Shown in pieces: positions 1 through 64,000 of a DNA stretch of 64,000 nucleotides. This DNA is from Candidatus Zixiibacteriota bacterium. Its GTDB lineage: Bacteria; RBG-13-66-14; B26-G2; WVWN01. The position numbers were made by a program, and so were the translations under genes. The stretch is taken from assembly GCA_011773985.1 (NCBI GenBank), contig WVWN01000062.1, positions 1-64,000 of the forward strand, in the 5' to 3' direction. The notes beneath the pieces were generated by a model. It made no database searches. It was not told where the DNA came from and worked only from the letters and a program-made list of their open reading frames with translations. How positions within the stretch are numbered: position 1 is the stretch's first letter; every line of letters begins with the position of its first letter.

Positions 1-119
1 ACGAGGAGTCGTACGCGCTCGCGGACGATTCCGGGCGTCCTTTGCCGGCGGGCGTGTACTTCTACCGCCTCAGCGCGGGCGCGGACGTCGCGGCGCGGAA
101 GATGGTGGTCGCCCGCTGA
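1..119 (+). CDS. C-terminal end of an exported protein with a FlgD/type-IX-like tail (partial)
   Basis: Only the last 38 codons are in the window, read in the frame that begins at base 3 and ends at TGA 117-119. The residues include GVYFYRLSAG and end KMVVAR. This G-V-Y-F-Y-R-L pattern followed by a K-x-V-V-x-R end is typical of FlgD-like Ig folds and of C-terminal domains in exported proteins of FCB-group bacteria, where some act as type IX sorting signals. The upstream domains lie outside the window, so the protein's function cannot be given. A strong terminator follows 22 bases later, so this gene ends its transcription unit. Confidence 0.7.
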   Translation, partial: EESYALADDSGRPLPAGVYFYRLSAGADVAARKMVVAR

Positions 120-141
120 GGGCTTTGAGCCAGGCTACGAG

Positions 142-170
142 AAGCCCCGTCGCCACGGCGGGGCTTTTTT
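142..170 (+). terminator. Rho-independent terminator
   Basis: The stem AAGCCCCG / CGGGGCTT is closed by a short loop and followed directly by a T run at 165-170. It separates the upstream partial gene from the B12 operon promoter. Confidence 0.85.
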
Positions 171-219
171 CGTACGCCGGGCGGTCGGTCCATTTTCACG
201 ACGGGTTCGTGGAAAAAGG

Positions 220-248
220 TTGACTTCGTGCCCTCGATTTATTATATT
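220..248 (+). promoter_or_regulatory. Sigma-70-type promoter of the cobalamin uptake operon
   Basis: A -35 box TTGACT (220-225) and a -10 box TATATT (243-248) are separated by 17 bases, which puts the predicted start of transcription near 255. That is just upstream of the cobalamin riboswitch. Confidence 0.75.
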
Positions 249-279
249 CCTTCGAGAGAGGAAAGCGCGGAGCCACGGG

Positions 280-475
280 GCAACGCGCGCACAATTGAAT
301 ATCGGCTCGGGGCGTACGGAAGGCGGTGAGAGACCGCCGCGGCCCCGCCACTGTAAGCGGCGACGAAAGCCGGCGAAAATGCCACTGGGAAACCGGGAAG
401 GCGCCGGCCGGTAGGACGACCCGCGAGCCAGGAAACTTACCCTCGAGCCGCTTGTCTCCGGCGTAAGCCGGATAA
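280..475 (+). ncRNA. Cobalamin (AdoCbl-type) riboswitch
   Basis: The conserved core is visible in order: GGTGAGAGACC, the segment CCCGCCACTGTAA (near 343-355), the second GCCACTG (381-387), GGGAAGG (396-402) and a B12 box reading AGCCAGGAAACTTACC (426-441). These elements and their spacing match the cobalamin riboswitch family, which represses B12 transport or synthesis genes when the ligand is bound. The outer boundaries are approximate. Downstream, an 8-base match exists between TTACCCTC (437-444) and GAGGGTAA (498-505), and there are small hairpins at 454-469 and about 476-493. These, with the terminator at 518-542, probably form the expression platform. The genes that follow are a complete B12 uptake set, which supports the call. 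Confidence 0.93.
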
Positions 476-517
476 ACCCTACGACGGGTAGGGCGACGAG
501 GGTAATAAATTAATCGC

Positions 518-542
518 GCCGGCCGTCGGGCCGGCTTTTTTT
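518..542 (+). terminator. Riboswitch-linked intrinsic terminator
   Basis: The stem GCCGGCC (518-524) pairs with GGCCGGC (529-535) and is followed by seven T residues at 536-542. The T run abuts the btuF ATG at 543. This is probably the regulated terminator of the cobalamin riboswitch, and the position implies that the same hairpin also covers the ribosome-binding region. Confidence 0.8.
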
Positions 543-1472
543 ATGGTTATAAAAAACTATACCGTCCCTTTCGCGGCATTGCTCGTCGTCGTTTTTTACT
601 GTTGCGGCAAACCGGCGCCGCGCCCGGCCGCGGGTGAAACGAGGCCGTTCACGGACGACCTCGGCCGGGCCGTCGCCGTTCCGGTAGCGCCGCGGCGCAT
701 TATTTCTACCTCCCCCGAGATGACGGAGTTGCTCTTTGCCGTCGGCGCGGGCAGCCGCGTCGTCGGCGTCGTTCGCGGATGCGATTGGCCCCCCGCGGCA
801 CGAGCGTTGCCGTCCGTGGGCGATTTCTCCAACGTTTCGATCGAGCGCGTCGCGGCCCTCGAGCCCGACCTCATAATTACGACGGGCCACGAACAAAAGC
901 GTATCGTAGCGCAGCTCGAGTCGCTCGGCGTACCTACGGTCGCGTTCCTCGCTTCCGATATCGCGGCCTTCCGCCGCAACGTAAAGGCGGTGGGCGTTAT
1001 GGTGGGTGAGGAAAGAAGGGCGACGGCCCTTTTGGCCGAATTCGACGCCGAGTTGTCTGCGGTGGAATCGGAAGCCGGGGACGTCCCGGCGGCGGCGCGG
1101 CCGCGCGTGTATTTGGAAATATCGCCCGAACCCCTTATGACCGTCGCCGAGGGTTCGTTCGTCCACGAGGCGATATCGCTGGCGGGCGGCGTCAACGTCG
1201 GCGCCGGCCTGCCGAGGCCCTATTCGCGCATCGACCCGGAGGCGGTAATCGCCCGCGACCCGGAGGTAATAATTTTGTGTCACGACGCCGCGACGCCGGA
1301 GGTCGTGGCGGCGCGAACCGGATGGAGCCGAGTCGCCGCGGTCGAGGAGGGCCGGATTTACAAGGCGAATCCGGACCTCGTCTTACGTGCCGGCCCGCGG
1401 CTGGGCGAGGGCGTTGCCTTGTTACACGACCTTTTTTACCGCAAACGAGGTGCAAGGCAGGGATGGAAGTAG
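543..1472 (+). CDS. btuF: Cobalamin ABC transporter substrate-binding protein BtuF
   Basis: This 309-residue protein belongs to the class III periplasmic binding proteins used for B12 and siderophores. It has an N-terminal hydrophobic segment (about residues 8-19) ending in Cys-Cys, so it may be a lipoprotein, although the lipobox (V-F-Y-C) is not canonical. The family segment follows at about 37-110: FTDDLGR, then RIISTSPEMTELLFAVGAG, then ALEPDLIITTG. It would bind cobalamin in the periplasm and deliver it to the BtuC permease. It is the first gene after the cobalamin riboswitch, and the BtuCD and BtuB genes follow. No in-frame start exists upstream of ATG 543, and no normal Shine-Dalgarno site is present because the terminator hairpin occupies that place. 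B12 specificity is inferred from the riboswitch and neighbours. Confidence 0.88.
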   Translation: MVIKNYTVPFAALLVVVFYCCGKPAPRPAAGETRPFTDDLGRAVAVPVAPRRIISTSPEMTELLFAVGAGSRVVGVVRGCDWPPAARALPSVGDFSNVSIERVAALEPDLIITTGHEQKRIVAQLESLGVPTVAFLASDIAAFRRNVKAVGVMVGEERRATALLAEFDAELSAVESEAGDVPAAARPRVYLEISPEPLMTVAEGSFVHEAISLAGGVNVGAGLPRPYSRIDPEAVIARDPEVIILCHDAATPEVVAARTGWSRVAAVEEGRIYKANPDLVLRAGPRLGEGVALLHDLFYRKRGARQGWK

Positions 1473-2485
1473 GCCGTAGGGTAAAAACTTTTGTCGCGCT
1501 TTTGGGGGGCCTTGCCGCGGTATGCGCCGCCTCGGCGTTGATTGGCCCCGGCTTGGGGCCCGCGGCATCGGCGCGGGCGTTGGCCGAATTTTTTGGGGGC
1601 GGCGTCCTTCCCGCGGACGAATACGCCGTCATCCTGGTTCGCCTTACGCGTTTGGGCGCGGCGGTGTGCGTTGGCGTCGCCCTCGCGACCGTGGGCACGT
1701 CGCTTCAGGCTTTGCTACGTAACCCGTTGGCCGACCCTTACATTTTGGGTATCGCCGCCGGCGGCGGCTTCGGCGCCGCGGTCGCGACGGTGCTCGGCCT
1801 GAGCGGCGGCGTGGCGGCGTTTTCGGCCGTCAACGTCTTCGCGTTTGTCGGCGCGCTGGCCGCGGTGGGTGCCGGGGTCGTCGTCGCCCGCGCCGCGGGG
1901 ATACTCTCCGTGCACGCGCTCCTCCTCGCCGGCGTAATGGTCGGTGCGTTCTTCACGTCGCTCATCCTATTGGTCCTCGCGGTCGTCCCGGCGCGCGACC
2001 AGCACGCGGTTTTCCTGTGGCTCATGGGCGACCTCGCCAACCCGGACATAACGCCTTTGAAGGTCGGCTTTACCGCGGCCGTGGTGGGGGTTTGCGCCGG
2101 CCTGTTCGTCGTTCTCGCCCGGCCGCTGGACCTCATCGCCCTCGGCGAGGAGAGCGCCTTTCACCTGGGCCTTTCGGTGGAGAGGTTCAAGCTCGTAATT
2201 TTGGCGTGCGGCGCGCTCGCGACGGCGTCGGCCGTCGCGCTGGTCGGGCCGATCGGTTTCGTCGGCATCGTCGTTCCGCACGCGTTGCGTCGCGTTATGG
2301 GGCCGCGCCACCTGCCGCTTTTGACGGCCGCGGCTTTGGGGGGCGCGAGCCTCGTGGCCGTCGGCGACGTTCTCGTGCGCGCGGCCGCCGACTATTTGAG
2401 CATGCCCATCGTCCCCGTGGGCGTCTTTACGGCCCTTATCGGCGCGCCCTATTTCCTCGCGATACTGAGAAGGAGGGGGTATTGA
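1463..2485 (+). CDS. btuC: Cobalamin ABC transporter permease BtuC
   Basis: This FecCD-family permease of about 340 residues would form the membrane channel for B12 import. ATG 1463 is chosen because it follows AGGCAGGG at suitable spacing and gives a normal family N-terminus. It overlaps the end of btuF by 10 bases, which suggests translational coupling. Family motifs are RNPLADPYILGIAAG in the first third and VGFVGIVVPHALRR near residue 260-275. The rest is made of hydrophobic segments consistent with the ten helices of the family. It sits between the binding protein and the ATPase of the same operon. Confidence 0.92.
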   Translation: MEVGRRVKTFVALLGGLAAVCAASALIGPGLGPAASARALAEFFGGGVLPADEYAVILVRLTRLGAAVCVGVALATVGTSLQALLRNPLADPYILGIAAGGGFGAAVATVLGLSGGVAAFSAVNVFAFVGALAAVGAGVVVARAAGILSVHALLLAGVMVGAFFTSLILLVLAVVPARDQHAVFLWLMGDLANPDITPLKVGFTAAVVGVCAGLFVVLARPLDLIALGEESAFHLGLSVERFKLVILACGALATASAVALVGPIGFVGIVVPHALRRVMGPRHLPLLTAAALGGASLVAVGDVLVRAAADYLSMPIVPVGVFTALIGAPYFLAILRRRGY

Positions 2486-2486
2486 C

Positions 2487-3266
2487 GTGGAGGCGCCGCG
2501 CATCGAGGCGTCGGACTTATATTTTTCTTGGCCTACGGGGCCCGCGGTCGCCGGCGTCAGCTTGGCCGTGAGGGCGGGCGAGATGGTCGCCGTCGTCGGC
2601 CCCAACGGCGCCGGTAAGAGCACGCTTTTACGGCTGCTCTCTGGTTATTTAAAACCGGCTAAGGGCGAGGTGCGGCTCGCGGGCAAAGACGTAAGGGGAT
2701 ACGGCCGGCGCGACGTCGCGCGGTTGTTGTCGTTCGTCCCCCAGTACAGCGAGGTCAACTTGCCTTACAGCGTATCCGAGCTCGCCATGCTGGCGCGGTA
2801 TGCGTACTTGGGGCCGTTCCGCCCGCCGGGCGCGGCCGACCGCGAGATGGTGGCGCGTGCCCTCGAGCTTACGGGCGTGGCGGAACTCGCGGACCGGCCG
2901 GTCAGCCAGCTCTCCGGGGGCGAGTTCCAGCGCGCGGCGTTGGCGCGCGCCCTCGCTCAGGGGACGGAAATGATTTTCCTGGACGAACCGACGGCCCACC
3001 TCGACATATCGCACCAGGCCCAGATATTTACGTTGCTCAAACGCCTTAACGCCGAGGAGGGTTTAACGGTCGTCGCCGTTTTGCACGACCTCAACTTAGC
3101 GGCACATTTCCCGAGGGTGGCTATCATGGCGCGGGGTGGGATAGCGGCCGACGGTACGCCCGCGGACGTGTTCCGGGAAGATAGGTTATCGAAAATCTAC
3201 GGCTGCGCCGTCAGGACCGGGACCGTCGAAGGTAGAAGGTTCATTTTCCCGGAAATAAGTTCTTAA
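2487..3266 (+). CDS. btuD: Cobalamin ABC transporter ATP-binding protein BtuD
   Basis: This 259-residue ABC ATPase powers B12 import across the inner membrane. It shows a Walker A motif GPNGAGKST (about 37-45), the ABC signature LSGGEFQRAALARAL (about 141-155), and Walker B MIFLDEPTAHLD with the catalytic Glu (about 161-172). An H-loop lies in VLHDLNLAAHF. The start is GTG 2487, preceded by a strong AGGAGGGGG and one base after the btuC stop. The sequence is of the FecE/BtuD/HmuV type that pairs with FecCD permeases. Confidence 0.93.
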   Translation: MEAPRIEASDLYFSWPTGPAVAGVSLAVRAGEMVAVVGPNGAGKSTLLRLLSGYLKPAKGEVRLAGKDVRGYGRRDVARLLSFVPQYSEVNLPYSVSELAMLARYAYLGPFRPPGAADREMVARALELTGVAELADRPVSQLSGGEFQRAALARALAQGTEMIFLDEPTAHLDISHQAQIFTLLKRLNAEEGLTVVAVLHDLNLAAHFPRVAIMARGGIAADGTPADVFREDRLSKIYGCAVRTGTVEGRRFIFPEISS

Positions 3267-3280
3267 AGGAGGAGCGAGAA

Positions 3281-5161
3281 ATGGAAAAAATTCTTAGCGT
3301 TACTTTGGGCGTTGCGTTGCTCGTCGCGGCCGCGGCCCCCGCCGAAGACGTTGCCGCCGAGGAGGTGGAGGTTTTCCCGGGCGACCCGATCGTGATAACG
3401 GCGATCGGCGAACCGGCCCGCGAGTCCGAGGTCCCGTTCGGCATAAAGGCCATAACCGCGGCGGATTTACAGTTGTTAGCCGCGGATAACCTCGCGGAAG
3501 GGCTCGCGCGCGCCGAAGGCGTTTACGTTCGCGAGTACGGCGGCGCGGGCGCGATCAAAACGGTGGCCGTACGCGGCGCGCTTGCGAACCAGACGCTCGT
3601 CATGGTGGACGGCCAGCCGATAAATAACCACCAGGGCGGCGACGTGGACTTCAACGCCGTCGCCTTGGAGGACGTAGAGCGCGTGGAGGTTATGGCGGGT
3701 GCCTCGTCGGCCCTGTACGGCGCGAACGCGACCGCCGGCGTTGTGAACGTCATCACGCGGGGAGTACCGGACAAACCTATGGTAAAAATCGGCGGCCGAT
3801 ACGGCAGCTACGACGAAAAAGGCGCGGACCTCGCCGCGGGCGTTCCTTTTGGGCCCGCCGGCGTTACGCTGGGCGGCAATTACCGCAGTTCCGACGGCTT
3901 TCGCGAAAACGACGATTACGAGGGGAAGGGAGGCCATCTCAAGTTCTCGTACGCCGTGGGCGAGGAGGCCACCGTTTCCGTACGCGGCCAATATCAAACG
4001 TCGGAGCTGGGCGTACCCGGGCCGCTATCTTTCCCGTCGCCTTCTGCGCGCCAGGAGGACGATTTCACGAGTGCTAACGCCAGCTTCGACGGCGCCTTAA
4101 CCGAGCGGTTATCCGCGAATGCCCGCCTCAATTTTAAAAACCAGGAGCGCCACTACGTTAATCGGGACCCGTCATTCGCCGCGGACGACACCCACAAGAA
4201 CGACGCTTTGGGCGGCCGCGCCGCTTTCTTCTATCAACTCCTGAAGTGGAACCGGCTGGCGTTAGGCGGCGAATATGAAAAAGATAAAACGGACAGCACG
4301 AAGATCGGGAAACGCGACGGCGACACGTGGGCCGCTTTTACGCAGGAGGATTTGCGTTTCGGCGAGCTCACGACGGTCCTGGGTCTCCGCTACGACTCGT
4401 CGGGCATTTACGGCGACGCCTTCTCGCCCCGACTCGGCGTGCGGTATCGCTTCAACGATTACGTGAGCGCGCGCGCGGCGGCCGGGCGCGGCTTCCGGGC
4501 GCCCACCTTCGACGAGCTCTTCTGGCCGGACACCGGCTTCGGCCCCGGGAACCCGGACCTTAAGCCGGAGTATAGTTGGACCTACGAGGCGGGCCCGGCC
4601 TTTTGGTGGCGACAACGCTTAAAGGTCGACTTAACGTATTTCTACTCGGATTACGAGGACCTCATAAGCGGTTGGCCGCCCAAGAACGTCTCCCGCGCCG
4701 TCGTGCAAGGGGTGGAGGCGGGAATCGAGGCCGCGCCGCTCGCCGCCCTCCCCGGCCTGGAAATCGCCCTCGCCGGAACGTTCCTCAAAACCAAGGTGAA
4801 GCCGCCCAAGGGCGAAAAAGAAAAGACTCGCGAGCAGCTCGACTATCGGCCGGTCCATACCGAGTTCGCCGAGCTCCGCTACCGCCACGACTTCGGCGGC
4901 GGCGCCTTCGCGCTGACGCCGTCGGTTTCGACTGAAATCGTGGGCCGCCAGCAATATACGGACTATGACCCGGTTACGTTCGGGCCTTTTAAGGCGTGGC
5001 TCGACGCCTACGTCCTCTTGAACGCGCGCTTGGCGTTCAGGATTTATTATCCCGAAATCTACGTCGCCGGAAAAAATCTCACGGCTGAGGAGTACCAGAC
5101 TATCTACGATTACCCGATGCCCGGGCGTACCTTCGACGCCGGCTTAGCCGTGAGCTTTTAA
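3281..5161 (+). CDS. btuB: TonB-dependent outer-membrane receptor, BtuB-like
   Basis: This 626-residue outer-membrane receptor would import cobalamin using TonB energy. A signal peptide covers about residues 1-25. A TonB-box-like stretch DPIVITA follows at about 33-39, then the plug domain: VRGALANQTLVMVDGQPIN and VEVMAGASSALYGANATAG, about residues 100-155. The rest is a 22-strand type beta barrel ending in a terminal Phe (GLAVSF), the usual barrel-assembly signal. A clear AAAGGAGGAG precedes ATG 3281, 14 bases after btuD. It is the last gene of the operon, followed by a terminator. The protein shows that the cell has an outer membrane. TonB itself is not in this window. Confidence 0.92.
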   Translation: MEKILSVTLGVALLVAAAAPAEDVAAEEVEVFPGDPIVITAIGEPARESEVPFGIKAITAADLQLLAADNLAEGLARAEGVYVREYGGAGAIKTVAVRGALANQTLVMVDGQPINNHQGGDVDFNAVALEDVERVEVMAGASSALYGANATAGVVNVITRGVPDKPMVKIGGRYGSYDEKGADLAAGVPFGPAGVTLGGNYRSSDGFRENDDYEGKGGHLKFSYAVGEEATVSVRGQYQTSELGVPGPLSFPSPSARQEDDFTSANASFDGALTERLSANARLNFKNQERHYVNRDPSFAADDTHKNDALGGRAAFFYQLLKWNRLALGGEYEKDKTDSTKIGKRDGDTWAAFTQEDLRFGELTTVLGLRYDSSGIYGDAFSPRLGVRYRFNDYVSARAAAGRGFRAPTFDELFWPDTGFGPGNPDLKPEYSWTYEAGPAFWWRQRLKVDLTYFYSDYEDLISGWPPKNVSRAVVQGVEAGIEAAPLAALPGLEIALAGTFLKTKVKPPKGEKEKTREQLDYRPVHTEFAELRYRHDFGGGAFALTPSVSTEIVGRQQYTDYDPVTFGPFKAWLDAYVLLNARLAFRIYYPEIYVAGKNLTAEEYQTIYDYPMPGRTFDAGLAVSF

Positions 5162-5178
5162 CGGCGGTGGGCTAAGGT

Positions 5179-5202
5179 GCCGGCCTTTGGGCCGGCTTTT
5201 TT
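5179..5202 (+). terminator. Rho-independent terminator of the btu operon
   Basis: The stem GCCGGCC / GGCCGGC has a 4-base loop and is followed by six T residues, 18 bases after the btuB stop. Confidence 0.88.
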
Positions 5203-5241
5203 AGTGGCGACGGTGCGTTTTTGATTTTAATATGTTCGCCG

Positions 5242-7227
5242 ATGCCTAAGGCCGTGAAGAGCTTGATTATCGCCGCGGTCGTTGTCGCGGTGGGCGCGAC
5301 GTTCGCCCTTTTGAGCGCCGCGACGCCGCGCGAGGGGTTGAGCCTCCTCGACGTATTAATAGCTAAGCTCTGGCACCTGGCCCTCTTCCTGTTTTTCTGG
5401 CTGGCCGTCTACGCCGTCGGGCGGGGCTGCGAGAAGTTGATTGCCGGTCGCGTCACGTGGCCGCCGGACCTCGCCCTGGCGTTGGGTATCGTAGCGTTCG
5501 TCGTGCTGGGTTTCGGCGTATGCGCCGCAGGGGTCGCGTACGGTTGGGTTGCCAAAGCCTTCGTAATAGGCGCCGCCGTCGCGGGCGTAGTCTTTATGAG
5601 GTTAGAGTACGGCCGGGTCCCCGCCAGGGTCAAGCGTTGGCTCGAGGAACTGGAGGTGTCGTCCGGGGCTCTCGTCGTGGGGGCCGGGGCGTTGGCCCTG
5701 TCCGTATCGCTCGTGGCCGCGGAGCCTCCGTACTTTTGGGACGCGCTCACGTACCACCTCGCCGTACCGAAGGCGTACGCGGACGCCCACGGCTTCGTTT
5801 ACCTGCCGTATAACGTTTTCTCGTCGATGCCTCTCGGGGCGTCGCTTTTTTATTTATGGCCTTATTTGTGGGACGGTTTGATTACGGCCAACGGGTCGCA
5901 TCTCGTCGCCACAATTCTCGCGTTGACGTTGACGTACCGGCTGGCGCGGCGGTGGTTGAGCCAATTTTACGCGGTTTTGGCGGCCGCGTTCGTGGTTTTA
6001 ACGCCGGTCGTGCACGCCGTTATGGGCGGGGCGCACGTCGAACATTTCTCGATTTTATTTGTGGTCGCGGCGCTGTTCGCGTACGTGGGAAGAGAGGGGG
6101 GCGCGGGCCGTCTGGGAAAACGCCGCGCGGTTGTGGTCGGTATTTTCCTGGGCGCCGCGCTCGCGGTGAAATATACGTCTTACCCGGCCTTCGTCGCCTT
6201 CGTGCCGATCTGGGTTTACGACATTATAAAAAGGCGGACTCGCGCGGGCGAAGTGGCGATTACGGTGGGCGTGGCTTTTCTTCTCGTCGTACCGTGGTTG
6301 GCGAAGGCGTACGTGGAACGCGGCAACCCGGCGTTCCCGCTGTTGTACGATGTCTTCGGCGGCCGGGATTTCGACGCCGGGCAGGCCGCGCGCCTGATAT
6401 CGTGGCAGGCGTCTATGGGGCGGGGCCGGAGCGTAGTGGATTTGCTGCTCGTGCCGTACCGCATTTCGGTCGAGGCCGGGTTTCGCTACGAGGATTTCTG
6501 CGGGATATATTTACCTTTCCTGTTGCCGTTGGCGGCGATTGGCGTCGGCGCGTTCCGGCGAGCCGGGCGGGTCGTCGCGTTCGGTTGGGTGTACCTATTG
6601 GCGTGGGCGCTCGGGCCCCAGCAATTACGATTCCTCGGCGGCGCGTTGCCCGCTTTCGGGATAGCCGCGGCCGGAACGTTGGCCGCGGTCGAGCCGTCGC
6701 AGTACCGCCGCGTAGTCGGGTTGTGGCGGGCGTTCGTCGTCGTTGCCGTTCTGGCGTTGGGGCTTTCGTATAACGCTGGAAGCATACTCGATACACTGCC
6801 CGGCCACCGGTACTTGTTTTGGATGGACCGGGAGGCGTTCCTCTCCCGCCGATGCCCGTTTTACCCGGCGCAGAGTTTTATTAATCGGGAGTTGCCGGGG
6901 GACGCCAAGGTGTTGATGTTGTTCACCAACGAAATATTGTATCTCGAGCGCCCGGCCGTATATGATTCTTTTCTCGAGGCGTCCGCGTTCCTGCTGGCCG
7001 CGGAGAAGGCCGGAGACGTGGGCGAACTGTACCGGTTCGCCCGGGAGCGGGGCGTTACGCACGTCCACGTATATCATTTTTATGAGGGGCGCGTATGGCC
7101 GTCGTACTCGACTCACGCCCGGGAAGTCACCTACGACTTCGTCCAACGCTACGGCGTAGTCGTATACGAGGACGAGTACAACGACGTTTACGAGCTGGTC
7201 TCGGCGGTCGGCGAGGACGTAGGATAG
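5242..7227 (+). CDS. Polytopic GT-C-type membrane glycosyltransferase, paralog 1 of 3
   Basis: This polytopic membrane protein has about 661 residues and many hydrophobic segments. It is similar to the PMT_2/ArnT-like GT-C superfamily, which transfers sugars from polyprenyl-phosphate donors outside the inner membrane. The motif FWDALTYHLAVPKAY has its Asp near residue 167 and corresponds to the acidic first-loop motif of these enzymes. Further landmarks are YSSMPLG-type and FYLWPYLWDGL segments, VERGNPAFPLLYDVFGGRDF, LLVPYRISVEAG, and a soluble C-terminal part containing YDSFLEASAFLLAAEKAG. ATG 5242 is preferred to TTG 5221 because it aligns with the N-termini of the two downstream paralogs; no good ribosome-binding site is visible for either. 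Donor and acceptor are unknown. Confidence 0.75.
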   Translation: MPKAVKSLIIAAVVVAVGATFALLSAATPREGLSLLDVLIAKLWHLALFLFFWLAVYAVGRGCEKLIAGRVTWPPDLALALGIVAFVVLGFGVCAAGVAYGWVAKAFVIGAAVAGVVFMRLEYGRVPARVKRWLEELEVSSGALVVGAGALALSVSLVAAEPPYFWDALTYHLAVPKAYADAHGFVYLPYNVFSSMPLGASLFYLWPYLWDGLITANGSHLVATILALTLTYRLARRWLSQFYAVLAAAFVVLTPVVHAVMGGAHVEHFSILFVVAALFAYVGREGGAGRLGKRRAVVVGIFLGAALAVKYTSYPAFVAFVPIWVYDIIKRRTRAGEVAITVGVAFLLVVPWLAKAYVERGNPAFPLLYDVFGGRDFDAGQAARLISWQASMGRGRSVVDLLLVPYRISVEAGFRYEDFCGIYLPFLLPLAAIGVGAFRRAGRVVAFGWVYLLAWALGPQQLRFLGGALPAFGIAAAGTLAAVEPSQYRRVVGLWRAFVVVAVLALGLSYNAGSILDTLPGHRYLFWMDREAFLSRRCPFYPAQSFINRELPGDAKVLMLFTNEILYLERPAVYDSFLEASAFLLAAEKAGDVGELYRFARERGVTHVHVYHFYEGRVWPSYSTHAREVTYDFVQRYGVVVYEDEYNDVYELVSAVGEDVG

Positions 7228-7231
7228 GGCT

Positions 7232-9205
7232 ATGCGCGCCGTAGTTACGAGGACCGTTTCTTTAGTCGTCGTCGTTGGCGTGGCCGCGGCTTTCGTCGCG
7301 TTAAACGTCGCAACGCCGCGGTACGGCTCGAATCCTTTCCCGGCGGTGTGCGGTAAGCTTTGGCACCTCGGCCTCTTCTTCGTTTTTTGGTTCGGGGTGT
7401 ACGTCGTAGGCCGGACGGTCGGCAGGTTTCTATTCGGGAAAGGGTGGGGGCCGCCGGACCTCGCGACGGCGTTGGGCGTCGCGACGTACGTTTTACTCGC
7501 CTTCGCCGGGTGCGCGGTACACGTGGCCTACGGATGGTTGGTCAAGGCCTTTGTGATTGGGGCAGCGGCCGCGGGGGTCTTTTTTTACCGGCTCGAGTTG
7601 GCGAGGGTAGCGGGGCGCGTCCGACGGTGGCTCCGGGAACTCGAGGTATCGTCCGCGGCCCTCGTAGTGGCGGCCGGCGCGCTGGCGTTGCCCATCGCCC
7701 TTGTCGCCGCCGAGCCGGCCTTCTACTGGGATGCGCTCACGTACCACCTCGCCGTCCCGAAAGCTTACGCCGACGCCCACGGCTTCACCTACCTCCCTTA
7801 CAACATCTACTCCTCTATGCCTATGGGGGGGTCGCTCTTTTACTTATGGCCCTATTTGTGGGACGGCCTTATCACGGCCAAGGCGTCGCACCTCGTCGCG
7901 ACCGTGCTGGCGCTGTCTTTGACTTACCGCGTCGCCCGCATCTGGTTGGAACAATTTTACGCGGCGCTCGCGAGCGTTTTCGTAATCCTCACGTCGCCCG
8001 TAATCGTCGCCGCGGGTGGCGCGCACAACGACCATTTTCAAGTCCTGTTCGCCGTTGCCGCGATATATATTTATTTCAAATCGGCTAGTCGCAGCGGCCT
8101 GGCCGGACGCCGCAGTTGGTTGGCGTTCGGCGTGTTCGTCGGAGCGGCCGTCGCGGTGAAGTATACCGCTTACGCGGTGGCCGCGGCGTTCGTACCGATA
8201 TGGATTTACGACGTAATAAAAAAGCGAATCAGGCCGACTTGGCTTCTAAAAACGCTCGTCGTCGCGTTTGCGCTCGTCTTGCCGTGGCTCGTCAAGGCGT
8301 ACGTCGAGCGCGGCAACCCGGTCTTCCCCTTATTTTACGGCGTCTTCGACGGCGCCGATTTCACCGCGGAACAGGCGGACCGCCTCTTGGCGTGGCAGCG
8401 GGGAATGGGGAAGGGCCGGGGGATAATGGACCTAATCTTATTGCCTTATCGTATTTCCGTCGAAGCGGACGTCAGCTACAAGGAGTTCTCCGGGATATAT
8501 TTACCGTTTCTATTTCCATTCGCCGCGTTGGCGGTTCTGTTCTTCAGGCGCGCCGGCCGTTTAATCGCGTACGGGTGGCTGTATCTCTTAGCCTGGTTCT
8601 TCGGGCCGCAGCAATTGCGCTTCCTCGACGCCGCGCTCCCCGCTCTCGCGACCGTTGCCGCGGGTGTCGTGGCCGCGGCGGAGGTGGGTTGGGGGGAGTG
8701 GCCCAGGCGTATTTGGCGCTCGTTTGCCATAATGGCGCTGTTCGTCGTGAGCATCCCATATTTCGCCGGCGCCATATTAAACGCGACCAAGGGTTACGTG
8801 TATTTAATTGGTATGGACCAGGAGCAATTTCTAAAAGATTACATCGGTTTTTACCGGGCCGAAGATTTTATCAATAGGGAGTTGCCGGCCGATGCCAAAA
8901 TATTGATGGTTTTCACGAACCATACGCTTTATTTGGAACGCGACGCCGTTTACGATTCCTTCCTCGAGGCGTCGGCGCTGCTCTTGGCCGCGGAAAAAGC
9001 CGAGAGCGGCGACGAATTGTACGCGTTGGCGCGGAGATGGGGTTGCACCCACGTGCACGTCTATCATTCTTACGGGTGGAGAATTTGGCCTTATTATAAG
9101 CCGCGCGCGCGCGAGGTCTTCTACGACTTCCTGGAAAGATACGGCGTCGTCATATATCAAGACCGTTCAAACAGGGTTTACGAGTTGGTCGGAGGCCGGC
9201 GTTGA
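7232..9205 (+). CDS. Polytopic GT-C-type membrane glycosyltransferase, paralog 2 of 3
   Basis: This 657-residue protein is clearly paralogous to both neighbours along its whole length. It shares YWDALTYHLAVPKAYADAHG, SSMPMGGSLFYLWPYLWDGL, VPWL-like and KAYVERGNPVFPLFYGVF segments, LLPYRISVEADV and FGPQQLRF. The C-terminal soluble part has FINRELPADAKILMVFTN and YDSFLEASALLLAAEKA. The family is expected to be inner-membrane GT-C glycosyltransferases using lipid-linked sugars. The gene starts 4 bases after the preceding stop and overlaps the next start by 4 bases, so the three are translated from one mRNA. What distinguishes its substrate from that of its paralogs cannot be read from the sequence. 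Confidence 0.75.
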   Translation: MRAVVTRTVSLVVVVGVAAAFVALNVATPRYGSNPFPAVCGKLWHLGLFFVFWFGVYVVGRTVGRFLFGKGWGPPDLATALGVATYVLLAFAGCAVHVAYGWLVKAFVIGAAAAGVFFYRLELARVAGRVRRWLRELEVSSAALVVAAGALALPIALVAAEPAFYWDALTYHLAVPKAYADAHGFTYLPYNIYSSMPMGGSLFYLWPYLWDGLITAKASHLVATVLALSLTYRVARIWLEQFYAALASVFVILTSPVIVAAGGAHNDHFQVLFAVAAIYIYFKSASRSGLAGRRSWLAFGVFVGAAVAVKYTAYAVAAAFVPIWIYDVIKKRIRPTWLLKTLVVAFALVLPWLVKAYVERGNPVFPLFYGVFDGADFTAEQADRLLAWQRGMGKGRGIMDLILLPYRISVEADVSYKEFSGIYLPFLFPFAALAVLFFRRAGRLIAYGWLYLLAWFFGPQQLRFLDAALPALATVAAGVVAAAEVGWGEWPRRIWRSFAIMALFVVSIPYFAGAILNATKGYVYLIGMDQEQFLKDYIGFYRAEDFINRELPADAKILMVFTNHTLYLERDAVYDSFLEASALLLAAEKAESGDELYALARRWGCTHVHVYHSYGWRIWPYYKPRAREVFYDFLERYGVVIYQDRSNRVYELVGGRR

Positions 9206-11160
9206 AGAAGTATATCTGGGCCTTCTTGGTCGTGGCGGCAGTGGCGGCTTTCCTCGCGTTCAACGCGGCCGCGCCGCATATTTACCGTAATATAATCGGC
9301 GTCTTGCTGGCTAAGCTCTGGCACTTGGTCCTCTTCGGCGCGATGTGGCTCGCGGCGTATTTCGTGGGGAGGAGGGTGTTAACGTCGCTCGGGTACCGCG
9401 CCGGCGTTCCGCCCGAGCTCGCGACGGCCGCGGGCGTAGTCGTATTCGGCCTGGCGTCGTTTGCGCTCGCGGCCGCGCACGTCGCGTACGGCTTTTTGGT
9501 TAAGGGGATCGTGGTCGCGGTTTTGGCGGCGGGTTTTTACCCCTGGGTCCGGCGGCTCGCGGAGGCGCCCGCGCGGGTCCGGCGGTGGTTCGGCGAGCTC
9601 GAGGCGGGCCCGGCGGCCTGGCTCTTCGCGGGCGGTTTGTTGGCTTTCCCGCTGGCGTTGGCCGCGGCCGAGCCGCCCCTCTACTGGGACGCGCTCACGT
9701 ATCACCTGGCGGTCCCGCATAAATACGCGGCCGCGCACGCCTTCGCGTATCTCCCCAACAACGTTTATTCCTCGATGCCTTTGGGCGCGACGATGTTTTA
9801 CCTGTGGGCGATGTTGTGGGACGGTTTGACGTGCGCCAACGCGTCATATTTCGCCGTATCGCTCCTGGTCGTGGCCCTCGTCTACCGGTTGGGCCGGTTC
9901 TGGCTTCCACAATTTTATGCCGCCGCGGCCGCGTTTTTGGTGTTCTTTTCGCCCGTTTTTTTCGTCGTTATGCCCGGCGCGCACGTCGACCATTTTTTGA
10001 TGCTCTACGTCGTCGGCGCGTTGTACGTGTATTTTTTACCGGACGGCGCGGAAACGCGAAACCCGCCGCGCCGGCCTCTCGCCGTGGGCATATTTTTGGG
10101 CGCGGCGCTCGCAACGAAATACACGTCGGTATACGTTCTGGGAGCTTTCGCGCCCGTCTTCATATACGACCTCGCGCGGCGCCGCCTTCGTTGGCGTGAG
10201 CTATTTTTAATTCTCGGCGTAGCGTTTGCATTCGTCGTCCCCTGGCTCGTGAAGGCGTACGTCGAAAGGGGCAACCCGTTGTTCCCGTTGTTCTACGGCA
10301 TCCTGGGGGGCCGCGATTTCTCGCCCGAACAGGCCGAGCGCCTCGTCGCGTGGCAACACGGCATAGGCGCCGGGAGAAGCTGGTACGATTATTTATTATT
10401 ACCTTATCGGATTTCGGTCGAGGCCGACTTCGAGTATAGGCGCTTTGCCGGCCTGTATCTGCCTTACCTTTTGCCGCTCGCGGCCCTCGCGGCTGTCGCC
10501 TTCCGGCGGGCCGGGCGGCTCGTCGCCTTCGCTTGGGCTTTTGTGGCTTTTTGGTCGCTCGGGCCGCAGCAGCTACGTTTTATGGACGGCGGCCTCGCGG
10601 CGCTGGCCGTCGCCGCGGCGGGTGCGGCGGCCGCGGCGGAGGGCCGGTTCGGCGCCCTCGCGCGCGGGGTGTGGCGCTTCGGCGTGGCCGCGTTAATTAT
10701 ATTTACGGGCCTCGCGTATAACGTGGGCGGGATTCTCCATACGCTCGAGGGCTTCGATTACCTCGCGGGCGAGGGGCGCGAAAAGTTTTTGGAGGAGAAA
10801 TGCGGCTTTTACCGGGCGCAGAAGTTTATAAACGAGAACACGCCTCCCGACGCCAAGGTATTGATGGTATTCACAAATCACACCCTTTATTTACAGCGGG
10901 AAGCGGCCTACGATTCTTTTTTCGAGGCTTCGGCGTTCCTGTTGGCCGCGGAGGGGGGCGCGGACGCCCGAGGCCTTTACGAGCTCGCCCGCCGCTGGGG
11001 GATAACGCACGTCCACGTCTTTCATCTGTTTGAGGAGAAGGCTTGGCCCTATTACGAAAAGCGAACGAAAGAAGTCTTTTATGAATTCGTCGAAAAATAC
11101 ACGACGCCAATATACCGGGACCCCTTGAACGACGTCGGCGAGCTGTCGGCCGCGGAATAA
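9202..11160 (+). CDS. Polytopic GT-C-type membrane glycosyltransferase, paralog 3 of 3
   Basis: The third copy has 652 residues and starts at TTG 9202, which overlaps the previous TGA (TTGA), with GGAGG upstream. It keeps YWDALTYHLAVPHKYAAAHA, SSMPLGATMFYLWAMLWDGL, KAYVERGNPLFPLFYGILGG, LLPYRISVEADF, LGPQQLRF and YDSFFEASAFLLAAE. It is the most divergent of the three at the N-terminus. The conserved Trp-Asp...Tyr-His motif argues that all three are active enzymes and not decaying copies. It is followed by the independent pckA promoter. Confidence 0.75.
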   Translation: MKKYIWAFLVVAAVAAFLAFNAAAPHIYRNIIGVLLAKLWHLVLFGAMWLAAYFVGRRVLTSLGYRAGVPPELATAAGVVVFGLASFALAAAHVAYGFLVKGIVVAVLAAGFYPWVRRLAEAPARVRRWFGELEAGPAAWLFAGGLLAFPLALAAAEPPLYWDALTYHLAVPHKYAAAHAFAYLPNNVYSSMPLGATMFYLWAMLWDGLTCANASYFAVSLLVVALVYRLGRFWLPQFYAAAAAFLVFFSPVFFVVMPGAHVDHFLMLYVVGALYVYFLPDGAETRNPPRRPLAVGIFLGAALATKYTSVYVLGAFAPVFIYDLARRRLRWRELFLILGVAFAFVVPWLVKAYVERGNPLFPLFYGILGGRDFSPEQAERLVAWQHGIGAGRSWYDYLLLPYRISVEADFEYRRFAGLYLPYLLPLAALAAVAFRRAGRLVAFAWAFVAFWSLGPQQLRFMDGGLAALAVAAAGAAAAAEGRFGALARGVWRFGVAALIIFTGLAYNVGGILHTLEGFDYLAGEGREKFLEEKCGFYRAQKFINENTPPDAKVLMVFTNHTLYLQREAAYDSFFEASAFLLAAEGGADARGLYELARRWGITHVHVFHLFEEKAWPYYEKRTKEVFYEFVEKYTTPIYRDPLNDVGELSAAE

Positions 11161-11164
11161 TCGG

Positions 11165-11193
11165 TTGTTAAAGGGGGCGTTTTAAGTTATAAT
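11165..11193 (+). promoter_or_regulatory. Sigma-70-type promoter of pckA
   Basis: The -35 box TTGTTA (11165-11170) and a perfect -10 box TATAAT (11188-11193) are 17 bases apart. The predicted start of transcription is near 11200, giving a leader of about 45 bases before pckA. Confidence 0.8.
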
Positions 11194-11244
11194 TAAAATT
11201 TGTGAGATCCGCCGCGTAAATCTTAACGCGTAAGAGGGGTAGTT

Positions 11245-12828
11245 GTGGTGGAAGACTACGGTCTGGGGAACGTCGGCATCAAACCCGGGCGAAACGTATA
11301 CCGCAACCTTTCGACGCCGGTATTGGTCGAGGCGGCGCTCCGCCGGTGCGAGGGGGAGTTGGCGGACAACGGCGCCCTCGTCGTGAGGACGACGACGGAC
11401 CGGACGGGGCGTTCGCCCTTGGATAAATATTTGGTGCGCGAGCCGTCGACGGAGAAAGACATCTGGTGGGGGAAGGTGAACGTGCCGATGGAGCCGGCGG
11501 TATTCGACAGGCTTTACGCGAAGGTCACGGCATACCTCTCGCGCAAGGAGCTCTTCGTATTCGACGGCTTCGTCGGCGCCGACCCCAGATATTCCTACGG
11601 CGTGCGGATCGTGACCGAGAAGGCCTGGCACTCCCTTTTCGCGCGAACCCTTTTTCGGCGGCCCACCGCCGAGCAACTCGCGAAGCACAAGGCCGACTTC
11701 ACGGTCGTGAACGCCTGCGACTTCCACGCCCTGCCCGAAGCCGACGGCGTTCGTTCGTACGTCGTCGTGGCCGTAGGTTTGAGGAAGAATATAATCCTCA
11801 TCACCGGGTCCAACTACGGCGGCGAGATGAAGAAGGGTATTTTTACGATAATGAATTACCTGTTGCCCGCGCGCGACGTGTGCCCGATGCACTGTTCTAT
11901 CAACGTCGGCGCGGATGGCGACGCGGCGTTATTCTTCGGCCTGTCGGGGACCGGAAAGACGACGCTCTCCGCCGACCCCAAACGCCGCCTTGTCGGCGAC
12001 GACGAGACCGGCTGGAGCGACGACGGCTGCTTCAACTTCGAGGGCGGTTGTTACGCCAAGGTTATTCGCCTTTCCGCGACCGACGAGCCGCAGATCTACT
12101 ACGCCATCAGGTTCGGTTCGCTTTTGGAGAACGTTATCGTCGACCCGGCGACCCGGGCCATAGACTACGACGACGGCAGCATCACTGAGAATACGCGCGC
12201 CACGTATCCCGTCGAGTACATACCCAACTCCATAACCGAGGGCGTCAGCGGCCACCCGAAAAACGTCTTCTTCCTCGCCGCGGACGCCTTCGGCGTCCTA
12301 CCCCCCGTCGCGAAGCTCACGCCCGCGACGGCGATGTATCATTACCTCTCCGGCTACACCGCCAAGCTGGCCGGGACCGAGTCCGGGATCGATGAGCCCC
12401 AGGCCACCTTCAGCGCGGCTTTCGGCGCGCCGTTTTTGCCGCGCCACCCCACCGTATACGCGAAGCTCATGGGCGAGCGGCTCGCGAAACACAAGGCCGA
12501 CTGTTGGCTCGTAAACACCGGCTGGAGCGGGGGCCCGTACGGCGTCGGCAAGCGAATGGCCATCGGCGTGACGCGCGGCCTGCTCTCCGCGGCGCTCGAG
12601 GGCGTCCTCGCGAAGCAGGAGTTCGAGCTCGAGCCCGTCTTCAACGTGCTCGTGCCGAAGTCGTGCCCCGGCGTCCCGGCCGAGGTATTGTGGCCCCGGA
12701 ATACGTGGAAGGATAAGGCCGCGTACGACGCTAAGGCTCTGGAGCTCGCTAAGCGCTTCGTCAAGAACTTCGAACAATTCGAAGATATGGCGACCGAGGA
12801 GGTTAGGGCGGCGGGGCCGAGGGTGTAA
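11245..12828 (+). CDS. pckA: Phosphoenolpyruvate carboxykinase (ATP)
   Basis: This 527-residue cytosolic enzyme interconverts oxaloacetate plus ATP and phosphoenolpyruvate plus CO2 plus ADP, at the entry to gluconeogenesis. Visible landmarks are the PEPCK-specific SNYGGEMKKGIFTIMNYLLP region, the P-loop GLSGTGKTTLS (about 232-242), and the metal-binding GDDETGWSDDG (about 251-261) followed by FNFEGGCYAK. Length and motifs fit the ATP-dependent class. GTG 11245 is chosen after AAGAGGGG at 11231-11238; GTG 11248 is an alternative. A single-gene unit is likely, with its own consensus promoter and a terminator at 12855. Confidence 0.95.
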   Translation: MVEDYGLGNVGIKPGRNVYRNLSTPVLVEAALRRCEGELADNGALVVRTTTDRTGRSPLDKYLVREPSTEKDIWWGKVNVPMEPAVFDRLYAKVTAYLSRKELFVFDGFVGADPRYSYGVRIVTEKAWHSLFARTLFRRPTAEQLAKHKADFTVVNACDFHALPEADGVRSYVVVAVGLRKNIILITGSNYGGEMKKGIFTIMNYLLPARDVCPMHCSINVGADGDAALFFGLSGTGKTTLSADPKRRLVGDDETGWSDDGCFNFEGGCYAKVIRLSATDEPQIYYAIRFGSLLENVIVDPATRAIDYDDGSITENTRATYPVEYIPNSITEGVSGHPKNVFFLAADAFGVLPPVAKLTPATAMYHYLSGYTAKLAGTESGIDEPQATFSAAFGAPFLPRHPTVYAKLMGERLAKHKADCWLVNTGWSGGPYGVGKRMAIGVTRGLLSAALEGVLAKQEFELEPVFNVLVPKSCPGVPAEVLWPRNTWKDKAAYDAKALELAKRFVKNFEQFEDMATEEVRAAGPRV

Positions 12829-12854
12829 TTTTCTTAAATATCCAAGAGGCCAAG

Positions 12855-12884
12855 AAAAAACCGCGTCTCGGCGACGCGGCTTTT
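12855..12884. terminator. Bidirectional terminator between pckA and hup
   Basis: The stem CCGCGTC / GACGCGG is flanked by an A run on the left and TTTT on the right. It can therefore end both pckA on the plus strand and the HU gene on the minus strand. Confidence 0.8.
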
Positions 12885-12901
12885 ATACGCCGTCGGCTCA
12901 G

Positions 12902-13195
12902 TTATTCCGCGGGGGCCAACGCCCTGTTCAGTTTCTCTTTCATTTGCTTGCCGGGTACGAACTTGACGCGGCGCGTGGGCGCGATGACGATTTCCGTGTT
13001 CGTGCTGAGGTCGCGCGCGACCTTTTTTTTCGTGTGCCGGACCTTGAATACGCCGAACCCTCTTATTTCCGTTTTATTGCCCGCGGCGAGGGACGATTTT
13101 ATTTCCGCTAAAAGTTGGTCGATTATCGCTACCGCCCGCTTGTGCGTTATGCCCGTGCGGAGCGCAACCTGCGCCGCTATTTCCTTTTTCGTCAC
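12902..13195 (-). CDS. hup: HU/IHF-family DNA-binding protein
   Basis: This 97-residue histone-like protein bends and compacts DNA as a dimer. It has the family order: helical N-terminus TKKEIAAQVALRTGITHKRA, then GNKTEIRGFGVFKVR (about 39-53), the beta-arm region, and the family end segment RRVKFVPGKQMKEKLN. The minus-strand start is GTG 13195, preceded by AGGGA at good spacing. It lies 43 bases after the cyclic-nucleotide-binding gene on the same strand, so the two may be co-transcribed. Confidence 0.93.
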   Translation of the reverse strand: MTKKEIAAQVALRTGITHKRAVAIIDQLLAEIKSSLAAGNKTEIRGFGVFKVRHTKKKVARDLSTNTEIVIAPTRRVKFVPGKQMKEKLNRALAPAE

Positions 13196-13238
13196 GGCGT
13201 TTCCCTGTGGCTTTAAACGAATGAAGAGGTCGCTTGCC

Positions 13239-13745
13239 TTACGAGTATATCGCCGTATAGAGTTGGCGAAACTCCTCGTTGGTTATCAGCGCTTTATTGA
13301 CCAGGTGGTAGGCCTCGAGTAGCTTGTCGGTTTTTCGCATTCTTTTCGAAAAAACCTCGGCGATGGCCATCAGTAGTTTAACGCCCGTCTGAGAATCCTT
13401 CTCGAGTATCTTTTTGAAGGTCGGCCTGCTTAGCGACAGCAAGACGCAATCGTCCAGCGCCGCTGCCGAGGCGGAGCGCGGATACTCGTCTATGAGCGAC
13501 ATCTCGCCGAAGGCGTCGCCCTCGCCGAATTCCGCGAAGGTTATTTCGTCGCCGTCGTAGACGCGGAAAACTTTAATCCGCCCGCTTCTTATGATGTACA
13601 TCTCGTTGCCTACGCTCCCGGCTTCGAAAAGGACTTCTCCGCTTTTTACCGGGACCTCCGCTACGTCGGCCAGAACCCGGCGGGATTCGTCGGACGATAA
13701 AAATTTGAATATCTCGATACTCTTTAATTTCGTGTCGTCGAGCAT
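13239..13745 (-). CDS. Stand-alone cyclic nucleotide-binding domain protein
   Basis: This 168-residue protein has a single cNMP-binding beta-roll (about 8-125). It shows the family glycines in FEAGSVGNEMYIIRSGRIKV and the phosphate-binding-cassette-like FGEMSLIDEYPRSASAAA (about 80-97), including the Arg and acidic residue that contact the nucleotide in CRP/PKA-type domains. The C-terminal 45 residues are helical and carry no recognisable helix-turn-helix. It therefore looks like a sensor or regulatory subunit and not a CRP-type transcription factor. A GGGAGAGG precedes the ATG. A weak minus-strand promoter (TTGCAT 13797-13802, TAAAAA 13774-13779, 17-base spacer) is possible. Confidence 0.85.
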   Translation of the reverse strand: MLDDTKLKSIEIFKFLSSDESRRVLADVAEVPVKSGEVLFEAGSVGNEMYIIRSGRIKVFRVYDGDEITFAEFGEGDAFGEMSLIDEYPRSASAAALDDCVLLSLSRPTFKKILEKDSQTGVKLLMAIAEVFSKRMRKTDKLLEAYHLVNKALITNEEFRQLYTAIYS

Positions 13746-13858
13746 ACGCGCCTCTCCCGGAACCGTTTATTATTTTTTATCATAACCTTTTTAGATATGC
13801 AACCAAAAAATATCGCGTACGTTCGTAGTAACCGGCGGCTTTTCGAGGCACGAGCCGA

Positions 13859-13887
13859 TTGCTACGGCCTCCCCATTGCGTTATAAT
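13859..13887 (+). promoter_or_regulatory. Promoter immediately upstream of the propeller gene (leaderless type)
   Basis: The -35 box TTGCTA (13859-13864) and a perfect TATAAT (13882-13887) are 17 bases apart. The expected start of transcription, 7 bases past the -10, falls on the GTG at 13894. Confidence 0.75.
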
Positions 13888-13893
13888 CGCGGC

Positions 13894-14889
13894 GTGGACG
13901 CCTTGACGGTTGCCGCGGTACTGGTGTGGTCTTTCAAAGCGGGCGCTCCCGCCGACGCGCCGCCGCTCGTCGCCGGCGACCGCGTGTACTACGCCGCGGC
14001 CGATAAAAGGGTATACGCGTTACGCCTGGACGACGGCGAGAAGCTGTGGTCGCGTCGATTTAAGGCGCCTTTGCCCGCTGCGCCCGTCGTCGAGGGCGGC
14101 CTGATCTACCAATACGTTCCTTACCCCGAGGGCCGCGTGTACGCGTTAAGGCCGGCGGACGGCAAGAAGGTATGGCGCGCCGCGGCCGGCCCGGGCGTCG
14201 TTTATCCCGCGGCGGGGGCGGGGGTGGTCGCGGTGGGCGAAGAGGCCGCGGCCGTATTTTACGACGGCTTATCCGGAGAAGAGGTGGGCCGCGTCAGGTT
14301 GGAAGAGGACGTCGTCGGCGCGGCATACGGCGGCGGGGGCCTCTTTTTGATTTGGTCCGGCGCGGGCCTTATCGCCGCGGTTCGGCCCTCGGAAGACTTG
14401 CCGATATGGGAGGCGAAGGTGGCGTCGAGCGGCTTGTACGCCGCCGTGACTGCCGAGCGCGTAAACGTGGCCGCGGCTTCGGGAACGTTCACGTCTTACG
14501 ACCTGCGTACGGGGGAGGAGATTTGGCGCCGCGAGCTGGGCGAGGCGCTGGCCGGGGCGCCGGTTGCGGTAGACGATACGCTTTTCGTCCCCGGCCGGCG
14601 GACCCTTTTCGCGTGCGGCGCGGCCGACGGAGAGCCCCTCTGGGCCGTGGAGCCGGGCGGCAACGTCGTGGGCATCGCGGCTTACGGCCTAAGGGCCGTC
14701 GTGGCGTGCGAGGACGGCCGGGTATGGGTCGCGGCTCCCGAAGGTACGGAAGAGCTGTTGCGGCTCGAGCGATACGCGGCGATGCCGCCCACGGTCGCCG
14801 CCGATTTATTGTTGATAAGCGACGGTAGAAAACGCCTGAATTGTTTCAAGTTGGGGCAGGGGCCGGCGCTGAGCGGCGGCAAAAAATGA
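13894..14889 (+). CDS. PQQ-type beta-propeller repeat protein
   Basis: This protein of about 331 residues is built of repeated beta-propeller blades of the PQQ/BamB type. Recurring units such as VYYAAADKRVYALRLDDGEKLW, here split as RVYALRLDDGEKLWSR, RVYALRPADGKKVWRA, TSYDLRTGEEIWRRE and ACGAADGEPLWAVEP each end in a G-x-x-x-W signature. Such proteins are usually periplasmic or outer-membrane-assembly scaffolds, or quinoprotein-like binding proteins; no catalytic residues for a PQQ enzyme are evident. The N-terminus has only a weak hydrophobic stretch, so its location is uncertain. GTG 13894 is preferred to TTG 13876 because the latter lies inside the promoter. Confidence 0.8.
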   Translation: MDALTVAAVLVWSFKAGAPADAPPLVAGDRVYYAAADKRVYALRLDDGEKLWSRRFKAPLPAAPVVEGGLIYQYVPYPEGRVYALRPADGKKVWRAAAGPGVVYPAAGAGVVAVGEEAAAVFYDGLSGEEVGRVRLEEDVVGAAYGGGGLFLIWSGAGLIAAVRPSEDLPIWEAKVASSGLYAAVTAERVNVAAASGTFTSYDLRTGEEIWRRELGEALAGAPVAVDDTLFVPGRRTLFACGAADGEPLWAVEPGGNVVGIAAYGLRAVVACEDGRVWVAAPEGTEELLRLERYAAMPPTVAADLLLISDGRKRLNCFKLGQGPALSGGKK

Positions 14890-14890
14890 C

Positions 14891-14919
14891 TTGACACGGC
14901 GCAGGGGGTGTGGTAGTTT
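14891..14919 (+). promoter_or_regulatory. Promoter of the EB_dh-like lipoprotein gene
   Basis: A perfect -35 TTGACA (14891-14896) lies 17 bases before TAGTTT (14914-14919), directly after the preceding stop codon. It implies a leader of about 95 bases. The -10 is poor, so the site is plausible but not certain. Confidence 0.55.
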
Positions 14920-15020
14920 TTTCAAAATAAAAAAAGTGGCCGCGGCCGTTTATCGGTCCGTTGGCCGTAAGGAAACCACGACAGAAATTGAGGCCTTCAT
15001 TTTACCCAGGAGGGCGACAA

Positions 15021-16547
15021 ATGATGAGGCTCAAGAAACGATATATGGTGTTAACGGCCGGTGTGGCCGCGTTGGCCACTGGCGCGTTTCTTCTCACGGC
15101 GTGCGAGGACGAGCCGGGTATAACGAAACCAAAAGTCGAGTACAACGACCAAACCTTCTCGCTCCTAGTATGCGACGGCAACGGCAACGCCGAAACTAAG
15201 GAACCCAATACCAACTGGGACCACGACGGCGCCGCGGTTTGCACCCTCGATTGGAACGCCGACGGCTCCGGCCCCAACGCCGTTCCCGTAAATTACGCCA
15301 TGAACGTCTACCCGCTCGTAGACGGCGTCGCGGAGCAATTGAACCCGGGAATCCCGAAGGGCGGCGACTACTGGGCTTGGCAAGGTACGCCGTGGACCAT
15401 CATCAAGACCGAGCCGATTATGGGCAAGGGCAGCGGCGTGAAGGAGGTCTGGGTCAAGGCCCTCTACACGTACGTCAACCCGCCGCGTATCTGGTTCTTC
15501 TTCCGCTGGGAGGACCCGACGCACACCATACAGCCCAACCAGCAGGCCAAAGGTAACGACTTAAAAGGCGGTACCATGCAGTATTTCTGGTACCAAAAGG
15601 GCGGCATGGCGATTCCGGGCGACGGCTTTACGAACAACCGCCAGTGGGGCTCGCACGAGGACTGGCTCGCGCTGGTTTGGTCTACCTGGTACCTTTGGAA
15701 TCCCAAGGACAAGGGTAAAGAAAAAAAATATCATACGGTTCCGGACCCGTCGACGAGCTACGACTGGGAGCTCGTCGAAACGGTCCCCGGCTTCCAACAG
15801 AAAGGCATACGCGTCTTGCAGACCACCGCCAAGAAAGCGTATAAAACGGCTAAAGTCGATACGAGCAATACTAACAACGCGTACGGCCACAAGTTTTACA
15901 CCGGGCCCGTGTGCGACTTCTGGTATTTCAGCGCTACCATGAGCAATTATACCGCCGCGGGCGGCTGGCTGGATACCGAGCCGGCCACGCTGTCCGACTG
16001 CCACATAGACGACAACGGCTTCGAGTTCCCGCCCGTAATATCGAACCTTAACGCCGCGGACATAGCGAAAGTTTGGCTTCCCCTCGACAGCGGCCTTGGC
16101 TCATTTATACCCAACAGCACCGGGTCCGTCCCGACATACCAGGCGCCCGACGACACGAGGTTCAACCCCCCGGGCGCATATTATTTATGGAGTAGCGACC
16201 AGACGGTATCCCTGTTCAATCTGGCCGGCAATTGGCCTAAGGAGGGCGGCGCCCGCATCTCCGCCTATTTAACGCGTACGTCGCTCGGTTCCGCGGCCGA
16301 CGTTATCTGCCGCTGCCAGTGGCAGCTCCCCGAGGAAGGTCCGAACCACCGCGAATTGTATGACCCGTGGGAAGGTTCCAGGTGGACAAAAGGAAACCGC
16401 TCACACCCGGAAAAGATGAAGTATAACGATTACGGCAAGGACTTCTACTACACGCTCGAGATAATGCGCAACATCGGGACCATCGCCAAAATAGACCCGA
16501 CGGAAGACGTCTTGTTGGGTATCTTCGACCCGCACCCGGGCGAGTAG
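15021..16547 (+). CDS. Ethylbenzene-dehydrogenase-like (haem-binding EB_dh fold) lipoprotein
   Basis: This protein of 508 residues starts at ATG 15021 after AGGAGGG. A lipoprotein signal ends in FLLTAC (lipid Cys near residue 25). The pattern VWVKALYTYVNPPRIWFFFRW, read as VWVKALYTY followed by RIWFFFRWEDPT, then CDFWYFSATMSNY and a C-terminal RWTKGN region resembles the EB_dh domain. That domain binds b-type haem in the gamma subunits of ethylbenzene/DMSO-type dehydrogenases and in related cytochromes. I infer a periplasm- or surface-facing redox or ligand-binding lipoprotein. No CxxCH motif is seen, so it is not a c-type cytochrome. The small membrane-protein gene follows after 97 bases. 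Confidence 0.6.
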   Translation: MMRLKKRYMVLTAGVAALATGAFLLTACEDEPGITKPKVEYNDQTFSLLVCDGNGNAETKEPNTNWDHDGAAVCTLDWNADGSGPNAVPVNYAMNVYPLVDGVAEQLNPGIPKGGDYWAWQGTPWTIIKTEPIMGKGSGVKEVWVKALYTYVNPPRIWFFFRWEDPTHTIQPNQQAKGNDLKGGTMQYFWYQKGGMAIPGDGFTNNRQWGSHEDWLALVWSTWYLWNPKDKGKEKKYHTVPDPSTSYDWELVETVPGFQQKGIRVLQTTAKKAYKTAKVDTSNTNNAYGHKFYTGPVCDFWYFSATMSNYTAAGGWLDTEPATLSDCHIDDNGFEFPPVISNLNAADIAKVWLPLDSGLGSFIPNSTGSVPTYQAPDDTRFNPPGAYYLWSSDQTVSLFNLAGNWPKEGGARISAYLTRTSLGSAADVICRCQWQLPEEGPNHRELYDPWEGSRWTKGNRSHPEKMKYNDYGKDFYYTLEIMRNIGTIAKIDPTEDVLLGIFDPHPGE

Positions 16548-16644
16548 CGCCGGGGGAGCCGACTTAGCTTCGCCGCAATGCCCCCGCCCGGCGCCGCGCG
16601 CGGGCGGGGGCTTCACCTAAGAGGGCGACGACGGGAGCTTGGTT

Positions 16645-16827
16645 ATGTCCAATATATGGGCCGCGGTCGTGGAGATAGGATTCCTCGGGTGGGTCGGCTC
16701 CACCATCGCCTTCATATTCCGCGCGATAAGCAAGGAGAACAAATTCATCGGCAAGAAGGCGCTGTTCTGGGGCGTGCTTATCGGCGTCTTCTACACGCTC
16801 TGGATCGTGGGCCTGGTGAACGCGTAA
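16645..16827 (+). CDS. Small membrane protein with two predicted helices (60 aa)
   Basis: This 60-residue hydrophobic protein has two membrane segments (about 4-27 and 38-58) joined by a short charged loop with SKENKFIGKK. ATG 16645 follows GGGAGC at 7 bases. It lies downstream of the EB_dh-like lipoprotein and before a strong terminator, so the two probably form one unit and may work together, for example as membrane anchor and electron carrier. I do not recognise the family. Confidence 0.65.
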   Translation: MSNIWAAVVEIGFLGWVGSTIAFIFRAISKENKFIGKKALFWGVLIGVFYTLWIVGLVNA

Positions 16828-16863
16828 TTTACTTTGGGAATGGTTAAGGCCAGAATAAAAGGA

Positions 16864-16889
16864 AAGCCGGGCGCAGGCCCGGCTTTTTT
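16864..16889 (+). terminator. Rho-independent terminator
   Basis: The stem AAGCCGGGC / GCCCGGCTT with a short loop is followed by a run of T residues. It closes the lipoprotein-membrane protein unit. Confidence 0.9.
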
Positions 16890-17000
16890 GCGTCTTCGGC
16901 TTAGGCGTTTAGGGCCGCCCGCCCTTTTTTCGCATTTGCTAATGTCGGCCCGAAATACGGCCCGGTCACGTTTTAAACGTTAATTTGTGTATATTTTCAC

Positions 17001-17029
17001 TTGCGACCCGCCGCATTTTCGCGTATAAT
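17001..17029 (+). promoter_or_regulatory. Promoter of the transketolase operon
   Basis: The -35 box TTGCGA (17001-17006), a 17-base spacer and a perfect TATAAT (17024-17029) are seen. Transcription should start near 17036, immediately before a mini-ORF. Confidence 0.75.
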
Positions 17030-17036
17030 CGGCGCT

Positions 17037-17066
17037 ATGTCCGTTAAACGCTCTTTGCTAATTTAA
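17037..17066 (+). CDS. Possible leaderless 9-residue leader peptide
   Basis: ATG 17037 sits at the expected transcription start of the transketolase promoter and reads MSVKRSLLI then TAA. It ends 20 bases before the transketolase start, which has its own TTTTAGGAG site. It could be a leader peptide or a chance ORF. Confidence 0.3.
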   Translation: MSVKRSLLI

Positions 17067-17085
17067 TCAAATTTTAGGAGACGCT

Positions 17086-17952
17086 ATGGTCGAGACGAAA
17101 GAGCTTGAAGAAATCAGTCGCAAGATCCGGCGGGACATAATGGTCATGCTCGCCGAGGCCGGCTCCGGGCACTCAGGCGGCTCGCTTTCCGCGGTCGAGG
17201 TCCTCGTGTCGCTCTTCTGGAACATACTAAAACACGACCCGGAGAACCCGGCCTGGGAGGAGCGGGATTGGTTCGTCCTGTCCAAAGGCCACGCGTGTCC
17301 GGTTTTGTACGCGGTCCTGGCGGCGCGGGGCTATTTTCCGCGCGAGACCCTTTGGACGCTGCGGAAGCTCGACTCCATCCTCCAGGGCCACCCACACCGC
17401 CTGAAGACGCCCGGCGTAGAGTTTTCGACCGGGTCGCTGGGCCAGGGCCTTTCCCTCGCGACCGGCGCCGCGATGGGCCTTAAACGCCAGGGCAAGCCGA
17501 ACAGCGTCTTCGTCCTGACGGGCGACGGCGAGCAAACGGAAGGCGCGATATGGGAGGCCGGCATGACCGCGGCCCACTACCGCCTCGACAACTTGTGCGC
17601 CGTATGCGACCGCAATTATTTGATGATCGACGGCAATACCGAAGAGGTTATGGGCCTCGACCCGCTGCCGGACAAGTGGCGCGCTTTCAAGTGGCACGTC
17701 ATCGAGGTCGACGGCCACGACCTCCGCCAATTGACGTACGCCTACCAGCGGTTCATCCTGGAGAAGAAACGCCCTACGATGATCATCGCCAATACCATAA
17801 AAGGTAGGGGCGTTTCCTTTATGGAGAACCAGGCCGACTGGCACGGCGCGGCGCCCAAGAAGGGCGAGCAGGTACAACAGGCCCTCGCGGACCTCGGCTT
17901 CACCGCGCCGTGGGAAGAATATATGAAACACGATTTCGACTGGCTCGGCTAG
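17086..17952 (+). CDS. Transketolase, N-terminal (TPP-binding) subunit
   Basis: This 288-residue protein equals the first third of a full transketolase and carries the diphosphate-binding half of the thiamine pyrophosphate site. It has GHSGGSLSAVEVLVSLFW (about 25-42), HAC-type and GHP-type His residues in SKGHACPVLYAVLAARGYFP and ILQGHPHRLKTPGVEFSTGS, and the TPP motif GDGEQTEGAIWEAG ending in Asn in CDRNY. The C-terminal partner follows after 34 bases, so the enzyme is a two-gene split form, as in many archaea and some bacteria. It links the pentose phosphate and glycolytic sugar pools. The start has AGGAGAC upstream. Confidence 0.93.
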   Translation: MVETKELEEISRKIRRDIMVMLAEAGSGHSGGSLSAVEVLVSLFWNILKHDPENPAWEERDWFVLSKGHACPVLYAVLAARGYFPRETLWTLRKLDSILQGHPHRLKTPGVEFSTGSLGQGLSLATGAAMGLKRQGKPNSVFVLTGDGEQTEGAIWEAGMTAAHYRLDNLCAVCDRNYLMIDGNTEEVMGLDPLPDKWRAFKWHVIEVDGHDLRQLTYAYQRFILEKKRPTMIIANTIKGRGVSFMENQADWHGAAPKKGEQVQQALADLGFTAPWEEYMKHDFDWLG

Positions 17953-17986
17953 CAATAATTCGATACGGCTTTAGAGGAGACAAGAC

Positions 17987-18973
17987 ATGGGCGGCATACG
18001 CGAAGACATGCATTTGGCTGATTACCGCAAGGGCGTCGACATGGTCCCGAGCCGCGACGGCTACGGCCACGGCTTGTTGTGGTTGTGCGAGCACGACGAC
18101 CGGGTCGTGGTGTGCGACGCCGATTTGGCTAAGTCCACGCGGACCATATGGGTGCGCGATAAATTCCCGGAGAAGCACGTCGACTTCGGCATCTCCGAGC
18201 AGGACATGCTGGCCGAGGCCGGCGGAATGTCGCGGACCGGCCTCGTCCCTTTCGTGACCACTTACGGCGTCTTCGTCGCCGGCCGGGCGTGGGACCAGGT
18301 CCGTACGTCCATCTGCTACGGCGACCTGAACGTCAAGATCGGCGGTGCGCACGGTGGCATCTCGGTAGGGCCGGACGGCCCGACGCACCAGTCGCTCGAG
18401 GAGATACCGCTGATGCGGGTCCTGCCCGGGATGACGTTGGTCGTGCCGACCGACGCGCCGGAGTGCCAAAAGGCCACCATTTGGGCCGCCTCCCACGAAG
18501 GCCCGGTATATTTGCGCTTCGGCCGGGAGGGCGTGCCGGTAATCACGACCGAGGAGACGCCCTTCACGGTGGGGCGGGCGGAGGTTTACCGCGACGGCGA
18601 CGACGTCGCCATAATCGCTTGCGGGCCGTTGGTGTACGAGGCGCTGGTCGCTGCGGACACCTTGGCGAAAGAAGGTATCGACGCGCGCGTCATTAACTGC
18701 CATACGATAAAGCCCATGGACGTAGATACGGTCGTGACCGCCGCGCGGGAATGCGGCGCCGTTGTTACCGCGGAGGAGGCGCAGGTTTACGGCGGCCTGG
18801 GCGGCGCCATCGCCGAGGTCATATGTCAACATTGCCCCGTGCCGATGCGCATCGTGGGCATCGAGGACACCTTCGGCGAGTCGGGCAGCCCCCGCGAGCT
18901 CCTCGACCGGTACGGCATGAACTCGGGCAACATAATCGCCAAAGTTAAGGAAGTCCTGAAGATGAAGAAATAG
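17987..18973 (+). CDS. Transketolase, C-terminal subunit
   Basis: This 328-residue protein combines the pyrimidine-binding domain and the C-terminal transketolase domain. Landmarks are VVVCDADLAKSTRT, the catalytic-Glu region DFGISEQDMLAEAGGMSRTG (about 65-84), GPTHQSLEEIPLMRVLPGM and the domain-3 start IIACGPLVYEALVAAD. GAGGAGAC lies upstream of ATG 17987. With the preceding gene it would form an alpha2beta2 transketolase. The sequence also resembles 1-deoxyxylulose-5-phosphate synthase C-terminal halves, but the paired N-terminal subunit is transketolase-like. Confidence 0.92.
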   Translation: MGGIREDMHLADYRKGVDMVPSRDGYGHGLLWLCEHDDRVVVCDADLAKSTRTIWVRDKFPEKHVDFGISEQDMLAEAGGMSRTGLVPFVTTYGVFVAGRAWDQVRTSICYGDLNVKIGGAHGGISVGPDGPTHQSLEEIPLMRVLPGMTLVVPTDAPECQKATIWAASHEGPVYLRFGREGVPVITTEETPFTVGRAEVYRDGDDVAIIACGPLVYEALVAADTLAKEGIDARVINCHTIKPMDVDTVVTAARECGAVVTAEEAQVYGGLGGAIAEVICQHCPVPMRIVGIEDTFGESGSPRELLDRYGMNSGNIIAKVKEVLKMKK

Positions 18974-18995
18974 GCCGACTACGCGCAGCGGATGA

Positions 18996-19020
18996 AGCCC
19001 GGCTCGAGCCGGGTTTTTTT
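18996..19020 (+). terminator. Rho-independent terminator
   Basis: The palindromic stem CCCGGCTC / GAGCCGGG with almost no loop is followed by at least seven T residues, 23 bases after the transketolase operon. Confidence 0.88.
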
Positions 19021-19064
19021 TCGCCCTTTTAGGTTCCTTTTATTTCTGATATTATTTAATAAGC

Positions 19065-20150
19065 ATGCCTTGGCAAAACGATGGCCACGAGGAAGGGCGA
19101 AAGGAAGCAAACGACGGGCCGTTCATTTCCGTCGTGGTGCCGTGCCGGAACGAGGCCGCGTTCATAAAGAACGCCCTCGAGGCCGTACTGCGTAACGATT
19201 GGCCCGCGGACCGCCTCGAGGTCCTGGTCGTCGACGGCGGAAGTACCGACGGCACGCGCGACCTCGTGGCCGAGATGGCCTTGCGCGACCCGCGCGTGAA
19301 GTTGGTCGATAATCCGGGCGTTTTCGCCGGGAGCGCGATGAAAATAGGCGTCGCCGCGGCGCGCGGCGATTATATCTCTCGCGTGGACGCCCACGCGCGA
19401 ATCCCCTCCTATTATTTCAAGGCCGGCGTCGCCATACTCAGGGGACGGCCGGATATATGGGCGGTAGGCGGGCCGGTGGACCGCGTCGCCGCGGAAGAGT
19501 CGGGGCGGCTCGTCGCGGCCATCGCGAGTAATATTTTCGCTACGGGAAATACGCCGGTCCGGGTGGGCCGCGTCGAGGGGTCGGTAGATGCCGTTTTGTA
19601 TCCCGTATGGCCGCGTGAAGTATTCGAGCGCGTGGGCGAGTTCGACGAGACGCTCGTGCGCAACCAGGACGACGATTTCCATTACCGGCTGCGGCGTGCC
19701 GGCGGTATAATTTACCAGACGCAGAAGATGCGCGCGACGTATTACGTTCGCGGCTCCGTTCGCCAATTATTGAAACAGTACAATCAATACGCTTTTTGGA
19801 AGGTGTTCCTAAGCAAGAAACGGGGGCGGGTCCTCGGTTTGAAGCCGTTCGTGCCGTTGGCGTTCTTCGCGGCCTTGGCCTTAGCGCTCGTGGCGGGATT
19901 TTCGGTTCCGTACTTGTGGCTTGCGGGCGGCATATTGGCGGCGGCGTATTTGTGCGCCGACGTCGCGGCGTCGACGGCGGTGGCCGCGAGAACCGGCTTC
20001 CGCGATTTTTTCAAAGCCCTTGCGATTTTCCCGGCCTTCCACTTGACGTACGCGGCCGGTATTCTCGCCGGGGTATGGCACTTTTACGTGAGAGGTTCCA
20101 CGCCGCAAGAGATCATTAATCGCGGCGTCTACAGTAAATTGACGCGGTAG
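19065..20150 (+). CDS. GT2-family glycosyltransferase with C-terminal membrane helices, paralog A
   Basis: This 361-residue protein has a GT-A catalytic domain (about 20-250). It shows SVVVPCRNEAAFIKNALEAV at the start, the nucleotide-binding VVDGGSTDGTRD (about 63-74), the DXD-like VDAHARIP (about 107-114) and a putative catalytic NQDDDFHYRLRRAGG (about 204-218). Two or three hydrophobic helices follow (about 262-340). The type is that of succinoglycan/EPS chain-building enzymes that act on the cytoplasmic face on lipid-linked sugars. TATTAT (19050-19055) lies only 10 bases before ATG 19065, and no Shine-Dalgarno site is seen. The next gene is a close paralog. Confidence 0.88.
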   Translation: MPWQNDGHEEGRKEANDGPFISVVVPCRNEAAFIKNALEAVLRNDWPADRLEVLVVDGGSTDGTRDLVAEMALRDPRVKLVDNPGVFAGSAMKIGVAAARGDYISRVDAHARIPSYYFKAGVAILRGRPDIWAVGGPVDRVAAEESGRLVAAIASNIFATGNTPVRVGRVEGSVDAVLYPVWPREVFERVGEFDETLVRNQDDDFHYRLRRAGGIIYQTQKMRATYYVRGSVRQLLKQYNQYAFWKVFLSKKRGRVLGLKPFVPLAFFAALALALVAGFSVPYLWLAGGILAAAYLCADVAASTAVAARTGFRDFFKALAIFPAFHLTYAAGILAGVWHFYVRGSTPQEIINRGVYSKLTR

Positions 20151-20256
20151 GGGCCCGCGCGGCCCTCCCTGGCAAGAATCGCGGCGTATACGATCGGTTT
20201 TAAACCGCGCGGTAGGCGTAGCCGAAGTAGAATTTATAGGCTACAAGTTTTTCAAC

Positions 20257-21369
20257 GTGCGAAGTGAGCTTCGTCGGGAGAACGTGCCGAAAGCGAAGAT
20301 TAGCGAATTAAAAAAAGCCGGTACCGACGCCGAGGCCGGTTACGTTTCGGTGGTAATTCCTTGCCGGGAAGAGCAGAACTACATCGGGAAGGCCTTGCGC
20401 GCCGTGCTCGCGAACGATTGGCCCTCGGACCGTCTGGAGGTACTGGTCGTAGAAGGCGATAGCCACGACGGTACGCGAGATATAGTGGCGGAGATCGCGG
20501 CCCGCGACGCGCGCATAAAAATAATCGATAACCCGGGCTTATTTGCCGGCAGCGCGATGAGGATAGGTCACGCCGCGGCGCGCGGCGACTACATCGTTCG
20601 GGTAGACGCTCACGCCGAAATTCCGCCCGACTACGTCAAGAAGGGCGTAGCGATTCTCCGGCAGCACCCCGAGATATGGGCCGTGGGGGGGCCCGTTGAC
20701 CGCGTCGCCGCGGGCGAAGGTAGCCTTCTCGTCGCGGCGATTATTAGTAATATCTTCTCGACGGGTAATACGCCGGTCCGCGTCGGCAAGAGGGAGGGGC
20801 CGATAGACGCGGTAGCGTGTCCCGTTTGGCGCCGCGAAATATTAGCGCGGGTAGGTAATTTCGACGACGCGCTGGCGCGTAACGAGGATGACGATTATTT
20901 TTACCGGATCCGGCGCGCGGGCGGCATAGTTTACCAGGCGCAGGATATGAGGGCGAAGTATTACGTCCGCAGCTCGATCCGGGGCCTGTTGAAGCAGTAT
21001 AATCAATACGGGTTTTGGAAGGCGGTGGTCGCGAAGAAGCACGGTCGCTTCCTCGCTTGGAAACCGCTCGTGCCGTCGGCGTTCTTCGGCGTGCTCGCCT
21101 TGGCGGCCGCGGCCGGATTTGTAACGCCGTATATATGGTTGGCGGGGGGAGCGTTGGCGGCCGCCTACGTCGGCGCGGACGTAGTCGCCTCCATATTCGT
21201 TGGTATTAAAAAGGGGTTCGGCAGTTTCCTTAAAGCCTTTGTCGTATTCCCGGCGTTGCATTTGACTTACGCCGCGGGTATAACCTCGGGCTTATGGTGT
21301 TGTTACGTGCGCCGATTTTCGCGCGAAGAGATAAGGCGGCGGCGCCTGTTCGCCGGTTTGACGCGCTGA
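20257..21369 (+). CDS. GT2-family glycosyltransferase with C-terminal membrane helices, paralog B
   Basis: This protein of about 370 residues is a paralog of the preceding gene over its whole length: SVVIPCREEQNYIGKALRAV, VVEGDSHDGTRD, VDAHAEIPPDY, RNEDDDYFYRIRRAGG and the same C-terminal membrane block. In GT2 enzymes these elements bind the sugar nucleotide and supply the catalytic base. The two copies probably add successive sugars to one glycan. The start is uncertain: GTG 20257 is used, but GTG 20284 has a better upstream CGGGAG and aligns better with paralog A. TAGAAT at 20228-20233 may be a -10 element. Confidence 0.86.
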   Translation: MRSELRRENVPKAKISELKKAGTDAEAGYVSVVIPCREEQNYIGKALRAVLANDWPSDRLEVLVVEGDSHDGTRDIVAEIAARDARIKIIDNPGLFAGSAMRIGHAAARGDYIVRVDAHAEIPPDYVKKGVAILRQHPEIWAVGGPVDRVAAGEGSLLVAAIISNIFSTGNTPVRVGKREGPIDAVACPVWRREILARVGNFDDALARNEDDDYFYRIRRAGGIVYQAQDMRAKYYVRSSIRGLLKQYNQYGFWKAVVAKKHGRFLAWKPLVPSAFFGVLALAAAAGFVTPYIWLAGGALAAAYVGADVVASIFVGIKKGFGSFLKAFVVFPALHLTYAAGITSGLWCCYVRRFSREEIRRRRLFAGLTR

Positions 21370-21373
21370 CGTT

Positions 21374-22045
21374 ATGGCGGAGAAACGGGAGGACGCGCGC
21401 GCGGTACGTACCTATTTCGAAGGAGGAGGTGTCTCCTTCGATACGTTTTACGACGGCCGCAGAGGCGCCCTCGTGAGGTGGCTAGACCGGAAGTTCCGCT
21501 ACGACGTCCTCGACCGCTTCAGGATTGCGTTTAACGCTTTCGGCGATTTGAGGGGGAAGACGTTTTTGGACGTGGGTTGCGGCTCCGGCCCCTATGTCGT
21601 CGAGGCGTTGCGGCGGGGCGCGTCGCGCGTCGTCGGCGTTGACCTGTCGGGAACAATGCTCGCGTTGGCGCGCGAGAAGGTCGCCGCGATGGGGATGACG
21701 GCATGCGTCGAGCTCGTCCAAGCTGATTTCGCCTCGTGGGAGCCGGGCGAGCGGTTCGACGCGGCGGTGGTGATGGGGGTTATGGACTACGTCGGCGACG
21801 CGGCGACCTTTATGCGGAAGGTCGCGAACGCAACGTCGGCTCGAGCCGCCGTCTCTTTCCCCAGCATCTCCTGGTGGCGTTCGCCGATACGGCGCGTACG
21901 GTATTTAGTCAAGAGATGCCCCCTTTATTTATACGACCGGCGCCGGGTGGAAGCCGCGGTCGAGGGATGCGGCGCGCGCGACGTGGAGATAATCAAAATC
22001 CCGGGCGCGGGTATGGACTACGTGGTCCTGTTGGATTTTGAATAA
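21374..22045 (+). CDS. SAM-dependent class I methyltransferase
   Basis: This 223-residue protein has the Rossmann SAM site FLDVGCGSGPYVVEALRRGA (about 59-78), followed by an acidic motif II in VVGVDLSGTMLALAREK and a post-motif region DAAVVMGVMDYVGD. The pattern is similar to UbiG/BchM-type enzymes, but its place directly behind two glycosyltransferases and in front of a polysaccharide deacetylase suggests that it modifies a glycan or lipid precursor. It starts 4 bases after paralog B and overlaps the next gene by 8 bases. The substrate is unknown. Confidence 0.83.
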   Translation: MAEKREDARAVRTYFEGGGVSFDTFYDGRRGALVRWLDRKFRYDVLDRFRIAFNAFGDLRGKTFLDVGCGSGPYVVEALRRGASRVVGVDLSGTMLALAREKVAAMGMTACVELVQADFASWEPGERFDAAVVMGVMDYVGDAATFMRKVANATSARAAVSFPSISWWRSPIRRVRYLVKRCPLYLYDRRRVEAAVEGCGARDVEIIKIPGAGMDYVVLLDFE

Positions 22046-22925
22046 AGGCGAATCTAAGCCGCCGCTGGTTTTTACGGTCGACGTCGAGGATTGGGCGAAC
22101 TCGACGTTGGGACCCGAGCGACCAATTACGGACCGGTTCCTCGAAGGTTTGTGCCGGATCCTTTCGTTGCTCGAGGAGGCGGGTGCGAAGGGGACGTTCT
22201 TCATCTTGGGGGCGGCCGCGGCGAAATTTCCCGAAGCGGCCCGGGCCGTCGCCGCCGCGGGGCACGACGTTGCCGCGCACGGTTACAATCACGTGCCGGC
22301 CTATTCGCTCGGCCGCAAACGTTTCCGCGAGGAATTAAGGCGGGTCGGCGATTGCCTCGCGGGAATCACGGGCGTCAAACCCCGGTACTATCGCGCGCCC
22401 GATTTCGGCGTCGGCGCCGATTCCCTATGGGTTTTGGAAGTTCTGGCGGAGGAGGGATACGCTGTCGACTCGAGCATTTTCCCCTTTCGCGGCCGACGGT
22501 ACGGGATACGCTGGTGGCCCCGGGAACCCCGGAACGTATTACTAGCCGGCGGCCTGAGTATCGTCGAGCTGCCGCTACCGACTTTCGAGGTGCTGGGCGT
22601 CAGGTTGCCGGCGGCCGGCGGCGGTTATACGAGGGTAACGCCTTACCGGGCGCTCAAAGCCGTGCTTAGCGCCGGCGTCCGGGGAGGGTGGGCGCGAGTC
22701 CACTACTGCCACCCGTACGAACTGGACGAGGACGAGATATCGGCCTACCGGCATAATACGTCGTTAAAAATGCGCTTCTCCCAACGGCTTGGGCGACGAG
22801 GTACGTTTTCCAAGTTAAATAGAATGATTACGGATTTTAAAGTTATTTCTATAAAAGAGTTCTTAAACACTTATAAAATAAATACATACGAGCCCGATAA
22901 AAAAGCATTTGAAGGCGCAAGTTAA
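22038..22925 (+). CDS. Polysaccharide deacetylase (NodB/DUF3473-like)
   Basis: This 295-residue protein has NodB-fold motifs: the metal/catalytic Asp pair in FTVDVEDWANS (about 12-22), GTFFILGAAAAKFPEAAR, the metal-binding H-x3-H in AAHGYNHV (about 77-84), and YYRAPDFGVG (about 114-123). It resembles the deacetylases of XrtA/EPS clusters, which remove N-acetyl groups from surface polysaccharide. TTG 22038 overlaps the methyltransferase end by 8 bases. From about 22740 to the stop the sequence becomes clearly AT-rich, and this C-terminal part matches nothing I know. With the two GT2 genes it forms a small exopolysaccharide set. Confidence 0.82.
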   Translation: MNKGESKPPLVFTVDVEDWANSTLGPERPITDRFLEGLCRILSLLEEAGAKGTFFILGAAAAKFPEAARAVAAAGHDVAAHGYNHVPAYSLGRKRFREELRRVGDCLAGITGVKPRYYRAPDFGVGADSLWVLEVLAEEGYAVDSSIFPFRGRRYGIRWWPREPRNVLLAGGLSIVELPLPTFEVLGVRLPAAGGGYTRVTPYRALKAVLSAGVRGGWARVHYCHPYELDEDEISAYRHNTSLKMRFSQRLGRRGTFSKLNRMITDFKVISIKEFLNTYKINTYEPDKKAFEGAS

Positions 22926-22984
22926 AGTTTCAAGGCTACTGACCCGTTGGCTTCCGGCGGACGTTTAACGGCCGGCCTTAAGTT

Positions 22985-24793
22985 ATGGAGTTTCGACTCG
23001 AGGACATAAAGGACCGTTTGGCCGAAGTCCCGGACGAGGCGGGGTGTTATATATTCAAAGCCGCGCGTAAGCCGTTGTACGTGGGCAAGGCCAAGTCGCT
23101 GCGGAAGAGGTTGAGTCAATATTTTACGGGCAAGCGGCTCGGCGACCCGAAGGCCGTCGCGATGTTGGAGCACGCGGCCAGCGTCGAGTTGGTCCTCACG
23201 GCCAACGAGGCCGAGGCGCTCTTGCTCGAGATGAATCTGATCAACAGGTTTCAACCCAAATACAATGTAAGCATTACGGGCTTCCCCTATATAAAAGTAA
23301 CCGAGGAGAAATTCCCGCGCGTATTCGTCACGCGGGAGGCGCACGACGAACGTACCGGTCGTTATATAGGGCCTTTCACCGACGCGAAGGCGGTGCGTAA
23401 GACCGTCGCGCTGACGAACCGCGCTTTCGGCTTGCGAACTTGCAAATACGACCTCGAGCGCAAGCCGCCTCGCCGCCCCTGCCTCGACTACGAGATCGGC
23501 GTTTGCCTCGGCCCTTGCGTCGGGGCGATTTCGGCGGAGGAGTACCTATCCCTTTTAGGGAAAGCGGTAAAGTTCGTAACCGGCCGCCGGGCGGGAGTGC
23601 TGGGGGAGCTGGAAAAGCGTATGGCCGACGCCGCGGCGCGCCTCGCCTTCGAGGAGGCCGCGAAATGGCGGGACGTCGTACGCGGGTTGCACCGCGCCGC
23701 CGCGGACCAATATGCCGTCGCCCGCAGGAATACCAACGCGGATGCCGTCGTTTGCGACGTCAGGGGCGACGACCTTTACGGCGTCGTCCTGCGCGTGCGC
23801 GAGGGTCGCCTCGTCGATCGCGTCGCCGTCAGGACGAACGCGCCCGCGGGCAATCCGCTCGAGGAGTTCATATTGGCTCATTACGGCGCCGGCGCGGAAA
23901 TACCGCCGAAGGTCGCCGTCGCCCGGGCGCTACCGGCGCGCGAGGCGCTCGTGGCGTCGCTCGCGGAGAAGCGCGGCGGGCCGGTATCGGTCGTGGCGCC
24001 GCGGCGGGGCGAATATCATCATCTCGTTGGCGTGGCGATTAAAAACCTCGAATATTTTATCGACGCGTCGGAGCTGTCCAAGGCGCGTCGCGGCGAGTTG
24101 GCGTCGGTTTTCGAGGAGTTGGGCGCGGCGTTGGCTTTGGAGGGGCCGCTGTGCCGGCTCGAGATGGTGGACGTATCGAACACGGGCCCCAAGTCTGTGG
24201 TGGGCAGTCTGGTCGTGTTCCAAGACGGCGTCCCCGATAAAGGTTCCTACCGCCGCTACCGCATCCGTACCGTACGAGGCCAGGACGACTTAGCCGCGGT
24301 CGCTGAGATAACCCGAAGGCGCTTCGCCCGGATAAGGGGCGGGGAGGAGAGGCCGCCGGACGTTTTCTTGGTCGACGGCGGCTCGAGCCAACTGGCCGCG
24401 GCGTCTCGCGCCCTCGCCGCGGCGGGCCTCGAGGGGCAAACGGTGGCCGCTTTCGCCAAGGACCCGGACCGCCTTTTCGTCGCCGGGAGTAGCGACGCCG
24501 CGGTCATAAGTGAAGGCGCGACGCTGTTCCTGGCCCGCGTGCGGGACGAGGCGCACCGCTTCGCGATTGAATATCACCGGAAAGTGCGCGCCCGGGCCGC
24601 GTCGAAGTCCATTCTCGACGACGTCGCGGGCATCGGGCCGGCGCGCAAGAAGGCGTTGCTTAAGCATTTCCGGTCGTTGGAAAAGATTATGGCCGCCTCC
24701 GTTGACGAGCTGGGGCGGGCGCCCAAGATGACGGCGGCCTCGGCGCGCGCCCTCTTCGACTATTTGCACGGGGCGAGGAAAGGAGAGTCGTGA
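22985..24793 (+). CDS. uvrC: UvrABC excinuclease subunit C
   Basis: This 602-residue protein makes both incisions in nucleotide excision repair. An N-terminal GIY-YIG nuclease (GCYIFKAARKPLYVGKAKSL, about 20-39) is followed by a Cys cluster (RRPCLDYEIGVCLGPC, about 161-176) and a UVR motif for UvrB contact (about 200-235). Then come the RNase-H-like 5' nuclease domain (EMVDVSNTGPKSVVGSLVVF and FLVDGGSSQLAAASRAL) and C-terminal helix-hairpin-helix elements (DDVAGIGPARKKALLKHFRS). Length is normal for the family. uvrA lies elsewhere in this window; uvrB is not seen. There is no strong ribosome-binding site at ATG 22985. Confidence 0.95.
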   Translation: MEFRLEDIKDRLAEVPDEAGCYIFKAARKPLYVGKAKSLRKRLSQYFTGKRLGDPKAVAMLEHAASVELVLTANEAEALLLEMNLINRFQPKYNVSITGFPYIKVTEEKFPRVFVTREAHDERTGRYIGPFTDAKAVRKTVALTNRAFGLRTCKYDLERKPPRRPCLDYEIGVCLGPCVGAISAEEYLSLLGKAVKFVTGRRAGVLGELEKRMADAAARLAFEEAAKWRDVVRGLHRAAADQYAVARRNTNADAVVCDVRGDDLYGVVLRVREGRLVDRVAVRTNAPAGNPLEEFILAHYGAGAEIPPKVAVARALPAREALVASLAEKRGGPVSVVAPRRGEYHHLVGVAIKNLEYFIDASELSKARRGELASVFEELGAALALEGPLCRLEMVDVSNTGPKSVVGSLVVFQDGVPDKGSYRRYRIRTVRGQDDLAAVAEITRRRFARIRGGEERPPDVFLVDGGSSQLAAASRALAAAGLEGQTVAAFAKDPDRLFVAGSSDAAVISEGATLFLARVRDEAHRFAIEYHRKVRARAASKSILDDVAGIGPARKKALLKHFRSLEKIMAASVDELGRAPKMTAASARALFDYLHGARKGES

Positions 24794-26004
24794 GCGTTAA
24801 AGGGGCAGCTATAAGTTTGGTTATCCTCTTCTTCGTCGCCGCTGGGGCGCTTGTGGGTCGTTGGGTGTTGGAGGTTTGGCTTCCCGAACGCGCCGGCGAG
24901 GCCTTGGCCGCGCGCTTCGGCGAAGACGTGAAATTCGGCGACGTCGGGTACGTCTTCCCGTTCGCGCTCGAATTTCGCGACGTCGTCTTCGTAAAAAGGG
25001 CGGCGTGGATTTTAAATGGGGAGGCCCCGCGCGTACGCGTCAACCTCCGGCCTTCCGCGGTTTTTTTATTGCGATTCGACGGACGCTTGTTGCGAGAACT
25101 CACCGCCGAGGATTACACGATTTACCTTTACGCGCTAAAGACCCGGCGGCCGGAAACCGGAACGCCCAGCGCGGAGGCGCGGGCGGCCGTCGGCGAAGCC
25201 GAAGAGATGCCGGCGGCCCGCCGGCCCGGACGACCCCCGCGGGAGGAGGCCGCGGGGCCCCCGCCGCGGGGCGAAGTGGGGAAGCCGGGGGAGGCCGGGC
25301 GAGCGCGCGCACCGGCGCCTTTCGATTTCGGATTTGGGGGGAGGGGCGGCCGCGTCGTCTTCCGCGGCGAACGCGGCGACGCGGTTATATTGAGGAAGGC
25401 GGACGTCGAGGGCCGCGTTTCAGGTGACGGTTTCAAAACGTCGCTCGAAGCCGTAACTACGCGCGGGAAGGCGTTCGCGTTTTCGGCGGCGTATTCTTTT
25501 TTGGAAAAGGCCGGCTCGGCCGAGTATCACGCGGAGGCGCTCGAGGCGGCCGACGTCATATCGTTCGCGGGAAAGCCGCGCTACCTCCTACAGGCGGCCG
25601 GCGACTTGGCGCTCGAGGGCACGTCGACCTGGCGCCGCGGCAAGGTCGCCCACCGCGCGACGGGGCGCCTGAGCGAAGGCCGCCTCGTTCTCGCGCCGGG
25701 CAACGTCCGCGTGCTTTTGGACGACGTCGGCTTCCGCTTCGCGCTGCAGAACGCCGCGGTGACCGTAGAAGACGGTTCTTGCCGGGCCGGGAAAGCCACG
25801 TGGCACTTCGCGGGGCGCGCGACGGACCTCTTGTTGGACGTCACGTTCCGCTCCGAGAATATGACGTTTCAAAATCTTGCCGACATGTTCGCCGGGGAGG
25901 GGCGCGTCGAATACGCGGGCGCGGGGGTCGCGGAGTTCCACATCGGCGGCTCGCCCAAAGAGCCCGAGTTTTACGTCCACGTCGAGCGGACCGATAAACG
26001 TTAA
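24790..26004 (+). CDS. AsmA/TamB-like membrane-anchored periplasmic protein
   Basis: This 404-residue protein has one N-terminal membrane anchor (about 5-27), then the typical opening of AsmA-type proteins: FGEDVKFGDVGYVFPFALEF (about 45-64). A beta-rich C-terminal part follows, with repeated short strands (LRVNL-type, EGRVEYAGAGVAEFHIGG). Known relatives bridge the periplasm and move phospholipid to, or affect, the outer membrane. Between about residues 118 and 178 there is a low-complexity insert rich in Pro, Gly, Arg, Ala and Glu. GTG 24790 overlaps the uvrC stop by 4 bases. The function is inferred from fold-like features only. Confidence 0.6.
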   Translation: MSVKGAAISLVILFFVAAGALVGRWVLEVWLPERAGEALAARFGEDVKFGDVGYVFPFALEFRDVVFVKRAAWILNGEAPRVRVNLRPSAVFLLRFDGRLLRELTAEDYTIYLYALKTRRPETGTPSAEARAAVGEAEEMPAARRPGRPPREEAAGPPPRGEVGKPGEAGRARAPAPFDFGFGGRGGRVVFRGERGDAVILRKADVEGRVSGDGFKTSLEAVTTRGKAFAFSAAYSFLEKAGSAEYHAEALEAADVISFAGKPRYLLQAAGDLALEGTSTWRRGKVAHRATGRLSEGRLVLAPGNVRVLLDDVGFRFALQNAAVTVEDGSCRAGKATWHFAGRATDLLLDVTFRSENMTFQNLADMFAGEGRVEYAGAGVAEFHIGGSPKEPEFYVHVERTDKR

Positions 26005-26121
26005 AACCAGTTCGAAGTATTTAAATGCCGCTCCGGGATTATTTTATTATATAAATCGTTAAATTTGCCGGATTTTAAATTTATTGGCCAACGTCTCTCG
26101 GGCCTCGTTGCCCGATTTCCC

Positions 26122-26149
26122 TTGTTTTTTAAGGGTTTTTTAGTATAAT
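26122..26149 (+). promoter_or_regulatory. Promoter of the APC transporter gene
   Basis: TTGTTT (26122-26127) and a perfect TATAAT (26144-26149) are separated by 16 bases within an AT-rich stretch of intergenic DNA. The start would be near 26156. Confidence 0.7.
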
Positions 26150-26178
26150 TCCGAAAACGGCTAGTAACGCAGGACGTT

Positions 26179-28419
26179 ATGGCAGAGCGAATTCCGCTAC
26201 CGGGCGAAGAGCATGAGGTCCGGCTGACGCGGTCGTTGGGCCTTTTGACCGCGACGATGCTGGGCGTGGGCGCGATGATCGGCGCCGGCATCTTTATCCT
26301 CTCGGGCCTGGCCGCGGGCGTCGCCGGTCCCGCGGCGACAGTTAGCTACTTGGTCGTCGGCCTGATGACGCTCTTCACGGCCCTCTCCTATTGCGAGCTG
26401 GCCGCGGCGATTCCCATCGCCGGCGGCGGTTACACTTTCGTCCACGAGGCCATCGGCGGCTTCACCGCTTTCATCACCGGTTGGTCCATGGTCTTCGGCT
26501 TGGTCGTATCCGCGGCCCTCTACTCGATCGGTTTTGCCGAGCATTTTACGCCGTTGGTCGAATTGGCGTTACCTTATACGTTAAACCGGGCCATCCCGGC
26601 GGCGGCCCTTATAGCCCTTCTGGCGCTTTTAAATGTCAAGGGTACGAAGGAGGCGGGACACACCCAAAACCTCTTCACCCTCGCCAAAGTCGCGATTTTG
26701 GTCGTGTTCGTCGTGCTGTGTTTCCGGTTCGTAGAATGGGGACGGTTCGAGGATTTTACGCCCTTCGGCGTCGCGGGCGTTCTCACCGCGACTTCGCTTA
26801 TTTATATTTCGTTCTTCGGTTTCGAGCAGATCTCGGACGCCGCGGAGGAGGTAAAAAATCCGGAAAAAAACGTCCCCCGGGCCATCCTCTTAGCGCTAAC
26901 GATCCCCACGATCATATACGTTTTGGTGGTTTTGATTTCGGTTGGGATAATCGATTACGAAGTTTTGGGGAGGGCACCTGCGCCGCTTGCGATCATCGCC
27001 GCCGCGGTTCTGGGCGATTACGGCTTGTTGTTCGTGTTAATCGCCGGTATTTTATCGACGATTTCGGCGCTCAACGCGGCGGTTCTCACGACGTCGCGCG
27101 TAACTTACGCGATCGCGCGCGACGGCTTCATGCCGGCTCTATTGGCTCGCGTGGGCGCCCGCTTTCGGACGCCGCACTGGGCCATCGCGGCGACGGGCGC
27201 GTTGGCGATAATAATCGCGGTAATGGGCAACGTGCGGTTCGTCGCGCACCTGACCAACTTCTGCTTACTCTTCGCCCTAATCGTCGTTAATTTTTCGGTA
27301 ATAATGCTCAGGCGGCGCCGCCCCGAGCTCAGGCGGCCGTTCCGCCTCCCGTTCGGTCACCTGATACCTGTGCTGGGCATCGCGTCGAACTTGCTGATGA
27401 TGCTATTTATGGAATGGGGCACTTACCTCTTGGGTATCAGTTACCTGGCCGCGGGCGGTTTGGTTTATTTGGCGTATTCTAAAGGCGCCAAGCGGACCCT
27501 CGAGCGCGAGCGCGTCATACGGTTCCTGATGGCCAAGCAGGCGCGCAAGGAGTACAAGATCCTGGTCCCAATCGCCAACCCGGACACGATGAAGTCGCTC
27601 GTCACCGTCGCCGCGGCCATCGCGAAGAAGTTCGACGCCGAGATATTGCTCCTTTCCGTAGTGGAGGTCCCGTATTACGTTCCGCTCGAGCGAGGATTCG
27701 CCCGCGCCGGCGATTACCGGCCGCAGTTGACGTTGGCGGAGAAAATCTGCGAACGTGAGGGCGTGACGGACGTTAAACGCATGATAAAAATCGCGCACCG
27801 CCTCTCGTACGGCATCCTGGAGACGGCGCGGGAGGAGAACTGCAACTTCATCGTTATGGGGCGGGTCAGCCGCCGTACCTTGGGCGATAGGCTGTTGGCC
27901 ACGGTTATTGACGCCGTGCTCGAGCACGCGCCGTGCGACGTAGCGGTCGTGAGGCCCGGGGCCGACGACCTGGCGGACGTCAAAAGGGTCCTCGTCGCGG
28001 TTTCCGGGAGCGCCAACTCCCGCCTCGCGGCGGAGCTTGCGCCCGCGTTCGCCGACCGCTTCGAGGCGAAGTTACGCGTCGTGACGGTCTCGGGAGCGAC
28101 GGACGAGTTCGGCGTCCCGAGGTATACGGCGCGGAGCGTTTTGGACGAAGTTTTGTGCGACGTCGAATGCAGGCACGGTTTTGAGAGGGAAGTCGTTCAC
28201 GCGGACGACGTCACCGAGGCCGTCATGTCCGAGGTGAAACCCGGCGACCTCGTCGTAATGGGCGCGCGCAAGGGCGGCGCTTGGGAACAACTCCTCTTCA
28301 AATCGATTCCGGAAGAGGTCTACGAACGCGTCGGCAATACGGTCGTAGTTATCAAGAAATTTTTGCCCGTCCGGCGCGGCAGGCTGCAGCGGTTGCTCTC
28401 CGGCGCGGCGGCCTCGTAA
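26179..28419 (+). CDS. APC-family amino acid/cation transporter fused to two UspA domains
   Basis: Residues 1 to about 440 form a 12-helix amino acid-polyamine-organocation permease: LGVGAMIGAGIFILSGLAAG, the substrate-binding unwound helix 1, and EEVKNPEKNVPRAI on the cytosolic side. The next about 300 residues contain two universal-stress-type alpha/beta domains, each starting with an EYKILVPIANP- or VKRVLVAVSGS-like strand. The nucleotide-binding glycine loops are degenerate (VMGRVSRRTLGDR; VMGARKGGAWE). Fusions of this type are known in bacteria and archaea, where the Usp part probably senses nucleotide or energy state. ATG 26179 has CAGGA upstream. An MscS-type gene follows 9 bases later. 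Confidence 0.88.
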   Translation: MAERIPLPGEEHEVRLTRSLGLLTATMLGVGAMIGAGIFILSGLAAGVAGPAATVSYLVVGLMTLFTALSYCELAAAIPIAGGGYTFVHEAIGGFTAFITGWSMVFGLVVSAALYSIGFAEHFTPLVELALPYTLNRAIPAAALIALLALLNVKGTKEAGHTQNLFTLAKVAILVVFVVLCFRFVEWGRFEDFTPFGVAGVLTATSLIYISFFGFEQISDAAEEVKNPEKNVPRAILLALTIPTIIYVLVVLISVGIIDYEVLGRAPAPLAIIAAAVLGDYGLLFVLIAGILSTISALNAAVLTTSRVTYAIARDGFMPALLARVGARFRTPHWAIAATGALAIIIAVMGNVRFVAHLTNFCLLFALIVVNFSVIMLRRRRPELRRPFRLPFGHLIPVLGIASNLLMMLFMEWGTYLLGISYLAAGGLVYLAYSKGAKRTLERERVIRFLMAKQARKEYKILVPIANPDTMKSLVTVAAAIAKKFDAEILLLSVVEVPYYVPLERGFARAGDYRPQLTLAEKICEREGVTDVKRMIKIAHRLSYGILETAREENCNFIVMGRVSRRTLGDRLLATVIDAVLEHAPCDVAVVRPGADDLADVKRVLVAVSGSANSRLAAELAPAFADRFEAKLRVVTVSGATDEFGVPRYTARSVLDEVLCDVECRHGFEREVVHADDVTEAVMSEVKPGDLVVMGARKGGAWEQLLFKSIPEEVYERVGNTVVVIKKFLPVRRGRLQRLLSGAAAS

Positions 28420-28428
28420 GATATCGTT

Positions 28429-29124
28429 ATGCGGGAATTTTTCGACCAGACCGTGACGCAACCTTTCCTCGAGACCGTCAGGGCCATCGCCGGTTATCTG
28501 CCCGTGCTGTTGGTTGCCGCGGCGGTCTTCGGCGCCGGTTTGCTCGTCGCGTACTTGTTGTCGCGGCTCGGGCGACGCGTTTTTCTCGCCCTCCCCATAG
28601 AGAAGGGTGCTGCGCGGTTGGGCTTCGGCGCGCTCGCGAAAGGGGATATAAAACATTCCGTCGCGGAGATAGTACGCCGCGTTGTCTGGTGGGTCATAGT
28701 ACTTCTGTTTTTGGATTTTTGCGCCGAGATCCTGGGTTTCGCGCTACTTACGCGCATATTCGACTTTTTGTTGCTGTACTTGCCGCGCATTCTTCTCGCC
28801 GCGGCTATCCTCTTCGTGGCGCACGTCGCGGGTTCGTTCCTCGCCGGCCTGGCCAGGGTTTGGGCGAGCAAAGCCGAGGGTTTGAACGCCGCCGCGGTCG
28901 GCAAGGCCGTCCGCTACGGCGTGTTGTTCGTCGGCGCGGTTATGGCCTTGGAGAAACTTTACCTGACGACTACGTTCCTCATCGCCGTTTTCATCATCGT
29001 CTTCGGCGCGGTAATGGTCGCGGCCGCGGTGGCTTTCGGCATCGCCTTTGCGGAACCGGCCAGGAACCTGGTGAGCCGTTGGCTTAAAAGGCGGCGGGAC
29101 GAAGTTGCGGGCCAGGGAGAGTGA
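28429..29124 (+). CDS. Mechanosensitive-channel-type protein (conserved TM helix family)
   Basis: This 231-residue protein has about five hydrophobic segments. Two repeats of the pattern seen in the conserved TM helix family related to small-conductance mechanosensitive channels are visible: LPVLLVAAAVFGAGLLVAYL followed by LGRRV, and LPRILLAAAILFVAHVAGSF. A C-terminal VAFGIAFAEPARNLVSRWLK segment completes it. It lacks the large cytoplasmic beta domain of MscS. Its gene is 9 bases after the APC-Usp transporter, so both may help with osmotic or solute balance. This pairing is an inference. Confidence 0.7.
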   Translation: MREFFDQTVTQPFLETVRAIAGYLPVLLVAAAVFGAGLLVAYLLSRLGRRVFLALPIEKGAARLGFGALAKGDIKHSVAEIVRRVVWWVIVLLFLDFCAEILGFALLTRIFDFLLLYLPRILLAAAILFVAHVAGSFLAGLARVWASKAEGLNAAAVGKAVRYGVLFVGAVMALEKLYLTTTFLIAVFIIVFGAVMVAAAVAFGIAFAEPARNLVSRWLKRRRDEVAGQGE

Positions 29125-29294
29125 GGGATTTTGGGATAAAAGGGCCTGGAATATTTAAATTAATTCGTACATTTTTCACTTGTATTTTGGGTTAAAATGT
29201 GGTAGGTATTTAATTAGGGAATAAGGGTTCAATGTGGTAATAACGTGTGGTTTACCGGAAGACGAATAATATTAAACTAAGGAGGTGAAGCAAT

Positions 29295-30053
29295 TTGCGT
29301 TATTTTGCCGTATTGTTGGCTCTGGCGCTGATCGTCCCGGCGGCGCTTGCGCAGAACCTCCAGCAAGCGTATAACGCGGCGCCGGCGGGAGAGGGGTACG
29401 ACAAGCTTCTGGTCCTCGACCCGAAAGTGACGTACACCGGCGGCTGCGCGGTAATACAAGGAAAGAAATCTTGCATCCGCGGCAACGGCGCGCTCTGCAA
29501 CCTTGACGGAGGCAATATCTTCGTAACCCAACCCCGTACCGTCCTCGACATTACGGGGTGTTGCGTGTACGACGGCGGTTATTCGGGCGCCATCTACGTC
29601 GCGGACGAGGCCAGCGCCAATGTCGACGGAAACACGATTTGTAAAAGCGGGCTCGGTATCTACGTCTGGGCGTACTCCTCGGCCACGGTCAAGAACAACA
29701 TCATTTTCGACAACAATAAGGCAAGCTGCTACAATTACGGGATAGCCAAGCATCAATACACGACCTCGTTAAATGTCCTATACAACGACGTAGATCGGCA
29801 CAACGGCGGGAACTACATGTACTTCTGCCCGGGTTGAGGCGGCGGCTCGTGGAAGGTTTTCTTCCCATCACCAGGTACTGGTGAGATTCACGCCGATCCT
29901 CTGTTCAAAGACTATAAAAACAACGACTACGAGCTGACTGAGAAGTCGCCGTGCAGGGGCGCGGGCGAGGGCGGCAAAGATATGGGCGGAAGGCAGTACA
30001 AGACGGGTATAGCCCCGACGTCCATGGGCCGCATCAAAGCGTTGTTCCAATAG
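29295..30053 (+). CDS. Exported cysteine-rich beta-helix protein with in-frame TGA (Sec candidate or nonsense mutation)
   Basis: Translation from TTG 29295, after a perfect GGAGGTG at 29281-29287, gives a signal peptide ending in PAALAQ. A right-handed beta-helix-type region follows with turns such as GCCVYDGG and SSATVKNNIIFDNNKA. TGA 29835-29837 stops the frame after YFCPG. The same frame then stays open for 71 codons to TAG 30051-30053 and reads GTGEIHADPLFKDYKNNDYE and EKSPCRGAG, which is the standard ending of this protein family. The full product would be about 252 residues. C-P-G-TGA would make a CxxU motif. Hairpins follow the TGA at 29851-29865 and 29868-29884. A selenoprotein, a nonsense mutation or a base error are all possible. 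Composition is less GC-rich than its neighbours. Confidence 0.7.
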
Positions 30054-30076
30054 GCGACCTCAAAACTCCGGAGTGA

Positions 30077-30101
30077 AAAGAGGGCGTAAGCCCTCTTTTT
30101 C
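30077..30101 (+). terminator. Rho-independent terminator after the beta-helix gene
   Basis: The stem AAGAGGGC / GCCCTCTT with loop GTAA-like bases is followed by five T residues. Its position 24 bases after TAG 30053, and not after TGA 29835, fits transcription through the whole reading frame. Confidence 0.88.
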
Positions 30102-30126
30102 TATCGGTGTTACGAATCAAATTGGC

Positions 30127-30155
30127 TTGTTTTTGACGGGCCAAAATGTTATATT
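30127..30155 (+). promoter_or_regulatory. Promoter of the ATP synthase operon
   Basis: TTGTTT (30127-30132) and TATATT (30150-30155) are separated by 17 bases. Transcription would start near 30162. The region 30054-30197 otherwise holds only the preceding terminator. Confidence 0.65.
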
Positions 30156-30197
30156 TTGCGAAAAATTTGGGCTGTTCGCTTAGGTCACAAGAACGGA

Positions 30198-30440
30198 TTG
30201 GCCTTGCCGTTAAGAGAAGAGAACGGGCCCGGCCGCGGCCGCCGCTTTCTCCGGAACGCTGCGATCGTCGTAAACTTGGTATGGACTTTTATGGCGGTTA
30301 TCTTCGGAGGGTTCTTTGGAGGATACTTCTTAGACAGGTGGCTTGGGACTTCGCCCGCGTTTACCCTCGCGCTTAGCTTTTTAGGCACGGCCGCGGCTAT
30401 CTACGTGGTGTTACGTGAAACGCCACGTTTGCTGAAATGA
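30198..30440 (+). CDS. atpZ: AtpZ/AtpI-type F0F1-ATPase assembly protein
   Basis: This small membrane protein of about 80 residues has two helices and the family hallmark FGGFFGGYFLDRWLGTSP, followed by a hydrophobic segment. Members precede ATP synthase genes in many bacteria and are thought to help in c-ring assembly or Mg2+/Ca2+ supply. The start is uncertain. TTG 30156 gives 94 residues but lies inside the predicted promoter, so TTG 30198 or 30204 is preferred, without a clear ribosome-binding site. The gene overlaps the next one by 4 bases (ATGA). Confidence 0.8.
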   Translation: MALPLREENGPGRGRRFLRNAAIVVNLVWTFMAVIFGGFFGGYFLDRWLGTSPAFTLALSFLGTAAAIYVVLRETPRLLK

Positions 30441-30844
30441 ACGACGTTAGGGAAATACCTTTCGCCGCGAGCTACGGTTTTAGCTTGATCGTCGCCGTCG
30501 GTGCTGCGGTCGCGGGTGCGGCGCTGTGGGGGGGCGGCGAATGGGCGTTAGGGGCTACGTTGGGCGCGGGGGCCGTGGCCGCGGATTTTTATTTCCTGGC
30601 CCTTTTTGCCGTTGCTTGGTTCGAGGCCGCCCGGCGCGGGGGCCGCGGCGTCCTGGCGCGGGGCTTATTAGCGTTGTTGTTTAAGGCCGCGTTGCCGCCC
30701 GCGATTATCTTCGCCGTGCTCTGGGCGCGGGTCGTGCCCGCGTTACCGGCCGCGCTGGGCGCGGCCGTCGTGGCCACCATCGCCCCCGCGTTTTTAGTCG
30801 TCCATTTTTTAGGAAAGCGAAGCGGCCGTCGGCCGGTTCGATAG
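30437..30844 (+). CDS. atpI: ATP synthase protein I (AtpI-like)
   Basis: This 135-residue hydrophobic protein has four predicted helices (about 12-32, 38-60, 76-98 and 100-122), in the position where atpI is usually found. Family members assist c-ring assembly and are weakly conserved, so the assignment rests on topology and context: it overlaps atpZ by 4 bases and ends 3 bases before atpB. The charged C-terminus KRSGRRPVR would face the cytoplasm. Confidence 0.7.
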   Translation: MNDVREIPFAASYGFSLIVAVGAAVAGAALWGGGEWALGATLGAGAVAADFYFLALFAVAWFEAARRGGRGVLARGLLALLFKAALPPAIIFAVLWARVVPALPAALGAAVVATIAPAFLVVHFLGKRSGRRPVR

Positions 30845-30847
30845 TAT

Positions 30848-31603
30848 ATGGAAGAACTTAAAGTCGGCTTGGAATGGGGATTACCGCTCCCCGGCCTCCA
30901 CCAGCACGAGGCGGTCGTCGTCACGAACGCCCTCATAGTAGCGGTGGCCGTCTTGGCGGCGTTCTTCGTAATTTGCCGGCGCGCCAAGTTGAAGCCCGGC
31001 ATCGTCCAGATGATGCTGGAGGCCGTGGTCGGGGCGGGCGAAAATTTCCTCCGCGATATCGGCGGCCCGAGGATAGTGAAGTACTTGCCGTTCTGCCTGG
31101 CTCTGTTCATCTACATATTGTTCGCCAACCTGGCGGGTATGATTCCGGGTTTCGTTTCGCCCACGAGTAACGTCAACGTGAACGCGGCCATGGCGGCGTG
31201 CGTCTTCGTAATCACGTTCTACGTCGGCATAAGGGAATTGGGCTTCAAAAGATACTTTCGGCACAAGATGGGGCCGGTTCTGGCGCTCGGGCCGGTGTTC
31301 ATACTCCTCGAGACCTTCAGCGAAATTTTCAGGCCCTTGTCGCTGACGGTCCGCCTCTTCGGCAACATCCGGGGAGAGGATACGTTCGTCATCGTCCTCA
31401 ATAACATCGTAATAAACGCGAATGAACTTTTGCCGTTTCTCAAGCTCGACGGCGGCCATTTCCAATACGCCATGGCGCAACTGGTTATGCCGTTTGTCTA
31501 CGCCCTAATGGCCCTTACGAGCTTTTTGCAGGCTTTCATCTTCGCCTTCCTGCCCATCCTCTATTTTAGCGCCGCGGTGGGATGGGGCGAGGAGGACCAT
31601 TAG
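30848..31603 (+). CDS. atpB: ATP synthase F0 subunit a
   Basis: This 251-residue subunit forms the half-channels that bring ions to the c ring. The essential Arg is present in LTVRLFGN (Arg169). The preceding segment includes IPGFVSPTSNVN, and TM helix 5 contains FLQAFIFAFLPILYFSAA. The residues after the Arg read RLFGNIRGEDTF, where many bacteria have RLFGNMxAGE, so the sequence after the Gly is somewhat unusual. The start is ATG 30848, 3 bases after atpI. Confidence 0.94.
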   Translation: MEELKVGLEWGLPLPGLHQHEAVVVTNALIVAVAVLAAFFVICRRAKLKPGIVQMMLEAVVGAGENFLRDIGGPRIVKYLPFCLALFIYILFANLAGMIPGFVSPTSNVNVNAAMAACVFVITFYVGIRELGFKRYFRHKMGPVLALGPVFILLETFSEIFRPLSLTVRLFGNIRGEDTFVIVLNNIVINANELLPFLKLDGGHFQYAMAQLVMPFVYALMALTSFLQAFIFAFLPILYFSAAVGWGEEDH

Positions 31604-31652
31604 CGGCGGAAGGCCGTCGAGCCGGCATTTCACTTAAGGAGGCTTTACGGAT

Positions 31653-32027
31653 ATGGGCGTAAAAGCGTGGACTTTGGCCGGACTAATTGTGGCAACGTTG
31701 GCTGTGGGAGCCGCCTACGGCGCGGAGGGCGAAGCCGCGGCCGCGGCGCAACCGGCCCCCCTCGCCGATACCGCGGCCAAGGGCCTTTCGACGGTGCTAC
31801 TCTTCGCCGTCGCCGGGATGGCCTTTGCCGCCGTCGGGGCCGCGTTCTCGCAGGCTATCACCGCGGCGGCGGCCCTTCACGGCATCGCGCGGCAGCCGGA
31901 GGCGTCCGGCAAACTGTTCGTTCCGATGATCCTCGCCATCGTCTTCATCGAAACGCTCGCCATCTACACGCTGGTCGTGGCGTTGCTCCTGATTTTCTCG
32001 AACCCCTTAACCGGCCTATTCGCCTGA
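31653..32027 (+). CDS. atpE: ATP synthase F0 subunit c with N-terminal signal-like extension
   Basis: The mature c hairpin is in residues about 44-120, preceded by a signal-peptide-like segment (about 5-23, ending AYGA) and an Ala/Glu/Pro-rich linker. The total of 124 residues compares with about 80 in most bacteria. Helix 1 carries Gln67, the polar loop is R80-Q81-P82, and helix 2 holds the ion-carrying Glu100 followed by Thr101 and Tyr105. Gln, Glu, a hydroxyl residue and Tyr partly match the Na+ site, but the FIETLAIYTLVVAL sequence also resembles H+ rings. A strong AAGGAGG precedes ATG 31653. Confidence 0.93.
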   Translation: MGVKAWTLAGLIVATLAVGAAYGAEGEAAAAAQPAPLADTAAKGLSTVLLFAVAGMAFAAVGAAFSQAITAAAALHGIARQPEASGKLFVPMILAIVFIETLAIYTLVVALLLIFSNPLTGLFA

Positions 32028-32034
32028 GCGAACT

Positions 32035-32547
32035 ATGCTTGAGCTGAATTTAAACCTATTCCTCTACCAACTGGCGATATTCGTCGTATTCGCGGTCTGC
32101 GTCGCCGTGATATACAAGATCCTCCTCGCGCCCGTGCTCCGCGAGCGGCGGGAGCGCATCGAGGGAGACATGGCGCGCGCGGCCGCGGCCCGCGACGAAG
32201 CGGCCGCCCTCAAATCCCGCTACGAGAAGAAGATGGCCGACGTGGGCGAGGAGGCCTCCGCCATCCTCAAGCGCGTAAACGAGGAGGCGGCGCGCCACCG
32301 CGAGGAGCTTCTGACGCAAACGCGGCGTCAGGCCGACGCGCTGTTGCAGAAGGCCGAGGAGCTGATCGCCATCGGGGAGGGCCAGGCCGTCGCGCGGATC
32401 CGCGCGGAGATGGCGGATATGGCGGTAGATATCGCCGGCCGCGTGCTCGAGGAAACGAGGACCTCCCGCCGCGAGCGCGAACTTGCGAAGAAGTTCTTGG
32501 CCGAACTCGAGGGCCGCAAGTCGCTCGAGCGCCGGGCGGGTTCTTAG
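32035..32547 (+). CDS. atpF: ATP synthase F0 subunit b
   Basis: This 170-residue protein has a single N-terminal membrane helix (about 8-30). A long charged helical region of the right-handed coiled-coil type follows to the C-terminus, which forms the peripheral stalk that holds F1 against rotation. The sequence RERRERIEGDMARAAAARDE just after the membrane is typical. There are 7 bases between atpE and atpF and again between atpF and atpH. Only one b gene is seen, so a b2 homodimer is expected. Confidence 0.92.
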   Translation: MLELNLNLFLYQLAIFVVFAVCVAVIYKILLAPVLRERRERIEGDMARAAAARDEAAALKSRYEKKMADVGEEASAILKRVNEEAARHREELLTQTRRQADALLQKAEELIAIGEGQAVARIRAEMADMAVDIAGRVLEETRTSRRERELAKKFLAELEGRKSLERRAGS

Positions 32548-32554
32548 GTTAAAG

Positions 32555-33109
32555 ATGCTGGACTCGGTTATCGCACGGCGTTACGCCCGCGCGCTTTACA
32601 AGCTCAGTTACGCGCAGGGCGAAGTCGCCCGGGTTATGGACTCGTTGGGCGATTTCGTAAGAATATTCGCCGAACGCGAGGACCTCAGAAGAGTTTTGAC
32701 GCACCCGGCCGTCGCCGCCGAGAATAAAATAAATTTGATAAAAAAGATCGTCGAAGGCCAAATCGCGCTCGACTTCTTGAGGTTTATAATCGAGAAGGGC
32801 CGGTTTTCGTTGCTGCCGTTGATCTACGACGAGTTCTTAAGGGTTTACCGCGACGACGCCGGGATCGTCGCCGCGGAGATTACGTCGGCCCTGCCTCTCG
32901 CGGACGACTTGAAAAAGCGTCTCGTCGCGGTCCTCGGCCGCCTGACCGGGAAGCGCGTCGAACTTGACGCCGTCGTCGACGGCGGCGTTATCGGCGGTTT
33001 GCGCCTCCGCATAGGCGACCACGTCGTCGACGGCACGCTCGCGGCGCGTTTGAAGGATATGGAGGAGACGCTGGCCGGCGCCCCTCGCGGAACCGGGGGT
33101 GCGCCTTAG
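32555..33109 (+). CDS. atpH: ATP synthase F1 subunit delta
   Basis: This 184-residue protein starts [16 protein letters not shown], which is the usual delta/OSCP opening. The six-helix N-terminal domain follows, and then a C-terminal part with the family segment [20 protein letters not shown]. It connects the peripheral stalk to the top of F1. ATG 32555 is used because it lies 7 bases after atpF and fits the family start; an upstream in-frame start would overlap atpF. Confidence 0.93.
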
Positions 33110-33119
33110 GAGCCGTCTT

Positions 33120-34679
33120 GTGAGAATAAGGCCGGACGAGATCAGCGAAATTCTCAAGGCCGAAATCGCGCGTTACCGTAAGGAGCTCGACGTCGCGACG
33201 ACCGGCATCGTGACGGGGGTCGGCGACGGAATCGCCGAGGTCTACGGCCTTTCCGACGCCATGTATAACGAGATGATCCTTTTCAGCGGCGGCATCTACG
33301 GCATCGCCATGAACCTCGAGGAGACCACGGTGGGCGTCGTTATCCTGGGCGACGACCGCGGCATAAAGGAAGGCGACGTCGCGCGCGCCACGGGGCGGAT
33401 TCTGGAGGTCCCCGTGGGCGAGGACCTGTTGGGGCGGGTGGTTACGCCGGTGGGCGAACCGCTCGACGGCCACGGCCCCGTACCGCGGGACAAGACGCGC
33501 GCTCTCGAGAGCCGGGCGCCGGGGGTCGTGCAGCGCCGGCCCGTGAGCCAGCCGCTCCAGACGGGCCTTAAGGCCATAGACGCGATGACGCCCATCGGCC
33601 GGGGCCAGCGCGAGCTCATTCTCGGCGACCGCGGCATCGGTAAGACCGCGATATGCGTGGATGCCATCATCAATCAACGCGAGACCGACGTGGTGTGTAT
33701 TTACGTCGCGATAGGCCAGAAGACCTCCACCGTCGCGAAGGTCGTAAAGACGCTGGAGGAACACGACGCGATGTCGTACACGACGGTCGTATGCGCGGGC
33801 GCGTCGGACCCGGCGCCGCTGCAATACGTCGCCCCGTACGCCGGTTGCGCGATGGGCGAATATTTCCGCGATAACGGCGGCCACGCCCTCGTCGTGTACG
33901 ACGACCTGTCGAAACACGCTTGGGCTTACCGCCAGCTCTCGCTGCTCCTCAGGAGGCCGCCGGGCCGCGAGGCCTACCCGGGCGACGTCTTCTACCTGCA
34001 CTCGCGGCTGCTCGAGCGCGCCGCGAAGCTGTCCGACGAGATGGGGGGCGGCTCGCTCACGGCCATACCCATAATCGAGACGCAGGCGGGCGACATAACT
34101 ACGTATATACCCACGAACGTAATTTCCATAACCGATGGCCAGATTTACCTCGAAGACGACCTTTTCTACGCCGGGATACGTCCCGCCATTAACGCCGGCC
34201 TTTCCGTATCCCGCGTCGGCGGGAACGCCCAGAACCGGGCCATGATGAAGGTGGCCGGGATGCTGCGCCTCGAGCTCGCCCAATACCGAGAGCTCGAGAA
34301 GTTCGTACAATTCGGGACCGAACTCGACAAGGCGACGCAGGACCAGATACGGCGGGGCGAGCGCGTTGTCGAAATTCTCAAACAGGACCAGTACTCGCCT
34401 ATGCCCGTGGAGGAGCAGGTTTTGATAATAAACGCCGCGGTCTCGGGGGGCCTCGACGGCGTGCCGCTCGAGCTCGTCGCGGCATGCGGCGACAAATTCC
34501 TCGAATATATGCGAACCGTGCGCCCGGAGTACGGCCGCGCCATCCGGGAGACCGGCGACTTGGCCGACGACTTGCACGAAAAACTTAACGACGACACGGC
34601 GACGTTCGTGTCCGGTTATTTGGCGCAGAAGAAGCCAACGGCGGAGGGCAGGGAGGCGCGGCGCGAGGGTGCGTCCTGA
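33120..34679 (+). CDS. atpA: ATP synthase F1 subunit alpha
   Basis: This 519-residue non-catalytic nucleotide-binding subunit starts at GTG 33120, preceded by TAGGAG. It opens with [19 protein letters not shown], the delta-binding N-terminus. The P-loop [10 protein letters not shown] has Lys175. The alpha signature [20 protein letters not shown] and the Arg-finger region [16 protein letters not shown] are present. Length equals that of typical alpha subunits. It is followed directly by a lipoprotein gene that is not part of known ATP synthase operons. Confidence 0.96.
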
Positions 34680-34682
34680 GTG

Positions 34683-35216
34683 ATGCGCCGGCTCGTAATG
34701 TCGCTGCCGGCGGCGGCGTTGCCTTTTGTCGCGGCCTCCTGTTTGAGCGTAATTGACGTCGTCCAACCGCTTGAAGTTCGCCCCGGCTCCGAGTTCGAGG
34801 TTGTGCTCGTCGTTCGCGCGGATGCCGATTCTTCCGGACAAGCTAAAGGGCCGGCCTTCGGCATATTGGCGGTTTCGCTGCCCGAAGGCGCGGGGGCGAA
34901 GAAGGCAAATTTCGACGGCGCCGCTAAGGGGAAATTGAAGCGGCTCGATGACGTTGACGCGGGGCCTTTGGGTCATAGGGCGGGTTATAAATGGGCCTTT
35001 TTCCGCACGCGCGAGTCGTACGAGATGTCCGCTTTTGTCGCCAGGACCTTCGACGTGAAGCTTAAGGTAAAAGCGCCCAAGGCGCCCGGCGATTACCGCC
35101 TGGCGTTCGCCGCGGGCGTCGCGCCGGCGACGGCCGGCGCGCCGGACCTCGCCCGCCTCGAGTGGGAAGGCCAGGGCGCCGAGACGGTCGTGACGCGGTG
35201 GGTGACGGTTAAGTAA
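34683..35216 (+). CDS. Putative lipoprotein encoded between atpA and atpG
   Basis: This 177-residue protein has a signal sequence and a probable lipobox (FVAASC, Cys near 19). A single beta-rich domain follows: VRPGSEFEVVLVVRADADSS, then FGILAVSLPEGAGAKK, WAFFRTRESYEMSAF and KVKAPKAPGDYRLAFAAGV. The layout (P-G-x-x-F, P-E-G, A-P-x-x-P-G-D-Y) is that of an Ig-like or exported adhesion-type domain. I do not recognise the family. It starts at GTG 34680 or ATG 34683, directly at the atpA stop, and its TAA shares a base with the atpG ATG. It therefore must be translated with the ATP synthase genes. Its location and sequence do not suggest an ATPase subunit in the cytoplasm. Confidence 0.75.
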   Translation: MRRLVMSLPAAALPFVAASCLSVIDVVQPLEVRPGSEFEVVLVVRADADSSGQAKGPAFGILAVSLPEGAGAKKANFDGAAKGKLKRLDDVDAGPLGHRAGYKWAFFRTRESYEMSAFVARTFDVKLKVKAPKAPGDYRLAFAAGVAPATAGAPDLARLEWEGQGAETVVTRWVTVK

Positions 35217-36121
35217 TGACGACGCTGAGGGCCGTTCGACAGCGCATCGCTTCGGTCGAGAAGATACGCGAGATTACCGCGGCGATGAAAACCGTTTCCG
35301 CGGTCAAGGTGCGAAACGCGCAGGCGGCGTTGATGGCGATGAGGCCGTACGCGGCCCACCTCGCCGAGATAATATCCCATCTCGCCACCTGCGGCGAGCC
35401 GGCGTACCACCCGCTACTCGCGGACCGCGGCGACGAGAACGCCGTCCTCGTCGTCATAACGTCGGACCGCGGTTTGTGCGGCCCATTCAACTTCAACGTC
35501 ATAAGGCGCGCGTTGGCTTACCAGGAGGAGCACCTGGAGCGCTTCGGCCAATACGCGGAAATAATATGTGTGGGGAAGAAAGGTTTAGATTTTTTTCGGC
35601 GCAAGGGCTTTAAAATTATAGAGAGTTACGTCGGCCTTTTCCGGGGCGTAACGTACGAGGACGCGCGCGCCATAGGCCGCACGGCCGCGGAGGCTTTTCT
35701 CGCGCGCGACGTCGACCGCGTCGATTTCTTGTACCATCACTTCTTCTCCGCGGGAAGTCAGCTCGTAAACGTGCGAAGCGTTCTCCCGATCCGACTCGAC
35801 GAGATGCTCTTGCCGGAGGAGGTCGTCGGCCCGAGGGGAGAGATAGCGCCGCAAGCGTGCGAATATTTGGAGTATATATTCGAACCCGACAGCGAGACGG
35901 TCCTGAGCGAACTTTTGCCGCTCTACGTTAACGTCCAGGTTTGGCGGATCCTTCAGGAGCATATATCCTCCGAACACGGCGCCCGCATGATGGCGATGGA
36001 GGCGGCGACGCGCAACTGCGAGGAAATGCTCGAGAACCTTCGCCTCGACTACAATAAAGCCCGTCAGGCCGCGATAACGAAAGAGCTGATCGACATCACC
36101 TCGGCCGCGGAGGCGGTTTAA
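35216..36121 (+). CDS. atpG: ATP synthase F1 subunit gamma
   Basis: This 301-residue rotor subunit has the two long terminal helices of the coiled coil: LRAVRQRIASVEKIREITAA with MKTVSAVKV at the N-terminus, and MAMEAATRNCEEMLENLRLD with YNKARQAAITKELIDITSAA at the C-terminus. The Rossmann-like middle contains VVITSDRGLCGPFNFNV. It starts at ATG 35216, overlapping the TAA of the lipoprotein gene, which shows tight coupling. Confidence 0.94.
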   Translation: MTTLRAVRQRIASVEKIREITAAMKTVSAVKVRNAQAALMAMRPYAAHLAEIISHLATCGEPAYHPLLADRGDENAVLVVITSDRGLCGPFNFNVIRRALAYQEEHLERFGQYAEIICVGKKGLDFFRRKGFKIIESYVGLFRGVTYEDARAIGRTAAEAFLARDVDRVDFLYHHFFSAGSQLVNVRSVLPIRLDEMLLPEEVVGPRGEIAPQACEYLEYIFEPDSETVLSELLPLYVNVQVWRILQEHISSEHGARMMAMEAATRNCEEMLENLRLDYNKARQAAITKELIDITSAAEAV

Positions 36122-36157
36122 CCGCCGCGCGACGAGAGGAAGCGTAAGGCAACAACG

Positions 36158-36361
36158 ATGATCGTTAGATTCCGTGCTTACCACAACGGCGAGCTGTGGT
36201 GCGCCGAGGCGGAGAGAGACGATATATTCGCCATCGGCTCGTCTTTGGCGGAATTGATGAGGAACGTAGACGTCGCCGCGCGCGTTCACTTCAGCGGGCA
36301 CCTGGTGCCGGGCGATAGTTTGCATATCATATTGGCGAATGAAACGGGAGCCAGCGGCTAG
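36158..36361 (+). CDS. HicB-like/DUF1902-type small protein
   Basis: This 67-residue protein begins MIVRFRAYHNGELWCAEAER and continues with DIFAIGSSLAELMRNVDVAA. It resembles the N-terminal fold of HicB-type antitoxins and related orphan proteins (strand, W-x-A-x strand, G-x-S-x-x-E-L helix). There is no HicA toxin gene beside it and no C-terminal DNA-binding domain, so an antitoxin role is doubtful. It lies 36 bases after atpG and 20 bases before a barrel gene, with AGAGGAAG upstream. Its function in an ATP synthase operon is unknown. Confidence 0.6.
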   Translation: MIVRFRAYHNGELWCAEAERDDIFAIGSSLAELMRNVDVAARVHFSGHLVPGDSLHIILANETGASG

Positions 36362-36381
36362 CCGAACAAGGGAGGTGTTCT

Positions 36382-37869
36382 GTGGGGGGCCGCGTAGGCC
36401 GCCGGTTGCTGAGATTAAGCGCGTTGATTTTTTCGTACGTGCCGACGTTGGCTTCGGCCGCGGCCGTTACGGGCGAGGTATACGACCTGCGTACGAGCGC
36501 GGTCGTCCCGGGCGCCGAGGTTACGCTGGGCGGCGAGACGGCGACCGCCGGCCCCGACGGCCTCTTCAAACTCATCGCCGCGCCGCGGGGCCCGGGCCGT
36601 ATAATCGCGGAGGCCCCGGGATACGCCGTCACGGTAATCCCGTATTTACCGGTCGCGCCCACGCCGGCGGAGATGTGGCATAACGTGCCGTTAATGCCTT
36701 TGGCCACGGCGGGGCCTTACCGCGGCGACTTCGTCGAGTTGTTCTTCGAGAACGCGCCGCTCGAGGAACTTTACGAAGGTTACGTCTTGGCACGGAGATT
36801 TGAGGATTTGCCGTTGAAAGTAGCCGTGACGGGGGCCCGCGGGCCGGAGCTGGAACTCGTCGCGCGCGAAGTCGAGGCCTTGAACGAGCGCTGGGGTACG
36901 GCCATTCTCGAAATTAAAGCTGAAGGTGGGGGAGAGATAAACGTCGAGTTCTACGCCGCGGCCACTTCGTTTCTTTTGAAGGGGCCGGCGGGGGCCGAGG
37001 CTTCCCTGCCCGGGGGCGCAACCGAGGAAAATTTGGCGCTGGCCGGTGCCTTCTTGAGGCGCGTGGTCCTCGCCGGGGGGTTCGGAAAAGGCGTCTTGAC
37101 GGCCGGGGCCTTGCGCGCGGAAGAGGCCGTGGCGGAAGACCTCGACGCGGTTATCGAAATAATTTACCGGGAAGATGCCGACTTCAACTATGCTATCTTT
37201 AAGCGCCGCGCGCCGTCGCGGTTCTCGATATTGACCGATTTATACCTGGGCATCGGCGGCTATGAACGCCACGGCGTGACCGACGGAAGCGGCGAACCCG
37301 TCGACTTTCCGCTCGAGTATCAGCTTGGCCAGATAACGCTCGCGGGCGGCGTCGGCTACCGTAACCTGTGGGCGAAAGTTGGATTTTGGTTTGCGGGCAT
37401 TTGGGACGCAAGGGCGGAGGAGGCACGCGTATACGAGGGGATCGAGGTCGAGAAGGTCATCCGGCGCAACTTTAGCAGCTACTACCGCGCCGGGTATTGG
37501 CTCACGCCGTCGGCCAGTATCCGCGCGGGGCCGTTCGCCGGTTACCGGAAATTATCGGTACGGGGAAAGTTTAAAGAAGCCCCCAGCCCCCAAGGCCTGA
37601 CCTCGCCGCTGGACGTGGATTATACGAGCCACTATGACGGCTTAGAAGCCGGGATTGGCGCCGACGTAGCTTTCGGTTGGTACAATTTGGGGCTCTTCGG
37701 CGAGTACGCGCGGGTATTCGCGGGCCAACCTTACAATTTGGCCGAGGTAGGCTTGGGCGCCGTTAACCGCGTCGGCGTCGGCACCTACGCCTTCGGCCGT
37801 TTCTATTGGGGCCGCCTGTTGGATTACGCCTTCGGCGGCCTGGCGATGAGACTTGAAATCCCTCTTTAA
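36382..37869 (+). CDS. Outer-membrane beta-barrel protein with N-terminal carboxypeptidase-regulatory-like domain
   Basis: This 495-residue exported protein has a signal peptide (about 1-27). A regulatory-like beta-sandwich (about 28-105: AVTGEVYDLRTSAVVPGAEV, then DGLFKLIAAPRGPGR) is followed by an unassigned alpha/beta middle region (about 110-270). The C-terminal about 220 residues show amphipathic strands alternating with turns (AGGVGYRNLWAKVGFWFAGI, SIRAGPFAGYRKL) and probably form an outer-membrane barrel. It ends LRLEIPL-like (MRLEIPL), without a terminal Phe. GTG 36382 follows AAGGGAGGTG. It lies between atpG and atpD, 30 bases before atpD. The function is unknown. Confidence 0.65.
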   Translation: MGGRVGRRLLRLSALIFSYVPTLASAAAVTGEVYDLRTSAVVPGAEVTLGGETATAGPDGLFKLIAAPRGPGRIIAEAPGYAVTVIPYLPVAPTPAEMWHNVPLMPLATAGPYRGDFVELFFENAPLEELYEGYVLARRFEDLPLKVAVTGARGPELELVAREVEALNERWGTAILEIKAEGGGEINVEFYAAATSFLLKGPAGAEASLPGGATEENLALAGAFLRRVVLAGGFGKGVLTAGALRAEEAVAEDLDAVIEIIYREDADFNYAIFKRRAPSRFSILTDLYLGIGGYERHGVTDGSGEPVDFPLEYQLGQITLAGGVGYRNLWAKVGFWFAGIWDARAEEARVYEGIEVEKVIRRNFSSYYRAGYWLTPSASIRAGPFAGYRKLSVRGKFKEAPSPQGLTSPLDVDYTSHYDGLEAGIGADVAFGWYNLGLFGEYARVFAGQPYNLAEVGLGAVNRVGVGTYAFGRFYWGRLLDYAFGGLAMRLEIPL

Positions 37870-39312
<1,443 letters not shown>

Positions 39313-39328
39313 AAACGAAAGAGCGGCT

Positions 39329-40177
39329 GTGGGCACGAGGATAATAAAAGTGCGCCGCGCGGCGCCCGCGGAGTTCGACGAGGTCGCGGCGTTTTGTGCC
39401 GGGCGCGGTAAAGACGCGAAAACGCGCGAAATAAGACGGCGCCGGCGCTATTGGCTCGAGGAGATGGCGCCCCGCGGCCTGACGGTCCTTATAGCCCTGG
39501 ACCCTAAGCCGCCCCGCTTTTTGGACTTCGAAGGGGAACGCGTTAGCTGCGGCGAGTTGACGCTATTAACCGACGGCCTGGCCGTGGGTTTGTTGGAATA
39601 CGTCCCCATCGAGGAGACCCTTTACCCGGTAGACGGTAGGGATTACCTGTTCGTAGATTGTTTATGGGTTATTTCCCCCTACCGCCGCCGGGGCGTCGGG
39701 GGGGCGCTGACGAAGGGCGTCATCCGCGAGGCCCGCGCGAGCAATACGGGCGCGGCGGCGATCGCGTGGCGCGGGGAAGCGCCTTCCGGGAGCTGGTCGC
39801 TTATGCCGGAGGCTTTTTTTCGCACTTTCGGCTTCGACGTCGTCGACGAAGACGGTGACCGCGTTTTGATGGCTATAACCTATGGCGCAACCGGGAAACC
39901 TTCTTTCCTGAAGGCCGAGTGGAGCGAGGGCGAGGGGGTAGAGTTCCTGTGCCACCCGAGTTGCCCGGCGAGCCTTTGGGCCGCGGAGGAGGTTTTGCTT
40001 GAAGCAGGCGAGGCCGCTAAGGGCGGTGCCGTGAGGACCGTGGAGGCGGAAGGCAAGGAGGGCGTCCGCCGTTATGGCGCGTTGCTCGGCGTTCGCGTCG
40101 ACGGCCGCGTCGTCGTAAATCGCCTCGCTTTCCGCTGCGACGTCGCGCGCGCGCTCGAGAAAGGAGAGCGGCGATAG
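39329..40177 (+). CDS. GNAT acetyltransferase with C-terminal YoaP/thioredoxin-like domain
   Basis: The protein has 282 residues. The GNAT part (about 1-190) contains the acetyl-CoA loop SPYRRRGVGGALTKGVIREA (about 116-135), preceded by the strand YLFVDCLWVI. The C-terminal 90 residues contain FLCHPSCPASLWAAEEVL with two close Cys residues and then LGVRVDGRVVVNR, a pattern like YoaP-type or small thioredoxin-fold domains. A role as an N-acetyltransferase with an attached redox or peptide-binding module is inferred. It lies between atpD and atpC with 16 and 14 bases of spacing. Whether it modifies the ATP synthase is unknown. Confidence 0.78.
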   Translation: MGTRIIKVRRAAPAEFDEVAAFCAGRGKDAKTREIRRRRRYWLEEMAPRGLTVLIALDPKPPRFLDFEGERVSCGELTLLTDGLAVGLLEYVPIEETLYPVDGRDYLFVDCLWVISPYRRRGVGGALTKGVIREARASNTGAAAIAWRGEAPSGSWSLMPEAFFRTFGFDVVDEDGDRVLMAITYGATGKPSFLKAEWSEGEGVEFLCHPSCPASLWAAEEVLLEAGEAAKGGAVRTVEAEGKEGVRRYGALLGVRVDGRVVVNRLAFRCDVARALEKGERR

Positions 40178-40191
40178 CTCTTCCCACCGAG

Positions 40192-40452
40192 ATGAACCTG
40201 AGCTTGGTGACGCCGGCGGCGGTCGAATTTCACGGCTGCGTCACGTCCGTCGTAGCTCCCGGGACCGAGGGTTATCTCGGCGTCCTCCCGGGGCATATAC
40301 CGCTCGTAACTTCTCTCAAACCCGGGAAACTAACCTTAGTTTCCGCGGGGCGCCGCCGCCGCTTCGAAATAGGCGCGGGTTATTTGGAGGTAACGCCCGA
40401 TTCCGTCATAGTCATCACCGAGACGGCGAATCTAATGCGTGAGGACGTGTAA
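40192..40452 (+). CDS. atpC: ATP synthase F1 subunit epsilon, short form without C-terminal helices
   Basis: This 86-residue protein covers only the beta-sandwich domain: LVTPAAVEFHGCVTSVVAPG, then GYLGVLPGHIPLVTSLKPG, with the family G-x-L-P-x-H motif, and ITETANLMREDV at the end. Typical bacterial epsilon has about 130-140 residues with two C-terminal helices that can inhibit ATP hydrolysis. These are absent, because a clear TAA is followed 2 bases later by the next gene. It couples gamma to the c ring. Confidence 0.9.
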   Translation: MNLSLVTPAAVEFHGCVTSVVAPGTEGYLGVLPGHIPLVTSLKPGKLTLVSAGRRRRFEIGAGYLEVTPDSVIVITETANLMREDV

Positions 40453-40454
40453 TC

Positions 40455-41468
40455 GTGACGACTGAAAATGACCGCGAGATGCTCGCCGGGGACGCACGTC
40501 GGGTGATGAGCGACTCGAGCCGCTTGTTGGCCGAAGGGCTCGCCGCTACGGAAAAAAAGATCGCCGAGCTTTTAGGCGCGGATTTACCTTTCGTAACTGA
40601 GGTCGTGCGCTATGCCGCGGGCTCGGGCGGCAAGAGGCTCCGGCCGCGCTTGACGCTTCTCGCCGCCGCGACCGCGGGTATGGACCAAAAGCTCGTCGCC
40701 GACGTTGCCGCCTGCGTGGAATGCGTTCACCTCGCGACGTTACTGCACGACGACGTTATCGACGAAGCGCCCTTTCGCCGGGGGCGCCCGGCGACCCACC
40801 GCCGCTTCGGCAACATCTTGTCGATACTGGGCGGCGATTACATATATACGCGCGTATTCCAATTCCTCATAAACGAGATAAAGAATTGGGACGTTCTCGC
40901 CGTCGTCGTCGCGGCGACCAACCGCATGGTGGCGGGGGAGTTTTTGGAGATATGGCGCCAGGGGCGCCTCGACGTGGGAGAGGACGATTATATAAAAATG
41001 ATAACGTTGAAGTCGGCTAAGCTGCTCGAGGCCTCTTGTCAGGTCGGCGCGATCGTTGCCGGGTATGACGGCGACGGCCTCGAGGCCTTTACGGAATATG
41101 GCCTGAATACAGGCATATCGTTTCAAATAGCCGACGACTGCCTCGACCTCTCCGCCCGGGGGCAATCGTTGGGCAAGGAAGGATTCGCCGACGTGCGCTC
41201 CGGTAAGATCACGTTGCCCGTGATCTACGGTTTAAAGTCCCCTTGCGGCGGGGAAGTCGCCAACGCGGTCGCGGCCATTTGGGAGGGGGAATCGGCCGAG
41301 GGTGAGCTCGTTCGTTTGCTAGCCGACGTGGGCGCGTTCGACGACGTGCGCGGTACCGCGCAGCGTTACGCGGAAAAGGCCAAGGACGCGCTCGTGGCCG
41401 TGCCCGCCGGCGAGGCCCGCGACATTTTGGCGACTATGGCAGACTGGACGTGGTGTCGGCTTTATTAA
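40455..41468 (+). CDS. Polyprenyl diphosphate synthase (trans-type, IspB-like)
   Basis: This 337-residue enzyme condenses isopentenyl diphosphate into long prenyl chains for quinones. The first Asp-rich motif LLHDDVIDEAPFRRGRPATH has D99-D103, and the second FQIADDCLDLS has D227-D231. GSGGKRLRPRLTLLAAA matches the family IPP-binding region. Product length cannot be stated from the sequence alone. GTG 40455 lies 2 bases after atpC. The downstream cytochrome c maturation genes support a link to respiratory quinone. Confidence 0.9.
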   Translation: MTTENDREMLAGDARRVMSDSSRLLAEGLAATEKKIAELLGADLPFVTEVVRYAAGSGGKRLRPRLTLLAAATAGMDQKLVADVAACVECVHLATLLHDDVIDEAPFRRGRPATHRRFGNILSILGGDYIYTRVFQFLINEIKNWDVLAVVVAATNRMVAGEFLEIWRQGRLDVGEDDYIKMITLKSAKLLEASCQVGAIVAGYDGDGLEAFTEYGLNTGISFQIADDCLDLSARGQSLGKEGFADVRSGKITLPVIYGLKSPCGGEVANAVAAIWEGESAEGELVRLLADVGAFDDVRGTAQRYAEKAKDALVAVPAGEARDILATMADWTWCRLY

Positions 41469-41479
41469 TTCGAGTAAGT

Positions 41480-43096
41480 ATGAGGAAATTTTTTGACTTC
41501 TTAACGTCGCGCCGTTTGGCGGTATATTTGACGTTGGTGCTCGCGGCGGTCTCGCTTCTGGGCGCCCTGATACCTCAAAAACAATCACGGAGTTATTATG
41601 AAGTACATTATAAAGCTTGGGCCGCTAAAATACTGGATTTATTAACTTTAAACGACATATATGGGGCTTGGTATTTTACCGCCATCCTGCTTTTTCTGGC
41701 CGCCGTCGTTCTAACGTGTATGGTACGCCGCCTGCCGCGCATATTAACCGCTTTTTCCCGAAAAGCGCGGTCGCCGGCGGCCGCCGCGGCCGCCGGTTTT
41801 CGCGTCGAGGCCGGGCCAGCCGACAATTTCCCGGCGGTGGCTCGCGGCTTAAAGCGGTTGCCGTTCGCGTGGCGCGAGGCCGACGACGTATTGTACGGGC
41901 GTAGGCGGCCGTACGCGGTGTTGGCCGAAGTTTTGACGCACGTCGGCCTCCTCGTAATCTTCGTCGGCGGGTTCCTGAGACCTTTAGGCCACCGGGAGGA
42001 AATTTTTATTTACCAGGGGTACGGGGTAGCGCTGCCGCCCGCTTTCGGCGACGGCTTCGAGCTTTGGGCGGACGACGTAGACGAAATCGTCGACGGTAAT
42101 ACGCGTAAGGTCTTCGAGTATCGAACGGCGGTTAGGCTGCTCCGGTACGGCACGGAAGTGGCGTCGAAAGAGCTCGAAGTTAACGGACCCCTCCGACATA
42201 AGGGCTTGGGCATATATCAATCCGACATGATCGCCGCGGGCGCGCGGGGCCTTTGCCTCGAGGCGGTTAAATTGAAGGAAGGCGTAAAGGCCGGCGAATA
42301 CGGCCGGGCGACATTTTCGTGGGAGACGGGTGACGAGGGGGGCGACGTGACGCTGGCCCCGAAGGAAGCGGCGGCCTTGGGCGATACCGGCCTTCGCCTC
42401 CGCTTCCTCGATTATTTTGAACGTTTTACGGCCGACGCGGCGGCTTTCGGCGACGGCGGTCGCGACTACAACCCTGCGGCTTTCGTTCACGTAGTCAACG
42501 ACGCGGGCGAGGTGGTGGCGGGGGTCCTATTCAAATTGCACGGGGAGCGGTCTTACACGCAAACGCCCGCCGGTTTCACGGCCCGGCCGCTGAATATTAG
42601 TTACAGCGCGGACGACGGGCCGTGGCAAGCGGGAAGGCGGGAATACCTCTTCGCCGCGGGCTCGCGTATCGTCGTCGGCGACGGCGGCGACGTTATGGAG
42701 GTCACGTTGGGGGAAGGGGAGGGTCGGGACCTTCGGTATCGTTTTCTGGAGGGCGTATTGCTCGGGCGCGGCGGCGAGGAGCGGTTTAAATTTCCCTTCT
42801 ACGAAAAGGTAAACGTCAACGTGGCGGGGAGCGATTACCTGTTCACGTTCATAGGCGATAAGAGCGCGCCGGTTACTGGGCTCACGGTGGCGCGCGACCC
42901 GGGCCTGGATTTCTTCTACGTCGGCTGCATACTGTTTACGCTCGGCGTCGCCGCGGCCTCGCTTTTGCGTTTTGACGAGATTTTCGCGTACGTGCGCGAA
43001 GGCCGCGTATTCATAGCCGCGCGCTCGAGCAAAGGTTCGCGGGTGCTCAAGCCGGCGTTCGACCGTTGGGTAGCAAAGGCAAAGGGGGAACCATAG
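41480..43096 (+). CDS. resB: Cytochrome c biogenesis protein ResB/Ccs1
   Basis: This protein of about 538 residues has three N-terminal membrane helices (about 13-32, 55-77, 137-157), a long periplasmic domain and a fourth helix near the C-terminus (DFFYVGCILFTLGVAAASLL). The sequence FFDFLTSRRLAVYLTLVLAA at the start and QKQSRSYYEVHYK are family-typical. With CcsA it transports and attaches haem to c-type cytochromes (system II). ATG 41480 is preferred because it lies 11 bases after the preceding stop; an upstream in-frame start would overlap that gene. Confidence 0.92.
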   Translation: MRKFFDFLTSRRLAVYLTLVLAAVSLLGALIPQKQSRSYYEVHYKAWAAKILDLLTLNDIYGAWYFTAILLFLAAVVLTCMVRRLPRILTAFSRKARSPAAAAAAGFRVEAGPADNFPAVARGLKRLPFAWREADDVLYGRRRPYAVLAEVLTHVGLLVIFVGGFLRPLGHREEIFIYQGYGVALPPAFGDGFELWADDVDEIVDGNTRKVFEYRTAVRLLRYGTEVASKELEVNGPLRHKGLGIYQSDMIAAGARGLCLEAVKLKEGVKAGEYGRATFSWETGDEGGDVTLAPKEAAALGDTGLRLRFLDYFERFTADAAAFGDGGRDYNPAAFVHVVNDAGEVVAGVLFKLHGERSYTQTPAGFTARPLNISYSADDGPWQAGRREYLFAAGSRIVVGDGGDVMEVTLGEGEGRDLRYRFLEGVLLGRGGEERFKFPFYEKVNVNVAGSDYLFTFIGDKSAPVTGLTVARDPGLDFFYVGCILFTLGVAAASLLRFDEIFAYVREGRVFIAARSSKGSRVLKPAFDRWVAKAKGEP

Positions 43097-43100
43097 AGCG

Positions 43101-44597
43101 GTGCGCTTAGCGACTACGTGGTTGGCGTTGTTGACGGCGGCGGTCGGCGGCGCGTCGGCCGCAGGGGCGAAGGCCGATTTTTCGGAGCGGCTGGAGCTTG
43201 TCGAGAAGGCACGGCTCGGGCGCGCCTTCGAGCGCGTTGCCGTGAAGGCGAACCGCCCGATGCCCTGGCCTGCTTTTGTGGATTACCGCTACCGTTCGTT
43301 CAAGGGTTCGGGGAAAGTTGAAGAAGGCGACTTGGGCCTTGACGCCGACGCGACGATTTGGCTTGCCGTCCTGGACGAGGAGTACCGCACGAAAGGCCGG
43401 CTGCTCTTCGTGGAGGGGGGCAAAGTGCCGGGCGTTGCGAGGGACCGGTGGCTTTCTTTGGAAGAGTTTAAGCTTAAGGTAATGCCCCAGGTTGTCCATT
43501 CGCCCGAGGCGTTCGAGGGCGGGGAGGTCGAAAAAGCCGTAAGAGAGCTCGTCGATAAGGCCGCGGCGTTGGACGAGCTGGCGCTGTCGAGGTTACTCTT
43601 CGTGCCGCGGGAACCTGAGGCCGGGTGGCGCCGTCTCGAGCCGCAGAGCCGGTTGTGGGCGACGGCGCGTAGAGTAGATGAGGCTTATGCGGCGGGCGAC
43701 GCGGAAGCGATGCGCCGCGGCGCGAAGGCGTTGGCCGCGGGGCTCGTGTTACAACCCGGATATCCGTCGGCGGCGAAGCTGTCGCTCGAGATTTACCTGA
43801 AAAAGTTGGCCGTATTGAAAATAGGTTTCGCTCTATACGTATTTTCGGCCCTGTTGTTCTTCGTGTGGGCCGCGGTAGGGAGGCGGGCCCTGGCGGACGC
43901 CGGCGCGTGGGTGGCCTTCGCCGGTTTTCTCCTTATGACGGCGGGCCTTTTCGGAAGGTCCGTGATCGCGGGCCACCTCCCAACGACGAGTATGTACGAG
44001 TACCTCGTTTTCTTTTCGTGGACGGCGGTTTTGTTCTTCCTCCTCTTTTATTTAAAAACGCGCGGCGCTTTCATCGGCGTTATCGTGATGCCGGTCGCTT
44101 TTCTCCTCGTCGTATTGGCGTCGTTGTTCCCCGTGGACATCGAGGCGCAGTTGATACCGGCCTTACAGTCGTGGTGGTTGACCATTCACGTCGTGTTGGC
44201 GTGCTTGGGGGAAGGCGCGTTCGCGGTAGCTTTTGCCGCGGCGCTTTTACGCCTCTTCCGGTCGGACCGCCCGAGCGAGCGGCTGCCCTCCAAGGAACGC
44301 CTCGAGGTCGTCGAGTACCGTGCCGTTGCCTTAGGGTATCCGCTATTTACTATCGGCGCGCTCGTGGCCGGCGCCATTTGGGCGCAAAAGGCGTGGTCGA
44401 TATGGTGGAGCTGGGACCCGAAGGAGACGGCCTCGCTCGTCGTGTTTCTTATCGCCACCGCGTATCTACACGCCCGCCGCGCTCGCGGTTGGCGTGGGGC
44501 CCGCGCCGCGGCTTTAGCGGTCTTGATTTTCGTCGCCGCGGTGTTTACTTTGTTCGCCAATTTAATATTCGGCGGCTTGCATTCGTACGGCCCTTAG
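43101..44597 (+). CDS. ccsA: Cytochrome c biogenesis protein CcsA/ResC
   Basis: The protein has 498 residues. The C-terminal half carries eight or so membrane helices and the haem-handling WWD-type motif WAQKAWSIWWSWDPKETASL (about 430-450), with TTSMYEYLVFFSW before it. The N-terminal 230 residues form a periplasmic-type domain after a signal-like segment, as is common in longer CcsA forms. It forms the haem-export/ligation complex with ResB, encoded 4 bases upstream. GTG 43101 is the start. Confidence 0.9.
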   Translation: MRLATTWLALLTAAVGGASAAGAKADFSERLELVEKARLGRAFERVAVKANRPMPWPAFVDYRYRSFKGSGKVEEGDLGLDADATIWLAVLDEEYRTKGRLLFVEGGKVPGVARDRWLSLEEFKLKVMPQVVHSPEAFEGGEVEKAVRELVDKAAALDELALSRLLFVPREPEAGWRRLEPQSRLWATARRVDEAYAAGDAEAMRRGAKALAAGLVLQPGYPSAAKLSLEIYLKKLAVLKIGFALYVFSALLFFVWAAVGRRALADAGAWVAFAGFLLMTAGLFGRSVIAGHLPTTSMYEYLVFFSWTAVLFFLLFYLKTRGAFIGVIVMPVAFLLVVLASLFPVDIEAQLIPALQSWWLTIHVVLACLGEGAFAVAFAAALLRLFRSDRPSERLPSKERLEVVEYRAVALGYPLFTIGALVAGAIWAQKAWSIWWSWDPKETASLVVFLIATAYLHARRARGWRGARAAALAVLIFVAAVFTLFANLIFGGLHSYGP

Positions 44598-44616
44598 GCG
44601 ATTGGATGGCCGGAAT

Positions 44617-45372
44617 ATGAAGATAAAAAAGCGGAAAGTAAAGCCGATATTGAAGCGGGCGCGAAAGCCGGCGGAGGCCGCGGCCGAAACCCGTCTTCGA
44701 AAAATCGTTAAACCCGTCCTCGAGCGGTGGAGGGTGATCGCGGCCGCGGTTGCGGCGGTTGTCGTCGTGGCCGCGGGGATAGGCGGGTATTTCGCGTACC
44801 GTCACGACCGCGAGGTGCGCGCCGCGCGCGCCTACGCTCGCGCCCAGGGAAAGATTACGGATATGGTAAGAGACGCCGCGGAGAAGTCCGGCGAAGAACG
44901 CAAATTGGCCGAGGACGAGATCGACGCTAAGACGGCGAGCGAGCTCGAGAGCGTGGTCGAACGTTACGGCGATACCGCGACCGGCCGAGCCGCGAAGTAT
45001 ACGCTCGCGTCCCTCTACTTCGACCAGGGTAAGTACGACGAAGCGCAGAAACTTTTTAAGACGTTGGAGGATAAGGCTTCCGGCTTAGAGAAGGCGCTTG
45101 CCGCCAAGGGGGTAGCCGATTGTTATAAGGCGCGGCTCGAGTACGGCGCCGCCATTAGCAAATACCGCGACGTGTTCGAAAGTCATAAGTTCGAATTTCC
45201 CGCGGTGCCGGTCGCGATGGACCTTGCCGAGTGTTACCGCGAAACCGGTCGGCCGAAGGCCGCGGCCGAGATGTATCAATATATCCTCGATTACCACCCT
45301 CTGTCGCCCTACGCTGAGCAAGCGGCTCGAGAGCTTAAAAACGTCGAAGCGGTTATCGCGACGAAAGGGTAA
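44617..45372 (+). CDS. Membrane-anchored TPR protein
   Basis: This protein of about 251 residues has a Lys/Arg-rich N-terminus and one membrane helix (about 42-64, AAVAAVVVVAAGIGGYFAY). A helical segment follows, then at least three TPR-type repeats (AKYTLASLYFDQGKYDEAQK, then AKGVADCYKARLEYGAAISK, then AMDLAECYRETGRPKAAAEM). The topology resembles YfgM-like periplasmic TPR proteins that assist envelope protein folding. ATG 44617 is chosen, 19 bases after ccsA; TTG 44602 is an alternative. Its place after ccsA may reflect help in cytochrome c assembly. Confidence 0.8.
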   Translation: MKIKKRKVKPILKRARKPAEAAAETRLRKIVKPVLERWRVIAAAVAAVVVVAAGIGGYFAYRHDREVRAARAYARAQGKITDMVRDAAEKSGEERKLAEDEIDAKTASELESVVERYGDTATGRAAKYTLASLYFDQGKYDEAQKLFKTLEDKASGLEKALAAKGVADCYKARLEYGAAISKYRDVFESHKFEFPAVPVAMDLAECYRETGRPKAAAEMYQYILDYHPLSPYAEQAARELKNVEAVIATKG

Positions 45373-45435
45373 CGGCGCCGACACCCGTAGGAAACGCCCC
45401 GCAAAGGGTAGTGTAGTTCGGGCCGTCAACTTTTA

Positions 45436-45444
45436 TGCTAAAAT
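45436..45444 (+). promoter_or_regulatory. Extended -10 promoter element before the DUF1385 gene
   Basis: TGCTAAAAT fits the extended TGn-TAAAAT form. The predicted start, 7 bases downstream at about 45451, coincides with GTG 45450. No good -35 is seen. Confidence 0.45.
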
Positions 45445-45449
45445 GTCGT

Positions 45450-46412
45450 GTGTTTAATTCTGCGGGAGCGACCCCGTCGCGCGGCCCGTTCATCGGCGGC
45501 CAAGCGGTGATCGAGGGCGTGATGTTCCGTTCTCCACGCGCGTACGCCGTCGCCGTGCGCAACCCCGCCGGCGAGATAATTACGGACGCGCGGGAACACC
45601 CCTCCTTGACCGTCAAGTTCCCGTGGCGGCTGCCTTTCGTACGGGGCGTCGCCGCGTTATACGAATCCGTCGCGCTCGGCATCAAGGCGTTGATGTTTTC
45701 CGCGGAAGTCGCCGAGCCTCCCAAGGAGGGGGGAAAGCAGCGGCAAGCGTCGTTTTGGGAGAAAGCGGGCGTCGTCGCGTTCTCTCTTGCCTTCGGCCTG
45801 GTGCTCTTCGTGGGCGTGCCTTACGGCTTGGCCTACGCGCTGAAGAAGCCGCTCGGGGTTACCGCGGAGGGGTCGTTCATCTTCAACCTGATAGACGGCC
45901 TGTTGAGGATAACCGTCTTTTTGGGATACCTGTTGGCTATCTCGACGCTCCGCGACGTACGGCGTTTGTTCGCCTATCACGGCGCGGAGCACAAGGTCAT
46001 AAACACGTTCGAGCACGGCCGCGAACCGGGCGCCGAAAACGTCGTCGAGGCCAGCCGCTTTCACCCGCGCTGCGGCACGTCATTTATAATCGTTTTACTT
46101 TTAATATTAATACTTTTCCACTCGGTGGTATTCACTCTCCTCCCGGCGAACCTTAGTTTTATTACGAAATTACTTGTCCGGCTGGCCCTCATATTACCCA
46201 TTGCCGGCGTGGCCTACGAGCTCATACGGTTGGGGAGCAGGCTGCCCGACAACAAGGTTATAAATTTTTTTCTATTACCCGGTATATTGACGCAGTTCTT
46301 GACGACGCGCGAGCCGGACGATACCATGATCGAAGTGGCCCTCTCGTCATTTCGCCGCGTGCGGGAGCTCGACGTAAATTCGCCCGGGAGCGCCCCTAAA
46401 GGCGGGGGATGA
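45450..46412 (+). CDS. DUF1385 family membrane protein
   Basis: This protein of about 320 residues has the family opening IGGQAVIEGVMFRSPRAYAV. Four or five membrane segments follow, with FAYHGAEHKVINTFEHG and SRFHPRCGTSFIIVLLLILI. The family is widespread and of unknown biochemical function, and is often placed before prfA and prmC, as here. GTG 45450 is chosen because ATG 45435 would lie in the promoter element; ATG 45435 remains possible. The His/Cys-rich middle might bind metal. Confidence 0.88.
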   Translation: MFNSAGATPSRGPFIGGQAVIEGVMFRSPRAYAVAVRNPAGEIITDAREHPSLTVKFPWRLPFVRGVAALYESVALGIKALMFSAEVAEPPKEGGKQRQASFWEKAGVVAFSLAFGLVLFVGVPYGLAYALKKPLGVTAEGSFIFNLIDGLLRITVFLGYLLAISTLRDVRRLFAYHGAEHKVINTFEHGREPGAENVVEASRFHPRCGTSFIIVLLLILILFHSVVFTLLPANLSFITKLLVRLALILPIAGVAYELIRLGSRLPDNKVINFFLLPGILTQFLTTREPDDTMIEVALSSFRRVRELDVNSPGSAPKGGG

Positions 46413-46415
46413 GTT

Positions 46416-47498
46416 ATGGCCGACCTTTTGAAATCGATGAAGGCTGTCGAGGACGAGCTGGTGTCGCTAAACGAGAAGCTCGCCGACCCGGCGGTGGCTT
46501 CGGACCCCAGGCGCCTCGCGGAGTTGGGCCGGCGCCGTCGCGAGCTCGAGGAACTTGCCGGCGCGGGACGGCGCCTCGGCGCCTTGGAGCGCGAGATCGC
46601 CGATACGCGCACCATTCTGGAGAGCGACGACGCGGCGATGAGGGAGCTCGTCCGTGCCGAGCTCGAGCGACTCAAAGTCGCGCGAGACGAAGCCGAGCAG
46701 AATTTCCGCCTGCTCCTCTTGCCCGGGGACCCCAACGACGAACGCAACGTCATAGTCGAGATACGCGCCGGGACCGGCGGCGAAGAGTCCGCGTTGTTCG
46801 TCGGGGACCTCTTCAAGATGTACGAGCGGTTCGCCGAACGCGCCCGGTGGCGGGTCGACGTTATGAACTCCCATCAAACCGGCATCGGCGGTTTCAAGGA
46901 GATAATATTCGGCGTCGAGGGAAAGGGGGCCTATTCGCGTTTGAAATACGAGTCGGGCGTGCACCGCGTCCAGCGCGTTCCCGAGACCGAGAGCCAGGGG
47001 CGCGTGCATACCTCCGCGGTTACGGTCGCGGTCCTGCCCGAAGCGGAGGAGGTCGAGGTCGACGTCTCGCCCGACGACATTCGCGTCGACGTATTCCGGT
47101 CTACCGGCCCGGGGGGCCAGGGTGTCAACACGACCGATTCCGCGGTGCGGATTACGCACGTGCCGACGGGCGTGGTAGTAACCTGTCAGGACGAGCGCTC
47201 CCAGATTAAAAATCGGGCGAAGGCGATGAAGATATTGCAGGCGCGGTTGCTTGCCAAGGCCCGGGATGAGGCCGCCGCCGAGCGCGCGGACCGTCGCCGG
47301 ACCATGGTTGGCACGGGCGACCGCTCGGAGAGGATCCGCACTTACAACTTCCCTCAGGGTCGCGTCACGGACCACCGCATAGGTTTAACGCTTTACCGCC
47401 TCCCGGAGGTTTTGGACGGCGACCTGGAAGAGGTGGTGGACGGCCTGGCCGCGGCCGAGCGGGAAAAAATGCTTGCCGCCGAGGGTGAGGAGCTGTGA
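46416..47498 (+). CDS. prfA: Peptide chain release factor 1
   Basis: This 360-residue class I release factor reads UAA and UAG. The GGQ motif for peptide release lies at residues 233-235 in [20 protein letters not shown]. The RF1-type sequence [20 protein letters not shown] is present, which separates it from RF2. The following prmC gene encodes the methyltransferase that modifies this Gln. ATG 46416 lies 3 bases after the DUF1385 stop. Confidence 0.95.
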
Positions 47499-48385
47499 TG
47501 GCAACCGCGGTGGCCATTGCCGACGTTAAGCGCTTTACCGTCGGCGAACTCCGGCGCTGGACGGAAGAGAGGTTGGCGCGGGCTGAGGTCCCTTCGCCGC
47601 CGGCCGACGCCGCGGCGTTGGTCGCGCGGGCGTGCGGGTGGAGGCGAGAAGACCTCGCAAAGCGTACCCGCGATGTAGTAGGCTACGCTGCGGTGAGACG
47701 GTTAGCCGGCTTGACCGCACGCCGCTGCAAGCGCGAGCCGCTTCAATTGATAGTCGGGTCCGCGCCATTCCTGGGTTTTATCGTAGCCGTGGGGCCGGGT
47801 GTCTTTATACCGCGGCCTGAGACCGAGGGACTGGCCCTCGCCGCGGAGATGCTCGTCGCCGGGATGCGAGAACCGGTGATCTTGGACCTGTTTGCCGGCA
47901 GCGGGCCGCTAGCGATTTACTTGGCCGCGCGGCGCCCCGACGCTCGCGTCGTAGCCGTCGAGGTCGATGCTACGGCCGCGGCGTTAATCGACGCCAACGC
48001 GTCGGCGCATCGGCGTAGCGTCGAAGTGATAATCGGCGACGTAATGGACGAAGGCGTTGTATCGCGGCTGCCTCGTGCCGACCTCATAGTCGCCAACCCA
48101 CCTTATATCGAGACGGCCGCGATACCGGCTTTGCCGCCGGAGGTGCGAGATTGGGAGGCGAAACGCGCGCTGGACGGCGGCGCGGACGGCTTGACTTTCT
48201 ATCCCCGGATAGCGGCCCTGGCGGTAAGGCTCCTGAGCGCCGCGGGCGCGGTCGCCGTGGAGATTGGCGAGAATCAAGCCGGGGCCGTAGCCGAGATATT
48301 CGGGCGCGTGGGTGACGTTGAGGTTGGTAGGGACCTCGCGGGCCGCGAACGGTATTTATGGGCTCGGCGGACCGGAGGCCGCTAA
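47498..48385 (+). CDS. prmC: Release factor glutamine methyltransferase
   Basis: This protein of about 295 residues N5-methylates the Gln of the GGQ motif in release factors. It shows an N-terminal helical substrate-recognition domain, the SAM site ILDLFAGSGPLAIYLAARRP, and the catalytic NPPYI (N200-Y203). The start codon overlaps the prfA TGA (GTGATG), with ATG 47498 preferred to GTG 47495. The prfA-prmC pairing is standard. Confidence 0.94.
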   Translation: MATAVAIADVKRFTVGELRRWTEERLARAEVPSPPADAAALVARACGWRREDLAKRTRDVVGYAAVRRLAGLTARRCKREPLQLIVGSAPFLGFIVAVGPGVFIPRPETEGLALAAEMLVAGMREPVILDLFAGSGPLAIYLAARRPDARVVAVEVDATAAALIDANASAHRRSVEVIIGDVMDEGVVSRLPRADLIVANPPYIETAAIPALPPEVRDWEAKRALDGGADGLTFYPRIAALAVRLLSAAGAVAVEIGENQAGAVAEIFGRVGDVEVGRDLAGRERYLWARRTGGR

Positions 48386-48388
48386 GTC

Positions 48389-50854
48389 GTGCGGCGCGCT
48401 ATCTTGCCGGGTATCGCTGTTTTGGCGTCGGTCGTTATCAGCTGCCGCCTGGGCGAACGGCGGCTCGAGAAGGTAGACATATTTACCCAATACTATGGCG
48501 TCACGTTCGTCGAGAAGTTTAAAATTTGGGCGACGGGCCCGGACGAACTGGTGGGGCGGGATGCGTTCTACGAACCCGAAAATTACATTTACGACGGCAC
48601 CGTAGTTTCACTGACCGCGCTCCGCGGCGAAACCGAGGCCTTCCAACTTGTGGTCAACGCTGATTACGGCAACGTGAACGACGTCGACGTTTCGATTTCG
48701 CCGCTCGTCGGGCCTGCCGGTTCGCGCATTCCCAAAAACGGCATCTCCGTCTTTTTCGAATATTATTTAACCCTTGAGAAAGCGAGCGACTACAGGGGCC
48801 GCGCGGGCGACGTGCCCGACCCGCTGCCGCCGTTGGCCGAACCGTTCGATCTCGCAAAGGGGGACGCGCAGCCGTTGTTCGTCGTGGTCGAGGTCCCGCG
48901 CGACGCGCGCCCGGGCGAATACGCCGGCGACATTACGGTTACGGCGAAGAAAGCCGAGACCCAGGAATTGAAACTGCGCGTAACCGTACTCGAGCCGGCG
49001 CTGGACGCGTCGTCGTTGCCGCCCGCGTTCCTCGAGCCCGACTACCGCGCCGTCGCGGCGTGGGAAGGGGGAAGGGCCCGCGAGCCGGTTAAGAGAGAGG
49101 CGTTGGCCCCGTATTTGGACTTGTTAACGAGCCGGGGCGTCCGGCCCTTCGATTGCGGTTATTGCCAGCGGCGCTTGACGGCCAGCGAGAAAAGGGCCGC
49201 GGAGGAATGGGCGGAAACCGCGCCGCGCGTGGGTCCCGTTTTCTTTTATCTCTCTCCCGCGGCCGACGGTCGGATGCCGTCGTTAGAGGATATGGGCGAG
49301 GAATATGAAAGGCTCTATAACGCATTAAGCAAAAGAAAGCCGCCCGAACCGGTCGTGTGGGCCGGTTTCGAGGGCGGTTCGCCCTTGCCGCTCGTGGATG
49401 GGCCTGCCTCGGCGGCTTGGTGGCGGGGCCTGCGGGCCGCGGCGGCGGCGTGGCCAGGAGCGCCGGCCCTTGCCGCGGCCGGCTCGCCCTACCGCGGCGC
49501 GCCGGGCGTTTCGCTCGCCGCGGCAGTTTCCTATTGGATACCAAGATTTTCAGACGTCGCTTTGTCGCCTGAGCGTTATCGTAACCTTCCCAAAGGAAAT
49601 CGTTACTTCATCCGCGCCGACGGTTGCGGCGGCGACGTCTTGGACGGCCGGCGTGCAGGCGCGAGGCTCATCTCTTGGTACGGATACCTGTGGCGCGCCG
49701 CCGGCTTAGCGGCCCTCGGGCCGCCGGCAAACGCGGTCCGCCCGAGGAATCCCTGGCTCGACGACCCTATGGCGGGAACCCCCGCGGCATTCGGCAATGG
49801 CTTAGGAACGTGGTTCTATCCCGGCGCGCCGGCGGGCGTCGAAGGGGCGGTGTCGTCGGTCCGCCTGGAGCTGCTCCGTCAAGGTTTGGAAGATTGGGCG
49901 CTATTCAAGATGGTGGCGAAAAAGCGCGGCCGGGCGTACGTCGAGGAGAGGTTGAAGGCGCTGCTCCCGTACGCCGTCGACGATCTGCGGGACGTTTCCA
50001 CCCGCGTTCTCTCGAATAATCAAATATTCGAGCTGCGGGAGGCTATGCTTGCGGAAGTAGCGGGCGGCCCCGCGGCCGGTGTACCCATAGATATCCGCGG
50101 CCGCGTCGTGGACGCCGGGGGTAGGACGCTGCGCAACGTGCGCGTCGGCGCCGCAACTTTCGCGACCTATACGCGCGAGGACGGCTCTTACCGGCTGCGT
50201 TATCGCGAGAGCGGGGAAGCTATCCGAGTTTCGGCTTCCGGGTTCAGCGACGCCGAGACCCGCGGCGGCGTCGTTACGCTTTACCGAGGGCTGAAGGGTT
50301 TGCTGCCCGTCTTCGACTTCGAGGCCGGGATCGACGCGGCGTTCTGGCTGAGCGGCGACGAGGCGGACGCGCTCGCGGTGTCGGAAGAAAGAGACGTCGT
50401 TCGCGAGGGTAAGGTCGCTCTCGCCGCGGAGTTCCCTTGCGGGCGCACGAGCCGCGTGGTTAGTTTATATCCCCGTTTAAAGGATTTCTCCAAACATCAC
50501 CGCCTCGAGTTCGCGCTATATAACCCGAACTACTTCGTCGTCGACATTTGGCTGTTGCTCTTGGACGACGAGGCGCTGACGTTCGACCGGCAATATCGCC
50601 GGGGAATTTCTCTTCGGCCTCGCGCTTGGACGCGCGTCTCGTACTCGACGAAATATTTACTTCGGGCCGGTGAACCCCAATTCGCCTTCAAACGCCGCGG
50701 TTCCTACGTCCTAAAGCCGGGGTACGCGCTGGACCTTTCGCACGTCGTTGGCGTAGGCTTCGAGGCCGATGGATTGACGTCGTGGGGAGGGAAAAATAAT
50801 CCCGGCTCATATAAGGTGATAATCGACGACGTGAAGTTGGTCATATTCAATTAG
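48389..50854 (+). CDS. DUF4091/GH123-like lipoprotein with regulatory-like and C-terminal beta domains
   Basis: This 821-residue lipoprotein (ASVVISC, Cys near 19) has a beta-sandwich (about 50-210: LRGETEAFQLVVNADYGN, and RPGEYAGDITVTA), then a central (beta/alpha) part. That part includes GNGLGTWFYPG and VRLELLRQGLEDWALFKMV, which match the DUF4091 end of GH123-type glycoside hydrolases. It continues with a carboxypeptidase-regulatory-like domain (about 565-640) and a C-terminal jelly-roll type segment. The catalytic residues of GH123 could not be identified with certainty, so the enzymatic role is an inference. GTG 48389 follows GGAGGC. Confidence 0.7.
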   Translation: MRRAILPGIAVLASVVISCRLGERRLEKVDIFTQYYGVTFVEKFKIWATGPDELVGRDAFYEPENYIYDGTVVSLTALRGETEAFQLVVNADYGNVNDVDVSISPLVGPAGSRIPKNGISVFFEYYLTLEKASDYRGRAGDVPDPLPPLAEPFDLAKGDAQPLFVVVEVPRDARPGEYAGDITVTAKKAETQELKLRVTVLEPALDASSLPPAFLEPDYRAVAAWEGGRAREPVKREALAPYLDLLTSRGVRPFDCGYCQRRLTASEKRAAEEWAETAPRVGPVFFYLSPAADGRMPSLEDMGEEYERLYNALSKRKPPEPVVWAGFEGGSPLPLVDGPASAAWWRGLRAAAAAWPGAPALAAAGSPYRGAPGVSLAAAVSYWIPRFSDVALSPERYRNLPKGNRYFIRADGCGGDVLDGRRAGARLISWYGYLWRAAGLAALGPPANAVRPRNPWLDDPMAGTPAAFGNGLGTWFYPGAPAGVEGAVSSVRLELLRQGLEDWALFKMVAKKRGRAYVEERLKALLPYAVDDLRDVSTRVLSNNQIFELREAMLAEVAGGPAAGVPIDIRGRVVDAGGRTLRNVRVGAATFATYTREDGSYRLRYRESGEAIRVSASGFSDAETRGGVVTLYRGLKGLLPVFDFEAGIDAAFWLSGDEADALAVSEERDVVREGKVALAAEFPCGRTSRVVSLYPRLKDFSKHHRLEFALYNPNYFVVDIWLLLLDDEALTFDRQYRRGISLRPRAWTRVSYSTKYLLRAGEPQFAFKRRGSYVLKPGYALDLSHVVGVGFEADGLTSWGGKNNPGSYKVIIDDVKLVIFN

Positions 50855-50866
50855 CGGGAATTTCAA

Positions 50867-51460
50867 ATGCGGGTCGTTCTGGCGACACGGAACGCGGCCA
50901 AGTTGGAAGAGGTCGCCGCGATCGTCGGCGTCGACGCGGAGGTATTGGGGCTTGACGCCTTCGGCGTCGTCGACCTGCCCGCCGAAGACGGCGCGACGTA
51001 CGAGGAGAACGCGTTGGCGAAGGGGCGCGCGGTAGCTCGAGCCCTCGGCCTCGCGGCGTTGGCGGACGACTCGGGGTTGGAAGTGGCCGCGCTCGGCGGC
51101 GCGCCGGGCGTACGCTCGAGCCGCTACGCCGGCCCGGCGTGCGACCCGCGAGCAAACAACGAGAAACTTCTCCGCGAGCTTGCCGCGGTACCGCCGGAAA
51201 AAAGGCAGGCGCGCTTCGTGTGCGTGGCGGCGCTCGTGACGCCGGGGGGCGGGGAATGGCTCGCGCGCGGCGAGGTCGCGGGGCGAATCGCGGCCGCGCC
51301 CCGCGGCGAAGGTGGGTTCGGTTACGACCCCGTTTTTGTACCCGCGGCCTACGAACGTACCTTCGCCGAGATGACCCCCGAGGAGAAAAATCGCCTGAGC
51401 CACCGCGGTCGGGCATTTTCGGAGATAAAAAAATATTTGCGCGAAAACAGCTCCCTGTAA
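50867..51460 (+). CDS. rdgB: XTP/dITP diphosphatase
   Basis: This 197-residue enzyme hydrolyses non-canonical purine nucleotides (XTP, dITP) to monophosphates and PPi, which protects DNA. It shows LATRNAAKLEEVAAI (about 5-19), YEENALAKGRAVARALGLAA with LADDSGLEVAALGG (about 65-80), and GEGGFGYDPVFVPA followed by TFAEMTPEEKNRLSHR. The length is normal. ATG 50867 follows 12 bases after the DUF4091 gene stop. Confidence 0.95.
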   Translation: MRVVLATRNAAKLEEVAAIVGVDAEVLGLDAFGVVDLPAEDGATYEENALAKGRAVARALGLAALADDSGLEVAALGGAPGVRSSRYAGPACDPRANNEKLLRELAAVPPEKRQARFVCVAALVTPGGGEWLARGEVAGRIAAAPRGEGGFGYDPVFVPAAYERTFAEMTPEEKNRLSHRGRAFSEIKKYLRENSSL

Positions 51461-51485
51461 AGGTGAATTCGTACGGGAGGTTAGC

Positions 51486-52460
51486 ATGAAGGTAGTTATT
51501 CCCGTAGCGGGGCAAGGAACGCGGCTCCGCCCCCATACGCACACCGTTCCCAAGGCGATGTTGCACGTCGCCGGGAAAACCATCATCGAGTATATCCTCG
51601 ACGAAGTTTCCTCGGTAAAGCCCGACGAGTACGTGTTTATCATAGGTTACCTCGGCGGCAAGCTGCGGCCTTTTCTCGAAAAGAAGATTACGAAGCCGGT
51701 TCGCTTCGTCGTGCAGGAGGAAACGCTCGGCATCGCGCACGCGCTGCATCAGGCGTGCGATTACTTTAAGGATGGGCCTTTCCTCATCGTATTGGGTGAC
51801 ACGATATTTCAGGCCGACTTGCCGCGCGTCGTAAAGAAGGGAGTCTCGGCCGTAGGCGTTCGCGTCGTCGACGACCCGCGCCGCTTCGGCGTCGTCGTTC
51901 TCGACGGGGAACGCGTTATGAAGCTGGTCGAGAAGCCTCAGACCCCCGTTTCGACGTTGGCCATCGCGGGCGTATATTACATAAACGACTCGGGCCTACT
52001 GGCCGATTGTATAGGCCGCGTCGTGGAGGGGGATATCAAGACGCGGGGCGAGTATCAACTTACGGATGCGCTCCAGCTTATGGTAGACGCCGGCCACGAT
52101 ATCGAAACCTTTCCCATCGAGGGTTGGTTCGACTGCGGCGAGCCGAGCGCGTTGCTGGAGACGAACCGCGCGCTACTCGCGCGCGTCGAAGAGGTCCCGA
52201 AGCGGCCGGGCTCGATAATCATCCCGCCCGTATGGATAGACGAGAGCGCCGCGATCCAGAACTCGATAATCGGCCCCAACGTCTCCGCGGCCGGCGGTGC
52301 CATCATCAAAGACTCCATCGTGCGGGACAGCATCGTGAGCGAGTACGCCGCGGTCGAGGCGCTGATTCTTCAAGGGTCCATCATCGGCGACCGGGCGACG
52401 GCCCAAGGCAAGCCCGCCTCCCTGAACGTCGGCGACTCGTCGCAAGTCGAACTGGCCTAA
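51486..52460 (+). CDS. Sugar-1-phosphate nucleotidyltransferase with left-handed beta-helix tail
   Basis: This 324-residue NTP-transferase has the signature GQGTRLRPHTHTVPKAMLHV (about 9-28). A Rossmann-like catalytic domain follows with VLGDTIF (metal-binding Asp), EKPQTP and GEYQLTDALQLM. The C-terminal about 70 residues (IIPPVWIDESAAIQNSIIGP and repeats such as SIVRDSIVSEYA) form a hexapeptide-type beta-helix. The family includes RmlA-long, GlmU-type and archaeal bifunctional nucleotidyltransferases; the exact sugar is not readable. A GGGAGG precedes ATG 51486. Confidence 0.88.
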   Translation: MKVVIPVAGQGTRLRPHTHTVPKAMLHVAGKTIIEYILDEVSSVKPDEYVFIIGYLGGKLRPFLEKKITKPVRFVVQEETLGIAHALHQACDYFKDGPFLIVLGDTIFQADLPRVVKKGVSAVGVRVVDDPRRFGVVVLDGERVMKLVEKPQTPVSTLAIAGVYYINDSGLLADCIGRVVEGDIKTRGEYQLTDALQLMVDAGHDIETFPIEGWFDCGEPSALLETNRALLARVEEVPKRPGSIIIPPVWIDESAAIQNSIIGPNVSAAGGAIIKDSIVRDSIVSEYAAVEALILQGSIIGDRATAQGKPASLNVGDSSQVELA

Positions 52461-52565
52461 GTTCACGTTTAAACCCCGCGGCCGCCACCGCGGTCGAACG
52501 GTTAAGGAACGTACCCTTTGACCGGGACGACGGAAAGGCGGCCGAGCGAGGTGACGACCGTGGAA

Positions 52566-55500
52566 ATGAGAAGGAATTTGGCGGCGGCGAGCCGCTACGG
52601 CGTGGCGATATTGGCCACCGTGTTCGCGTTGGGCGCGGCGCTGAGCTGCCGCGTTACCGAGGAAGAGCGACGCCTTTGGTTATATTCCAACCGCGCGTTT
52701 TACCCGGGCGACGAGGTCACGGTTGAACTCGAGGCCCGCGGTCTTGAGGATGTCGAGATGGCCGTTTACCCTCTCGACCTCGCGGCCGCGGCCGAGCACC
52801 CGGACCTGGATTTACATTCCCTCGCGGGAATAGACTTTACGGGCGTTAAGCCCATCGAGACCTGGCGGGAGAAGTTCGAGAGCCGCGATTATTGGAATTA
52901 TAAGACGGTAAGCTTGCCGGTTAAAGAGGAAGGGGCGTACCTGGTTAAGGCGTCGGCCAAAGGTAACGTCGCCACGGCGCTCGTCGTCGTGACGCGAATC
53001 GCGCTAGTCGTCAAAACGGACAAAGGCAGCCTTACGGCCTACGCCGCGGAGCGGATGTCGGGCGAGCCCGTCGCCGACGTCGAGGTTTTGACGTTCCCGC
53101 GCGTCGCCGAGGGCCTGACGACGGACGCCGACGGCCTGGCCGCCAAGGAAGGCATCGTCCTCCCCGAAGACGACACGAGCCTTACGGTTCTCGGCCGGAA
53201 GGGGTCCACCGTCGCTCTCTGCGACGCTTACTTCGGATATTATACCGGCGAACGGTACAAGGGTTACACGTACACGGACCGTCCCGTTTATCGCCCCGGG
53301 CAAACGGTCCATATGAAGGGTATCCTACGGCATTACGTGGGCGACGAGTACCGCAACCTGCCGGACGAGGAGGTCAAGGTCGAGGTCAACGTTCCCGCGG
53401 GCGATACCGCCTTTAAGGCTGAGTTGACGACGTCGGCCTTCGGCTCTTTCGCCGCGGAGTTTACGTTGGGCGAGGAACCGCCGCTGGGCCGCTACCACGT
53501 CAACACGCGGTTCCGCGACCAGCAATTCACCTCTTACTTCGACGTCGAGGAGTATCGGAAGCCCGAGTACGAGGTGGCCGTTGCTACCCATAAAGATTAC
53601 TACCTCGCGGGCGACGTAATGGTCTTCGACGTCACGGGCCGTTATTACTTCGGCGAGCCGGTGGCCCGCGCGGACGTGGACTACACCGTTTACCGCCGCG
53701 CGAAACACGAGTACGGGTGGCGGACTTACCGCTATAGTTGGTACTACGACGCCGGCGACTATTACGGTTATTACGATTGGGAGCAAGTGACCGCGGGCGA
53801 GGGGCAGCTGGACGACGACGGCCACTTCCGCGGGACGCTCGCCCTCGCGGACGAGCTCTCCTCTAATTATGAGTACCGCATCGATGCCGTCATGACGGAC
53901 GTGAGCCGCCGCGAGGTTACGGGTTCGGCGCAGGTGCCCGTGTGGCGCGCGGGCCTCGCGCTCTACGTTTATCTGGATAAATATTTCTACGCCCCGGGCG
54001 ACGCCGCCGTAATCACCTTTCAAAGTCGCGACCCTCTCGGTCGACCCTATGCGACCGACGTCTTGTTTGAAATTACTACCGAGCGGTGGGTGGAAAGCAA
54101 GGCCACGGGCCGCGGGAAATGGCTCGAGGAGACGATAACGCGGGACGAGGTTAGCGTAGGCCCGAGCGGCGAAGGCCGCTACCGCTTCGTCCCGGACGAG
54201 AACGGTTACTACGCCGTAAAGGCAAAGGCCTTCGACGAGGCCGGCAACGAAACCGAGTACACGGTTTCGTTCTACGTCGCAGACGAAAGTTATTACCATT
54301 CGTATTACTCGGGCTCGGGCGTAACGTTAACTTTGGATAAAGATACGTACCGCGTGGGCGACGTGGCTTTGGTGATGATTCAAATAGACCGGCCGGGCGC
54401 CGCGGCGCTGTTGTCGATAGAAGGCGACGAACTTTATCACGCGGAGGTTGTGCGGCCGCGGGGCAATACGGCCTTGGTAAAGGTCCCGGTCGAAGGGCGC
54501 TTTGCTCCTAACGTCTATTTAGAAGCGTTAGTGGTCGCGGACGACACGTACTCGTGCGCGGTCGCCGACGTCGTCGTTCCGCCCGAGGACCGCTTTTTAA
54601 CAGTCGATATCAAACCCGACAAGGAGACGTACGAGCCGCGCGAGGCCGCGACCTTTGCCGTCGAGGCGAAGGACTGGCGTGGGAGACCCGTAGCCGCGGA
54701 GGTCTCGCTTGGCGTCGCCGACGAATCGGTTTACGCCATTAAACCCGAAGCCGCTCCCGACATCCGCCAATTCTTCTACGAACGTCGCGGCCGCTACGTC
54801 ACTACGAACACCTCTTTCTACTTTTACTCCTACGGCTTGGGCTACGCCGAGGAAGCGCGAGGCATAGGGGCCGGCAATTTAATAGACGAGATGGCCTACG
54901 AGGAGGCTCCGGCGCCGACGGCCATAAGAGCTGCTAAGTCGAAGGAAGACGCGGGGTACGTCGAGCCGGTGATCCGGGCGTATTTCCCGGACACCGCTTT
55001 CTGGGGGCCGCAACTGGTAACCGACGAAAGCGGCAAGGCTCGCGCGGCCTTCGACATGCCCGACAGCTTGACGACGTGGCGCGCGACGGCGCGCGCGGTG
55101 ACGAAAGATACGCTCGTCGGCGGGGCGACGGCCAAAGTGATCGTGCGCAAGGATTTGCTAATCCGCCTCGAGACGCCGCGCACGTTGACGCAGTGGGACG
55201 ACGTCGTAATCTCGGGCGTCGTTCACAACTACTTGCCGTCGGCGCAGCGCGTCAAGGTGGAACTCCAAGCCGGCCCGGAGATAAAGGTCAAGGGCAAAGC
55301 CGTCAGCGACGTTACGATAGCGGCCGACGGCGAGGCGCGCGTCGATTGGCCTTGTTTCGTCGAGGGCGTCGGCGAGACGACGTTTACGGCCAAGGCGTTG
55401 ACGCGGCTCGAGTCGGACGCGATGGAGCTAACGATACCGATACTGCCCCACGGCCTGGAGTACAATCTGGCGTCGGCGCGCGCGGAGAGCGCGTCGTTCC

Positions 55501-57062
55501 GGGAAGTCGTCGCCGTACCGGACGACGCCGTAACCGGCGCTACGGTTTTGGAAATATCCCTCGCGCCCTCGCTCGCCGGCACGATGCTCGACGCGCTCGC
55601 GTACCTCGCCGGCTATCCCTATGGCTGCGTCGAACAGACGATGAGCCGTTTTCTGCCGACGGTATACGTCGCGCAGACGTTGCAGAAGCTGGGCCTGGAG
55701 AACGAAGAGCTCGAGGCGGAGCTGCCCAAAATGGTCAAGGCCGGCGTCGAGAGGTTGTACAACTTCCAACACGGCGACGGTGGATGGGGTTGGTGGACCG
55801 ACGACGAGACGCACCCCTTCATGACGGCCTACGTGTGCTACGGCCTGTTGAAGGCGCGCGAAGCCGACTTCGACGTGCGGGACGACGTGCTCGCCAAAGG
55901 CCTGAAATCCCTCGGGGACCATCTCGACGGCGCGAAGGGGGAGAAGGGGTCGACGTACCTCTACATGCTTTACGTGCTGGCGGAGGCGGGGCGCGACGAG
56001 GGGGCCCGCGAACTCGTCCACGCTTTTAAGAAGCGCAATAAATCCGACGCGTACGAGCTTTCACTTCTCGCGCTCGCGCTCGCGAAGCGGGGTTTGGTGA
56101 GCGAGGCCCGGGTTGCGCTCGACGACCTCGACGAACTCGCCGTTGAAGAGGGCCACTTCGTCCACTTCACCGGCGTCGGCGAGTGGCACTACAGCTGGCA
56201 CGACAGCCCCATACAGACGACGGCAACGGCGCTGCGGGCCATCGTCGCGACGCGAGGCGCCGACGACGAGAAGTTAGAAGGAATGGTCCGCTGGCTGGCA
56301 CTCAAACGGCGCGGTAACTATTGGCGGAGCACGCAGGAGACCGCGGCGGTCGTATTCGCGCTCAGCGATTACCTCGCGGTTACGAGCGAGCTCGAGGGCG
56401 ATTACGTCGCGCGCGTGCTGGTCAACGGCGCCGAGGCGGGTACGTTGCGCGTTACGCCCGAAAACGTCGCCTCCGCCAAGCTGCACCTCTACCTAAGAGA
56501 CAAGGAGGGCGCGGTTAAAGCGGGCGAAAACGACGTCGACGTCGAGGTCGACGGAACGGGAAAGGTATATTACTCGACGCTGCTTACGTATTACAAACAG
56601 GAGGACGAGATTTCGCCCGTCAACGAGGGCTTCGCGGTGAGCCGCAAGTATTACCGTTTAGCTAAGGGCGGTGCGGAGGCCGTCGAGGGGATACCGGGCG
56701 TCGTAAGGTCGGGGGACCGATTCCGGGTAGACGTGACCTTCGGCGTCGCAAGGCCGATGGAATACGTGATACTCGAGGATTATTTCCCCTCCGGCTTCGA
56801 GGTGGACGAGGACGCGCTCGCGCGCGAATATTACTACGATTGGTACCAACGGAACTTTTACCGGGAGCGGCGCGACGAGAAGATGGCGTTCTTTTTCACC
56901 GAACTCTCGGCCGGCGAATACACCGTCTCCTACGTAATCCACGCCGAACAGCCGGGAAGGCACCTGGCGCTGCCGGCGAAGGCGTCGCTGATGTATGCGC
57001 CCGAGGTCTGGGGCAGCTCGGGCGAGGCGTCGTTCAACGTCCTGTTGGAGACGCGCGGCTAA
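52566..57062 (+). CDS. Alpha-2-macroglobulin family lipoprotein (bacterial, thioester-containing)
   Basis: This protein of about 1498 residues has a lipoprotein signal (LGAALSC). Its many MG beta-sandwich domains include VYRPGQTVHMKGILRHYVGD and, later, LTLDKDTYRVGDVALVMIQI. The bait-region area around 760-820 is less conserved. The thioester motif PYGCVEQTMSRFLPT has Cys1021, and the alpha-helical TED domain that follows includes QHGDGGWGWWTDDETHPF. Bacterial A2M proteins are envelope protease traps. The usual partner pbpC is not adjacent. ATG 52566 is chosen; GTG 52560 and TTG 52518 are alternatives. A terminator follows. Confidence 0.92.
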   Translation: MRRNLAAASRYGVAILATVFALGAALSCRVTEEERRLWLYSNRAFYPGDEVTVELEARGLEDVEMAVYPLDLAAAAEHPDLDLHSLAGIDFTGVKPIETWREKFESRDYWNYKTVSLPVKEEGAYLVKASAKGNVATALVVVTRIALVVKTDKGSLTAYAAERMSGEPVADVEVLTFPRVAEGLTTDADGLAAKEGIVLPEDDTSLTVLGRKGSTVALCDAYFGYYTGERYKGYTYTDRPVYRPGQTVHMKGILRHYVGDEYRNLPDEEVKVEVNVPAGDTAFKAELTTSAFGSFAAEFTLGEEPPLGRYHVNTRFRDQQFTSYFDVEEYRKPEYEVAVATHKDYYLAGDVMVFDVTGRYYFGEPVARADVDYTVYRRAKHEYGWRTYRYSWYYDAGDYYGYYDWEQVTAGEGQLDDDGHFRGTLALADELSSNYEYRIDAVMTDVSRREVTGSAQVPVWRAGLALYVYLDKYFYAPGDAAVITFQSRDPLGRPYATDVLFEITTERWVESKATGRGKWLEETITRDEVSVGPSGEGRYRFVPDENGYYAVKAKAFDEAGNETEYTVSFYVADESYYHSYYSGSGVTLTLDKDTYRVGDVALVMIQIDRPGAAALLSIEGDELYHAEVVRPRGNTALVKVPVEGRFAPNVYLEALVVADDTYSCAVADVVVPPEDRFLTVDIKPDKETYEPREAATFAVEAKDWRGRPVAAEVSLGVADESVYAIKPEAAPDIRQFFYERRGRYVTTNTSFYFYSYGLGYAEEARGIGAGNLIDEMAYEEAPAPTAIRAAKSKEDAGYVEPVIRAYFPDTAFWGPQLVTDESGKARAAFDMPDSLTTWRATARAVTKDTLVGGATAKVIVRKDLLIRLETPRTLTQWDDVVISGVVHNYLPSAQRVKVELQAGPEIKVKGKAVSDVTIAADGEARVDWPCFVEGVGETTFTAKALTRLESDAMELTIPILPHGLEYNLASARAESASFREVVAVPDDAVTGATVLEISLAPSLAGTMLDALAYLAGYPYGCVEQTMSRFLPTVYVAQTLQKLGLENEELEAELPKMVKAGVERLYNFQHGDGGWGWWTDDETHPFMTAYVCYGLLKAREADFDVRDDVLAKGLKSLGDHLDGAKGEKGSTYLYMLYVLAEAGRDEGARELVHAFKKRNKSDAYELSLLALALAKRGLVSEARVALDDLDELAVEEGHFVHFTGVGEWHYSWHDSPIQTTATALRAIVATRGADDEKLEGMVRWLALKRRGNYWRSTQETAAVVFALSDYLAVTSELEGDYVARVLVNGAEAGTLRVTPENVASAKLHLYLRDKEGAVKAGENDVDVEVDGTGKVYYSTLLTYYKQEDEISPVNEGFAVSRKYYRLAKGGAEAVEGIPGVVRSGDRFRVDVTFGVARPMEYVILEDYFPSGFEVDEDALAREYYYDWYQRNFYRERRDEKMAFFFTELSAGEYTVSYVIHAEQPGRHLALPAKASLMYAPEVWGSSGEASFNVLLETRG

Positions 57063-57080
57063 GGAGCCTCTTTAGGTCGA

Positions 57081-57109
57081 GGCCGGCTTTGGAAGCCGGC
57101 CCTTTCTTT
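57081..57109 (+). terminator. Rho-independent terminator after the A2M gene
   Basis: The stem GGCCGGCTT / AAGCCGGCC with a 3-base loop is followed by CTTTCTTT. Confidence 0.85.
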
Positions 57110-57207
57110 ATGGAACGTCGAGGTCGTGGCGTGGTATTATTTAAGGTGCCTGCGTCTTGCCCGAGGGGCGGTACGTTCCACGGTTTTAGTAAGAAGAGAG
57201 GATGCCT

Positions 57208-57924
57208 ATGCGCCTGGACCACGCCTTTTGGCCCGACGTCGAGAAGTACCTCGAGGGCGACGACCGGTTGTTACTGCCTACCGGCTCGGTGGAGCAACAC
57301 GGCCCCGCAGTCGCTACCGGCATCGATTACATAATCGCGACCGCGGTCGCCGGCGCCGCGGCCGAACGAATGGGGATCTACGTCGCGCCGCCCCTCTGTT
57401 ACGGGATGTCGCTGCACCACGCGTCGTTCGCGGGGACGGCGAGCCTCAAGCCCTCGAGTTATCTCCGCCTACTCGTGGACTTGCTCGGTTTCCTGGTGGC
57501 CCATGGATTTAAGCGCGTCGTGGTCGTCAACGGCCACGGCGGCAACGCTCCAACGCTCAACGCCGCGGCGGCCGAGGTCGCGTACGAGCACGAGGGCGCG
57601 CATATTCTGATTCAAAACTGGTACGATTTGGAAGCCGTCGAAAAGCTAATCGAAAAGGCTTTCGGGGCGAAGGAGGGAAGCCATGCGACGCCGGCGGAGA
57701 CGTCGTTGCTTATGTACTTGAGACCCGAGCTCGTCGGCGACGTTTCGAAAGTGGCGCTTACCGAACCGTGCCTCATCGCGTGGCACCCCGGGGCCAAGGA
57801 CCTCCGCGAACATTACCCGCAAGGCGCCGTCGGCTCGGACGCGAAGCTGGCTTCGGCCGAGATAGGTGAGAAACTATTCGAACTGGCGGTGGCGGGGATA
57901 GTCGAAGTTGTGGGTAAACTTTAA
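57208..57924 (+). CDS. Creatininase family metal-dependent hydrolase
   Basis: This protein of about 238 residues is of the creatininase/amidohydrolase family that acts on cyclic amide or formamide bonds. The metal ligands and motifs are visible: LPTGSVEQHGPAVATGIDYI with Glu, His and Asp (about 25-44), YGMSLHHASFAGTASL, and VVVVNGHGGNAPTLNAAAAE (about 110-129), with a later Glu in SHATPAETSLLMY. The real substrate is not known. ATG 57208 is preferred because AGAGG ends 6 bases upstream; ATG 57202 has no spacing. A terminator shared with uvrA follows. Confidence 0.88.
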   Translation: MRLDHAFWPDVEKYLEGDDRLLLPTGSVEQHGPAVATGIDYIIATAVAGAAAERMGIYVAPPLCYGMSLHHASFAGTASLKPSSYLRLLVDLLGFLVAHGFKRVVVVNGHGGNAPTLNAAAAEVAYEHEGAHILIQNWYDLEAVEKLIEKAFGAKEGSHATPAETSLLMYLRPELVGDVSKVALTEPCLIAWHPGAKDLREHYPQGAVGSDAKLASAEIGEKLFELAVAGIVEVVGKL

Positions 57925-57940
57925 GGTGGGTATAAGGGTA

Positions 57941-57966
57941 AAGCCGGCCTCGGGGCCGGCTTATTT
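57941..57966. terminator. Terminator between the creatininase gene and uvrA
   Basis: The stem AAGCCGGCC / GGCCGGCTT has a TCGG loop and is followed by TATTTTTT on the plus strand. It overlaps the minus-strand uvrA stop codon at 57961-57963, so its T run on the plus strand serves the creatininase gene best. Confidence 0.8.
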
Positions 57967-60798
57967 TTTCGAAAAAACTTCCTTAAGATATTTTCCCGTA
58001 TGAGATTTTCGGTTTCGGGCAATTTCCTCCGGCGTGCCCGCGGCGACGAGGTAGCCGCCCGCGTCGCCCCCCTCGGGGCCGAGGTCGATCACGTAGTCGG
58101 CGTTTTTTATTACGTCCAAGTTGTGTTCGATGACGACGACGGTGTTGCCCGCATCCACTAGCCGCTGCAGGACCGCGAGGAGCTTTTTAACGTCGTCGAA
58201 GTGGAGGCCGGTAGTCGGCTCGTCCAGAAAGTAAGCCGTTCGACCGGTTGCCCGTTTCGCGAGTTCCCGACTTAACTTGACGCGTTGCGCCTCGCCCCCC
58301 GAGAGGGTGGGGGCGGGTTGGCCGAGCTCGACGTAACCCAGGCCTACGTCGTAGAGCGTCTGGAGGACGCGTCTTATCCTCGGATGGGCGTCGAAGAACG
58401 CGAGCGCTTCCTCCACCGTCATCGCGAGGACGTCGGCGACGTTTTTCCCTTTATATTTAACGTCCAACGTCTCGCGGTTATAGCGTCTTCCCTTACACAC
58501 CTCGCACGGGATGTAGACGTCGGGGAGGAAGTGCATCTCGACCTTGATGATGCCGTCGCCGTCGCAGGCGTCGCACCGGCCCCCGCGGACGTTGAAGGAG
58601 AAGCGGCCCGGCTTGTAGCCGCGGGCCTTCGATTCCGGGAGTTCGCCGAAGAGCTGCCGTATGGGGTCGAAGACTTTGGTGTAGGTCGCCGGGTTGGAGC
58701 GGGGCGTCCGTCCGATCGGCTGCTGGTCGATCTCTATTACTTTGTCGAGGGCGTCGAGCCCCTCGATGGCGTCGTATTCGCCCGGCCTTACGGGCGACCG
58801 GTAAAGGCGTCGTTTGAGCGCCGGGAAGAAGGTCTCGGATACGAGGGACGATTTGCCGGAGCCGGAGACGCCGGTGACGCAGATGAACGTTCCCAAGGGA
58901 AAGGATACGTCCACGTTCTTGAGGTTGTGGTGGCGAACGCCGCGCAACGTGAGCGTGGGGCCGTTGCCGCGCCGGCGGGCTGCGGGCGTCGGTATGCGCG
59001 CGTCGCCCCGCAGATAACGGCCCGTCACCGATTTCCTCGACTTCTCGATTTCTGCGGGCCGGCCTTGGGCGACGACGCGGCCGCCGTGGATGCCGGCGCC
59101 CGGGCCGAGGTCGATGACGTAATCCGCGGCGCGAATCGTCTGCTCGTCGTGCTCCACGACGACGACGGTATTGCCCAAGTCGCGGAGCGAGCACAGCGTC
59201 CTCAGGAGGCGTTCGTTGTCGCGCTTGTGGAGGCCGATGGTAGGTTCGTCCAAAATGTAGGTTACGCCGACGAGCCCCGAGCCGACCTGCGTCGCCAACC
59301 GGATACGTTGTGCCTCGCCGCCCGAGAGCGTCGGCGCCGGCCGCTCGAGCGTGAGGTATTCCAAACCCACGTCCGCGAGGAAGCCCAGCCTCGCTCTTAA
59401 CTCCTTTACGATCTCCTTTGCGATAAGCGCTTTGTTCCCGACAAGCTTGAGTTGGCCGAAGAAAGCGAGCGCCTCCGTAACGGACAGCTCGCACGTTTCC
59501 GCGACGTTCTTCCCGCCCACGGTCACGGCGAGGGCCTCGGGCCTTAGGCGGGCGCCGCCGCAGGCCGGACAAGGGTCCTTACGAAAGAAGCGGCCGTAAT
59601 AGAACTCGCGCGCTTCCTCCGACTGCGTCTCCCGGTACAGTCGCTTCAACCTGGGGATCACGCCCTCCAGTTCGTGCACGAACTGATATACGCGGCCGTC
59701 CCGTTCGTAGCGCATGCGGAAGCGGCGCCCCTCGCTTCCGAAGAGCAATATGTCGCGGATCCGTTCCGACAGCTCTTTCCAAGGGGTATCCAGGTCGAAG
59801 CGCAGCTGTCGCGCCAGGTTCTCGAGGTACTGCCAGATATAGGAGTCGCCGTCGCGGCGGTAGGGTAGGATCGCGCCCTCGTTCAGCGACAGCGTGTCGT
59901 CCGGGACGACGAGCTCCTCGTCGACCTCGAGCGTAAAGCCTAAGCCGCCGCAGCTCGGGCACATGCCGTACGGGCTGTTGAAAGAGAACAGGCGCGGGCT
60001 TATTTCCGGGTAGGAGAGGTTGCAACTCGAGCAGGCGAAGTGCTTGCTGAAGACGCGGTCTTCGTGTCTGTTTTCGTTAAAGACCCTCGCGAGCGCGAGC
60101 CCCTCGCCCAACTCGAGCGCGGTCTCCAGCGAATCCGTAAGGCGGCGGTCGAGCCCCTCCTTCATTACGAGGCGGTCGACGACGGCGTAGATGGTATGTT
60201 TTTTATTTTTATTCAGTTTGATGTCGCCGTCGAGCTCGTATTCGCCGCCGTCCACGATTACGCGGGCGAATCCCTCGCGCCGCAGCCGTTCGAATTCGTT
60301 TCGGTGTTCGCCCTTGCGGCCCACGACGACGGGCGCCATAAGGTAGAGCTTGGTCCCCGCGGCGAGCCGCATCAGCTCGTCCACCATCTGCTCAGGCGCC
60401 TGTGCCGCTATCGGCCTTCCGCATTTGTAGCAATGCGGGTCGCCCGCGCGCGCGAAGAGTAGGCGAAGGTAGTCGTGGATTTCCGTCACGGTGGCTACGG
60501 TGGAACGCGGGTTTTTGCTCGCCGATTTCTGTTCGATGGCTATGGCGGGGGAGAGGCCTTCGATGTACTCGACCTCCGGCTTGTCCACCTGGCCGAGGAA
60601 CTGGCGGGCGTAGGCGGACAAGGATTCCACGTACCGCCGCTGGCCCTCCGCGTATAGGGTGTCGAGCGCGAGGGTCGATTTGCCCGAACCCGAGACGCCG
60701 GTGATGACGACGAATTGGTCGCGCGGTATTTTAACGTCCACGTTTTTGAGGTTATGCGCCGCGGCGCCTTTGATGAATATGTATTTTTTCGGGGCCAT
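57961..60798 (-). CDS. uvrA: UvrABC excinuclease subunit A
   Basis: This 945-residue damage sensor has two ABC ATPase modules. Walker A motifs are [19 protein letters not shown] in the first module and [17 protein letters not shown] in the second. Signature motifs [19 protein letters not shown] and [19 protein letters not shown] and Walker B sequences [15 protein letters not shown] and [15 protein letters not shown] follow. Zinc-binding Cys pairs are seen at about 253-280 ([20 protein letters not shown] region) and in [19 protein letters not shown] with CEVCKGRR. Length is normal. It works with UvrB and the UvrC encoded in this window. Confidence 0.96.
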
Positions 60799-60811
60799 AC
60801 GGGTCGTCGTG

Positions 60812-60838
60812 AAAAAAGGGCATAGCGAACTATGCCCT
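60812..60838 (-). terminator. Terminator of the small lipoprotein gene (minus strand)
   Basis: On the minus strand, GGGCATAG / CTATGCCC with a TTCG loop is followed by TTTTTTC. It lies between the lipoprotein gene and uvrA, so the latter needs its own promoter. Confidence 0.85.
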
Positions 60839-60868
60839 AAGAGCGGCGGTTGAATGCATCGTTAAATT

Positions 60869-61306
60869 TTAAAAGCCGCCGGGTATGATGTACATATCCG
60901 CGACGTTTATGCCCGTTTTTTTCTCGCCCGAGCCGACGGAGACGGGCGAAGGTATCCACTGCTTCGTCTCTTTGTTGTATCTGCCGTAGTACCCGACCGG
61001 GTCGACCCCCGGCGTGTACTTCGTGTCGCCGTTCTCGTCTTTCACGGCTACGACGTAGTAGGTTACTTCGGGTTCTACGAGCACGATAGTGTAGTTACCT
61101 TGGGAGTCGGTAACCGAGGCGTTCGAGAGCGGCGCCTCCGCGGCCAGGATTTTTCCTTCTTCGAGCAAGAGGACGAAGGCGCCGGAGAGATTTTTGCCGT
61201 CGTCTTTTACGTTGCCGGAGATGCTCCCTTTCTCCAACGCCTCCTCGCAAGCGAACAACGAGAAGGCCACGGCCGCAGCCGCTAAAACAAGGCACATTTC
61301 CCTCAT
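60869..61306 (-). CDS. Small lipoprotein with carboxypeptidase-regulatory-like domain
   Basis: This 145-residue protein has a lipoprotein signal ending FSLFAC (Cys near 20). A single beta-sandwich follows: GSISGNVKDDGKNLSGAFVL, NASVTDSQGNYTIVLV, and YYVVAVKDENGDTKYTPGVD. The pattern G-x-V-x-D...G-x-Y is that of prealbumin-like regulatory domains found in exported proteins. A strong AGGAGGAACAAAA precedes the ATG. It has its own terminator and seems to be a single-gene unit. The function is unknown. Confidence 0.8.
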   Translation of the reverse strand: MREMCLVLAAAAVAFSLFACEEALEKGSISGNVKDDGKNLSGAFVLLLEEGKILAAEAPLSNASVTDSQGNYTIVLVEPEVTYYVVAVKDENGDTKYTPGVDPVGYYGRYNKETKQWIPSPVSVGSGEKKTGINVADMYIIPGGF

Positions 61307-61380
61307 TTTTGTTCCTCCTTTTCGCTGATGCTATCATAAAAACGCCGTTCGGGCAAGTTGGATTTGGCGGCGTCGGTTTT

Positions 61381-61809
61381 TTATAAATTTACCTCGACCT
61401 CCTTGTATTTGCCCGGTGGTAAGTAGCGGCTCGCTTCGGCCTTCACGACGACGATGGCAAGGCGCGGGTCGTCGGCGCCCTCCCAATAACCCTCCGCGGC
61501 GTAAGGGCCCTTTTTGAAAATCGTTTTGCGGGCCGCCGGGTCCGCCACGAGCTCGGCGGCGCCGGCGATGCGGTAGTAACCTCGCCACCGGCCGCGGTTT
61601 ACGGGTATGCACACTTCGACGTGGGGGTTCTTTTTTATCTGTTTTACCTTGGCGTCCCCCGAGTAGGTACTAAAGCAGATTTTTCTGCCGACGAGGAAAA
61701 ATGAAACGGGCCTGAGCGTCGGCTGGCCCCGCCGCGCGATCGTCGCGAGGTAACCGGTTTTATTGTTTTTAGGTTCAAAATATTTTTTGAAGGCGGGGAA
61801 ATCGCCCAT
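61381..61809 (-). CDS. Pyridoxamine 5'-phosphate oxidase-fold (PNPOx-like) protein
   Basis: This 142-residue protein has the split-barrel flavin-binding fold: GYLATIARRGQPTLRPVSFF, then ICFSTYSGDAKVKQIKKNPH and VEVCIPVNRGRWRGYYRIAG. Such proteins bind FMN, F420 or haem; the cofactor here is not evident. ATG 61809 is chosen because GGAGGTCAAAA directly precedes it; a longer version to 61860 would overlap the next gene. It lies 34 bases after the TPR gene on the same strand. Confidence 0.82.
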   Translation of the reverse strand: MGDFPAFKKYFEPKNNKTGYLATIARRGQPTLRPVSFFLVGRKICFSTYSGDAKVKQIKKNPHVEVCIPVNRGRWRGYYRIAGAAELVADPAARKTIFKKGPYAAEGYWEGADDPRLAIVVVKAEASRYLPPGKYKEVEVNL

Positions 61810-61843
61810 TTTTGACCTCCCGATTATTTCGTTTTCTGCCTGT

Positions 61844-62797
61844 CTACGGGCCGGGTGCACTCGGCGCCGTCCGCTCCACGGTTAACGTCGGTTCCGCTTT
61901 CTTACCTTGTAGGCGGTTCTCGGCCAACGTTAGAAGCTCGGAGGCGGCTTCGATTTCGGCCACGGTGGCCTCTTCGTCGGTTCTCAGGAGGTACAGCAGA
62001 TTTTGGGCGTAACGTCGCGCCGCTTCGTAGTCGCCCAGGTCGTACCAGATTAGGGCGAGGCGCCTGACGGGGGGGCGGTATTTGGGCGCGAATTTCGTGG
62101 CCGTCTCGAGCGAGGATACCGCGCTTTCGATTCGCGCGAGCCTCAACAACGCGACGGCTCGGTTATACCAAGTGGTCGCGTTTGTGGGGCGCAGCTCGAG
62201 GGCGATGTCGTATTCGGCGAGCGCCTTCTCGTACCAACCTTTCCGGCGGTAGAGCAGGCCGAGGTTGGCGTGGGGCTCGTCGTAGTTGGGATCTTGGGCT
62301 ATGGCCGCGAGGAAGCGTTCGTTGGCGTCGGCGACGCGGCCGAGGGCGTAGTAGGCGACGCCGGCCTCGTTTTGGATTCGGGCGTCGTTTTGGTATTCGG
62401 GGATACCCGCGTAGATTTTGATGCGGCTTTCGGCTGGTTCGACAGCGGTTTCGCCGGTAATCCGTTCTTCCGCGCGGGCCGCGGCGGTGCGAGCGGCCTC
62501 CGCCGCGGCGACCGTAGAGGAGGGCGTCCCCAACGCCGCCTCCGCGACGTCGGCGACGTCGTCGTAGCGTTGGGCGGCGTTGCCGTCGGCCATTATGGCG
62601 GCGAGCGCTTGCGGCTCGAGTTTGCCCACCTCGACGTCCCGCTTGAGGGCCGTCGCGTCGTCGAGGGGGCTTTCGACCTCCCGCCGCTCCGGCGGGGGAG
62701 TGCCTTCTACGGAGGGCCGGGCGTCTTCGCGGCCTATGGCGAGAGCCGCGCCATAGAACAGAGGTACGGTCGCGGCGGCATAAATTATAAGGCGCAT
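61844..62797 (-). CDS. TPR-repeat exported protein behind tRNA-Met
   Basis: This protein of about 317 residues has an N-terminal signal-type helix (LIIYAAATVPLFYGAALAIG). A helical low-complexity region follows, then at least three TPR repeats (EPHANLGLLYRRKGWYEKAL, then TTWYNRAVALLRLARIESAV, then RRLALIWYDLGDYEAARRYA). ATG 62797 is the first possible start after the tRNA. A longer reading to 62941 would run through the tRNA gene and is rejected. Only 10 bases separate the tRNA 3' end and this ATG, with no Shine-Dalgarno site, so expression depends on the tRNA transcript. Confidence 0.85.
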   Translation of the reverse strand: MRLIIYAAATVPLFYGAALAIGREDARPSVEGTPPPERREVESPLDDATALKRDVEVGKLEPQALAAIMADGNAAQRYDDVADVAEAALGTPSSTVAAAEAARTAAARAEERITGETAVEPAESRIKIYAGIPEYQNDARIQNEAGVAYYALGRVADANERFLAAIAQDPNYDEPHANLGLLYRRKGWYEKALAEYDIALELRPTNATTWYNRAVALLRLARIESAVSSLETATKFAPKYRPPVRRLALIWYDLGDYEAARRYAQNLLYLLRTDEEATVAEIEAASELLTLAENRLQGKKAEPTLTVERTAPSAPGP

Positions 62798-62807
62798 TAG
62801 ATTGCTT

Positions 62808-62881
62808 TGGCGGAGGAGGGATTCGAACCCACGACGCCGCGGATATGAGCCGCGTGCTCTGACCGACTGAGCTACTCCGCC
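62808..62881 (-). tRNA. tRNA-Met (CAT), elongator type
   Basis: The minus-strand sequence folds as a cloverleaf. The acceptor GGCGGAG pairs with CTCCGCC, the D-arm begins GCTCAGTCGGTCAGAGC, and the anticodon arm is CGCGG-CTCATAT-CCGCG with anticodon CAT. The T-arm is GTGGG-TTCGAAT-CCCTC with one U-U mismatch. Position 1-72 is G-C, so it is not the initiator. The D-arm and AGAGCAC core resemble elongator Met; the lysidine-type Ile2 tRNA is an alternative. CCA is not encoded. Confidence 0.92.
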
Positions 62882-62890
62882 CACGTGTAT

Positions 62891-62919
62891 AATATAGCTA
62901 GTCGACGTTACGTTGACAA
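62891..62919 (-). promoter_or_regulatory. Promoter of tRNA-Met and the downstream TPR gene
   Basis: On the minus strand, TTGTCA (62914-62919) and TATATT (62891-62896) are 17 bases apart, and transcription would start about 3 bases before the tRNA. Confidence 0.75.
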
Positions 62920-62949
62920 GTAAAAAATAATCTTGAGTCAAAAAGCGCG

Positions 62950-62970
62950 AAGCCGGCCCGGGGCCGGCTT
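62950..62970 (-). terminator. Terminator after groEL (minus strand)
   Basis: The stem AAGCCGGCC / GGCCGGCTT is followed on the minus strand by CGCGC and then TTTTT. The T run is displaced by a few bases, so the termination strength is uncertain. Confidence 0.6.
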
Positions 62971-62994
62971 AAACACGCTAATTAGTTGGGGAAC

Positions 62995-64000
62995 TTAGTA
63001 CATGCCGCCCATCCCGCCGGGAGGCGCCGGGGGCGCCTTCTCCTCCTCCGGGATCTCGGTAACCAACGCCTCGGTGGTCAGTATCAGGCCCACGATGGAC
63101 GCGGCGTGCTGCAGCGCGAGGCGTACGACCTTGGTCGGGTCGATTATGCCCGCGGCGACCAGGTCCTCGTATTTGTTCGTCTCCGCGTTAAAACCGAATG
63201 GCATTTGCTCGTTCTCCGTAACCCGTTGCACGACCAACGACCCTTCCTCGCCGGAGTTGTCGGCGATCTGGTGGAGCGGCGAGCGGAGCGCTTTGTGTAC
63301 GATTTCCGCGCCGATTTTTTCTTCCCCCTTGAGTTTGAGGTCGTCGAGGGCCGACATGGCGCGGATGAAGACGACGCCGCCCCCCGGGACGATGCCCTCC
63401 TCGACCGCGGCGCGCGTCGCGTTCAGCGCGTCTTCGACGCGGGCCTTCTTCTCTTTCATCTCGGTCTCGGTGGCTGCGCCCACGTTGATGACGGCCACGC
63501 CGCCCGCGAGTTTCGCGAGGCGCTCCTGAAGTTTTTCGCGGTCGTAGTCCGAGGTGGTTTCCTCGACCTGGCGCTTTATTTGCGCGATGCGCCCTTGGAT
63601 GGCGTCGTCGGTGCCGTAGCCGCCGACGATGGTCGTATTGTCCTTGTCTATTTTAACCTGTTTGGCCTGGCCCATGTCTTCCATCTGGATGTTTTCGAGT
63701 TTTATGCCCAGGTCCTCGGTTATGGCGCGGCCCCCCGTCAGGACGGCGATGTCTTCGATCATCGCCTTGCGCCGTTCGCCGAATCCGGGCGCCTTGACGG
63801 CGGCGCACTTCAATATTCCGCGGATTTTGTTGACGACGAGCGTCGCGAGCGCTTCGCCTTCGACGTCCTCGGCGATGACCAAAAAGGGCTTGCCGGTTTT
63901 GGCGATGGTTTCGAGGAGGGGCAAGAGGTCGCGGAGCGCGCTGATTTTCTTTTCGAAGATGAGTATATACGGTTCCTCGAGCACGCACTCCATCTTCTCG
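62995..64000 (-). CDS. groL: Chaperonin GroEL, C-terminal part (partial)
   Basis: The visible 334 residues at the right edge include [20 protein letters not shown] at the cut end, then [20 protein letters not shown], then [20 protein letters not shown] and the equatorial-domain segment [16 protein letters not shown]. The protein ends in GGMGGMY-type repeats. It is a 60-kDa chaperonin that folds proteins in the cytoplasm with GroES, which is not visible here. The N-terminal about 200 residues lie outside the window. Confidence 0.97.

Follow-up and report, generated by a model that had tools for sequence, protein, structure and literature searches.

Most known selenoproteins have cysteine (Cys) homologues and adopt thioredoxin-like or other redox-enzyme folds. 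The known CxxU selenoproteins, which include GrdA, SELENOW-like and AhpD-like proteins and the TonB-dependent receptor of the FCYXU type (PMC13188914 Table 1), share with the family reported here an in-frame UGA decoded through SelB and a SECIS element, as well as a Cys three residues before selenocysteine (Sec). They differ from it in fold and family, none of them being a beta-helix, and the present family appears to be a new one without a known Cys counterpart. The 2026 catalogue lists 119 prokaryotic selenoprotein families, and the tables of the 2022 and 2026 catalogues (PMC9312934, PMC13188914) contain no beta-helix entry. No selenoprotein model in NCBIfam 20.0 matches the family, and we found no report of a beta-helix selenoprotein family in the open-access literature. 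We therefore regard it as quite likely that the family is a new, uncatalogued one. All defining features that can be judged from sequence were found, and we place it with the SelB/SECIS-decoded bacterial selenoproteins.

On the side of the fold, the repeat proteins of Pfam Beta_helix (PF13229) and NosD (PF05048) share right-handed beta-helix coils with our protein. Set against these proteins, which, to our knowledge, are read without Sec, the family is distinguished by its GYDK N-terminal cap and its CxxU loop. The copper-handling protein NosD (TIGR04247; PDB 7o0y, 7osf) is an extracytoplasmic beta-helix too and gives weak matches; our protein scores 17.9 bits against the TIGR04247 cut-off of 300, and no nos genes were seen beside its gene.

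The gene and its in-frame TGA codon

The gene lies on the forward strand of the window, the whole stretch of 64,000 nucleotides that was analysed, and, translated with its TGA read through, would encode a selenoprotein of 252 residues including Sec181, from a TTG start to a TAG stop (29295..30053, +). A ribosome binding site, AGGAGGTGA (29280..29288, +), is located 6 nt upstream of the TTG, and the frame opens with a signal-peptide-like segment, MRYFAVLLALALIVPAALA (29295..29351, +), both read directly from the sequence. The hydrophobic start is kept across the family in the alignment, and the structure model renders residues 2-13 as a low-confidence helix. The sole in-frame TGA of the gene (29835..29837, +), taken as the codon of Sec181, stands in the context F-C-P-G-TGA-G-G-G. 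The codon of Cys178, the partner in C-x-x-U (29826..29828, +), is invariant in alignments A1 and A2, and C178 and U181 are both invariant in the first alignment. The 71 sense codons behind the TGA (29838-30050, +) would encode the last beta-helix coils and a C-terminal tail, as judged from dN/dS and conserved residues, before the TAG (30051-30053, +). The initial annotation had described an open frame of this length past the TGA, the sequence ADPLF...SPC near its end, a C-P-G-TGA context giving a CxxU motif and a terminator behind the second stop. The frame and its ending recur in the sequence and translation, and the motif is present and conserved in most relatives. The terminator, GAGGGC-GTAA-GCCCTC-TTTTTT (30080..30101, +), was read by eye 3' of the TAG and is absent from the terminator-scan listing. 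The C-terminal tail, APTSMGRIKALFQ (30012..30050, +), possibly serves sorting or anchoring in a lineage-specific manner, as it recurs at the end of unrelated proteins of the genome. A tail like PTSLGRVKAL(F/Y) closes both this protein and several unrelated, exported-looking ones (L046 near 3951, minus strand; L005 near 571 and 1500; L020 near 9913), and a similar one occurs in G004.

Comparison with relatives revealed a TGA at the equivalent position in 62/62 full-length members examined, drawn from about six bacterial lineages: 12 from the window's Coatesbacteria-like order, 30 from Marinimicrobia, 17 from Zixibacteria, one from TA06 and two from Phycisphaerales/Glo_17, with L028 left out of the count as its gene ends at a contig edge before the Sec site. 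Cys, Trp, Arg or Gly occupied this position in none of the 62. Close to the window, three genomes of the same genus yielded nine homologues (59-73% identity) and one of the same order yielded two (42-43% identity), all of them with exactly one in-frame TGA; no paralogue of the gene was found in its own genome. A scan of genome contigs recovered members in candidate division TA06, Zixibacteria, Neomarinimicrobiota, FCB bins, a Phycisphaerales bin and 'Glo_17', all of them with the TGA at the equivalent place. Within Marinimicrobia, 30 of 245 genomes hold a full-length member (E <= 4e-57), each with one TGA, and the next matches (E >= 3e-16) are generic beta-helix repeats that are stop-free; the same two classes were observed in Zixibacteria. 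In a tree of the 62 members, Marinimicrobia and Zixibacteria each form a single clade, which suggests that the family was inherited mainly by vertical descent. Phage records gave no match. Conservation of the TGA on this scale lies far beyond chance. Additionally, the downstream 71 codons compared with five same-genus homologues gave dN of 0.20-0.29 and dS of 1.05-1.83, that is, a dN/dS of about 0.1-0.24, the signature expected of a sequence that evolves as protein under purifying selection.

A nonsense mutation or sequencing error, leaving a pseudogene with a relic frame behind the TGA, is usually what a single in-frame stop in one draft contig turns out to be, and the window's hairpins alone are unremarkable, but the TGA in 61 other members from independent assemblies and the purifying selection on the downstream frame leave this reading, once proposed as the simple alternative, a negligible chance, and we reject it. 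The initial annotation had also expected Cys in homologues at the TGA and had counted homologues without it against Sec; this criterion is inapplicable as worded because the homologues carry TGA itself, with no full-length Cys orthologue among them.

Sec machinery and the hairpin behind the TGA

The genome was found to contain selA, selB, selC and selD, the four genes by which the initial annotation had proposed to judge the case. SelA is matched at E = 2e-106, SelB is present including its C-terminal domain, tRNA-Sec with the anticodon TCA scores 64.3 bits, and SelD is encoded on L176 from about base 1085 (G000:C43:73084-73961) with a run of N in mid-gene. A frameshift in this selD was considered and rejected, the apparent break between the two halves being that run of N. 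The SelD is itself a selenoprotein, with a TGA in its AAGUAAK site. SelB exceeded the cut-off in 10 of 11 other genomes reached via distant relatives, a count that includes the genome of L028, whose family gene ends before the Sec site; SelD did so in 13 of 15 carrier genomes, and the genome of L022, a 1.1 Mb partial bin, fell short for both. In the search table, the selB of one Marinimicrobia genome (L081, G017:C62:2467-4323) shows one in-frame TAA. Two same-class genomes possess SelB and tRNA-Sec and lack the beta-helix family gene, and thus Sec use does not require the family.

Bacterial SECIS elements have been modelled as hairpins whose loop, 3-9 nt long and situated 16-37 nt from the UGA, has a G as its first or second base, with a published stem threshold of -7.5 kcal/mol (PMC13188914). 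The candidate SECIS hairpin of the window, GGAAG-GTTTT-CTTCC (29851..29865, +), with its apical loop (29856-29860) 18 nt behind the TGA, fits this model in place and loop, its stem of -4.5 kcal/mol being weaker than the threshold; set against synonymous recodings of the same peptide, it is not significant alone (p = 0.44). A second hairpin follows, TCACCAG-GTA-CTGGTGA (29868..29884, +), which becomes the window's best when placing is left free (p = 0.31 against synonymous recodings). This one could either stack on the SECIS or be no more than a by-product of the PGTG codons, and the conserved PGTG peptide explains it at least partly. The initial annotation had reported two perfect hairpins roughly where SECIS elements lie. 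Both exist, the second with 7 bp and a 3-nt loop rather than 6 bp and a 5-nt loop; the position of the first gains support from covariation in the family, whereas the second is not conserved here in most members.

Across the family, a hairpin with a G(U) loop starting 15-20 nt behind the UGA was present in 42 of 47 members tested (in L009 very weakly), examples being GGAGAG-AGUU-CUCUCC (L021), GACUCC-GUU-GGAGUU (L109) and the strongest of them, GGGCAGA-GUG-UCUGCCU (L106). The top four stem pairs form in 43-46 of 46 members, as GC and AT pairs in both orientations. In 29 Marinimicrobia sequences, 88% of stem cells were paired vs 69% in shuffles and 33 cells were changed on both sides vs 12 in shuffles, with a covariation score reached by 0/500 shuffles and a lower score in every slid control. 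Hybrid hairpins built from two members averaged -1.5 vs -7.1 kcal/mol. When the place was fixed, comparison with synonymous recodings yielded a combined p of 6e-13 for 26 non-redundant members, a value that involves related members and a restriction to +15 to +20 chosen after inspecting the family; with the loop position left free (16-37 nt), the single-gene p values were weak (median 0.17). For these two reasons, the relatedness of the members and the later choice of the place, the covariation test is better evidence than the fixed-place p value, and it is the comparison across the family that makes the first hairpin of the window significant.

An open frame on either side of the TGA is also what one would expect if TGA were a sense codon (Trp or Gly) genome-wide or were read through by an ordinary tRNA. 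However, TGA closes 10 of the 29 open frames in the window that exceed 350 codons and for that reason is otherwise an ordinary stop in this genome, a tRNA-Sec is present along with the whole Sec pathway, and the covarying hairpin behind the codon would be left unexplained. Code reassignment and ordinary readthrough were rejected on these grounds, their probability being very slight. The machinery, the TGA-carrying homologues and the covarying SECIS together support the CxxU selenoprotein first suspected here, and TGA 29835 is very probably decoded as Sec.

Fold, export and the role of selenocysteine

The protein scores 27.8 bits against the Pfam Beta_helix (PF13229) cut-off of 25.9, and an AlphaFold2 model depicts a short beta-helix (mean pLDDT 88.8) in which the CxxU loop lies between strands 172-178 and 185-188, near the last coils; score and modelled fold both assign it to the right-handed beta-helix superfamily. 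A PDB fold search returned no match at E <= 0.001 and a PDB sequence search only weak ones, to NosD, AlgG and an adhesin, and these searches point to no substrate. T9SS type A sorting domains form the C-terminus of Zixibacteria members, with a TIGR04183 domain in L022 and L026, and Marinimicrobia members terminate in dockerin-like repeats that score slightly below the Pfam cut-off. Because many relatives carry these domains, the family is taken as exported, with Sec acting outside the cytoplasm; for the window protein, on which no TIGR04183 Por_Secre_tail or other sorting domain was recognised, the same would hold by extension. The gene adjoins the ATP synthase operon both in the window and in the relative G001, which has three tandem copies of it. 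In G004 (L178 2976-8069), selB, an ornithine aminotransferase-like gene and two family genes occur in a row.

In the proposed mechanism, the ribosome reads UGA 29835 as Sec, with SelB bringing tRNA-Sec to the SECIS hairpin just behind the codon, as the comparative evidence shows. The 252-residue product would consist of a signal peptide and a predicted short right-handed beta-helix, with Sec181 in a loop before the last coils and Cys178 three residues ahead, a pair that could form a selenenylsulfide. Such a protein would act outside the cytoplasm and probably at the cell surface, and it would most likely carry out a selenol/thiol redox reaction or one that binds metal(loid)s, where Cys would be insufficient. 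On the basis of the C-x-x-U motif and export, we consider this role as an extracytoplasmic redox or metal(loid) site reasonably probable.

Cys homologues are usual for selenoproteins without being a defining feature, and no full-length Cys orthologue was found in 14 genomes of the window's own phylum, 245 of Marinimicrobia and 133 of Zixibacteria or in one genome-contig scan; every full-length match carried TGA, and the hits after these were generic beta-helix repeats. Among 35 distant local matches, 4 place a Cys opposite the Sec, in ambiguous alignments. This want of a Cys orthologue is unusual for a selenoprotein, yet compatible with Sec. Three TGA-free beta-helix neighbours (L145, L167, L168) share the family's C-terminal coils (YNDVWNN...PGTGEI..DPLFVDP...SPC) and have T9SS-like tails, but lack the TGA and the GYDK cap, and their loop, GYSG, contains no Cys or Sec, in contrast to the CxxU loop of the family. 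The partner residue is more mobile than Sec itself. Most members read C-x-x-U, L033 reads C-x-x-x-U, one L169 gene C-x-U and L143 C-U, and in L175 the partner Cys is missing, with Sec retained throughout; the C178 equivalent is variable or absent in part of the Zixibacteria set. Two in-frame TGAs occur in L030 (6001-8067), which reads FLUEYGU where its nearest relative, L033, reads FLCDYGU, a Cys-Sec swap at the partner site that also favours the Sec reading.

The persistence of Sec while its partner shifts or disappears, and the placing of the UGA, in every member, ahead of a sorting domain or C-terminal tail, would also suit a selenium-gated switch in which Sec chemistry is secondary. Without selenium, translation would stop at residue 180, the last coils and sorting tail would be lost and nothing would be displayed, and with selenium the protein would be complete and sorted. 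Nevertheless, any selenoprotein with a C-terminal tail shows the same order of parts, and the C-x-x-U kept in most members resembles redox sites, so a switch as the main function seems distinctly improbable. A purely structural part, in which a Cys178-Sec181 selenenylsulfide stiffens the exposed loop with no redox or metal role, would agree with a repeat-scaffold fold of the kind often used for binding or adhesion and with the modelled position of the loop beside the last coils. A Cys-Cys pair would do equally well, yet no Cys form was found, and some members lack the partner Cys altogether, which makes this part for Sec unlikely. The evidence leans slightly toward an old, surface-exported beta-helix family in which Sec is obligatory, given the lack of a Cys form in about six lineages and the movable partner Cys. 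If this is true, selenium-dependent chemistry takes place on a fold from which Sec is not known. Truncation of such proteins at the Sec codon by gene callers that treat TGA as a stop would account for the family having been overlooked. A Sec-only exported beta-helix family spread across several candidate phyla would widen the known usage of selenium and offer a clean case for asking why certain sites demand Sec.
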